A stretch of DNA of 39,920 nt from Myxococcales bacterium (GTDB taxonomy: Bacteria; Myxococcota_A; Polyangia; Polyangiales; Polyangiaceae). The translations under genes were made by a program, and so were the position numbers. The notes below the pieces were generated by a model, which was not told the origin of the DNA, did not search any database, and worked only from the letters and a program-made list of their open reading frames with translations. The stretch covers positions 1-39,920 of the forward strand of contig JAHFDZ010000019.1 of NCBI GenBank assembly GCA_023248745.1, written 5' to 3'. Positions 1-39,920 of this stretch are shown here, one piece after another; within the stretch, counting starts at the first letter, position 1, and every line of letters begins with the position of its first letter.

Positions 1-1232
1 CCGGCAACAAGATTCGTCGCGGCAGAGCGGAAGACGCTAAAGAGGCCCGTACTCGACATGGTGACACGATCACTCAACCCATTGCCTTGAACGGCCTGTG
101 CGGTTTCAGAGAGACGCAATGTAGCCTGGGTCGCAACGGTGTAAGCGAACGTATCGCGCACACCATTCGTGTCGCCTGTCACCAGATTCGTCGCGTCGGA
201 TTCGTAAACCACGAACCTTCCGTCTCCCGTCATGTGTGGCCTTCGACTCAGCCCGTTGGCCTGAACGCCGCCCGCCCCGACGCTAACTCTGATGGTCGTG
301 TTCTGCGTGCGGTCGCGCAAGAAAATGTCGGTAGCTCCGTTGGTATCGCCAGTCACAAGATTCGTCGCGTCGGATTCAAACGCAACGAATCGGCCGTCGT
401 CTGACACCACCATGACGTCTGAATTGTTGTTCGCTTCGCCGCCGCCCGACGGAATCGTGACGCGCTCCATCGCAGCCGAGGCGACATTGAAAATGAAGCC
501 GTCGTCCTTTCCGTTGGTGTCGCCCGCGACAAGGTTGCTTGCGCTCGAAACAAACACAACGTGCGTGCCGCTCCCGGTGATAAAGCCGCCATGGGACCCG
601 CCGTTTGCAACGCCACTCTGGGCGAGGCTCACGAGCTTGGTCGTGCTGAGCGCGCGATCGCGGATGAAGACGTCGCTCGAAGCGTTCGTGTCACCGACCA
701 CCAGATTGCTCGCGGCCGAGAAAAACGTCACGAACCGTTTGTCGTCCGAGGCTCTTACCGAATCGCAATCTGCGTTGGCTTGCGCACCGCTCGTCGACAC
801 GCTGATCAGCTCCACAGCCTTGAACGCAAGTTGCGGAATGACGATGGCCGCGTCGGGACCAGCATCGACGACACCTGCTTCAGCGGCGGCATCAGTTCCT
901 GTGTCAAACGGAGCGTCGCTTGGACCATCCTTCGGGGCGTCCAACGTTGCGTCAGCGTCGCTTCCACCGTCAAGAATATTGACATCTTGCTTTGCGTCGA
1001 ACGGAGCATCCGGAGATCCATCGGGTGGTGGTTTTGCGTCTTTCGCAGCATCGCCCGCGCTGCTGTCGGAAGGACCGGTACTCGTGTCTTGTGGCGCGTC
1101 ACTCGTGGCTTGCGCCGCGTCACTTGCAGCGTCGGGATCGGAGGAGAACTCACCGCAACCGAACGCACCGAGTTGAACCGCAACCATAGTGAACACGTAA
1201 ACGCGACCACGCTTTGACGTTTTGCGACTCAT
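1..1232 (-). CDS. PD40/TolB-like repeat lipoprotein, C-terminus cut by window edge
   Basis: The reading frame is open from ATG at 1232 down to base 1, so the C-terminus lies outside the window. A strong ribosome binding site (GGAGGACTT, minus strand 1234-1242) precedes the start. The N-terminus has a basic, hydrophobic export signal ending in a Cys near residue 26 (AFGC, an imperfect lipobox), followed by about 100 residues of Asp/Ala/Pro-rich linker. From about residue 150 there are at least five repeats of roughly 55-60 residues carrying the core SDATNLVTGDTNG and D(V/I)F(L/I)RDR, the pattern of PD40/TolB-like WD40-type beta-propeller blades. Such proteins are usually cell-surface or periplasmic; no catalytic residues are visible. 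The linker composition is typical of myxobacterial lipoproteins. The ligand is unknown. Confidence 0.85.
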   Translation of the reverse strand, partial: MSRKTSKRGRVYVFTMVAVQLGAFGCGEFSSDPDAASDAAQATSDAPQDTSTGPSDSSAGDAAKDAKPPPDGSPDAPFDAKQDVNILDGGSDADATLDAPKDGPSDAPFDTGTDAAAEAGVVDAGPDAAIVIPQLAFKAVELISVSTSGAQANADCDSVRASDDKRFVTFFSAASNLVVGDTNASSDVFIRDRALSTTKLVSLAQSGVANGGSHGGFITGSGTHVVFVSSASNLVAGDTNGKDDGFIFNVASAAMERVTIPSGGGEANNNSDVMVVSDDGRFVAFESDATNLVTGDTNGATDIFLRDRTQNTTIRVSVGAGGVQANGLSRRPHMTGDGRFVVYESDATNLVTGDTNGVRDTFAYTVATQATLRLSETAQAVQGNGLSDRVTMSSTGLFSVFRSAATNLVA

Positions 1233-1313
1233 GAAGTCCTCCGTAAACCTAATCCGCACAAAGCGAGGGTACCGCCATCCACCGCGCGAAGACCATTGCG
1301 ATACACTCGCGCC

Positions 1314-2123
1314 ATGCCACTTCCGATTCTATGCGGGTCGTTCTCGCTTCACCCCGTGAGCACTGGCGCCGCGATGCATAACGCGGGCTATCGCGCGCTT
1401 GGTCTTGACTGGCACTACATTCCGTTCGGCGTCTCGAACGTCTCGAGCGCGGTTGCCTCAATGCGCATGCTCGGAATAAGAGGCGTTGGCGTCTCTTACC
1501 CGTTCAAAGAACAGGTGATGCCCCTGCTCGACGCAATCGACGGCAACGCGTCTTCGATGGGTGCGGTCAACACCATCGTCAACACAAATGGTCACCTTGT
1601 AGGTTACAATACAGATTGGATTGGCGGCGCACGCGCACTTCTCGAAGTGACGCAGCTGGTCGACAAACGCGTTCTCGTCCTCGGTGCGGGCGGGGCAGCA
1701 CGCGCCGTCGCGACCGGTATCGCGCGCGAGGGGGCCGCACTCACGATCGTTAACCGCAATCGCGAAAAGGGAAAGGCGCTTGCCGACTCGCTCGACGCCC
1801 AAGCCTGCACGCTCGATGAAGTCGAACTCGGCGCGATCGATATCGTCGTCAATGCAACGAGCATCGGGATGGCGGACGTGTGCGACGGTTTCCCGCTCGA
1901 TCCATTGCGACTGGGAGCGCAGCACGTGGTGATGGACATCGTGTACAAGCCGCTCCGCACTCCGTGGTTGCTCGCGGCAAAGGAGCGAGGCGCAAACACA
2001 ATCGGCGGTGAACGAATGCTTCTGCACCAAGCCGCCGCGCAATTTGCACTCTACACACAACAAGAAGCGCCTCTCGCTGCGATGGCCGCAGGCCTCGAAA
2101 TCGAGCTAGCGAAAACGCTTTAA
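1314..2123 (+). CDS. aroE: Shikimate dehydrogenase-like protein (AroE family)
   Basis: This 269-residue protein matches the shikimate/quinate dehydrogenase fold throughout. The N-terminal shikimate-binding Ser-x-Ser lies in SFSLHP (9-14), the catalytic Lys is K65 in YPFKE, the partner Asp is D101 in NTDWIGG, the NADP-binding Gly loop is GAGGAARA (124-131), and the C-terminal HQAAAQF helix is present. The family reaction is reduction of 3-dehydroshikimate to shikimate in aromatic amino acid synthesis. The usual GxNVTxPFKE motif reads GVGVSYPFKE here, so the conserved Asn is absent; this resembles AroE-like paralogues and makes the substrate less certain. The ATG at 1314 is preferred because the family starts at this beta-strand and the only upstream alternative is a TTG at 1296. 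It is divergent from the gene at 1-1232. Confidence 0.85.
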   Translation: MPLPILCGSFSLHPVSTGAAMHNAGYRALGLDWHYIPFGVSNVSSAVASMRMLGIRGVGVSYPFKEQVMPLLDAIDGNASSMGAVNTIVNTNGHLVGYNTDWIGGARALLEVTQLVDKRVLVLGAGGAARAVATGIAREGAALTIVNRNREKGKALADSLDAQACTLDEVELGAIDIVVNATSIGMADVCDGFPLDPLRLGAQHVVMDIVYKPLRTPWLLAAKERGANTIGGERMLLHQAAAQFALYTQQEAPLAAMAAGLEIELAKTL

Positions 2124-2152
2124 CGATCGGCGCGCGTGCGGGCACTCCTCGC

Positions 2153-2506
2153 ATGGTCAAACACGTAGCGGCACTCTCAATGCTTCTCGCGGGCTGCCAA
2201 TTCGAAGAGAGCACCCCGTTGACAAACAGCGACAACAACGACACAGACTGTGCAAACGACGGTGGCCGCCCCGACGCCACGCGGAGCGACGCCGGCGAAT
2301 CGAGCGGAAACAAAAGCAATAGTGACGCATCACCCCTCGGGCCCGATGGCGGGAATTCACAATCGGGTGGCGCCCTCTGCGCCCCAGGCGTGAGTTGCGG
2401 TGGAATCATCTCGTGCACGGACCACTGCTTCGGTGCAGAGTGCTGCGTGATCCGGTGCACCTGCGGAGGCAATGACACGCTCTACTGCGATATGACCTGC
2501 AATTGA
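2153..2506 (+). CDS. Small Cys-rich lipoprotein, unknown function
   Basis: A 117-residue protein with a short signal and a clear lipobox (LLAGC, Cys at about 15). A low-complexity Asp/Ser/Asn/Gly region follows, and the C-terminal 45 residues hold ten cysteines in a compact pattern, with an adjacent pair in AECCVIRC. The mature protein is probably anchored to a membrane facing the periplasm or cell surface, with a disulphide-bonded knot. No known family was recognised. It lies 29 bp after the shikimate-dehydrogenase-like gene and 51 bp before the urease genes, but nothing ties it to either pathway. Confidence 0.7.
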   Translation: MVKHVAALSMLLAGCQFEESTPLTNSDNNDTDCANDGGRPDATRSDAGESSGNKSNSDASPLGPDGGNSQSGGALCAPGVSCGGIISCTDHCFGAECCVIRCTCGGNDTLYCDMTCN

Positions 2507-2557
2507 GGTTGCCAAAAGTCGCTGACGCCGCGCGTCATTTCGTGGACACTGCCAGCC

Positions 2558-3217
2558 ATGCATCTGTCGCAACGCGATCTCGACAAACTGATTCTTCACG
2601 GCGCGGGGGTGCTCGCGCAGAAGCGCCTCGCACGAGGGTTGCGCCTTTCGTACCCCGAAGCGATCGCTTTGATTGCGACGCAGCTGCTCGAGCTCATTCG
2701 CGACGGAAGGTCAGTTGCCGAACTCATGAGCATCGGTCGCACGATGCTCGGCCGTGCGCAGGTCATACCCGGCGTCGCCGAGATGATTCACGAGGTTCAG
2801 GTCGAGGGCACTTTCCCCGACGGAACGAAACTTGTCACCGTGCACCACCCCATCGAGCGCGATCAGGGCGACCTCTCGCTTGCGCTGTACGGGAGTTTCC
2901 TTCCGGTTCCCGACGCCACTCGCTTCACGCTCTCATCGGACGCGGTTTCACCTGGCACGGTCGAAACGACCCTCGGTGAAATCGAAATCAACGCAGCGCG
3001 TCCATTTATCACTATCGCGGTTACCAATACCGGCGACCGCCCCATTCAAGTCGGGAGTCACTACCCCTTCGACGACACGAACGCGGCGCTCACCTTTGAC
3101 CGGAAGGCATCAGAAGGTAAGCGCCTTGACATTCCGGCAGGCACGGCCATTCGTTTCGAGCCCGGCATGACCAAGACCGTCAACCTCGTTGAGACCGTAA
3201 GCTCGGAGGGAACATGA
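2558..3217 (+). CDS. ureAB: Urease gamma-beta fusion subunit
   Basis: A single 219-residue chain joins the urease gamma and beta subunits. Residues 1-100 match UreA (gamma), including LSQRDLDKL near the start and the [19 protein letters not shown] stretch at 78-96. Residues 131-219 match UreB (beta), including GEIEINAAR (140-148), the VGSHYPF region (165-171) and [15 protein letters not shown] (189-203). Such fusions are known from Helicobacter and plants. Two oddities stand out: the usual HYHF reads HYPF (Pro170), and the beta part is short, ending soon after EPG and lacking the family's C-terminal GGxR and GF motifs. The stop overlaps the alpha-subunit start by ATGA, so the two are translationally coupled. 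The product would form the non-catalytic shell of the cytoplasmic urease. Confidence 0.93.
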
Positions 3218-4929
3218 GCTACCGAATGGCGCGTCGGCACTACGCTGACATGTACGGGCCGACCACCGGAGATAAAGTAACGCTTGGTGATACCAATTTG
3301 GTGCTCGAGGTCGAACGCGACTTTGCGGCCTATGGTGATGAATGCAAATTTGGCGGCGGCAAGGTCTTGCGCGACCGAATGGGCCAGGCAGCCGGCATCG
3401 GAGACGACGAGGCGCTCGATGTGGTCATCACCAACGCACTCATCGTTGACTGGACTGGCATCTACAAAGCCGACATTGGCATCAAGAGCGGACGCATCGC
3501 GGGCATCGGCAAGGCGGGAAACCCGAGCATCATGGCGGGTGTCACACCAGGCATGATCGTCGGCGTTACAACCGAAGCCATCGCAGCCGAAGGCCACATC
3601 ATTACGGCCGGCGGAATCGACACGCATATCCACTTTATCTGTCCTCAGCAGGCGTACGAAGCCCTCGCCAGCGGCGTGACCACTTTCGTAGGCGGCGGCA
3701 CCGGCCCCGCTACCGGCACGAACGCGACAACATGTACACCTGGCGCGAGGCACATCGAGCTCATGCTCCAAGCGACCGACATGCTTCCGATGAACATCGG
3801 TCTCACGGGTAAAGGCAATACTTCGCTCTCGACGGGCCTGGTTGATCAGGTTCGTGCCGGCGCCGTCGGCCTCAAGCTTCATGAAGATTGGGGCAGCGGA
3901 CCGCTCGCCATCGATTGTTGCCTCGGCATCGCCGACGACGAAGATGTTCAAGTTACTTTACATACCGACACGCTCAACGAGAGCGGTTACGTCGACGACA
4001 CGATCGCGGCATTCAAGGGCCGAACGATTCACACGTACCACACCGAGGGCGCGGGTGGCGGGCACGCTCCTGACATTATTCGCGTTTGCGGGGAAGCCAA
4101 TGTCATCCCGAGTTCAACCAACCCGACAAGGCCGTTTACCGTCAACACACTTGACGAACATCTTGATATGCTCATGGTATGCCACCACCTGGATCGCGAA
4201 ATTCCTGAAGACGTTGCGTTCGCCGAAAGCCGCATCCGTGGTGAGACGATCGCGGCCGAAGACATCCTTCACGACCTAGGTGCCATCAGCATTATTTCGA
4301 GCGACAGCCAAGCGATGGGGCGTGTCGGCGAAGTGCTCACGCGCACTTGGCAAACCGCGCACAAGATGAAAGACCAACGCGGAAGGCTTGATGGCGAAAT
4401 GGGTCACAACGATAATTTGCGCATTCGGCGTTACATTTCGAAATACACGATCAATCCAGCGATCGCGCACGGCATGAGCCACGAAATTGGCTCCGTAGAA
4501 GTCGGCAAGTTGGCTGACCTTGTTCTCTGGAAGCCTGCAATGTTCGGCATCCGGCCCGAGATTGTCATCAAGGGTGGCTTCATCGCTTGGGCGCAGATGG
4601 GCGATCCGAACGCGTCGATTCCAACGCCCCAGCCCGTCTACATGCGCCCGATGTTTGGTGCCATGGGACGCGCAACCGGCGCAACGAGCATCGCGTTTGT
4701 CTCTCAGCGCGCTATCGAAGAAGGCAACATTGCCGCCCTACATCTTCACAAATGGGTGCGGCCGGTGAAGGGCTGCCGCGGTATCGGCAAACGCGACATG
4801 AAGCTGAACGATGCGCTTCCGGTGATGCGTGTCAACGCAGAGACGTATCAGGTGTTCGCGGATGGGCAGCTGTTGCGATGCGAACCCGCGAAGGTGCTGC
4901 CGCTAACTCAACGTTATTCGCTATTTTAG
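3214..4929 (+). CDS. ureC: Urease alpha (catalytic) subunit
   Basis: This 571-residue protein is a full-length urease catalytic subunit, which hydrolyses urea to ammonia and carbamate at a di-nickel centre. All active-site elements are visible. The nickel-binding HIH is H138/H140, the Lys that becomes carbamylated is K221 in GLKLHEDWG, further nickel ligands are H250 and H276, the last ligand is D364 in SSDSQAMGR, and the mobile-flap Cys-His pair is C323-H324 in MVCHHLD. Numbering runs four residues ahead of the Klebsiella enzyme. Maturation normally needs UreD, UreE, UreF and UreG; none lies within the window, so these must be elsewhere if the enzyme is active. The stop codon overlaps that of the convergent gene at 4926. 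Confidence 0.97.
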
Positions 4930-5741
4930 CGGTAGCCGAGCAGGCCACGCAGCTTCGGGTACATCTCGCTTGTGAGAACGGCGTACTCCTCTGGCGTGTC
5001 GCACTCCATGAAGGAGAGATCGCGGCTGAAGCCCACGGCTGCGACGCGCTCGGCGAGCATCATGCATTGCGTGATGTCTTCGTGCTCACTTCGAACCTTT
5101 GCGGTCGAGAAGCGAATCGTCCAATCGGTGGCGCGACTCAAGGCCTCGTGATCGATCGGCTCCCAGAGGAGAATGCCGGTGGCTTCGCCGATACACTGCG
5201 TTCCAGCGGGGAGCGGCCTTTCGAGCAAGCCCTTACCGTGGAAGAGAGGCATGTCGAGCGCATTGGATTTTGCGAAGACGAGAACCTCCTCGTTTGTGTG
5301 CCGATAGTCGCTGCAGACAAGCGTCTTCGACTTGGGCGAAGGGTGAGCGTCGAGGATGCCGTAAATTGAGGGATCGTAGAGAATGTCGGCGTCCATCAGG
5401 ACCACGCGCGACTTTCCGTCGAGAATGTTGTGTTTGCTTTGCCAAGCAAACCACGTGGAGTGTCCGCTCCCCGTAGGCGCGCCTTCTTCGGTGGGGTTGA
5501 GGATCCAAGTGACCTTCGCGCCACCCGCGGCCTCGACCTCGTTTCCGAAGGTGCGTGGGTTTCCAACAAGGTAAATTTCTTTGACACCAGCGGCGCTGAG
5601 CGCGCGGACATGCCAATCGAGAAATGTTGGCGATGACCCTGGTTCGCCCGAGAGAGGAAGCAGTGGCTTTGGCACGTTGCGCGCAACCGCTGAAATGCGA
5701 TTCCCGCTCCCGGCGGCTAAGATGACGGCTTTGTGAATCAT
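4926..5741 (-). CDS. Stand-alone nucleotidyltransferase of the phosphonate cluster
   Basis: A 271-residue NTP-transferase of the LicC/GlmU type (GT-A-like fold). The nucleotide-binding loop is intact: AAGSGNR (9-15), followed by PKPLLPL (24-30, Lys25). A metal-binding Asp motif is present in LMDADILYD. The ATG at 5741 gives the family start ([10 protein letters not shown]) and overlaps the stop of the upstream CDP-alcohol transferase gene by ATGA. By context it may be the CTP:2-aminoethylphosphonate cytidylyltransferase (a PntC-like role), supplying CMP-AEP to the neighbouring transferase. A CTP:phosphocholine-type or sugar-phosphate specificity cannot be excluded. Family certain; substrate inferred. 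Confidence 0.88.
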
Positions 5742-6838
5742 GCTGTTTCCTGGTTGCTTGCATCGCGGACATAGCGCGAGCACACGGCGGCAGTGAGCAC
5801 AAAGGTGAACATCCCCACCCCGATCACAAGCTTTTCGACGAGCGCAAGCGCCCCAGTGAGCAGGCCAAGGTTGAAGAAAGTCACAGCGTTATCACCAGTA
5901 ACCGCGGAGAGCATGCGCAGAACTCTTCGGAAGCGCGGTGTGTAAATACGGCGGCGGAGGCCTCTTTGAACGGGCGCTCTTCTATCGTCAAGTTTCTTTC
6001 TCACATCGCTGGCATCACCGGCGAGCCCTTCGCGGATGCGCGCGATGAGAGATGGAATTTCAAACGGTGTGATCACGAATGTTTGGATCCACTCGAAGAT
6101 GATCGCAAACCGCGCAACCGCCGATGCTCCCTCGCGGCGCTTGTTGATCACACGTGCCACGAGAACAGACGCAGGATCGTCATCGGTACCCCGCATCGCA
6201 CTGACGAACGTGCGCTTGTAGTAGTCGTAGGTCATTGCCATCCACCCCGGCACTATCAAGCATCCGAAGAAAAAGGCGATGGCGTGTTCGCTAGGCCACC
6301 GCGCGCGAATGAAGAACAGCGCACCGAGCTGCATACTCACGTAGCCGACCATGTCACCAATCTCATCGATGGTGCGACCGTTCGGTGAGAAGAGTTTTTT
6401 TGCACGTGCGAGCTCGCCGTCGAAACAATCGAGAATCATCCGCACTTCGGCGAGAACGAACGCGATCACGAAATCCGTGGTCCGACCGCGCGCGATGAGA
6501 AGGCCCGCAATGATGCCGATGCAGGCGTGGATCGCCGTTACATGATTCGGCTTGAGCGGTGTCTTCAGGGCAAGTGGCAACAGCAAGCGCGCAGCGGGAT
6601 ACCGATAGAATCGATTGAAAGGGTCGACCATCTCGGCAAGCACGTTGTCGATTTCAGTCGCTGCACACGGTTCGTCGCCTTGGGCCTGAGGCTTCGTCGG
6701 AGACAGCGCGGAGCCCTGGGCCGGCGCTTTCACTTGCGGCTGGGAGTGCATCGGCTTGTCCGCGACATGGCACACTCCGAAGGCGGACGCCATCCAAGGA
6801 GCGGTGCGAATCGTTGTGCGCACTGCGTCTAACGTCAC
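5738..6838 (-). CDS. CDP-alcohol phosphotransferase, likely phosphonate head-group transferase
   Basis: A 366-residue integral membrane protein with the complete CDP-alcohol phosphotransferase signature: D140-G141, A144-R145, G154, D158 and D162, matching DGxxAR-x8-Gx3Dx3D. The hydrophobic segments begin at about residue 80 and continue to the C-terminus. Residues 1-75 are a Pro/Ala/Gln-rich extension not expected for this family, probably cytoplasmic. Members move a phospho-alcohol from a CDP- or CMP-activated donor to an alcohol acceptor or the reverse. Next to AEP-synthesis genes, the likely donor is CMP-2-aminoethylphosphonate and the acceptor a diacylglycerol, ceramide or polyol; this is inferred. 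The start is GTG at 6838, overlapping the upstream stop as GTGA; internal Met16 or Met30 are alternatives. Confidence 0.92.
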   Translation of the reverse strand: MTLDAVRTTIRTAPWMASAFGVCHVADKPMHSQPQVKAPAQGSALSPTKPQAQGDEPCAATEIDNVLAEMVDPFNRFYRYPAARLLLPLALKTPLKPNHVTAIHACIGIIAGLLIARGRTTDFVIAFVLAEVRMILDCFDGELARAKKLFSPNGRTIDEIGDMVGYVSMQLGALFFIRARWPSEHAIAFFFGCLIVPGWMAMTYDYYKRTFVSAMRGTDDDPASVLVARVINKRREGASAVARFAIIFEWIQTFVITPFEIPSLIARIREGLAGDASDVRKKLDDRRAPVQRGLRRRIYTPRFRRVLRMLSAVTGDNAVTFFNLGLLTGALALVEKLVIGVGMFTFVLTAAVCSRYVRDASNQETA

Positions 6839-7905
6839 GCCAATCGACGGACAATCGCGAGCATTTGATCGATATCCGCGTCACTTAGTTCGCCCATCAC
6901 CGCGACGCGAAACATCTGCCCGGCGAAAGGACCTTGCCCTGCGTAGATAATGAAACCCTCGCGTTTCAGCTCGTCGTGCAGGCGCTCGTAGGCAAGGCCA
7001 CTCGGAAGACGGTACGAACTCAGCGTGACGCCATAGGAGGCTTCGTCATCGAGAAAGGCGCGAATGCCCATTTCTGCGAGCGCTGAGCGAACGCGATTCG
7101 TCAAGGTACTGTACCTTTGATGGCGCGCCCGCCACCCACCTTGCGCACTGAGTTCAATGAGCGCGCGATCGAGTGCATAGAGAACTTGAACCGACTGCGT
7201 GAACGGTGAAAACCCGTTTGTTTGTTCTTTTCGATAGCGGAAGAGATCAAGATAAACGCTCGTCGCTCCCGACTTACGATCGGTAAATGCGGGCTTATGA
7301 ACGAGCACCATCGCAATGCCAGGCACGCCGTGCAGGCACTTGTTGGCAGTGGCCGCACACGCGAGCAGATTCCACTCTGCAAACTGAATGCGCTCACCTG
7401 CAAAGCTGCTGACCGCATCAAGCAAGAGGGGCACTTTGTAACGCGTGCAGAGTGCACCAAGTTTGTCGATGTCGTTCAGTCGCCCAGTCGTCGTCTCGTG
7501 ATGCACGGCAAATACGTGATCGAAGTTGCCGGCTTGAAGCGCTGTCTCGATGGCGGCAAAATCGATAGGTGACGTCCACGGCGACGAAACCACGTGGTGC
7601 CGCTTGCCTTGCGCGGTGAGCATGGCTGCTGCGCGATCGCCGTACACGCCATTGGCCGCAACGAGTGTGTTCGATCCAGCGCCTGGCACGAGCGAGAACA
7701 TGGCTTCAACTGCTCCGGTGCCAGACGACGTCAAGAGCACGGGAACGTACTGCGCATTCGCATCTTCGTAGACGTTCGCGAGACCGGAAATGATGCGCTG
7801 CGAGAGTTCCGCAAACTCGGGCTCGCGATGGCATAAATCGTCGCCGAGGAGCGCTTGTCGAACGCCTTTCGTGAGCGTCACAGGGCCGGGATTAAGAAGT
7901 TTCAT
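6835..7905 (-). CDS. phnW: 2-aminoethylphosphonate transaminase
   Basis: A 356-residue fold-type I PLP aminotransferase of the AEP/alanine-glyoxylate class. It starts with the typical NPGPVTLT. Visible features are TSSGTGAVEA (59-68) for phosphate binding, HHETTTG (135-141), the PLP-ring Asp in LLDAVSS (D163), and the Schiff-base Lys in ATANKCLHG (K189). In this neighbourhood it would run in the synthetic direction, aminating phosphonoacetaldehyde to 2-aminoethylphosphonate. The ATG at 7905 overlaps the stop of the upstream decarboxylase gene (ATGA), and its own stop overlaps the CDP-alcohol transferase start. A longer frame to 7923 exists but lacks family similarity. Confidence 0.93.
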   Translation of the reverse strand: MKLLNPGPVTLTKGVRQALLGDDLCHREPEFAELSQRIISGLANVYEDANAQYVPVLLTSSGTGAVEAMFSLVPGAGSNTLVAANGVYGDRAAAMLTAQGKRHHVVSSPWTSPIDFAAIETALQAGNFDHVFAVHHETTTGRLNDIDKLGALCTRYKVPLLLDAVSSFAGERIQFAEWNLLACAATANKCLHGVPGIAMVLVHKPAFTDRKSGATSVYLDLFRYRKEQTNGFSPFTQSVQVLYALDRALIELSAQGGWRARHQRYSTLTNRVRSALAEMGIRAFLDDEASYGVTLSSYRLPSGLAYERLHDELKREGFIIYAGQGPFAGQMFRVAVMGELSDADIDQMLAIVRRLA

Positions 7906-9050
7906 GAGTTGACGGCCATCCACTGCGTAAGGCGCTCTTTTACTTGAATTGGCGTCGCAGTCGGACGCGGCAAGTCTTCGGGTGCACCAGGCCGCATCTT
8001 CACGTGCACAAAGAGCATGTCGGATGAACGCGTGTGGATAAGTGCTTCGACCGCAGCGATCGATTCGGCACGTTCAACGCGAGGATACCCACACGCTGCC
8101 GCAACGAGCGCACAGTCGACTGAGTGACTCACGGTTGATTGTCCGCCTGTAGACTCATGCAGTTCGTTGTCGAGGAGCACGTGCACCAAGTTCTTGGGAC
8201 GCTCAAACCCGAGTGTCGCAAGCGCACCGAGTCGCATCAGCGCCGCGCCATCACCGTCGAGAACAATGACGCGCCGATTCGGCTGGGCAAGTGCAAGGCC
8301 GAGGCCGAAGCTCGACGCGCAACCCATGCTGCCCACCATGTAGAGCTGGTTGGCGCGGTCATCGAGAGCGTAAAGCTCGCGGCCTGTGTAACCCGTTGTC
8401 GCGACGACGACATCCGTCGGAAGAAGCGCACGCTGCACCGCAGAGAGCACTTCGCTGCGAGAAGGTCGTTCGGGCCCCCATTCAAATACGGGTGCAAGTT
8501 GAGACGTTACCGCTGCTTTTGGCGCCGCCTTCGACTTGAGCTTATGCGGCGCTACGGAGTCCTTTTTCATGACGAGCCCGTAGGGCTGTCTCGTCTTTTC
8601 CATATGATCGACTGCGCGCGCAAGACACGGCGCTATGTCGGCCTCTTCGGTCGGAAAGTACTCCCAAGGGATTTGCATCAGCTCGAACAAGGCCGTCGTA
8701 ATGGCGCCCATCAACTTGTGCTGGGGTTCGTCTGAAGGACCTCCGGGCTCACCACGCAAAGTTGTGATCACAAGCACGGGCATGTCGAAGATCATGTTCA
8801 GTGAGGTAAGCGGGTTGACGGTATTGCCGAACCCCGAGTTCTGAAACATGACTACCGAGCGACGGCCACCGAGCTCTGCGCCGCTGGCGATGGCGACTGC
8901 GTCACCTTCATTGGTAGCGCCCACGTACTCGAGATCGGGAGCGTCGATCACGTAGTTGATGAAAGGCTTGAGGTACGAGCACGGCACGCCTGTGTAGAGC
9001 AAAAAGCCGTGCAGCTTGGCGGCTTCGATGAAGGACTGTGGGGAAATCAT
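7902..9050 (-). CDS. ppd: Phosphonopyruvate decarboxylase
   Basis: A 382-residue thiamine-diphosphate enzyme that decarboxylates phosphonopyruvate to phosphonoacetaldehyde, the step that pulls the unfavourable PEP mutase equilibrium forward. The N-terminal pyrimidine-binding domain contains the catalytic Glu in NEGDAVAIA (E48). The C-terminal pyrophosphate-binding domain has the GDG motif (266-268) and the paired Asn in LLDNELHES (N295). GVPCSYLKP and QNSGFGN are typical of Ppd/sulfopyruvate decarboxylases; the neighbouring PEP mutase decides for phosphonopyruvate. It begins 44 bp after the mutase gene and overlaps phnW by 4 bp. Confidence 0.93.
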   Translation of the reverse strand: MISPQSFIEAAKLHGFLLYTGVPCSYLKPFINYVIDAPDLEYVGATNEGDAVAIASGAELGGRRSVVMFQNSGFGNTVNPLTSLNMIFDMPVLVITTLRGEPGGPSDEPQHKLMGAITTALFELMQIPWEYFPTEEADIAPCLARAVDHMEKTRQPYGLVMKKDSVAPHKLKSKAAPKAAVTSQLAPVFEWGPERPSRSEVLSAVQRALLPTDVVVATTGYTGRELYALDDRANQLYMVGSMGCASSFGLGLALAQPNRRVIVLDGDGAALMRLGALATLGFERPKNLVHVLLDNELHESTGGQSTVSHSVDCALVAAACGYPRVERAESIAAVEALIHTRSSDMLFVHVKMRPGAPEDLPRPTATPIQVKERLTQWMAVNS

Positions 9051-9094
9051 GGGTCCTCTGAGCGGTTGGGTAAGCGTCTTGACGGCAAGCTCGA

Positions 9095-10735
9095 TTAAAA
9101 GTTCGCGCCGATAATGACGTCGTCCACACTGTCGACGTCGAGCCAGTGGCCCGTCGTGTAGAGAACGCGAACTGAGTGTCCTTCTTTCATCACGTGCCGC
9201 AGAAGGTCGGGCATCTTCATTGCGTTAAATCGAACGGCGTCTTCGGCCTCGAGACGCGTCAAGAGCGCAGAGAGCACCTCGGCCCCCTTCAAACTCACTT
9301 TGAGAAATCCCATCCACTCGCCTGTCACGTCGCCGCGATCGCCATCGGTCACAAAGTCAACCAACTGAACTGTCGACAGAAACGCACGTTTTGAGTTCGG
9401 CTCGGAGCAAACGACGAAGTCAGCTGTGCGGCCCCGGTTGCGGCTCTCACGCCAGTTGGCATCCACGCAAACGACGAAGTCTTCGCTCGATTCGATGAGC
9501 TCTTGGACGATGTACTTCTTGAACAGCACGTCGCCGTAAGAAACGATCGTTTGCCCTGAGAGCGCCGCCTTTGCCTTTGCGAGCGACGCCACCTCCTGCG
9601 TGTTCTCAAATGCGTCGTTGTCGACATACGCAAGGCCAGTGAGCGTGAACGCTTCTTTTTTGTAGCCGCGAACGACGGTAATGTCTTTCACGCCGCACTC
9701 GCGATACGAGTTCGCAATGTGAGCGAGGATCGGTTGGTCCTTGATGTTGACCATCGCTTTGGGCTTGTCTTTCGTTAGCTCGCCAAGCTCTACGCCGCGA
9801 GACGCTGCGAGAACGACTGCGCGTGTCGTCATGCCGTGCTTCGGCAAGTAGAGCTTTTCGGCCTGTTCGAGTTCGGCCTCGCCTTGGATGCGAAACACCT
9901 CTGCAACAGAGACCACTTCGCTCTCGACGTTGAGCAAACTCAGGTCGCCATGAATTTGTTTGGCGGTCTTTTGCATCGCGGTGAGCGACGATCGCATCAA
10001 GTGGTTGGCCCAGATGACGGTCGCAAAACCGGCATCCCGAAATACGTCGGTCGGCGTTGAGTAGTACTTCGTCGGCACGATGACGACGGGCAGGCGGTCG
10101 CCCCACTCTTTTTTGAACGCGAGGATCTCGGTCGGAGACCGGAGTGCGGAGTGCATCAAGATCGCATCGGCTCCGGCGAGGCGATAGGCCTCGGCACGCT
10201 TGAGCGCTTCTTCGAGTCCCCACCCTGCGATGAACGCTTCTACGCGCGCGACGATCACGAAGTCGCAATCGACTTGCGCTTCTTTGCCCGCGCGAATTTT
10301 GCCTGCGAACTCAGCGATGTCGGCGAGTGGTTGTGCGTTGCCGCGAATGAAGCTGTTGGTCTTGGGGAAAATTTTGTCTTCGATGCAGACGCCCGCGCAG
10401 CCACGCTGCTCGAGCTTGCGCACCAAGCGGCGCATCGAGTTGAAGTTGCCGTAACCCGTATCGCCATCGAGCAGGATCGGGATGCGCGTCGCGTCCGCCA
10501 TGAACTCGACGACTTCGAGAACTTGGGTCCAGCTCGCTTCGTTGTTGTCACGCGTGCCAAGAGCAGCCGAAATGGACAAGCCGCTTCCCCAAATGCCCTC
10601 GAAGCCCGCTTCTTCGGCGACCTTGGCGCTCAGGCCGTTGTGGGCCTCCATGAGGAAGCTTAGCTCTGGCCTTGTGATCAGGTGTTTGAGCTGGGTCGTT
10701 TTACGGGCCGAAACGGCGGTCTTTTGAGCAGACAT
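9095..10735 (-). CDS. pepM: PEP mutase fused to a nucleotidyltransferase domain
   Basis: A 546-residue two-domain protein. Residues 15-295 are PEP mutase, which isomerises phosphoenolpyruvate to phosphonopyruvate and forms the C-P bond. Markers are LLDGDTGYG (88-96) for Mg binding and the diagnostic [11 protein letters not shown] (119-129), which separates mutases from isocitrate-lyase-type lyases. Residues 304-546 are an NTP-transferase domain beginning [14 protein letters not shown], with TKDKPKAMV afterwards. Its nucleotide loop departs from the GxGxR consensus (Ser for the first Gly, Glu for Arg), although PK and a later Asp motif remain. PepM-nucleotidyltransferase fusions are known in phosphonate clusters and suggest nucleotide activation of AEP. 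It is the first gene of the five-gene cluster. Confidence 0.95.
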
Positions 10736-10783
10736 GGGTGGGCGGGCATAGCACGCTTTCGGCCCGAAGTTTGAGGGGTTCGC

Positions 10784-12001
10784 TCAGGTGAGCGACTTCG
10801 CCTGAAGCCCCGCATCGAGTGCATCGAGGAACTGCTCCGTCGTGAGCCATGGATGATTCTTGTCGATCAAAGTCGCGAGGTCCTTCGTCATCTTTCCTGA
10901 CTCGACCGTTTCGACGCACACCTTTTCGAGCGCGTCGGCGAAGTGAACCACATCTGGCGTTCCGTCAAACTGACCGCGGTACTTCAGCCCTTGCGTCCAT
11001 GCGTAGATTGACGCGATCGGGTTCGTGGACGTCGGACGTCCCTTTTGGTGCTCGCGATAGTGACGCGTCACGGTGCCGTGTGCGGCTTCTGCTTCGACAG
11101 TCTTACCGTCTGGCGTGAGCAGGACAGACGTCATGAGGCCGAGCGAGCCGAAGCCTTGCGCAATGCTGTCGGATTGCACGTCGCCATCGTAATTCTTGCA
11201 AGCCCACACGAAGCCACCTTCCCACTTCATGGCGGCTGCAACCATGTCGTCGATGAGACGATGCTCGTAGGTGATGCCTTTGGCCTTGAACTTGTCGGCG
11301 TACTCTTCGTCGAACACCTTTTGGAAAATGTCCTTGAACCGACCGTCGTACTTTTTGAGAATGGTGTTCTTGGTCGACAGGTACACGGGCCAGCCGCGAT
11401 TGAATCCGTAGAGCAAGCAGCTGCGGGCGAAGCCGATGATTTGCTCGTCAAGGTTGTACATTCCCATCGCGATACCGGCGCCTTTGAAGTCGAACACTTT
11501 GTGCTCGATCGGCGCGCCACCGCCCGACGGCGTAAATGTCATCGTGAGCGTGCCCGCTCCTGGAATGAGAAAATCGGTCGCCTTGTATTGATCGCCAAAC
11601 GCGTGTCGACCGACAACGATAGGCTTCGTCCAGCCTGGAACGAGCCGAGGAACGTTCCGGCAAATGATCGGCTCGCGGAAGATGGTGCCACCGACGATGT
11701 TACGAATGGTGCCGTTGGGCGACTTCCACATCTCTTTGAGGTTGAACTCTTTGACGCGCGCTTCGTCGGGCGTAATCGTCGCGCACTTGACGGCGATACC
11801 GTACTTTTGCGTCGCGTACGCCGAATCGAGCGTCACTTGATCATTCGTCGCGTCGCGGTGCTCGACGCCGAGATCGAAGTACTTCAGATCGATGTCGAGA
11901 TACGGCAAGATGAGTTTGTCTTTGATGAACTTCCAGATGATGCGCGTCATCTCGTCGCCGTCCATCTCGACAACCGGATTCTTCACCTTGATCTTGGCCA
12001 T
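10784..12001 (-). CDS. icd: NADP-dependent isocitrate dehydrogenase
   Basis: A 405-residue homodimeric isocitrate dehydrogenase of the eukaryotic-like IDP type; it oxidises isocitrate to 2-oxoglutarate with NADP in the TCA cycle. Visible signatures are [12 protein letters not shown] near the start, SPNGTIRNI for substrate binding, the [18 protein letters not shown] metal-binding region and [13 protein letters not shown] for NADP binding. The length is usual for the family. The ATG at 12001 matches the family start ([15 protein letters not shown]); an 18-codon upstream extension has no homologous look. It lies 48 bp before pepM on the same strand, so some read-through into the phosphonate genes is possible, but no functional link is known. 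Confidence 0.97.
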
Positions 12002-12076
12002 GGCCGACCTGTAGCCCAATCGCTGCCCTCCCGGCAACGACGAGCTGCACGCCACCCCATCTTTTGCGGCCCGCGG

Positions 12077-13567
12077 CTACCAGCGCGATTTGCGCTTCGC
12101 GTCAGGAACGCGACCGAGGTCGCCCTCAAGATTCGCAATTGTATACACAACGGTTGCAAAAGCCGCTGACGCCTGCGCGATCGCGGACGCGTCAATTTTG
12201 TCGATCGTGTCGTTCGCCGTGTGGTGGATGTCAAAGTAATGGGTACCGTCTTGACCCACGTCGATCATCGGCACGCCGAGCGCACGAAGCGGGCCCAAAT
12301 CAGCGCCGCCCCCGGCTGCCTGCTGGCTCATGGCCACCCCGAGCGGCAAAAGGTAGGCGGCTAAGGGCACCAGTTTCGCGCTCGCCTCGGGACCTGCAAG
12401 GTGCTGCAATTCGAACGCACGGTCGCCGCCCAAGTCAGCCTCGATCGCAGCGACATGGCGATCGGCACCCGCCGCTCCAATGTTGCGTGCGTAGGCCTTG
12501 CCACCTGCTCCGCCGCTCTCCTCATTGCCAAAGAGGACGACGCGAACGCTTCGTCGTGGCGGCGCGCCGAGTCCAATCAATCGCACCGTCTCAAGCGCAA
12601 TCCCCACACCCGCGCCATCGTCGATCGCGCCCGTACCGAGATCCCATGAGTCGAGATGTGCGCCAATCAACACGACTTCGTCGGGCTTTTCCGATCCCCT
12701 GATCTCACCCATGACATTCGCAGTTTCGACGTCCGGCAACGTCTTCGGCGTCAACGTCAGGTGCATCGTCACCACCTTCCTCTCTGCAAGTAGGCGATGC
12801 AGCATCTCGGCGTCGGGCACTGAAAGCGCACCGGCCGGGATCTGCGGCTTCTCTGTCGACGTGGCGCCTGTGTGCGGAAGGCGATCGTGATCGGTACCGC
12901 ACGAACGCAGCACCAGTGCGCGCGCGCCTGCCTTCGCGGCGATGGAGGGCCACACCCAACGCATGCCGACGGCTTCGCCATAGCCGTGTCCGTCCTTTGT
13001 GCGCTTCGTCGCCATGTTGGCAAAGATGATCTTTCCGCGTGCGAGCTTATGGTCAAGTTTCTTGAGTTCTTCGAGTGAGTCGACTTCGATCACTTCAGCC
13101 GTCACTCCCGCGGCTGGCGTCGCTACGCTTCGACCCAGCGCGGTGACCTTGAGTTGGTGGGCAACTGGCGCCACAATATCGGCGAGCTCGACGCCACGAA
13201 CCCAGTGAGGCGCCATTACCTTCTCGGTCCGCACGTTCGCGAGCCCTAGCGACTTCATCGTGCGAAGCGCCCACGCGACGGCCCGCTTATCGCCGTCGGA
13301 ACCCGTCAACCGGGGGCCTGAGTCGTCCGTGAGCGAGCGCACAAACTCAAAGGCATGCGACGAGTGAAGAGCGTCGCGTTGGATACGTGCGATGGCTTCG
13401 GGCAATGGCTTGTCGGGCGTTGCTTGTGCTTCTGTGCCAATTGCCGATTCGACATGGGTCACCGTCGGAGGCATGGGAAGGATCTGCAAAGGCGGCACAG
13501 ACGCCCGATCGCCTGACCCACACGCTGCAAGCAACAGCGCCGCTACTTGTATCTGATGGTGAGCCAT
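12077..13567 (-). CDS. M28-family zinc peptidase lipoprotein
   Basis: A 496-residue exported peptidase similar to carboxypeptidase Q/aminopeptidases of family M28. A short signal ends in the lipobox LLAAC (Cys16). A PA-like insert (about 140-270) precedes the catalytic zinc site: H304 in GAHLDSWD, bridging D316 in GAIDDGAG, catalytic E349 and ligand E350 in GNEES, D378 in EADLGGD, and H449 in DIHHTAND. All five ligands and the general base are present, so it should be an active peptidase acting on short peptides at the periplasmic face or cell surface. It lies 75 bp upstream of icd on the same strand. Confidence 0.93.
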   Translation of the reverse strand: MAHHQIQVAALLLAACGSGDRASVPPLQILPMPPTVTHVESAIGTEAQATPDKPLPEAIARIQRDALHSSHAFEFVRSLTDDSGPRLTGSDGDKRAVAWALRTMKSLGLANVRTEKVMAPHWVRGVELADIVAPVAHQLKVTALGRSVATPAAGVTAEVIEVDSLEELKKLDHKLARGKIIFANMATKRTKDGHGYGEAVGMRWVWPSIAAKAGARALVLRSCGTDHDRLPHTGATSTEKPQIPAGALSVPDAEMLHRLLAERKVVTMHLTLTPKTLPDVETANVMGEIRGSEKPDEVVLIGAHLDSWDLGTGAIDDGAGVGIALETVRLIGLGAPPRRSVRVVLFGNEESGGAGGKAYARNIGAAGADRHVAAIEADLGGDRAFELQHLAGPEASAKLVPLAAYLLPLGVAMSQQAAGGGADLGPLRALGVPMIDVGQDGTHYFDIHHTANDTIDKIDASAIAQASAAFATVVYTIANLEGDLGRVPDAKRKSRW

Positions 13568-13629
13568 TTTGCCTCGTTCGAGGCCTATTCAGCACGAGCG
13601 TGGCGAGAAGGAAACTCGTAAGCGACGGG

Positions 13630-14382
13630 TTAGCGCTGTGGTGCCTTAGCTGGCGCCTTAGCTGGCGCCTTAGCTGGCGCCTTTGGTGGAGGTTTTGGAC
13701 TTTGCGGAGGTGGAGCCGAGCCCATTGTCGCCGGCCCATTTGGCACCTCGGGTTCGAAATGCGCGAGCGTCCCAGTAAGGGGTGCGCGCGCTTCGGATTC
13801 TATGGCAGCGGGCGCTTCCCGCCCTTGCGTTGCTGTCGTGAGCGCAGCCGTCGCGGCTGTCATTGCGAGCGCACCCGCGCCCGCCGCGGCAAACACAAGT
13901 TGCTTTCGACGCTTCGTTCGTACACCGACTGGACAGTCAACCGTCATGACGGTTCCGTCGGCGCGGCGATAGAATCGAATGCAAAGTTCGCCGCTCACAT
14001 TCGCGCGCAGAAGCGATTCTGCATCCGCGCTCGTCATGGCCGACAAGTTGTAAACGTTCTTGTCGCACGCGCTGCAGTGTCGCACTTGCTCATCGCCAAC
14101 CATATTGTCCCAGCTGGCCGAGCACGGACTCGCCACGCGCGCCGCTTGGAGCAAGGGCAACCCACGCTTTTGACCTTCGGTTCGGAGATGCGCATCAAGT
14201 GTCGCGCGTTCGCGAAGAAGCTCACTCTCGCGCGTCGTCAGAATGTTGAGCTCCGCAGCACGCGCGCGCAGCTTGTCGAGATCCGCATCGATGGCGGCCT
14301 TGCGTGCGTGGAGGGCTTCGAGAGAATCACGATAAGGAAGGTCTTGCTTGGTCACGCCAGGTTCGACGTTCGACACACGCAA
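13630..14382 (-). CDS. Membrane protein with conserved Cys domain and Ala-Pro-Lys repeat tail
   Basis: A 250-residue protein of unknown function. Residues 20-75 are predicted coiled coil (Arg/Leu/Glu/Ala-rich heptads). Residues 87-155 form a compact domain with Cys at fixed spacing: a CSASW start, RHCSACDKNVYNLSAMT and FYRRADGTVMTVDCPVG. I recall this pattern as recurrent in myxobacterial hypothetical proteins, but cannot name a Pfam family. A single membrane helix follows basic residues (about 163-180), then a Pro/Ala-rich tail ending in repeats of APAK, encoded by a 12-bp tandem repeat. The start is TTG at 14382 with GAGGA upstream; GTG at 14376 is an alternative. Confidence 0.75.
   Translation of the reverse strand: MRVSNVEPGVTKQDLPYRDSLEALHARKAAIDADLDKLRARAAELNILTTRESELLRERATLDAHLRTEGQKRGLPLLQAARVASPCSASWDNMVGDEQVRHCSACDKNVYNLSAMTSADAESLLRANVSGELCIRFYRRADGTVMTVDCPVGVRTKRRKQLVFAAAGAGALAMTAATAALTTATQGREAPAAIESEARAPLTGTLAHFEPEVPNGPATMGSAPPPQSPKPPPKAPAKAPAKAPAKAPQR
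13643..13680. repeat. 12-bp tandem repeat (gccttagctggc), three full copies
   Basis: Three perfect copies and a partial fourth lie inside the 3-prime end of the gene at 13630-14382 and encode the Ala-Pro-Ala-Lys repeats of its tail. Because the unit is a multiple of three, copy number can vary without a frameshift. Confidence 0.9.
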
Positions 14383-14454
14383 AAGATCTTTCCTCGTTTC
14401 TAAAATCGATAAGCCTCACCCAAGGATCTAGCGGCGCACCTCGTCCAACGGCGC

Positions 14455-15699
14455 ATGCTTAGCGCGCTTGACGTTGGGCGAGGTCGCGGGCCCTACCGAA
14501 CACAGGAACCTAAACCAGATGATCCCGAGCCAACGATCGTAACGCGACATTCGGTGTGGAAAGTCGTAGGGCTGCCCGCAGCATTGTTTGGCACTTTCGC
14601 AGCCACCATTTGTGTCGCGCACGCACTGCAAGAGCCCCAAAAACGCAGCACCAAAGCCACGCTTCTCTGGCAACAAGCCGAACGATGCATCGTTGGCGAA
14701 GGTACCCTCCCTGACGAAGAAGCGTTCCGTGCGATGCAACTTGTGCAAGCGGGCCTATCGCCCGCCCCGGGCGCAAAGGGATGGCCCGCATCGTGCGCCG
14801 CGCCGCTTCACGACTTGCAAAAGCAGTGCGGAGTTGACAATCAGGCGATCGACGAGCTGGCGCGCGCGCTCGAGGCGCCGTCCGCATCGCTCAAGCCAGT
14901 TGCGCAACTAGCCGAAGGGCTTGCTGCGGGCCGCGTGCTTTGGACGCGCGATCGGGGTTCTCGTGATGCCGAGGACAACGTCGTAAACACCCCCCAAGAC
15001 CCCCCATACGTTGGCAGCGACACGCTTGCGGACCCAGGGGCGCTCTACTTCGGCACCGAAGTCGCGTTGCACGACGACGGAAACTATGAGCTGCGGTTCC
15101 CGTCGCCGGGTTCGTCTCGAGATGTCCACTCGCGTGTTTGCGAATTCCGCAAGGGCACGACCAACATCCATTGCGTCAACAAACCGCATGGGACCGTGGA
15201 GCCCGAAGACAAGTGGGGTCGCCCGCTATTCGGAAGCGTGGACGAGCTAAGAACCGTTAGCGGTTGCATGTTCGACTGCCACCGCCCCCTTTGGCGACCG
15301 ATGCCCCGAGTGCTTAGCGACGTTCCAGTCGCTATCGCGCCCATCGCGCGCAGTGACGGTTGCCTTTCTCACGACGAACAATTGGCTTGGCTCAACGATC
15401 AGCTGCTCGTCGTTTGGGCCACGAGCAGCGCGGGCCTGCGGTTTCGCATGGCGCCCGCTCACGCCTTCGGCACCACGCGCGATCGCATCCTCTTCGATGA
15501 TTGGCGCAGCGACAATGGACGCCTGAGCCAGACGCAGTCATCGCTCATCAAGTTTCGCCTGTTCGTCCGCTCGTCGTTCGCGCTGGTGCTCATTGAAACG
15601 GAGAGTGGGGTTCATCCTCTGCGCATCGAAGGCGACGGACGCGTGCTTCAACCAAAGGTCAATATTGTGGACGAAAGCATCCACGAAGATGATCGATAG
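14455..15699 (+). CDS. Single-pass membrane protein, unknown function
   Basis: A 414-residue protein with a short N-terminal cytoplasmic segment, one membrane helix at about residues 37-58 (VVGLPAALFGTFAATICVA) and a large exported domain. The exported part contains several Cys pairs (around 120, 245-260 and 285-295) and alternating beta-type sequence, but no recognised motif or catalytic signature. The ATG at 14455 has no clear ribosome binding site and the true start could be a later GTG or TTG before the helix. It is divergent from the gene at 13630-14382, which also encodes a single-pass membrane protein, and convergent with lolA. Confidence 0.7.
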   Translation: MLSALDVGRGRGPYRTQEPKPDDPEPTIVTRHSVWKVVGLPAALFGTFAATICVAHALQEPQKRSTKATLLWQQAERCIVGEGTLPDEEAFRAMQLVQAGLSPAPGAKGWPASCAAPLHDLQKQCGVDNQAIDELARALEAPSASLKPVAQLAEGLAAGRVLWTRDRGSRDAEDNVVNTPQDPPYVGSDTLADPGALYFGTEVALHDDGNYELRFPSPGSSRDVHSRVCEFRKGTTNIHCVNKPHGTVEPEDKWGRPLFGSVDELRTVSGCMFDCHRPLWRPMPRVLSDVPVAIAPIARSDGCLSHDEQLAWLNDQLLVVWATSSAGLRFRMAPAHAFGTTRDRILFDDWRSDNGRLSQTQSSLIKFRLFVRSSFALVLIETESGVHPLRIEGDGRVLQPKVNIVDESIHEDDR

Positions 15700-15813
15700 A
15701 TCGATTGCCGACGCCATCAGCAAGCTTCGAGCCTTGATCGTTTTGCTGAAAAACACGAAGCAGAGGATGCAATCCGGGTGTGTCCGGCGCACGCACGGCA
15801 CTACGACCGCGAC

Positions 15814-16524
15814 TCAGTTCGTGTTGTCGCCTTCGACGATGTTCGTGTCCTTCGGCGGCGTGAACTCGAAATCGGAATCGACTGCCTTGCAGTTGAGGCG
15901 TGGTGCTTCGAAGTTCATTTGGTTGCGATTGCCATGGGTGTCGAGAATGACGACACGGCGCATTTGCTTGGTGGCTTTGTCGACGTAGAAGAACACCTTT
16001 TTGTATTCGGGTGCGTCGTTCTTCGGTGAGCCTTCGAGGACGTAACCGTTTTTGAACTTCTCGGTCATGCCTGCGTTGATTGTGAAGTTGAAGCTGTCGC
16101 GAAGCTTGCCCTTGCCGCGCAAGAAATCGAGAACCGGGAACTGGCTTTTCTCGATTGACTTGACGAAGAGTTGGCGGTCGCCCTTTTGGAAGACCTTGAC
16201 CTTGTGGCCGTCGGTGACGACGTGGTTGCCGTTGTCGTACTTGAAGCGCATTTTTCCGCCATCTTTGCGGAACACAACGTTGCCGGATGATTTGTCTTCG
16301 CGGCCGTGGGCCTTAACCTTGAACGTTTGCGTGAACTTTGCGCAGAAGCTTTGCGACGCGTCGTAGAAGTTCTGCATGCCGTCGACCACACTGTCGACGC
16401 TCGCGTCGTCCCCTGCTGCGGCGGGCGCGTCTTCTGCGTGGGCTGTGCCCTCTGTCGCGAAGGACAAAGCGCTAGCGGCAGCAAACGAGAGAACCGCGAA
16501 AAACGAAAGGGACATACGGGGCAT
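15814..16524 (-). CDS. lolA: LolA-like outer-membrane lipoprotein carrier
   Basis: A 236-residue secreted protein with a signal peptide cleaved after AHA (about residue 30). The mature part has the LolA/LolB half-barrel pattern: an N-terminal helix (FYDASQSFCAKFTQTF), then long antiparallel strands (GNVVFRKDGGKMRFKYD, HVVTDGHKVKVFQKGDRQLF), the loop DFLRGKGKL, and VFFYVDKATKQMRRVVILDTHGN near the C-terminus. LolA carries lipoproteins across the periplasm to the outer membrane, fitting a genome rich in lipoproteins. It has one extra Cys in the N-terminal helix and one near the C-terminus that could form a disulphide. It follows ruvC by 66 bp on the same strand. Confidence 0.88.
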   Translation of the reverse strand: MPRMSLSFFAVLSFAAASALSFATEGTAHAEDAPAAAGDDASVDSVVDGMQNFYDASQSFCAKFTQTFKVKAHGREDKSSGNVVFRKDGGKMRFKYDNGNHVVTDGHKVKVFQKGDRQLFVKSIEKSQFPVLDFLRGKGKLRDSFNFTINAGMTEKFKNGYVLEGSPKNDAPEYKKVFFYVDKATKQMRRVVILDTHGNRNQMNFEAPRLNCKAVDSDFEFTPPKDTNIVEGDNTN

Positions 16525-16590
16525 CGACGTTGATCTCCTGGTGGATGAAGGGTTCTTAGCGCAAAAACCTTCCCGCGAAATCTGCGGAAA

Positions 16591-17118
16591 CTATCGTTTA
16601 GACGGACGAGGTGGCAAAGCGTTCTTTAGTCGCTGCTTTTGTTGCGAAATCCAGGGTGCAGCTTGCAAACACGTAATGGCGAGGGCCAACGCATCGGCAG
16701 CGTCGGCGGGAGGCACCTCGGCGAGACCCAAAAGCATCCGAACCATGCGCGCGACCTGGATTTTCTCCGCTCTTCCGCTTCCGGCGACGGCCTTTTTCAC
16801 GAGCGTGGGGGCAAATTCGTAAATGGAAAGGCCGGCTCGCGCACAGACCAGGAGCGCGACACCGCGTGCATGACCGAGCTTGGAGGCCGCTTGAAGGTCT
16901 TTGGCGAAAAATAAGGTCTCGATGCTCGCCATCGATGGAACGAATTCACGAGCAATCGCGTCAAGGTCGGCTTCGAGCTTGACCAGCCGCGTCGCAAGTT
17001 CGGCATCGGCGTCGAGGTGGATTATGCCATGAGCGATGTGCTTCACGCGCGTACCTTCGCGCGTGACAACGCCCCAACCGCAGTGGCGCGTGCCGGGGTC
17101 GATGCCGAGAACTTTCAA
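16591..17118 (-). CDS. ruvC: Holliday junction resolvase RuvC
   Basis: A 175-residue RuvC nuclease that cuts four-way junctions during recombinational repair. The catalytic acidic residues are D7 in GIDPGT, E67 in ASIETLF, and D139 and D142 in PPADAADALALA. FFAKDLQAASKLGHARG (71-86) is the usual DNA-binding helix region. The start is TTG at 17118, required to keep the family start KVLGIDPG. It begins 10 bp after the stop of yebC, an operon order common in bacteria. No ruvA or ruvB follows; the next gene is lolA. Confidence 0.95.
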   Translation of the reverse strand: MKVLGIDPGTRHCGWGVVTREGTRVKHIAHGIIHLDADAELATRLVKLEADLDAIAREFVPSMASIETLFFAKDLQAASKLGHARGVALLVCARAGLSIYEFAPTLVKKAVAGSGRAEKIQVARMVRMLLGLAEVPPADAADALALAITCLQAAPWISQQKQRLKNALPPRPSKR

Positions 17119-17128
17119 AGGCAGTGGC

Positions 17129-17875
17129 TCAGGAGAGCTTGGCTAGCTCTTCGTCTGAAAGGTCGAAATCGGCAAACACGTTTTGAACGTCGTCGTTGTC
17201 GTCGAGCGCTTCGGCAAGATTGACGCATTGCTGGGCCTCTTTGCCAGCGACCTGCTTCTTGTTCTTAGGCAGGAAAACGAGGGACGAGTTCTTCGTGGGA
17301 ACCTTCGCCACCTCAAGCGCATCAAGCACGATCTGGAGCGATTCGGGCGCCGTCGTGACGTGCCACTCTTCGCCTTCATCTGAGTAATCGTCGGCGCCAG
17401 CGCCAACGGCGGCTTCCATCAATTGATCTTCGTTCGCGGCCTTCTTGTCGAGAACGATGACGCCCCTGCGATCGAAGGCCCAGCCGGCGGCCCCGGAGGA
17501 GCCGAGCGTGCCGCCGCCCTTGTCGAAAATTTTGCGCAACTCGGCAACAGTGCGGTTGCGGTTGTCGGTCATGCCTTCGACGAGGAAGAGCGTGCCGCCA
17601 GGGCCCGTGCCTTCGTAGAGGACTTCTTCGTAGTTCACGCCTTCGATCTCGCCTGTGCCACGCTTGATGGCGCGTGCGATGGTGTCGGAAGGGAGCGAGG
17701 CGCCCTTTGCATCACTCACCGACTTTCGAAGACGAGGATTGCCACTGATATCGCCACCGCCCAAACGCGCTGCGACGGTAAGTTCTTTGATCAACTTGGA
17801 GAAGATCTTGCCGCGCTTGGCGTCGAGCGCGCCCTTCCTGTGCTTGATCGTTGCCCATTTGGAGTGGCCACTCAT
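17129..17875 (-). CDS. yebC: YebC/PmpR family protein
   Basis: A 248-residue member of the YebC/PmpR/TACO1 family, starting with the diagnostic MSGHSKWATIKHRKGALDA. These cytoplasmic proteins have been described as DNA-binding regulators and, more recently, as ribosome-associated factors that help translate difficult sequences. The middle domain contains NYEEVLYEGTGPGG and the acidic C-terminal domain has DNDDVQNVFADFD, both standard. A GAGGT ribosome binding site lies just upstream of the ATG at 17875. It is followed closely by ruvC, the common chromosomal arrangement. Confidence 0.97.
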   Translation of the reverse strand: MSGHSKWATIKHRKGALDAKRGKIFSKLIKELTVAARLGGGDISGNPRLRKSVSDAKGASLPSDTIARAIKRGTGEIEGVNYEEVLYEGTGPGGTLFLVEGMTDNRNRTVAELRKIFDKGGGTLGSSGAAGWAFDRRGVIVLDKKAANEDQLMEAAVGAGADDYSDEGEEWHVTTAPESLQIVLDALEVAKVPTKNSSLVFLPKNKKQVAGKEAQQCVNLAEALDDNDDVQNVFADFDLSDEELAKLS

Positions 17876-18057
17876 GCGCTTACCTCATAACTCACGAAAA
17901 CGATGGAGGTCGCTACCTTACTTGGGTGGAGGCCACACCTTCAAGCTTCGTGGACGCGAAACGTGTGGACGTGCGCGAGAATCGCGACCGGATGCGATGA
18001 GGCTCTCGCTCGCGATGAACGAGCTTCGACTTTTCTTCACCGGTGCCCAACGGAAAG
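17876..18057. other. Intergenic region between yebC and the triple-repeat gene
   Basis: This 182-bp gap should hold the promoter of the yebC-ruvC pair on the minus strand. Only a ribosome binding site directly before yebC was recognised; no convincing -35/-10 pair, terminator hairpin or small gene was seen. Confidence 0.4.
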
Positions 18058-18750
18058 TTAGAAGCCTACGCCGGTAGGATTAGACGCGGGACGCACACAT
18101 TGCGCGAGTGGCACGCCCGTCTTTCCGATCGTCAGACCATCAGACACGCGTGTGGCGACCCAACTCGAAGGTGCCTGCTGGGCACACACTATGCCGAACC
18201 GCGATGCCTTTGCTGCGGTCTTGCACTCATCGAGCGACGCCGGCGAAGCACCCATTGTTTTGCCATCCGAAATACGCGTCGGATACCAAGCACCTTGGAG
18301 CTGCTGCGTGCATACGAACGAGAAATCGGCGGTCTTGACGACGCTATCGCACTCGGATTTTGACGAGGGCCACATGCCGAGTTTGGCACCGTCGGAAATG
18401 CGTGTGAGGTACCACGCCCCCGCACCGTGTTCGGCGCACGAGACGGGAGGCCCGTAGGATCGAAGTCCGTCGAGTCGTGTCGGAATGCCGCTCGGTGCGG
18501 TCGCATTCGCACCGGGCAGCGACGGCGTTGTGAGCGGTGGCGCGGATGGCAACGCCGACCTCGGACTGGGTGGCAGGCAAATGCCGCCACTTCGGAGCGC
18601 GTCGATGTGCACGCGGGCTTTCGTGCCATCGAGACACTCGACGTCGAAGGTGCTCCCCGAAACACGCCGCACACTGTGCACGTGGTCGAAGTCGGCAAAA
18701 GCGGATTGGGTGAATAGGACAAGCGCAAGGAAGACAAAAGAACGAAGCAT
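18058..18750 (-). CDS. Secreted protein with three tandem Cys/Trp repeats
   Basis: A 230-residue exported protein. The ATG at 18750 gives a clean signal peptide (hydrophobic FVFLALVLF, cleavage after AFA near residue 19). A short beta domain with one Cys (VRRVSGSTFDVECLDG) and a Pro/Ser-rich linker follow. Residues from about 104 contain three tandem repeats of 40-45 residues with the shared core W-x-x-TR(I/V)SDG, each flanked by Cys residues, one before the Trp and one about 20 residues after TRISDG. This spacing suggests one disulphide per repeat. No known family was recognised; a binding role outside the cytoplasm is inference. The full-length frame reaches 18786 but the signal peptide begins at 18750. 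Confidence 0.75.
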   Translation of the reverse strand: MLRSFVFLALVLFTQSAFADFDHVHSVRRVSGSTFDVECLDGTKARVHIDALRSGGICLPPSPRSALPSAPPLTTPSLPGANATAPSGIPTRLDGLRSYGPPVSCAEHGAGAWYLTRISDGAKLGMWPSSKSECDSVVKTADFSFVCTQQLQGAWYPTRISDGKTMGASPASLDECKTAAKASRFGIVCAQQAPSSWVATRVSDGLTIGKTGVPLAQCVRPASNPTGVGF

Positions 18751-18849
18751 GATCAAAACGCTAGCCGGACTTGTTCTTTCTGCCACAACCGCGACGCAAA
18801 AAAAGAGGAGGTCAACGAAACGTTCACCCTCAATTCGCGTCGATTCGCA

Positions 18850-21800
18850 TCAGTGCGTCTTCGCCGCGAGCGGAAGAACGACGTGGCTCGCGAGAAATAG
18901 CTCATCCACGCGACGCGACAGCGCCAAGAAGGTTGCAAACTGATCGGGCGTAATCACTTTTGGGCGAAGTTCGAACGTGAGTTCGTCGTGAACGGCATGC
19001 GCATCGTGGGTTGCGCGCCGCACTGCAACAACGTGATCTTCGCGGAGTTCTTCATCGTCAACTTGTTTACCTATCGTGAGCGATGCGGGCAATTCGATAT
19101 CGCGCACGACGTGATACTGCAGGGCATCATGAATCACTAACGCCGTGCTGCGATCGCTGCGCGCGCCAAAGGTTCGAATCATCGTCGAGGCGTTCACGGG
19201 GGACGCGCGATGAAATGGAACGAGACCCGGTATCCTAAGACGGCCAGAATCGCCCTCGCGCTCTGCGTAGCGCGCCGCAACAACAGAAGCGCGCACCACG
19301 ATGCGATCACCGTCTCGCGACGTGTTGACGGATACGACGTCCGCGCCGGGCACCCAGGACGAAACGATCGATCGAAGGAGATAGGCGCGAGGCTCGCCAA
19401 CCGCGCGCTGCAAAGCCTCGTCCAGTTCTTGTGCGGGAGGTCCACCGACTTGCAGGTGCACCTCACCTTCCGCATCACCATTGGCAAGGAGCCGAAGTTT
19501 CAAATGAACTTCGTCTCGATCAATTTTGACCCAATCGCGCGACAGTAACTCGATGCGACCATCGGCGTGCAGTATCGGTCTCCCGACGAGCTCTGGCATC
19601 ACTTGACCCAGGGGAAGCGGCGCGCCACTGACGTCAGCATCAATGAACACTTGCTTTCCATCGATCGTCGCGCGCAGCAAAGGATGCATGAAACGTCCTG
19701 GATGTACGATTGGATCCTTGTCGACACTCACGGGCTCCGGTTCGCCAACCACCACTTCGGAGGCGATTCCAAGTTCCCGCAATGCGCGGTGAATGACCCA
19801 TGTGCGCGAGCCTTCGCGCGCAAGAAGCATGCTGCGCGCGCTTTGCGCAAGCGTGCCTTCGGTGCGAACAAATCCTGAATCGGCAAGCAGCCATGGCGAA
19901 GAGACGCGAAGCCGATCGCCAACGTGCTTGACGAGTGCGCGCACCGCCTCGAGGTTTGCTTTCGACTTAAGTGCTCCCGACGCCGCCACGAGGGCGCTGA
20001 TCTCGACGTCCCCCTTGTCGTCGAGCGCAACGAGAGCACTTGCGAGCCTTGATCCGACGCCTCGCCACGTGTCATTCGTCGCGAGTACCGACACCGGCCT
20101 ATCGAGAAGGAGCCCGCGCCACTCGATGTTGCGCGGACCAAGACTGTGCGCTTCGTAGACGACATTCTGAGTCGAAAGATCGCAAATGGAGCCACTCGAC
20201 ATCGTATTGGGCGTGCAACTCGGATCGCCCGCCACGATTTGACGCGCAGCGCCGAGCAGCGGATGCGCACGCAGCCGAAAGGTACTGGGGACGTGAATCT
20301 CGATACGTGCATGATCCACGCGTGTTCGTTCGGCGAGTAGCTCGGGTGTATCAAACGCGAGGTATCCGCGCGCATCAGGAACCGCATAGCCAACAATGAT
20401 CGACTCGACGCTATCGCCTGCTTCGAGTTGCACCAAGTCAGCACCCGCCTGCGCTGCCTCGGGGGTGCGATTCGGCTCGATGACACGACCATCGCGTTTG
20501 AAGATACGTCTTCGCACTGTGCGAGACGAAACGATGCCATCGATGATGGGAACGTCGGCTTGCGCATTCTGCTCGACGTCGGTCGTCCCACCAAGGCGTC
20601 GTAGATCGAAAATTTCGAAACCAAGAATGCGGCCCGCTATCACATACCGCTCTTGATGCTCCACTACGACCGTCGCTTCGCCGACCTTGGCGATACTCGT
20701 GCTCAGCGCTTTCTCGGCGAGTCCGTCAAACGGCAAAGGCGAGTCACCGAGCCCGTGCAAAATGAGCAAGTGTGGAACGTCTGGCATCGCGACGGAGGCA
20801 ACGCGCGCTCCGAGACAAGACGCGAGCGCGATGCTGCGCTCTCCCGATAGCAGCGTTTCCCACTTGACATCGCTACCCTTGCCGCGAAGGCAATCGAGCT
20901 CAGCGATTTGACCTGCGAAGGCAACAGGTGCGTGCTTTCGCACGCGTTCTCGTTCGAGCGACTTTCGCGCCTCCTCTAGCCTACCGGCTAAGCGTTGAAC
21001 GTTCGCACATGCCTCATTTCCGCGCGCGGCACAGACCCGCGCCTCTTGCTCCAAGGGAGCCGCCGGAAACGATTGCGCCTGCGCCACCTTGAAAACGATC
21101 GTGGCTGCCGGCTGTGCGTCGATCGCTTTTTGCGCTTCGCCGGGTTGACCCATTGTCAACCAACATGACGAACCGATCAACTTGACCAACGCGCTTCCCG
21201 GTGGCGTCAGTTTGTCGACCGTCGCATCCGCAAGAGCGGCACGACACCCTTGCGCACCACCCTTCGTCTCGTACGTAACGGCCGCCGCGGTTGCGACCGC
21301 CTCCCATGATCGCGGCTCGCGCTCATGAACGTCGGCAACGATAGCGCTAACCTTGCGCAGCATTTCGCCCTTCGGCAAATCGCGCGAAAGACGAAGCGCG
21401 CGAACGTACGCCAACGCAAGTACCGGACTCACGTCCCGCGCACTTGAAACGCGATCACCGAGGAACGCTTGCACTGCACGCGCGTCGCCGCGAAGCGCCA
21501 GCGCCCCAGCTTGCAACGCAAGGCAAGCATCGTCGACGCACGTGCGCGCTCCACTGGGCAGCATGGCGCCAAGTTGCGATCGGGGCGCACCATCCTCTGC
21601 GCCTGCAGACGCGAGCGGCTGATCGTCTAGCCACGCAAAGACGCTCACCTTGTCCGAAGCCACGCCCATCCACGCACCGACTTGCACGTCGATCGAACCG
21701 GATGAAACGGGTGCCGCGAAGACATTGAACGTCGCTCCAGGCCCCGACGAAAACGCACGCGTTGACACGACCTCGCCGTTGATTCGGAGTTTGGCGGCAT

Positions 21801-22434
21801 TCGTCGCGGACCAAGCCACGCGTAAGGTGCCGGGATGCGATGCGTAGTACCTCCCCACGATGCGTCGCGATCCTGTGCGCGCCGATGACCCATTGAGAGC
21901 AAGATCGCACCCTCGATTTTGAACACGTGCGACGTCCGACGAAAAAATGCCATCACCCAAATTCGCGAGGCTCTCCGGCCCTTGAGTCGACGACATCGGA
22001 CCTTCGAGCACAACTTGGTCAAGACACTTTACATAACTACGCAGGTCGCTTGCACCATTCGTTTTGCCCGACAACTGAAGTAGCGCAAGCGCCAGGCACA
22101 TGCGCTTGTCGCCCGTTGATGCGACGAGCAATTTCTCAATCGAGTCGGCGAGCGAGCGCGTACTGCGCGACGCAAGCGACACTTCCTCGAGCGGCCCGAG
22201 TGGAGCGGTCGCACGCCGAATCAGGAGCTCAAGTGCAGCCTGGGTCACAAGCGCGTTTGGGTCCCGATCTTCTGCAATGGCGGAAAGGGCCTCGTCAATG
22301 GCACGCTCCGTGTCGCCGATGAGTTCCAATTGAAATGCGCGCTGAACCGCATCCGTGCGACTTGTTGTTGGCGCAACGGGCGCTCGACAACCGATAAGGA
22401 CCAGGAATGCAGCGAGAGAATAGAGCCGTTTCAT
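18850..22434 (-). CDS. DUF3857/transglutaminase-like lipoprotein lacking the catalytic Cys
   Basis: A 1194-residue lipoprotein with a signal and lipobox (FLVLIGC, Cys15). The first 500 residues are helical and TPR-like. A DUF3857-type beta domain follows (RRRIFKRDGRVIEPN, LVQLEAGDSVESIIVGY at about 640-700), and then a transglutaminase-like core at about 820-940. Aligned to its upstream paralogue, the core Cys is replaced by Arg877 (REGSRTW), while His917 (GRFMHPLL) and Asp932 (FIDADVSG) remain. It is therefore probably a non-catalytic paralogue, perhaps structural or regulatory. The ATG at 22434 overlaps the stop of the upstream gene by ATGA, so both proteins are likely made together. Its exported location is inferred from the lipobox. 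Confidence 0.85.
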   Translation of the reverse strand: MKRLYSLAAFLVLIGCRAPVAPTTSRTDAVQRAFQLELIGDTERAIDEALSAIAEDRDPNALVTQAALELLIRRATAPLGPLEEVSLASRSTRSLADSIEKLLVASTGDKRMCLALALLQLSGKTNGASDLRSYVKCLDQVVLEGPMSSTQGPESLANLGDGIFSSDVARVQNRGCDLALNGSSARTGSRRIVGRYYASHPGTLRVAWSATNAAKLRINGEVVSTRAFSSGPGATFNVFAAPVSSGSIDVQVGAWMGVASDKVSVFAWLDDQPLASAGAEDGAPRSQLGAMLPSGARTCVDDACLALQAGALALRGDARAVQAFLGDRVSSARDVSPVLALAYVRALRLSRDLPKGEMLRKVSAIVADVHEREPRSWEAVATAAAVTYETKGGAQGCRAALADATVDKLTPPGSALVKLIGSSCWLTMGQPGEAQKAIDAQPAATIVFKVAQAQSFPAAPLEQEARVCAARGNEACANVQRLAGRLEEARKSLERERVRKHAPVAFAGQIAELDCLRGKGSDVKWETLLSGERSIALASCLGARVASVAMPDVPHLLILHGLGDSPLPFDGLAEKALSTSIAKVGEATVVVEHQERYVIAGRILGFEIFDLRRLGGTTDVEQNAQADVPIIDGIVSSRTVRRRIFKRDGRVIEPNRTPEAAQAGADLVQLEAGDSVESIIVGYAVPDARGYLAFDTPELLAERTRVDHARIEIHVPSTFRLRAHPLLGAARQIVAGDPSCTPNTMSSGSICDLSTQNVVYEAHSLGPRNIEWRGLLLDRPVSVLATNDTWRGVGSRLASALVALDDKGDVEISALVAASGALKSKANLEAVRALVKHVGDRLRVSSPWLLADSGFVRTEGTLAQSARSMLLAREGSRTWVIHRALRELGIASEVVVGEPEPVSVDKDPIVHPGRFMHPLLRATIDGKQVFIDADVSGAPLPLGQVMPELVGRPILHADGRIELLSRDWVKIDRDEVHLKLRLLANGDAEGEVHLQVGGPPAQELDEALQRAVGEPRAYLLRSIVSSWVPGADVVSVNTSRDGDRIVVRASVVAARYAEREGDSGRLRIPGLVPFHRASPVNASTMIRTFGARSDRSTALVIHDALQYHVVRDIELPASLTIGKQVDDEELREDHVVAVRRATHDAHAVHDELTFELRPKVITPDQFATFLALSRRVDELFLASHVVLPLAAKTH

Positions 22435-25400
22435 CGTGCACCTTCTTGCACGAGCTGCGCGGTCCGAAGGAAAAGTGCGTCCACTTGCGCAAGCCAAGCT
22501 CGCCACGCCGCGTACTCCTTCACGGGAATTTGATCGCGCCGCAACTCGAGCTCACGCGCCATCATGAGCTCTCGACCTGAAACCTTGAGAGAGAGAGACG
22601 CGCGACCAAAAAGCGGATGAACAATCCCTCCGCCACTTGGAATGGCAGACCACTCCTTGCCCTTAGGAGCCTCAAACGTCACGCGCCTCTTCTGTAACGA
22701 AGGCGCAAGAGACGGCGGCAAGACCATCGCCAACGTTCGAGTCGGAAGCGCCGCCAGTTCCGACACCAACGAATTGGAGGGACCCAACGGCACAATCAGT
22801 ACACTTCCTTGACGACGCGCAACACCGGTCAGGCGAGCGTCGTAGCTCAGTGTTGCAGCTCCTTTTTCACGCTCCCCGTCAAAAGCAACCGCACCGGTTA
22901 CTTGTGACGTCGGAAACCAAGGCGACAGTAAGCCTTGCGCAATGTAGTCCGCTCGCTGCGCGGCTTCGCCAAGATAAGTTCGCATGTAGAAGGCTGAATC
23001 GCCTGAGTACGTTTCATTCGCCTTCAGAACTCCGTCGCCGAATTCTGTGAGCTCAATCCGCCACGCTACGTCACTTCCGTGCTCACCGGGCTTACTCTCC
23101 GGAAGCTTCACCAGCGCTGCCGGACCGTCGTCGAGTCTTAGTGCAGATGCTTGACCATCCATACTCGGCAACACCCCAAGACGGGACTGAGGACTCGTCG
23201 CATCGAGATAGAGATCGAGCGACGGAATGTAAGCGATGCCATGATCGAACATCGGTACCACCGCGAACTTGCCGTCGAGCACAGAAGGCTTTGCCGTAAG
23301 GCGCGTTTGCACAAGCACTTCGCGTGCATCAACATCGATCGCTTTGAGAAGCGAAATGAGCAACACGGCTTTGTCGTCACAGTCACCCTCGCGGCGCGAA
23401 AGAACCTCTTGCGGACGGTTGGGTAGCCACTGCTCGGCGCTGACGTAGTTCACATAGCGAACGTGATCAGCGACGTACTTGAAGAGGGCGGAAATTTGGT
23501 CAAGCTTCGAAATTTTTCCCTTGGTGATCACTTTCGCGAGTCCGCGAATCTCTGCGTCAGGCTCGGTGAACCCGACGACAGCGTCTTTGTACCAACGTCG
23601 AAAGTCATCCCAGCTGGCGAATGTTGACCCCACGACCACGGGCAGCAGCTCGCTCAGTTGCGGAGAGAGTGGTTCCTCCGCAATGAGTATCGGCTTCTTC
23701 CACGAGTAGCGTGTCACGTGCCTCGTGCCGTCGTCTTGTTCGGTGCGCTCATCAACCGAGCCGCGCACTTCGGTGTGCAACAAAGCGCTTTTCGGCGCAT
23801 CGATGATCACGTCGTTTTTGAGAAGTGGCCGCGTGACCGTCGAACCGCCGTAGTCGACGAAGTAGAAGGGCGCATCGCTCTTGCCTCCGACTGGTTTCTT
23901 GGTTCGAACGCGAACCGCGACTTCTACGGTGTCGCCAGACGCTAGCTCAGCCCACTTGATGCGTGGACGCTCAGAGTCGTGTCGCTCCTCGAGTGGGAAA
24001 GCCACTGAACCATCCTTGTGGTGCACACGTGCCCTCAAAATTTCGAGCGTATCGCTCTCAAACGGCAACTCCTCTTCGAGCTCGTCGCTCGTGCGCGGCG
24101 CAATGACGATTTCGCGCGCATAGTGAATAAGCTGCGAAACGCGACGATCATCGTTCACCGTCACCGCGCGCGTCCAAAAGAGCTCCCGCGAAGCAACTCC
24201 CGCTTCAAAACCTCGCCGAGTCGATAGCCATGCACGCGGATCGACGAGGTAGCGCTCATCGCGCTCAGCAGGCCGCTCGGACTTCGCGCTCGCAAGCAAG
24301 GTGTCGGCCGGAGCCAAAGCGAGAGCACGCGCCATCGCACTTTTGTGCAGGTCGCTTCGGTGCTGCGCGTCGAGCACGCGAGCATACGCGGACCATACCT
24401 TCGGGCGATTCGGCATGAGTGCCGTCATTTCCTCAAGTAACTTACCGATGTCTTCTGTGCTCCCCAGCTCGCTGACGCAGTCGGCCAGGGCCATTGCTTC
24501 CTCGTCATCGAGGTACCCAACACCAAGCGCCTTGCGAACAAGTGCCACCGGCTGCTTCGGATCGAGCAACGCCGAAAGGCGCACTGCCGCGGGAGTTGGT
24601 GCGAAGGAAGCAACTCGCTGAAGGGCCCGTTCGGCAAGCGGACGATCGACGGAAGGACCGAGTTCAACGGCCAGCGCCGCCGCGGCATCCGAGAGGTCGA
24701 GATTCGCAAGTTCTTTTGCCGCCGCGCGCTGCAGCGTCACCTCTTTCGTTGCGGCGAACGCCATCGCACGAAGAACGCGCGCTTCTTGATCCGTCAACTT
24801 GGTGAACGATGCGGCGCGAGCCTCTGCAACTGCCCAGTCAACTTGACTGGCCACCAGGTGTTGCTCGATGGCGCGGCGCTGGAGATAGGTTCTCTGGGGC
24901 AAGGATAGTCTTCGATCGCGCTGCAGCCTGGCCGTCCATGCCGAACGAACGATCGGAGAAGATACGTGCGTCGCAAGAACGATGCGCTCCTCGAGAGTAA
25001 GGTGCCCTGGGGACTCGAGCGCGGTCGCCGCTAGGCCGGGCGCTCGTGGATGTTGCGAATCGTCGGCGCCGAGAAGAATGCGCAAGAGGGCTTCAACGTG
25101 CCCTTCTTTTTTCATCGCCTCGTTTATTGGTAACATCGATCGATTGATTTTCGATCCAGCACGCGGTGGCACGACCGACGGTGCTTGCATCGGATCAATC
25201 CATCGAAAGCCGCTTGGCGCCTTCTCGTTGTCGAGTAGATCGAGCTCTACAATGCCTGCATCGATGCGCGTCGTCGTGCAGACCTTCGCAAGCAATTGAT
25301 GCGCCCCTGGCTCAAAGGTCATCGAAGCTGCAAAGCGTGTTGCGAGCGCTTCCTCGTGGGCCTCTTCATCGCGCGAGACCTCTTGACCGTCGACGAAAAG

Positions 25401-25994
25401 TGTCGCCTGCCCCGATGCGGCCAGCGCCACGATGACGTTGTTTGCCGCGTGCTCGAGCTGCACCTGTCGCAAGACCCAGCTGCACGATTCGGAACGCGGC
25501 GCGATCATCAACGCAAGCGGAGCAAGCACGCCCGAAGGCGACGCTCGCCACGAAGCGCGATAGTCGCCAAAATCGTAACTTTTTGTGAGCACAATTGGCA
25601 CACTCGGATCGAACGGCTCTTCTCCTGCTCGAATCGGTCCGAGCACGAGTGAAGGTGGCGCGCTGTCGGCCCCACAGTCGTGCTTGATGCGACACGCGAG
25701 CCGCTTGACGTCGTGAACAAGAATCGCGTGCGCCAAAGAATCGTTCGTCAACTTGGTGAACTTTTTAGGGGCCCGCCAGGCGTGGAGCATTGCCGGATCG
25801 ACGGACGACGCAACGGAGTCGATGAGTCCGATCGCCATGAGCGCTTCTGAGGGCCGCTTTGCGGCCTCGAGCCTGCTTGCTGCAAGCTTGAAAGATTCGT
25901 CGGCGGTCGCTCCCACCCAGCGATCCTCTGCATGTGCAATCTGGAGACAGAAACCGATCGCGAAGGCCACTAACGGCGAGGTGGGGCTGCGCAT
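22431..25994 (-). CDS. Large exported DUF3857/transglutaminase-like protein with intact triad
   Basis: A 1187-residue protein with a signal peptide cleaved after AHA (about residue 23). A long helical, TPR-like N-terminal half (to about 600) precedes a DUF3857 beta domain (ARVHHKDGSVAFPLEE, WAELASGDTVEVAVRVR). The transglutaminase-like core has the triad Cys872 in REGDCDDKA, His918 in MFDHGIAY and Asp931 in YLDATS. Such domains act as peptidases, transglutaminases or peptide-cyclising enzymes; the substrate is unknown. The C-terminal 200 residues are beta-rich. The ATG at 25994 is chosen because it starts the signal peptide; the frame extends to 26048 without it. It overlaps its paralogue by 4 bp and is divergent from the zinc-ribbon gene. 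Confidence 0.88.
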   Translation of the reverse strand: MRSPTSPLVAFAIGFCLQIAHAEDRWVGATADESFKLAASRLEAAKRPSEALMAIGLIDSVASSVDPAMLHAWRAPKKFTKLTNDSLAHAILVHDVKRLACRIKHDCGADSAPPSLVLGPIRAGEEPFDPSVPIVLTKSYDFGDYRASWRASPSGVLAPLALMIAPRSESCSWVLRQVQLEHAANNVIVALAASGQATLFVDGQEVSRDEEAHEEALATRFAASMTFEPGAHQLLAKVCTTTRIDAGIVELDLLDNEKAPSGFRWIDPMQAPSVVPPRAGSKINRSMLPINEAMKKEGHVEALLRILLGADDSQHPRAPGLAATALESPGHLTLEERIVLATHVSSPIVRSAWTARLQRDRRLSLPQRTYLQRRAIEQHLVASQVDWAVAEARAASFTKLTDQEARVLRAMAFAATKEVTLQRAAAKELANLDLSDAAAALAVELGPSVDRPLAERALQRVASFAPTPAAVRLSALLDPKQPVALVRKALGVGYLDDEEAMALADCVSELGSTEDIGKLLEEMTALMPNRPKVWSAYARVLDAQHRSDLHKSAMARALALAPADTLLASAKSERPAERDERYLVDPRAWLSTRRGFEAGVASRELFWTRAVTVNDDRRVSQLIHYAREIVIAPRTSDELEEELPFESDTLEILRARVHHKDGSVAFPLEERHDSERPRIKWAELASGDTVEVAVRVRTKKPVGGKSDAPFYFVDYGGSTVTRPLLKNDVIIDAPKSALLHTEVRGSVDERTEQDDGTRHVTRYSWKKPILIAEEPLSPQLSELLPVVVGSTFASWDDFRRWYKDAVVGFTEPDAEIRGLAKVITKGKISKLDQISALFKYVADHVRYVNYVSAEQWLPNRPQEVLSRREGDCDDKAVLLISLLKAIDVDAREVLVQTRLTAKPSVLDGKFAVVPMFDHGIAYIPSLDLYLDATSPQSRLGVLPSMDGQASALRLDDGPAALVKLPESKPGEHGSDVAWRIELTEFGDGVLKANETYSGDSAFYMRTYLGEAAQRADYIAQGLLSPWFPTSQVTGAVAFDGEREKGAATLSYDARLTGVARRQGSVLIVPLGPSNSLVSELAALPTRTLAMVLPPSLAPSLQKRRVTFEAPKGKEWSAIPSGGGIVHPLFGRASLSLKVSGRELMMARELELRRDQIPVKEYAAWRAWLAQVDALFLRTAQLVQEGAR

Positions 25995-26086
25995 GTCGGG
26001 CGAATCATCACTCGGAGCGCTCGTTTGACCAAGCGTCCATCGCGTCAAAGATGCGGCTAAGGAGCGACGGTGCTAGTGCGGAGCCC

Positions 26087-26764
26087 ATGTTCCCAATGGC
26101 AAGCGTGGCCGATTTGCGGCCCTGCCCTCACTGTGGCGGCCAAGTCAAATACGAGCCAGATCCCCAATTGCTTTGGGTCTGTGGCGCGTGTGGAGGCCCA
26201 GTGATTCCGGGGTTTCGCGCATCGAGCGGCCCCATCCTGGATACGCTCGCGGGAGCAAAACGAGCGAAGGCCGGCACATTTGCTCGACGAATGTGGGCTG
26301 GCGCGGCTGGAGCCTTAGCCAGCGGTCTCGCGATTGCGTCAGGAATCTCGGCGCTTTTCTCAGCGACGGTCGCCATAGCGCTCGCGGCGGTCACTTTGGT
26401 ACCGATTCTCGTCGCCTTCACAAGCTGGAAGGGCGCAACAGGAAAGGTCGCAGAGGCGAAACGGCTCACCGAAGAAGCATGGCTCCTCTATCTAGGCGAC
26501 GTCATTCGCAACAGTGAGCGATCCATTTCGGCCGAGAAGGTTGCGCAGGCCGCCCAAATCTCGGTCGCTCGCGCAAGCGAAATGCTGGAGTCACTCGCGC
26601 GTCGCGGCGATCTCGATCTCAACATCACGCACGAAGGGCGGCTCACCTATAGCGGCCAAGCGCCGGGTGTGCGCGTCGCCGAAGATACCACCACTGCCGA
26701 CGAGGCTTCCGAGTTCGAAGAGCCTCTTGAAGGGGAAGCAAAGGCACGTCTGGTGAAGCCGTAA
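26087..26764 (+). CDS. Zinc-ribbon, two-helix membrane protein with winged-helix tail
   Basis: A 225-residue protein. The N-terminus has a zinc ribbon: C13-P-H-C16 and C32-G-A-C35. Two hydrophobic helices follow at about 66-110 (AGALASGLAIASGISALF and VAIALAAVTLVPILVAF). The C-terminal part (about 140-200) looks like a winged helix: ISAEKVAQAAQISVARASEMLESLARRG, then a beta wing. The topology suggests both soluble domains face the cytoplasm, so it could be a membrane-tethered DNA-binding regulator; this is inference. The start is uncertain among ATG codons at 26051, 26087 and 26096. Its TAA shares a base with the ATG of the methyltransferase gene (TAATG), indicating coupled translation. Confidence 0.75.
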   Translation: MFPMASVADLRPCPHCGGQVKYEPDPQLLWVCGACGGPVIPGFRASSGPILDTLAGAKRAKAGTFARRMWAGAAGALASGLAIASGISALFSATVAIALAAVTLVPILVAFTSWKGATGKVAEAKRLTEEAWLLYLGDVIRNSERSISAEKVAQAAQISVARASEMLESLARRGDLDLNITHEGRLTYSGQAPGVRVAEDTTTADEASEFEEPLEGEAKARLVKP

Positions 26765-28038
26765 TGGAACGAAAGCGCTCCCTCACGCACGTTGGCGGCG
26801 GCGTTTCGGCGGTGGGTGACTCAAAGCTTAGTGTGGCACTCGCGTATGCGCTCGACGTCACACCAGCCGCACCTCCGACGGGTGGTGAGGGTGCCGAAGA
26901 GGAAGACCGCGCGCACGTGCACGGCTTTCATACGTACCCAGCGCGCATGCATCCCGAAACCGCAGCGCGCTTGATCGGCGCGCTCGCATCGCCCAATGAC
27001 ACCATTTTTGATCCATTTTGCGGCAGCGGCACGGTGCTTGTCGAAGCCGCAATCGCTCGCGCTCGCGCGTACGGCACGGATCTGAACCCATTGGCCATTC
27101 GTCTCGCGAGCCTAAAATGCAACTACTACGGTGACCCATGGCTCAAGGCGTTACATGCAGAAGCCATCAAGGCCGCTGAGGTCGCCACCTATCGACGCGA
27201 ACAAAAAAGTGGCGCATCGCATCGGTATCCCGACAGCGACATGCAGCTCTTCTCGCCGCATGTGCTCCTCGAGCTCGATGGTCTTGCAGTCGGCATCGCG
27301 CATGCCGAAGAAGAGATGCGACCGGCCCTCGAACTCGTCCTCAGCGCCATCTTGGTCAAGGTGAGTCAGAAGCGAAGCGACACCACCAGGCAAGTGTCAC
27401 AGCGCCGAATCGCAGCGGGATATACGACGAAGTTATTCGTCAAGAAAGCTGTCGAATTGTGTGAACGGATGAAGCAATTCCGGTCGCTCGTAAAGTCTGC
27501 GCCGCAAATCCAAGTCGGCATCGACAACGCAACGCGGCTCGAGACCGTGCCCGAAGATGCCGTTGACTTGGTCGTAACGTCGCCGCCTTACGCCGCGACG
27601 TACGACTATTATGCGCATCACGAGTTACGTTTTCGCTGGCTCAACCTCGACGCGCGAACGCTTGAAAGTCGTGAGCTCGGCGCAAGGCGAACCTACTCAC
27701 GCACTGAGTCCATTCGTGCGGCGCGCGATCTTTGGTTCACCGAGTTGACGGCCACGCTTCGCGCCCTCGAGCCTACGCTTCGAGAAGGCGCGAAGGTCGT
27801 GCTGCTCATGGCCGACTCGGCGATTCATGGTGAAGCGCTGCGCGCCGATGCGTCGGTCGAAGCAGCCGCGCGCGAAACTGGATTCAACCTTGTCGCCGCG
27901 GCGTCGCAGTCGCGGCCGCATTTTCACATGCCAACGATGCGTGCCTTCGAGAAAGCGCCTCGCCGCGAGCATCTGCTTCTGCTAGAGCGCGACCGTGGCC
28001 AAAGTCATCATTCTCTCGAAGACCCGCCCGCCGTTTGA
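26764..28038 (+). CDS. SAM-dependent amino-methyltransferase (TRM11/N4-N6 type)
   Basis: A 424-residue methyltransferase. The SAM-binding motif is DPFCGSGT (83-90), preceded by HGFHTYPARMHPETAARLI, and the catalytic motif is TSPPY (272-276). TSPPY indicates methylation of an exocyclic amino group, cytosine N4 or adenine N6 in DNA or guanine N2 in RNA. The FHTYPARMHP block and the motif order (SAM loop first, about 180 residues of insert, then TSPPY) resemble TRM11-like and stand-alone DNA methyltransferases, so nucleic-acid type is undecided. No restriction endonuclease gene is adjacent, which argues against a simple restriction-modification pair. It overlaps the ferredoxin gene by 44 bp. Confidence 0.87.
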   Translation: MERKRSLTHVGGGVSAVGDSKLSVALAYALDVTPAAPPTGGEGAEEEDRAHVHGFHTYPARMHPETAARLIGALASPNDTIFDPFCGSGTVLVEAAIARARAYGTDLNPLAIRLASLKCNYYGDPWLKALHAEAIKAAEVATYRREQKSGASHRYPDSDMQLFSPHVLLELDGLAVGIAHAEEEMRPALELVLSAILVKVSQKRSDTTRQVSQRRIAAGYTTKLFVKKAVELCERMKQFRSLVKSAPQIQVGIDNATRLETVPEDAVDLVVTSPPYAATYDYYAHHELRFRWLNLDARTLESRELGARRTYSRTESIRAARDLWFTELTATLRALEPTLREGAKVVLLMADSAIHGEALRADASVEAAARETGFNLVAAASQSRPHFHMPTMRAFEKAPRREHLLLLERDRGQSHHSLEDPPAV

Positions 28039-28300
28039 ACTTGACCGTCCGAACGGTGGCAAGCTCGTCGATATGTGCGACGAGACGAACGCGCCGATTC
28101 CATTCTCATGCAGGAGCGCGAGCTGTGGCACGTGCCGCATCGAAGTCCTCGAAGGACATGGCCATATCGCGCCACCTGAAGACGAAGAGCTCGATGTGCT
28201 CGATATTTTCGGCGACGATCCAAAGACGCGAAGGCTCGGATGCTGCGCAAAGTTAAGTGCCGGCGATGTGCTCGTTCGGGTTCAGCCTGTGGATGACTGA
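27995..28300 (+). CDS. 2Fe-2S ferredoxin
   Basis: A 101-residue beta-grasp ferredoxin, a soluble one-electron carrier. The cluster ligands are C39, C44 and C47 in FSCRSASCGTCR (C-x4-C-x2-C) plus C83 or C84 in LGCCAKL. The start is GTG at 27995, inside the methyltransferase gene; it is needed because the first beta-strand (AKVIILSK) begins there and the next Met is residue 27, past that strand. The acidic stretch PEDEELDVLD is typical of the adrenodoxin/bacterial group. Its partner oxidoreductase is not in the window. Confidence 0.9.
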   Translation: MAKVIILSKTRPPFELDRPNGGKLVDMCDETNAPIPFSCRSASCGTCRIEVLEGHGHIAPPEDEELDVLDIFGDDPKTRRLGCCAKLSAGDVLVRVQPVDD

Positions 28301-28346
28301 CGGCTGCAGTGTCGTTCGTCAGCCACCTTGACGATCAGGCGCGAAG

Positions 28347-28916
28347 TCATCGATAAGTGGTGGGCATCTTTGCCAGTGCGAGTGCATCATTGAGTCGATC
28401 GCGGATAGCCTCCCCGTCGGCCGCATCACGGATAGGCACCGACAGAGACCGGAACTTACCGCTTCGTAGAAGCACGCGAACATCCCAGGTCGTGCTGCGC
28501 GACCGGCCCGACGACGTTTCACTCGACAGCTCGAAACCATCAACGTCGGCAAGTGGCACGCTGATGCGAGCATTCCAAAATTGCAAAGCGGGAATCGGTC
28601 CTTCGGAACACTCAAATCCTTCGTTGCTGATGCGCACACGCGTTGTGTTGAAGAGCCCGGCAAGCGCGCTGCGCGTCATGAAAATGCCCACTGCGACATG
28701 CGCAAGCGGAAAAAGAAGCGGCAGCAATAGCGCAAAGCCAGCTTTGCCACTGATCGCGGCGGCGCTGACTCCCGTGTACCAAAACCCAAGAAACAGGTCC
28801 CAAGCGACAGCAAAGCACAGCAAGAACCACTGTGGCCGATGCCGAATGCGTAGAAGGACGCCACCACCCGCAAGCGGCGCCTCCGCAAGCGCAAGATCGA
28901 ACGGTTCGTATTTCAT
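28347..28916 (-). CDS. Membrane protein with PH-like domain, unknown function
   Basis: A 189-residue protein beginning at the ATG at 28916. After a soluble strand region (residues 1-28) come two hydrophobic helices (FLLCFAVAWDLFLGFWYTG and a longer ALLLPLLFPLAHVAVGIFM). The C-terminal 90 residues are beta-rich (TTRVRISNEGFECSEG, ISVPLADVDGFELSSE, WDVRVLLRSGKFRSLSVPI) and end in a helix, a pattern like bacterial PH-domain membrane proteins. The frame runs on upstream to 29534, but that part is antisense to the PAP2 gene and looks non-coding. The role is unknown. Confidence 0.75.
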   Translation of the reverse strand: MKYEPFDLALAEAPLAGGGVLLRIRHRPQWFLLCFAVAWDLFLGFWYTGVSAAAISGKAGFALLLPLLFPLAHVAVGIFMTRSALAGLFNTTRVRISNEGFECSEGPIPALQFWNARISVPLADVDGFELSSETSSGRSRSTTWDVRVLLRSGKFRSLSVPIRDAADGEAIRDRLNDALALAKMPTTYR

Positions 28917-28976
28917 CTGCCGATCAGCTTGAAGAAGTAGCTGCGAAGAGTCATACGCGGTGCACCTATTTTTGCG

Positions 28977-28993
28977 CGGAGTTTTCAACTCCG
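28977..28993. promoter_or_regulatory. Perfect inverted repeat between divergent genes
   Basis: CGGAGTT and AACTCCG, 7 bp each, separated by TTC. It lies in the 156-bp region between the PH-like gene (-) and the PAP2 gene (+), 61 bp upstream of one start and 80 bp upstream of the other. It could be an operator for either gene or a leader hairpin; there is no T-run to make it a terminator. Confidence 0.4.
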
Positions 28994-29072
28994 TAACATT
29001 GACCCTGCCGCGCCCGCAAACCACGATGAGTGTCCGGTAAACGCCATTTTTTCGGCTGAACGCGAAACTGCC

Positions 29073-30104
29073 ATGTACTCCTCGCCCCCAAATTCGAGAG
29101 CTCGAACAGCACACGCCGCGGTGACCCCGTCGGTCGTGCTCGCGCCGGGGTGGGTCCTTAGTACGATGCGCAACCTCGCCACGCAAGACTGGTTTGCCCT
29201 TGGTTACCAGTGTCTTCTGCTCGTGGCCGTGGCTCAAGCGCACATGAGTGGTCGCGGCAACGGCGGCGCTCTTCAACAAGTCTTGGGCAACGTTGCGATC
29301 ATGGTCACCGGTCTTGCGCTGACGCGAGGCCACATCCTCGGCGCCGAGACGAACCTTTCGCGATTGCTGTACCGCGCGGTGCTCATGGGCCCGATGCTGG
29401 GCTCGTACTTTCAACTTCGTCACATCGCACCGGTCGTGAACGATCGCGTGCTCGATGCTCAGATTCTCGCCTTTGATCTGCGCGTGTTCGGCTACGAGCC
29501 TGCCGTGGCCTGGGACCGCCTTGTCACACCGCAAACCACCGAGTGGTTCGCGTTTTTCTATTTCCTCTACTTCGGGCTACTCACGATTCATGTGCTGCCC
29601 ATTCTGTTCGGCAGTCGCAGCAACCTTCGCACCGCACACTTCGCATTCGGCATGTTGATCCTCGTCGGCACGGGTCACATCCTCTACCTCATGGTGCCGG
29701 GGTTCGGACCGTATCGGCATCTCGCTGGCCAATTCGTCAACGAACTTAATGGTGGGCGCTTCTGGCATGCGGTTCAAGCAACGGTGAGCGCAGGCGGCGC
29801 ACAGAAAGACATCTTCCCGAGCTTGCACACCGCCGTGCCAACGTTCTTCACCCTGTTTGCGTACATCCATCGACACGAGCGGCCTTACAAATATTGGTGG
29901 CCGGTCATGGTGGTCATCACGTCGCAAATCATCGTGGCGACGATGTTCCTTCGTTGGCACTACATGATCGACATCTTCGCGGGCCTCGCGCTGGCATTGT
30001 TCTCGGTATTTGTGAGTCATCGCGTTGTGGCGAAAGAGATTGCGCGGCGTGCAAAGCAGGGCCTCGAGCCTGCGTTTACGCCGTTTCAACTTGGGCGTTC
30101 CTGA
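29073..30104 (+). CDS. PAP2/Aur1-type membrane phosphatase or head-group transferase
   Basis: A 343-residue multi-pass membrane protein with five or six helices. The catalytic PAP2-superfamily residues are visible in the Aur1/inositol-phosphorylceramide-synthase style: H252 in FPSLHTAVP, and H296 with D300 in RWHYMIDIFAGLAL. Members cleave or transfer phospho-head-groups of lipids at the membrane surface. In this genome, which also makes a phosphonate head group, it might act on sphingolipid or phosphonolipid, but that link is inference. The ATG at 29073 is chosen; the segment before the first helix is poorly conserved-looking and GTG/ATG codons up to residue 32 are alternatives. Confidence 0.88.
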   Translation: MYSSPPNSRARTAHAAVTPSVVLAPGWVLSTMRNLATQDWFALGYQCLLLVAVAQAHMSGRGNGGALQQVLGNVAIMVTGLALTRGHILGAETNLSRLLYRAVLMGPMLGSYFQLRHIAPVVNDRVLDAQILAFDLRVFGYEPAVAWDRLVTPQTTEWFAFFYFLYFGLLTIHVLPILFGSRSNLRTAHFAFGMLILVGTGHILYLMVPGFGPYRHLAGQFVNELNGGRFWHAVQATVSAGGAQKDIFPSLHTAVPTFFTLFAYIHRHERPYKYWWPVMVVITSQIIVATMFLRWHYMIDIFAGLALALFSVFVSHRVVAKEIARRAKQGLEPAFTPFQLGRS

Positions 30105-30111
30105 GGAACGC
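30095..30111 (+). terminator. Hairpin spanning the PAP2 stop codon
   Basis: GCGTTCC and GGAACGC form a perfect 7-bp stem whose 3-nt loop is the TGA stop codon itself. No clear T-run follows, so it is either a weak terminator or an mRNA-stability structure. Confidence 0.35.
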
Positions 30112-30173
30112 TGAAGTCAATTTGTAATGGTCAACAAGATTGACCCTTGGCGTCGTTGCTCCTTAGAAACGAT

Positions 30174-30791
30174 TTAGCGTCGCGGGCGAGCAACACAGCA
30201 CTTGATCGACGCCGCGCCCGAGCACGTGTTCGAACGCACATCGCCGCTCGGGCAGGTGGTGCGAGTGACATCCATGCAGGTACCGGCAAACCCTGTACCC
30301 GAGCAGGCACCGAGCGATTGAACGGGGGCAGGCGTCGGCGCTTGCGCATTGACGCAACACTTGATCGAAGCCGCGCCCTGACACGAGCCCGAGCGAAGCA
30401 CTTGACTTGGGCAGGCGGTCTTCGAAGTGTCGATGCAAACGCCGGCGGGCGTGCCCGAGCAAGGACCAAGCGCACCGCTGACAATAACAGGAGCCACGGG
30501 TGGAGGCGGAGGCGCATGGAGCGCCACAGGCACACCCGGCGAAGCGCAGCACTTGATCGATGCGCTCCCAGCACACAAGCCCGACTGCGGCGCGCCGTTC
30601 GAACAGGCCGTCTTCGTCGTGTCAATGCAAACACCGGCCGTTGAGCCGCCGCACGGACCTAAATTGGCGCCGCTTGGACTGCTCTTCGCGACCGCGCGAA
30701 CGGGCGCGGTAACTGGCGAAGGCGTGGCCGCCGCAAAGCCAACGGCAAGTAAGTTGACCATCGCTGCAATGCCCAAGTGTCTTACTGCCAA
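30174..30791 (-). CDS. Secreted protein with three repeated Cys modules
   Basis: A 205-residue exported protein with an N-terminal signal (LGIAAMVNLLAVGFAAA). The mature part consists of three homologous modules of about 37-40 residues joined by Pro/Ala-rich linkers (about 48-85, 108-148 and 160-200). Each has the pattern GxC-x5-6-GxC(I/M)D(T/V)-x3-TxC-x6-SxxCxGxASIKCC, with six cysteines and hence probably three disulphides per module. The module resembles small Cys-rich units seen near NlpC/P60 or lysozyme domains in secreted fungal and bacterial proteins, which may bind cell wall; that is from memory and unverified. The start is TTG at 30791, giving the better signal peptide; ATG at 30761 is the alternative. 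Confidence 0.8.
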   Translation of the reverse strand: MAVRHLGIAAMVNLLAVGFAAATPSPVTAPVRAVAKSSPSGANLGPCGGSTAGVCIDTTKTACSNGAPQSGLCAGSASIKCCASPGVPVALHAPPPPPVAPVIVSGALGPCSGTPAGVCIDTSKTACPSQVLRSGSCQGAASIKCCVNAQAPTPAPVQSLGACSGTGFAGTCMDVTRTTCPSGDVRSNTCSGAASIKCCVARPRR

Positions 30792-30999
30792 GCGGCCCTA
30801 CCTTCCCACTAAGGATAACGGCCGCAAACCGAAGAGCTTGAGCTCATCCCTGAGCGCCGGCCCTCAACCCCTCAACGCACTGATCCCTTTCCTGATCCCT
30901 TTCACCTGATCCCCTCGCCAGATCCTTTTTTCCTGATCCCCTCGCTTGATCGACCGCCCCCCTAGTCACCCCCATCCGCACGCCCTACAACCCCTCCCG
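30792..30999. other. Divergent intergenic region with short-repeat array
   Basis: A 208-bp region between the Cys-module gene (-) and the DCC-family gene (+). It contains the phased CTGATCCC array listed separately and a pyrimidine-rich stretch up to the downstream start. No small gene was seen. Confidence 0.5.
30880..30952. repeat. Array of about six CTGATCCC-like units, 12-14 bp apart
   Basis: CTGATCCC or close variants begin at 30880, 30892, 30906, 30919 (CAGATCCT), 30933 and 30945 (CTTGATCG). The spacing of 12-14 bp is somewhat more than one helical turn. The array sits 48-120 bp upstream of the DCC-family gene start at 31000. It may be an iterated protein-binding site or a decaying microsatellite. 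Confidence 0.6.
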
Positions 31000-31398
31000 A
31001 TGCGCGTGATCCTCGTCGACGGCACCTGCGTATTCTGTAATCGCCTGGTCGCGTTCATCCTTAGACGCGACAAAAATGCCTCTTTCCACTTCTCACACAT
31101 TCAAAGCGCATTCGCGCAAGGCTTGTTCTCGCGCCACGCAAGCGTCACGCCCTCCATCGACAACATCTACCTGGTCGAAGACGCCAACGCCGAAGGCGAA
31201 TCCGTCTATGTCGACGGACAAGCGGGACGTCGCATCTGGCCGCAGCTCTTTTGGGTCGCCGGCATCCTACGCTTCACGCCGCTCGCAGTAGTCAACCTTT
31301 GGTACCATCTCTTCGCGCGCGTTCGATACCGCTTGTTTGGCAAGTACGATCAGTGCTTGCTCCCGAGCGCAGAGCAAAGAATGCGCTTTCTGCCATAG
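31000..31398 (+). CDS. DCC-family thiol oxidoreductase-like protein (YuxK/DUF393)
   Basis: A 132-residue protein of the DCC family, named for the motif DGTCVFC (7-13), followed by NRLVAFILRRD; these features are diagnostic. The remaining thioredoxin-like region contains FHFSHIQSAFAQGL and ends with a hydrophobic segment (LFWVAGILRFTPLAVVNLWY) and a basic tail, as usual. The family is predicted to have thiol-disulphide activity through the CxxC pair; substrates are unknown. The ATG at 31000 begins exactly at the family start; the frame extends to 30946 through the short-repeat array and is rejected there. Confidence 0.9.
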   Translation: MRVILVDGTCVFCNRLVAFILRRDKNASFHFSHIQSAFAQGLFSRHASVTPSIDNIYLVEDANAEGESVYVDGQAGRRIWPQLFWVAGILRFTPLAVVNLWYHLFARVRYRLFGKYDQCLLPSAEQRMRFLP

Positions 31399-31486
31399 CA
31401 GCAGCGCCAAAGGCGCAACCGTTACAAGTACCGTGCCCCTGCATCGCGTATCGCGTCCCGCAAACGTCGAAACCGCATGGACGCGC

Positions 31487-31517
31487 TTGAATATTTAGTT
31501 AGGTGCCTTAGTATTAT
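31487..31517 (+). promoter_or_regulatory. Likely sigma70-type promoter of the disrupted membrane-protein gene
   Basis: TTGAAT (31487-31492) and TAGTAT or TATTAT (31509-31517) sit 16-19 bp apart in an AT-rich stretch that contrasts with its surroundings. A start site about 7 bp downstream would leave a leader of only around 8-10 nt before the ATG at 31532. Confidence 0.45.
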
Positions 31518-31532
31518 TAATAAGGTACCTTA
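31499..31532. promoter_or_regulatory. Twin palindromic operator
   Basis: TTAGGTGCCTTA (31499-31510) and the perfect palindrome TAAGGTACCTTA (31521-31532) are centred 22 bp apart, two helical turns. They flank the -10 element, and the second overlaps the start codon. This is the layout expected for a MarR- or TetR-type repressor dimer pair; no such regulator gene is adjacent. Confidence 0.6.
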
Positions 31533-32227
31533 TGAACAAACAAGACAATGTTAGACGCCCATCGGGTGGCCGCCTTGCTGGTGCCGCTGGAATGTGTTCG
31601 TCCTTCTGTCGGGCGCGATCTTCCCGGCGATTTTTCCAAACTTCCCTCCACCCCTGGGCGGACTCGCAAGCGACATTGTGCGCTTTCACGCCGCTCACCA
31701 AAGCAGCTTCCTTGTCGCCAATTACCTTGGCGTCGTCGCGATGGTGCCTGGGCTATTCAAGCTCGCGTACCTCACGCGACTCTTTGGCCACAATGAGCCA
31801 ACCCAAAGTTTCGCGTCGGTGATTTGTGTTGTGCGCTGGGATGTTTGCGCACGCCGTCGGCACGTGCGATCTCATGGTCTACCAAGCCATACCGTTCTTG
31901 GCAGAGAGCAAGCTCGAAGCGGGCGCAAAGGCGCTATCCGACGTCGCGAGCGCCGGATTCGCGCTCTACCTCGTTGGGCAAAGCGGGGTCGCGCTTGCCG
32001 TCGCGTGGGCGAACAAAGCGAGTCGCGTGTTCCCACAGTGGCTTACTGTCCTTGGGTATCCTGTTGCTGCACTGAGCCTTGTAGGCAGCTTCGGCGCCGT
32101 CGTTACGAGTTCCCGTTTCGTTGCGGGCGGTGGTCCGCTCAGCGGCATTTGCTTGGGCGTATTTCTTACGTGGTACGCATCACTCGATATTGTGCTCGTG
32201 GCACGCCCAAGCGCATCGCAATCATGA
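31532..32227 (+). pseudogene. Disrupted multi-pass membrane protein gene (two frameshifts)
   Basis: Three segments in two frames together read as one membrane protein. The first (from 31532) encodes NKQDNVRRPSGGRLAGAAG. Near 31591 the coding frame shifts by -1 and continues as VFVLLSGAIFPAIFPNFPPP and later hydrophobic helices. Near 31820 it shifts by +1 and continues as CAGMFAHAVGTCDLMVYQ to the stop at 32227. The complete product would be about 231 residues with five or six helices, resembling small DUF4386-like membrane proteins (weak resemblance). The changes restore the original frame, so only the middle third is lost to translation. A sequencing or assembly error is an alternative. A strong promoter and operator pair precede it. 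Confidence 0.65.
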
Positions 32228-32236
32228 GGCCTGCGC

Positions 32237-32920
32237 TTATGGACGCCAGAGCGCAACGGTGTACCCATTGCTCCAGGCCGAGCTGATGAGACGGCTTTGA
32301 ACCTGCGCTTGGTTGGCGGAGTCCCCCGCCACACAGAGTGCTCGGACAGTCGCCACCGTTCTGACCACGTACACGTCGGTAGCCGCGTAGGTCGTTGGCG
32401 TGTACTCGCACTGCGTGCTCGTGTTCGTGTTCGTACCCAGATCTTCGACGATATCACCCGAGCAGGTGTAGACGGCGACGCCATTCAGCTCAACCGTAGT
32501 TACATATTGAAGTTTGCCCGCAGCAAAGCCGCCGGAAACGACGTACTCTTGCGTCGTGGTGCGAATTCGAGCGGTGCCGAGACCGATGGCCGCGGACCAA
32601 TTGGCCCGCTGAGCCGCACTGAGCGTCGCAAAGTCGAGACTGTATTCGCTGGCTCCGGTGTCGCTCCACGATGTCAATCCAGCGGTGCCGTCGGAAAGGG
32701 TAGCGTCAGGGTCGGCCGTGCCACCTGCGGTCAGACCGTCGACGGCCAAGCGCGCAAGGTCATACGAAACCCGATTGAACGAGAGCGCTGTGCCTAGCGC
32801 TGCCTCATCGGCCCCCACTTCTTCGCCTGCACCATGGTTGCCTGACGAGCAGCCCATGGCTGAGCCAGCAAGCATCGATGAGAAAAGAGCAACGCGAAAC
32901 CTATTTGCCAAACGATTCAT
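32237..32920 (-). CDS. Lipoprotein, unknown function
   Basis: A 227-residue lipoprotein with a basic signal and lipobox (GSAMGC, Cys24), then a short Gly/Glu/Ala linker. The mature domain is mixed alpha/beta with three cysteines, including VYTCSGDIVEDLG and RALCVAGDSANQAQ, and ends in WSNGYTVALWRP. No family was recognised. The ATG at 32920 has an excellent ribosome binding site (GGAGGG, 4 bp upstream). The frame extends upstream to 33643 but that part overlaps the hydrolase gene and is not coding. Confidence 0.75.
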   Translation of the reverse strand: MNRLANRFRVALFSSMLAGSAMGCSSGNHGAGEEVGADEAALGTALSFNRVSYDLARLAVDGLTAGGTADPDATLSDGTAGLTSWSDTGASEYSLDFATLSAAQRANWSAAIGLGTARIRTTTQEYVVSGGFAAGKLQYVTTVELNGVAVYTCSGDIVEDLGTNTNTSTQCEYTPTTYAATDVYVVRTVATVRALCVAGDSANQAQVQSRLISSAWSNGYTVALWRP

Positions 32921-33033
32921 CAAACCCTCCCTACCCCTGCGTGGAAATGCGCGAGGGAGTATGGTGTACGGAGAGTTGTGGGACTCGTATTGGTTCACTC
33001 CGCCAAAACGGATTTGCTCTGCGCGCCAGGCCG

Positions 33034-33873
33034 CTACGCGCGGTCGAGCATCCACTTCGTCATCGCGTCCGCCACATCCGCCCAATCGGGATCGCTCAGC
33101 GGCTCGTGATAAGCGCCTTTGCGCTCGTCCCACGTTTTGTCGCTGCCGCCAGCCGCGTCGAAGAAGCGCTTCGCATCGGCAATCTGCGCAACTTTGTCGA
33201 CCGTGCCAAACGAAACGTAGAGCGGCAACTTGAGGCGGGGTGCTTGTGCGATTGCGCGGTCCTGCGCCGCGAGTGTTTCGAAGAACCAACGCGCTTTCGC
33301 GGTCGGAAAGCCGAGAGGATCGGCATCGTAGGCCGCAGCGCGCTCGGCGTCCCGTGTAACGTCGGCACCCGTGAGCCCAGAGGCGAGCGAGAGGCGCGGA
33401 TAAATTCGTGAAGCAAGTTGACCGACAAGTTTCTTCACTTTTGGCACCGCAAGCGACAGGCCAAAGTAAGGCGAACTGAGCAACACGCCGCGGAAAGTGC
33501 GGGGCGTTTCGAGTGCTGACGTTGCAGACACGAGGCCACCGAAACTGTGCCCGAGCAAGAATTGCGGAAGACCCGCTGCTTGCTTCTCGGTGAGCGCCGC
33601 AAGTTCGGCCGCATCGTCGAGAAACTCTTCGAACTTGTCGCAATAGCCACGTTCACCCAGTGCGCGGCCGTGACCCCGCATGTCGAGTGCGATCGTGCTG
33701 ATGCCACGTTCGGCGAAGTGGTCCATCACGTGGGTGTAGCGCCCCGAATGATCGGCGTACCCATGAAGCAAACCCAGAACGGCTCGCGGCTTTTCGGCAA
33801 GCGCCGTCCGAAAGTAGAGCGCTGGGCCAGGGACAGCGCGCGCAGTGAGAGGACCCTCGCGATGTTCGATCAT
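33034..33873 (-). CDS. Alpha/beta hydrolase, monoacylglycerol-lipase-like
   Basis: A 279-residue serine hydrolase of the alpha/beta fold. LLHGYADHSGRY (35-46) forms the oxyanion-hole region, ALDMRGHGRALG (62-73) is the typical second motif, the nucleophile is Ser110 in GHSFGG, the acid is Asp227 in FGTVDKV, and the base is His257 in GAYHEPL. HGYADHSGRY and the DxRGHG block point to the monoacylglycerol lipase/lysophospholipase group. It has no signal peptide and is probably cytoplasmic. Substrate unknown; it lies between two lipoprotein genes on the same strand, with gaps of 113 bp to its downstream neighbour and 31 bp to its upstream one. Confidence 0.9.
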   Translation of the reverse strand: MIEHREGPLTARAVPGPALYFRTALAEKPRAVLGLLHGYADHSGRYTHVMDHFAERGISTIALDMRGHGRALGERGYCDKFEEFLDDAAELAALTEKQAAGLPQFLLGHSFGGLVSATSALETPRTFRGVLLSSPYFGLSLAVPKVKKLVGQLASRIYPRLSLASGLTGADVTRDAERAAAYDADPLGFPTAKARWFFETLAAQDRAIAQAPRLKLPLYVSFGTVDKVAQIADAKRFFDAAGGSDKTWDERKGAYHEPLSDPDWADVADAMTKWMLDRA

Positions 33874-33904
33874 GGCGAGAGTTCGCCCGGTTTTGGGCGA
33901 CGTG

Positions 33905-34945
33905 TCAACGAACTACTTGAATCTGTGCGCGTGTCGTTACGCCGGCGCCAGACCAACCACGCTCGATATCCGCAAACGCTTTGAGCGGAGCGCCGCTGCC
34001 GTTGCCTGATACTTCGATGAGTTGTGCGGGGACGACGGGCGCCGTCGTGTTGTTGCGACCGAAGGCGTATACTTTGTCGCCCCACGCCCCGATGCCATAG
34101 AGGCGACCGTAGCCCGTGCCGTTGCCGAGAATTTGCTTACGCAAGTTGCGCATCGACTTCGTGGTGTACGCGTCCTTGAGGGCTGCAACGTCGATCTCGG
34201 CGAGGACGTCGTTTTCGCTATCGCAATTGGTGACTTCGTCGTTCTTGCCCGACTTGCACGCTCGAAGCGTCGCGAGCCCGCGAATGTCTGTGCCATCTTT
34301 GTAAAAGAGCATGTCGCCCGAAAGCGCCCACACGTCTGAACCGGATGGCGCTGGATCACCGCTCTTGACAGCACCGAAGCCGCCGAGCTTGCGCGCTGTG
34401 CCGCCTGTCTTGGAGAGGTACCAAACGGCGCCGTCACCATCACCCCCGATGAGTGATTCGTCACTCTCAAGCGCACCTTTTGGTGTGAGCGCGAGGGCAT
34501 AGAACACGACATCTTTGGGAAGCGCGGCGACGTTCTCGAGATTGACGTTGCCACCCGTGATTGATGACACGCGATAAAGCGTCGAACTCGTGTTCACGAA
34601 GATGGCATCGTTTTCGTCGACCGCGAGGTCGGTGACGGAACCGAAGTCCTTGTCGGTGGAAACAAAGGCGCCCAAAAGCGAGACGACCTTCGTTTGAGGG
34701 TCGAGCACGTACAGCTCACGATCGGTGTTCGCGTAGATACGCATCTCGACTGGGGTTGCCGAATCGCTCGCGCCGATCACGGCGGCGTCGCTCTTCGCGT
34801 CAACCTTTTGTGCGTCGCTCGGACCGCTGTCTTCGGTTTCAGAACCAGACGCCGCGCACCCCGGCAGCTCAGCCGTGACAAACAGCGCAAGGCTAGACAC
34901 CAGGATGCCAGCGATCGTCCTAAATGTGCTGTTTGCTATTGGCAT
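33905..34945 (-). CDS. Lipoprotein with predicted beta-propeller domain
   Basis: A 346-residue exported protein. The ATG at 34945 starts a signal (FRTIAGILVSSLALFVTA) ending in a possible lipobox (ELPGC, Cys30), followed by an Asp/Ser/Ala-rich linker of about 40 residues. The rest is beta-rich with repeated propeller-like strands (RELYVLDPQTKVVSLLG, VTDLAVDENDAIFVNTSS, ALALTPKG, SDVWALSGDMLFYKDG, LYGIGAWGDKVYAFGRN), suggesting an irregular beta-propeller. One Cys pair is present (RACKSG and TNCDSE). No enzymatic motif was seen. Similar linker-propeller lipoproteins are common in Myxococcota. Confidence 0.8.
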   Translation of the reverse strand: MPIANSTFRTIAGILVSSLALFVTAELPGCAASGSETEDSGPSDAQKVDAKSDAAVIGASDSATPVEMRIYANTDRELYVLDPQTKVVSLLGAFVSTDKDFGSVTDLAVDENDAIFVNTSSTLYRVSSITGGNVNLENVAALPKDVVFYALALTPKGALESDESLIGGDGDGAVWYLSKTGGTARKLGGFGAVKSGDPAPSGSDVWALSGDMLFYKDGTDIRGLATLRACKSGKNDEVTNCDSENDVLAEIDVAALKDAYTTKSMRNLRKQILGNGTGYGRLYGIGAWGDKVYAFGRNNTTAPVVPAQLIEVSGNGSGAPLKAFADIERGWSGAGVTTRAQIQVVR

Positions 34946-35034
34946 TATGTGCTCCGCGCGCAGGTGCTGGTCCCCGCGGGCTGTACCCCTCAGAATGACG
35001 GCGGGCAAGGCGAACCTGTGCTTTTCTTGGGATC

Positions 35035-35685
35035 ATGGCGTGGTTGGCACTTGAAGGGACGTGTCTCGTAACCGTTGCGGTCTCACTGATTGCAGCGCTC
35101 ACGGCGACGCAGTCTGTCGCGATCGACCCAGTAATGTCACGCCCCGAATGCCGCAGCGACGGCCTTGTGACGAAGAAAGAAAGCACGGGAGAAAGCGAAC
35201 CGAGCGTCGAAGGCGCATCGAAGGCACCCCTGCCGATTCTCTCCACCTTGGTGCAAACGCATACGCTCGAGCGGGTCGTCCTATCCGAAACCGAGCCTAC
35301 GCCCGAACGCTTCAGTAACCTCCTCGCGGATCGGGCCACGGCCTCGTTCATTGACCTCGATCCACGACTTCTTACGCTCTTGCGCACCCTCATCAAACAG
35401 TATCCCCATGCGCGCATCGAACTCGTAAGCGGCTATCGAAGTCCGAAGCTCAACGAAATGATGCGTAAGAAGGGCCATAACGTGGCCTCGCATAGTCAAC
35501 ACTCATTAGGTAAGGCGCTTGACTTTCGGATCGTCCCCGAAGGCGCAACAAAAGGTGTCGATCCTCTGGTCCTTGAGAAACTCATTCGCAAACTCGGATG
35601 GGACGGAGGCGTCGGCGTCTACCCCAAGAAGCACGATTGGTTCGTGCACGCAGACGTTGGACGCAACCGACACTGGAAGGGATAG
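35035..35685 (+). CDS. DUF882/M15-type murein peptidase (YcbK-like)
   Basis: A 216-residue exported protein of the DUF882/peptidase M15 group. The N-terminal hydrophobic segment (LVTVAVSLIAALTATQ) is a signal or anchor; about 70 low-complexity residues follow. The catalytic domain shows the substrate Arg in SGYRSPKLNEMM (132-143), and the zinc ligands H156 (HSQHSLGKALDF), D163 and H205 (WFVHADVG). Members cleave peptide cross-links in peptidoglycan; the family includes YcbK/MepK. Its activity would be in the periplasm. It is divergent from the propeller lipoprotein gene. Confidence 0.88.
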   Translation: MAWLALEGTCLVTVAVSLIAALTATQSVAIDPVMSRPECRSDGLVTKKESTGESEPSVEGASKAPLPILSTLVQTHTLERVVLSETEPTPERFSNLLADRATASFIDLDPRLLTLLRTLIKQYPHARIELVSGYRSPKLNEMMRKKGHNVASHSQHSLGKALDFRIVPEGATKGVDPLVLEKLIRKLGWDGGVGVYPKKHDWFVHADVGRNRHWKG

Positions 35686-35714
35686 CCGCGCTTCGTGTTC
35701 AAGCGAAACCGAGC

Positions 35715-36155
35715 CTAAGGCAACGTGCTCGTACGTGGACGCGGCGGCATCAAACTCGTTCGAAGGGTCTGCATCAGATCCGCGAGAACGGGGTCCTTCA
35801 CGTGCTGCGCTTCCGTTGCCGCGACTGCGTCGATCTCGTCTTGCTGCACAAGCAAGCCATTGCACGTCGGGCACGAAAGGGGCCGGCCCTCTTCGCGGAC
35901 CAATTTGGCTGAGCATCGTGGACACGAAACCGCAACGTGCCCACTCTCGGGCGCGTGCTCCACACGGTCAATCACCTTGACAGCCTCTCGCGCAACTTCA
36001 TCCGCCGGTCCATCAAACCAATCAATCCATACCGCACCACAAGCCGCGCAAACATCAACCTCCGCATCACCCGCGACCGTAAGGTTCATCTTGCTCGCAC
36101 AAGCAGGACAACGAATTTGCTCCTCCGGATAGATCGAACGCGTCGGCGAATTCAT
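35715..36155 (-). CDS. TFIIB-type double zinc-ribbon protein
   Basis: A 146-residue protein with two zinc ribbons. The first has C16/C19 (CPAC) and C36/C39 (CAACGAVWID), the classic zf-TFIIB form. The second has C78/C81 (CPRC) and C95/C98 (CPTCNG). Small cytoplasmic proteins of this type are widespread in bacteria and have no settled function. The ATG at 36155 starts close before the first ribbon; the frame extends to 36482 but that part is antisense to the LRR lipoprotein gene. It is convergent with the DUF882 gene. Confidence 0.82.
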   Translation of the reverse strand: MNSPTRSIYPEEQIRCPACASKMNLTVAGDAEVDVCAACGAVWIDWFDGPADEVAREAVKVIDRVEHAPESGHVAVSCPRCSAKLVREEGRPLSCPTCNGLLVQQDEIDAVAATEAQHVKDPVLADLMQTLRTSLMPPRPRTSTLP

Positions 36156-36240
36156 GGGATCCCCGAGCGTATCGAATTCGAGCCCCAGCGTGGCCACATT
36201 CGGAAAGCCGCACGACCTTTCCGAGTAACATTGAGGCCGC

Positions 36241-37248
36241 ATGAAGCAACAGATGGCAGCAATGGGGCTCGTGGTGTTGGCGTCGAGCGGCTGCACGCCG
36301 GCGATGCCGGGACCTATCGTCAAGGCGGTTGCCTTGCCAACGCAAGAGAGCGGATCGGCTGCAGAAATCGAGAGCGACGCAGCGGATCGCGCGTGGGATA
36401 GCGAAGAGCCGCGCGTGATCAAGCGCGACTGGGATGTGGAGCTCGGGGTCTTTGATGATGATGGTAACTCCCGATGGTGCAATCAAGAGCCAACGTGCAG
36501 TGTAAAACCGAGAGAGCACGTTTTCGTGCGAGACGGGAGGCACCTCGACAAGCCAGGATTCGTCAATTGGCTTAACCGCGAAGGGGTCACCTTCCGGTTT
36601 GATGATGACGCGACCCAACGTGAATCGCTCATGAAGGCGGCGGCGCGAAAGCTGCAACGCGTTGGGCTCATGACGGAGACAACGGACGCGGACTTGATGC
36701 AAGTCGTGTCGGCAATGCCTCGGCTACGGGAGTTGGGGCGTACTCCCGAGTGAGCGACGTGGGCTTGGCGGAAGTCGCGAAGCTGAGTCAGCTACAGGAG
36801 TTGCATATGCGCGGAACGAAAGTGAGCGATCTGGGCTTGGCGGAAATCGCGAAGCTCAGTCAGCTGCGGGCGTTGAGTCTGGGCAGGACGAAAGTGAGCG
36901 ACGTGGGCCTGGCGAAAGTCGCGACGCTGAGTCAGCTACGGGCCTTGAATCTGTGCGCCACGAAAGTAAGCGGCGCGGGCTTGGCGCAAGTCGCGACGCT
37001 GAGTCAGCTGCGGGCCTTGAATCTGGGCTACACGGACGTGAGCGACGCGGGCTTGGCGCAAGTCGCGAAGCTGAATCAGCTACAGGAGTTGGATCTGGAA
37101 CACACGGAAGTAAGCGAGGTGGGCTTGGCTAAAGTCGCGACGTTGAGTCAGCTGCGAAAGTTGCATTTGTGGGAAACGCAAGTGAGCCGCGCCGGATGTT
37201 GGGGGGCTGCGCCATCAGTTGCCGTTGGCAGACGTCACCTGCCGGTAG
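36241..37248 (+). pseudogene. Leucine-rich-repeat lipoprotein gene with two compensating frameshifts
   Basis: The first part (36241-36753) has a lipobox (LASSGC, Cys18), a linker and an N-terminal domain ending in the beginning of an LRR (DADLMQVV, then MPRLREL). The frame then shifts by -1 in a GGGG run near 36738; that repeat spans 68 bp rather than 72. The LRR continues from 36750 in the second frame for six 24-residue units with core VSDxGLAxVAxLxQLxxL. Near 37195 the frame shifts by +1 and returns to the first frame as VGGLRHQLPLADVTCR, a normal LRR end, stopping at 37248. An intact protein would have about 335 residues. GTG at 36750 overlaps the first stop (GTGA), so separate translation of the middle part is possible. 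Confidence 0.75.
36750..37197 (+). repeat. 72-bp tandem repeats encoding 24-residue LRR units
   Basis: Six complete 72-bp copies begin at 36750, 36822, 36894, 36966, 37038 and 37110, and a partial one begins at 37182. Conservation is high in the part that encodes VSDxGLA and LSQL. Such repeats can expand or contract by recombination without changing the frame. Confidence 0.9.
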
Positions 37249-37330
37249 CACTGGCTTCCGGCTGGACAGGCCCGATGACCGCTAGCGCATCATTCCCGAA
37301 ACACAAGAAGCGCGCGCGGGCCAAGCGTGG

Positions 37331-38845
37331 CTACGGCGTGCGTGTGGCGATGCCTTCGCGCGTCACAATGCGATTCACGCGCCCCGCGCCATCGCGATAG
37401 AACGTTGCAACCACGCCACCCGGAAACACCCAGCCATCGCCGTATCCTTGCGTCATCGTTCCCTGAATCGGACGAGCGTTACCCAACGCATCCGTCGCCT
37501 CCGGTGCACTGGCGACCAGGACCTTGGGTCCTCCGTCGGGCGCTTCGATTTTGAGGGTGACAGTTCCAAGGTTGCCCGCAAGGTCGACATACACGCCAAC
37601 ATGCTCCTCCAGCGTCGGCGCGCTCGGCTTGCCGGGCCACACTTGCGTCTCTGAGATAAACCTTTTGATTGCCGTGGCGCCGAGCTTACCGGGAACGTCA
37701 CGCGGCCCGCGTGCGTTTGCAAGCACCACAACCGCGAAGCCCATCGATGGCACCATCATTAGCTCCGACAGGAATCCTCGCTGTGATCCGGTGTGAAAAA
37801 CAAAGGGATGTGCGGCGCCATACGGGTAGTCATAAGACATGAGCCCATAGCCGTAGGCCTGCGTGTCAACCCAGGGCACCGACGCTTGCGGCGCACGCAT
37901 CAAATCGACAGACGAACTCCGCACGACATCTCCACCTTTTGCGATCAGCAGCTCGGCGAAGTGAGCGAAGTCCGTTGCCGTCGCCGAAATTCCAGCGGGC
38001 GCAGACCAGAGCGGACAATCGAAGCTGGCCGGCTTCCACATGGATGTCGTGGCATAGGTGTCGTTGAGCTGGTTACCCGTCGCAAAGTCAGCTGCTTCTG
38101 CGACCTTCGCGTCATACGTTGCGTTCGTCATAGAGGCGCGATCAAAAATGCGTGCTTGCACAGCCTTGGCGAAATCATCTTCGGGAAGGCCGGCTGCACT
38201 CGCAACCACCAACGAGGCGATCGCGTAACCCATATTCGAATAGTTCCAAACGTCGCCCGGCTTTGCCCACAAGGGTTGCGGCACGGATTGGGCAAATGTC
38301 TTCGAAGGCCCGGAAAGCAAACCGCCGCCACAGATCGCGAGCGTGTCGCACGGAAACCCCGACGTGTGCGATAGCAAGTGGTGCATGGTGATCGACGACG
38401 CGTCGAATCCGTTCCAGAGGACGAACCAGGGCAAGTACTTCGTAATGGGTGCGTGAAGGTCGAGCTTGCCCTCATCGACCAGCGTCATCGCCGTCGCGGC
38501 AAGCACCATCTTCGAAAGCGAGGCCGCGCGAAATCGTGTTGATGTCGTCACGCTCTCTTGACTCGTCCCTCCTTTCGTTCCGACGCCAGCCGCGAAAGCC
38601 AACTTGCCGTGAAGAACAATCGCAACACTCGCGCCCGGCGTGTGGCTTGCGGTGAGCTCACTCTTCACGTCCGCAAGAAACAATTCGAAGGTGGCTCTTT
38701 CTTCGGCGGTTGGCTCTTGCGAGGGTTGCGCATCGGCTGCAGGAGAGGCGTCCGGTGGAGGACTTGAGTCTTCAACGGAAGTCGGCGCACTCAGCCCACA
38801 GCCAGCAAGCAGAAGCGACAGCAACCCAAACGTTCGCGTATGCAT
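37331..38845 (-). CDS. Serine beta-lactamase-like lipoprotein (class C/esterase family)
   Basis: A 504-residue lipoprotein with a signal and lipobox (LLLAGC, Cys16) and a Pro/Ala/Asp linker to about residue 48. The serine-hydrolase domain has all three family motifs: S109-x-x-K112 in AASLSKM, Y201-S-N203 in WNYSNMGY, and H350-T-G352 in VFHTGSQRGF. About 100 extra C-terminal residues form a beta domain (VGVYVDLAGNLGTVTLKIE), as in family S12 and esterase-like members. Likely substrates are D-Ala peptides or esters at the cell surface; resistance activity should not be assumed. The ATG at 38845 starts the signal peptide; the upstream 26 codons are rejected. Confidence 0.9.
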   Translation of the reverse strand: MHTRTFGLLSLLLAGCGLSAPTSVEDSSPPPDASPAADAQPSQEPTAEERATFELFLADVKSELTASHTPGASVAIVLHGKLAFAAGVGTKGGTSQESVTTSTRFRAASLSKMVLAATAMTLVDEGKLDLHAPITKYLPWFVLWNGFDASSITMHHLLSHTSGFPCDTLAICGGGLLSGPSKTFAQSVPQPLWAKPGDVWNYSNMGYAIASLVVASAAGLPEDDFAKAVQARIFDRASMTNATYDAKVAEAADFATGNQLNDTYATTSMWKPASFDCPLWSAPAGISATATDFAHFAELLIAKGGDVVRSSSVDLMRAPQASVPWVDTQAYGYGLMSYDYPYGAAHPFVFHTGSQRGFLSELMMVPSMGFAVVVLANARGPRDVPGKLGATAIKRFISETQVWPGKPSAPTLEEHVGVYVDLAGNLGTVTLKIEAPDGGPKVLVASAPEATDALGNARPIQGTMTQGYGDGWVFPGGVVATFYRDGAGRVNRIVTREGIATRTP

Positions 38846-38934
38846 ACGCTGCCGCCTAACACCGCGTTCTCTAATGAGCCAACGAGTGTCGCAAATACGA
38901 CACAGTTCGTCGTCAATGCGCACGTGTGGGTCGT

Positions 38935-38956
38935 ACCTCGTAGCGAGGTGACCTCG
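38935..38956. promoter_or_regulatory. Overlapping inverted-repeat half-sites
   Basis: Three half-sites alternate: ACCTCG (38935-38940), CGAGGT (38944-38949) and ACCTCG (38951-38956). The last two form a perfect palindrome around a central G. They lie about 90-110 bp upstream of the beta-lactamase-like start and may be an operator. Confidence 0.45.
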
Positions 38957-38994
38957 TTCAACGATGCTTGCCTTGCAAAGTCGTGGCCCATTTT

Positions 38995-39009
38995 GTCAAC
39001 TATGTTGAC
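38995..39009. promoter_or_regulatory. Perfect palindrome GTCAAC-TAT-GTTGAC
   Basis: A 6-bp inverted repeat around TAT, 150 bp upstream of the beta-lactamase-like gene and 272 bp upstream of the VOC gene. The size and symmetry fit a dimeric repressor site; the regulator is unknown. Confidence 0.45.
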
Positions 39010-39281
39010 TTAACGCACACAACCTAGGCAGCCCGGCTCGCGTTTGCTCATAAGTGGGTCGTGCGATTTCCTTTCGAATCGCATGACCCTGTCAGCTCTG
39101 CTGGAGGAAGCAACGCGCTGTCGGCATGCGCACAACATGTTCGCGCATGGAAAAGTTGCATCGAGGATGCATCGCTCTGGCATCAACGATCGTTGCGAAA
39201 GAGCAAGCCTCGTCGTCAAGCGCAAGGCGTCCCGTTGCGCGCGTTGCAGCGTTTCAACCCCGCGTATAGCGTCGCTGCACG

Positions 39282-39722
39282 ATGGCCAGAACGACCACCT
39301 ATCTCAATTTCATGGGCAACACCGAACAAGCCTTCACGTTTTACAAGTCGGTCTTTCAAACCGAATTTATCGGCGGCATTCGACGCATGCGCGACATGCC
39401 TGCGGGGCCTGGCATGCCGCAGCTGAGCGAAGCCGAGCAGAACATGATCATGCACGTTGCGTTGCCCATCCTCGGCGGCCACGTTCTCATGGGCACCGAC
39501 GCGTTAGAGTCGATGGGGCACACGCTCACCGTGGGCACCAACATCAGCATCAACCTCGAGCCCGACACGCGCGAGGAAACCGAAACCCTTTTTCGTGCGC
39601 TGGCCGTGGGCGGCAAGGCAACGATGGATCTTCAAGACATGCACTGGGGAGGGTACTTCGGCTTGCTGACGGACAAGTTCGGCATTCAATGGATGTTCAA
39701 CTGTGGTGCGCCCAAGGCATAG
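39282..39722 (+). CDS. VOC-family (PhnB-like) protein
   Basis: A 146-residue protein of the vicinal-oxygen-chelate fold, PhnB-like subgroup. Visible features are TTYLNFMGNTEQAFTFYKSVF at the start, MIMHVALPILGGHVLMGTDA in the middle, and DMHWGGYFGLLTDKFGIQWMFNC at the end, all typical. Subgroup members are small dimeric cytoplasmic proteins, some of which bind metal or modify small molecules; most have unknown substrates. The ATG at 39282 matches the family start. There is no operon partner in the window. Confidence 0.9.
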   Translation: MARTTTYLNFMGNTEQAFTFYKSVFQTEFIGGIRRMRDMPAGPGMPQLSEAEQNMIMHVALPILGGHVLMGTDALESMGHTLTVGTNISINLEPDTREETETLFRALAVGGKATMDLQDMHWGGYFGLLTDKFGIQWMFNCGAPKA

Positions 39723-39735
39723 CGCACCGTCGCAC

Positions 39736-39920
39736 CTACGCTCGCCGGGTCACCACTTGCAGGTCCGCTGGACCCTTCACCGCGGCGCCTGCACGTGTCG
39801 CAGCAACGATCGTCGGGTGTTCCCAGACCGCCGTCCTTGTCACCGCTTCACTGCCCGGCGACAGAGACTGAAGCAACGCGATTGCAGTCGCATCGGCCGC
39901 AACGCGATCAGAAGACGCAA
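39736..39920 (-). CDS. C-terminal end of an unknown protein, cut by window edge
   Basis: A frame is open from the right edge to a TAG at 39736-39738, giving about 61 codons with coding-like composition (for example DATAIALLQSLSPGSEA and VAATRAGAAVKGPADLQVV). The start lies outside the window. The alternating hydrophobic pattern looks like a folded C-terminus, but no family could be recognised from this fragment. It is convergent with the VOC gene, with a 13-bp gap. Confidence 0.5.
   Translation of the reverse strand, partial: ASSDRVAADATAIALLQSLSPGSEAVTRTAVWEHPTIVAATRAGAAVKGPADLQVVTRRA

Follow-up and report, generated by a model that had tools for sequence, protein, structure and literature searches.

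Why would a bacterium keep, beside a secreted enzyme, a second protein of similar length and fold that lacks the catalytic cysteine? Two overlapping genes, here called A and B, raise this question in a 39,920-nucleotide stretch of Myxococcales DNA (the window). A preliminary description of the window regarded them as transglutaminase-like paralogues, one an enzyme and the other a pseudoenzyme, that form an obligate pair. The reading we favor, to which we assign a probability of about 0.6, is that A and B together make up a two-subunit cysteine enzyme of the cell envelope, with B as its membrane-anchored pseudoenzyme subunit. The contact between the proteins, the catalysis, the substrate and the role of B are all matters that we infer. 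The features of both genes are collected in Table 1.

Table 1. Features of genes A and B, with coordinates in the window
Feature	Position	Strand	Basis
Gene B: predicted lipoprotein, 1194 aa, same fold as A, pseudoenzyme	18850-22434	-	ORF, AlphaFold model, profile comparison
B lipoprotein signal, lipobox LIGC with Cys16	22387-22434	-	sequence, orthologues
B beta-sandwich resembling PA14/GH2 modules, ~residues 136-290	21565-22029	-	model
B TPR-like helical array, ~residues 300-580	20695-21537	-	model
B DUF3857-like region, ~residues 584-785	20080-20685	-	fold; one B' homologue passes the Pfam DUF3857 cut-off
B transglutaminase-like pseudo-core, ~residues 786-965, without any Cys	19540-20079	-	model, alignment
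B invariant Arg877 codon, GSR motif	19804-19806	-	codon check, orthologues
B His917 codon	19684-19686	-	codon check
B Asp932 codon	19639-19641	-	codon check
ATGA, stop of A overlapping start of B	22431-22434	-	sequence
Gene A: secreted DUF3857/transglutaminase-like protein, 1187 aa, triad intact	22431-25994	-	ORF, Pfam, AlphaFold model
A predicted type I signal peptide, residues 1-22, AHA|E	25929-25994	-	sequence; same type in orthologues
A beta-sandwich resembling PA14/GH2 sugar-binding modules, ~residues 111-270	25185-25664	-	alignment, model
A TPR-like helical array, ~residues 290-598	24201-25127	-	model
A DUF3857 region, ~residues 599-790	23625-24200	-	Pfam, model
A transglutaminase-like core, ~residues 791-965	23100-23624	-	Pfam, model
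A Cys872 codon	23379-23381	-	codon check, alignment
A His918 codon	23241-23243	-	codon check
A Asp931 codon	23202-23204	-	codon check

Protein A carries the hallmarks of an active enzyme. Specifically, its match to Transglut_core (PF01841) scores 38.8 bits against a curated Pfam cut-off of 23, Cys872, His918 and Asp931 are invariant in the alignment of A orthologues, and the catalytic Cys is retained in every readable orthologue. The Pfam match of A alone to DUF3857 is weak, and the PF12969 cut-off is reached by A solely together with its neighbours in frame. No BTLCP match for A is found in Pfam at E 0.01, a Pfam search of B returns no domain match, and the NCBI curated protein-family library holds no model that names either protein.

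The relationship between the two proteins becomes apparent when families rather than single sequences are compared. A profile-profile comparison between A (22 orthologues) and B (21 orthologues) gives 99.6% with E 1.8e-24 over approximately 1000 columns. AlphaFold models built from the orthologue alignments (mean pLDDT 85.2 for A and 81.8 for B) have in both N-terminal halves a PA14/GH2-like beta-sandwich followed by a TPR-like array. Both C-terminal halves match the structure 3kd4 (Z 20.2 for A, and 17.9 for B with 471 residues aligned), which ranks well above all other chains. By fold, and for B by fold only, both proteins contain DUF3857, then the transglutaminase core, and then a C-terminal beta domain. 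The profile comparison and the models thus show B, on predicted structure, to be a true paralogue of A over most of its length, and the domain order and ATGA overlap reported earlier are borne out. Outside the catalytic domains, Cys171 and Cys239 in the PA14-like region of A and Cys468 and Cys476 of B are invariant or nearly so, and perhaps form disulphides.

The two proteins differ at the active site. In the models, the catalytic helix starts at residue 872 in A and at residue 877 in B, and therefore Arg877 occupies the place of the Cys. Codon checks at all six positions agree with the triad alignment of the preliminary description, in which Cys872/His918/Asp931 of A face Arg877/His917/Asp932 of B. 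Protein B has the fold of the superfamily and lacks its catalytic Cys. The Arg is always conserved (66 of 66 distinct readable B orthologues). An apparent 'Ala' at this position in some sequences was dropped, because it stems from one broken contig (L102/L170) read in the wrong frame.

Other residues of the former active site are also kept. Asp932 and Asp934 are present in 87 of 87 B sequences and Ser876 of the GSR motif in 85 of 88, while His917 is found in 75 of 89, the remaining 14 carrying Y, K, A, Q or R. There is no relocated Cys in the B domain, as 80 of 86 sequences are free of Cys and no Cys column is common to them. The stretch from residue 860 to 960, which contains the pseudo-active site, is enriched in invariant residues (18/101 versus 50/1053, p 7e-6), which argues that the former active site is maintained rather than decaying. 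Together with the invariant Arg, this enrichment rules out recent decay. The conserved site is charged, comprising Arg877, Glu898, Arg914, Asp932 and Asp934. Across the whole transglutaminase domain, however, conservation is lower in B than in A (entropy 1.54 versus 0.92), and the DUF3857 and C-terminal parts of B are about as conserved as its transglutaminase domain, such that a pure anchoring role for B is possible.

If B is a partner of A, then the two genes should be retained together. Strong matches were counted by hand in 108 genomes of the Myxococcota family to which the window belongs. Gene A is found in 69 and gene B in 70, and named records with B include the Polyangiaceae Sorangium, Polyangium and Minicystis. 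Both genes are present in 67 genomes, A alone in two, B alone in three and neither in 36 (Fisher p 1e-22). The five exceptions, confirmed by a repeat search, are fragmented assemblies (73-97% complete, 380-970 contigs), and these include both of the A genomes, among 69, that are missing B; a frequently absent second gene was therefore not observed. The pair is not always adjacent: among the 67 genomes with both genes, 34 have them adjacent, 13 have them 3-320 kb apart on the same contig and 20 have them on different contigs. In Sorangium- and Polyangium-type genomes, A and B lie approximately 9-320 kb apart and are both retained, and such joint retention of distant genes is seen in complete chromosomes as well. 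Wherever they are linked on one contig and strand, A is upstream of B (42 of 42 cases). Since half of the genomes have A and B dispersed, co-translation of the two is not required. It is the joint presence of A and B that is required, and not their adjacency; the obligate functional pairing put forward in the preliminary description is well supported.

A second pair of this kind exists. A DUF3857 profile search of the window's genome identifies two more proteins besides A, encoded in tandem on another contig and here named A' and B'. Of 207 sampled Myxococcota genomes, about half carry this pair, a count that is approximate because the B' profile also catches A and A' type proteins. Gene B' lies after A' on the same strand in 58 loci across the phylum, where loci L219-L278 were mostly picked for having both matches on one contig and their adjacency is no measure of frequency. 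Protein A' passes the Pfam cut-offs for DUF3857 and Transglut_core, and B' of one relative passes that for DUF3857. Cys, His and Asp are retained in all A' rows with a letter there (89-90 rows; Cys 89/89). At the Cys position, 88 B' sequences have R (68), P (11), L (5), S (2) or A (2), and none has C. Thus, no pair in which both members keep the Cys was encountered among the 66 distinct B and 88 B' sequences. The position matching Ser876 is variable in B', with S, N, D, H, E, K and others. Moreover, B' is present in 17 of 17 family genomes searched, mostly ones in which it lies away from A' and including complete chromosomes, and the B' sequences read from these genomes again lack Cys.

The contrast in membrane attachment is also repeated. 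By rule-based prediction, A has a cleavable type I signal whereas B has a lipobox, as described earlier, and the same difference is seen in their orthologues. Among the second pair, a lipobox is found in at least 58 of 73 B' sequences versus three of 70 for A'.

Several features surrounding these additional genes deserve mention. In four genomes, a small GTPase gene (an Arf-type Pfam match, MglA-like by eye) and a Roadblock/LC7 gene adjoin A' in divergent orientation (L106:3095-4349, L109:1868-3040, L115:2291-3375 and L120:11657-12791). This set recalls MglA and MglB, the myxobacterial polarity pair. A protein with a FliM/FliN C-terminal (type III C-ring) domain is encoded downstream of B' in six loci (L114:1194-2333 and five others). 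Contig C175 of the window's genome (G000) carries two more Transglut_core proteins (loci L184 and L185), whose open frames, separated by about 4 kb, span 590 and 1096 aa. Five nearly complete genomes of 4.1-4.4 Mb from one genus of the same order (G040, G049, G245, G279 and G288) give no A'/B' match.

How might two such pairs have arisen? A tree of 90 C-terminal halves, computed by a quick method and unrooted, groups A with A' (support 99) against B with B' (B' support 81). Likewise, the B profile is far closer to that of B' (hhalign E 7e-64) than to that of A. The tree topology argues for a single split between enzyme and pseudoenzyme, one that predates the separation of the two pairs. The simplest reading of these sequences is that the pair was possibly duplicated as a unit, and A'/B' is probably the older copy, spanning Myxococcota.

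The second pair also supplies controls for the evolution of the first. YebC, RuvC and LolA had first served as controls in a covariation test, with a partial r of 0.91; because these proteins are short, A' and B', which match A and B in length, took their place in a second test. Partial correlations of evolutionary distance, computed over the 17 genomes that carry A, B, A' and B' and with the other two proteins held constant, are highest within pairs (0.65 for A-B and 0.57 for A'-B'), versus -0.07 for A-A', 0.13 for B-B', 0.26 for B-A' and 0.41 (p 0.02) for A-B'. The cross pair A-B' thus covaries to some extent as well, which counts against the two-subunit reading. Such rate covariation fits specific pairing of A with B and of A' with B', but does not prove contact.

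In our hypothesis, catalysis falls to A, a secreted subunit with a Cys-His-Asp triad that belongs to the transglutaminase-like superfamily and would act as a hydrolase or as an acyl transferase, with an extracytoplasmic protein or glycan as its substrate. Protein B would be its lipid-anchored pseudoenzyme subunit, which has kept the enzyme fold while being presumably incapable of forming a thioester. Most likely, B would tether A to a membrane and help to hold or present the substrate, comparable to the inactive alpha subunit in the mitochondrial processing peptidase (MPP) and in bacterial M16B peptidases, and the TPR and PA14-like portions of A and B may bind partners or sugars.

The main rival, which we consider unlikely, casts B as a regulator: it would sequester A, holding it idle at the membrane until a signal arrives, as LapD does with LapG. 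The predicted signals (B a lipoprotein, A soluble) would suit this arrangement, and the LapG-LapD reports provide the precedent of a membrane receptor that recruits a soluble periplasmic transglutaminase-like Cys protease (PMC3032545; PMC4359373). However, LapD is an inner-membrane c-di-GMP receptor and no paralogue of LapG, whereas the model of B has no such signalling domain and is not LapD-like, and A has no BTLCP match. Furthermore, in M16B, the nearest precedent among paralogues, the two members form one active unit. Slightly less probable still is a common pathway without contact, in which B later binds or exports what A has modified. Dispersal of the genes in about half of the genomes is compatible with this proposal, and a common pathway can also yield rate covariation, but the full-length homology, single domain order, fixed order when linked and top within-pair covariation fit a heteromer better.

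We regard as very improbable that B is itself an enzyme whose catalytic residue has shifted or been replaced by another, such as Ser876 of the GSR motif. Active sites do migrate in papain-like enzymes (PMC10318531), and this serine is nearly invariant in B. Nevertheless, its counterpart in B' varies, the modelled helix starts at Arg877, His917 is replaced in some B sequences, and most B domains have no Cys at all. A relocated nucleophile was rejected because no Cys column is common to the B sequences and because Ser876 is not kept in B'.

Among known systems, the two-subunit reading has its best parallel in the M16B/MPP peptidases, in which an active beta subunit works with an inactive alpha paralogue that lacks the catalytic motif and is needed for activity, and which include a bacterial two-gene operon (PMC11266112). 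Like these, A and B are a catalytic and a non-catalytic paralogue encoded together, by analogy and not homology: M16B peptidases have an unrelated fold and zinc chemistry, a contrast in lipid anchoring is not described for them, and the heterodimer is proven there, whereas we infer it here. The fold of the C-terminal halves is common to DUF3857-transglutaminase proteins (PF12969 and PF01841) such as 3kd4 (BDI_1141 of Parabacteroides distasonis), for which no functional study was found in the literature searched. In contrast to the single chain of 3kd4, A and B add the PA14-like and TPR half and the tandem arrangement with one dead member. As envelope transglutaminase-like proteins with a Cys-His-Asp triad, HvyA and TgpA resemble A. 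According to the accessible portions of the reports cited for both (PMC4241560; PMC3507681), the triad is needed for capsule control by HvyA in Caulobacter and TgpA of Pseudomonas aeruginosa has transglutaminase activity in vitro; those portions describe no dead paralogue partner, and the domain architecture of both proteins is different. Similarly, the animal pseudo-transglutaminases EPB42 and FBXO21 have the fold without the activity, as B would (PMC10318531), but are not known as obligate pairs with an active paralogue in a bacterial envelope.

The neighbors of A and B, located in relatives by searching with the window's own genes, show some conservation. Downstream of B, the same strand carries genes for YebC, RuvC and a LolA-like lipoprotein carrier (15814-17875), in an order that is found again in relatives. 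Xanthomonas campestris also has a DUF3857 gene immediately upstream of lolA (PMC6341742). Two further genes lie near A and B, here as in relatives and in varying order: one is DNA/RNA methylase-like (26764-28038, PF01555/PF01170) and the other encodes a PAP2 protein (29073-30104).

In open-access literature on DUF3857, Myxococcus transglutaminase and pseudoenzyme transglutaminase, we found no active/dead transglutaminase-like pair. The principle is known from M16B peptidases; what appears new is a bacterial transglutaminase-like case conserved across a phylum, in which the pseudoenzyme is a lipoprotein and two pairs exist in parallel. To our knowledge, few bacterial enzyme/pseudoenzyme pairs are conserved this deeply.

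At about even odds, these proteins may represent a heteromeric transglutaminase-like envelope machine that extends through the phylum, whose catalytic subunit and lipoprotein pseudoenzyme split once before the pairs diverged, were possibly duplicated as a unit and have been kept as specific pairs. If so, they would define a new bacterial class of obligate cysteine-enzyme pairs with one active and one dead member. Around half of the sampled Myxococcota genomes carry such a pair, and because cultured Sorangium, Polyangium and Minicystis strains are among the carriers, the question is open to gene deletion. With an invariant loss of the Cys, opposite membrane topology as judged by signal type, and two parallel pairs in one genome, the system is a clean natural setting in which to ask what purpose a dead subunit serves.
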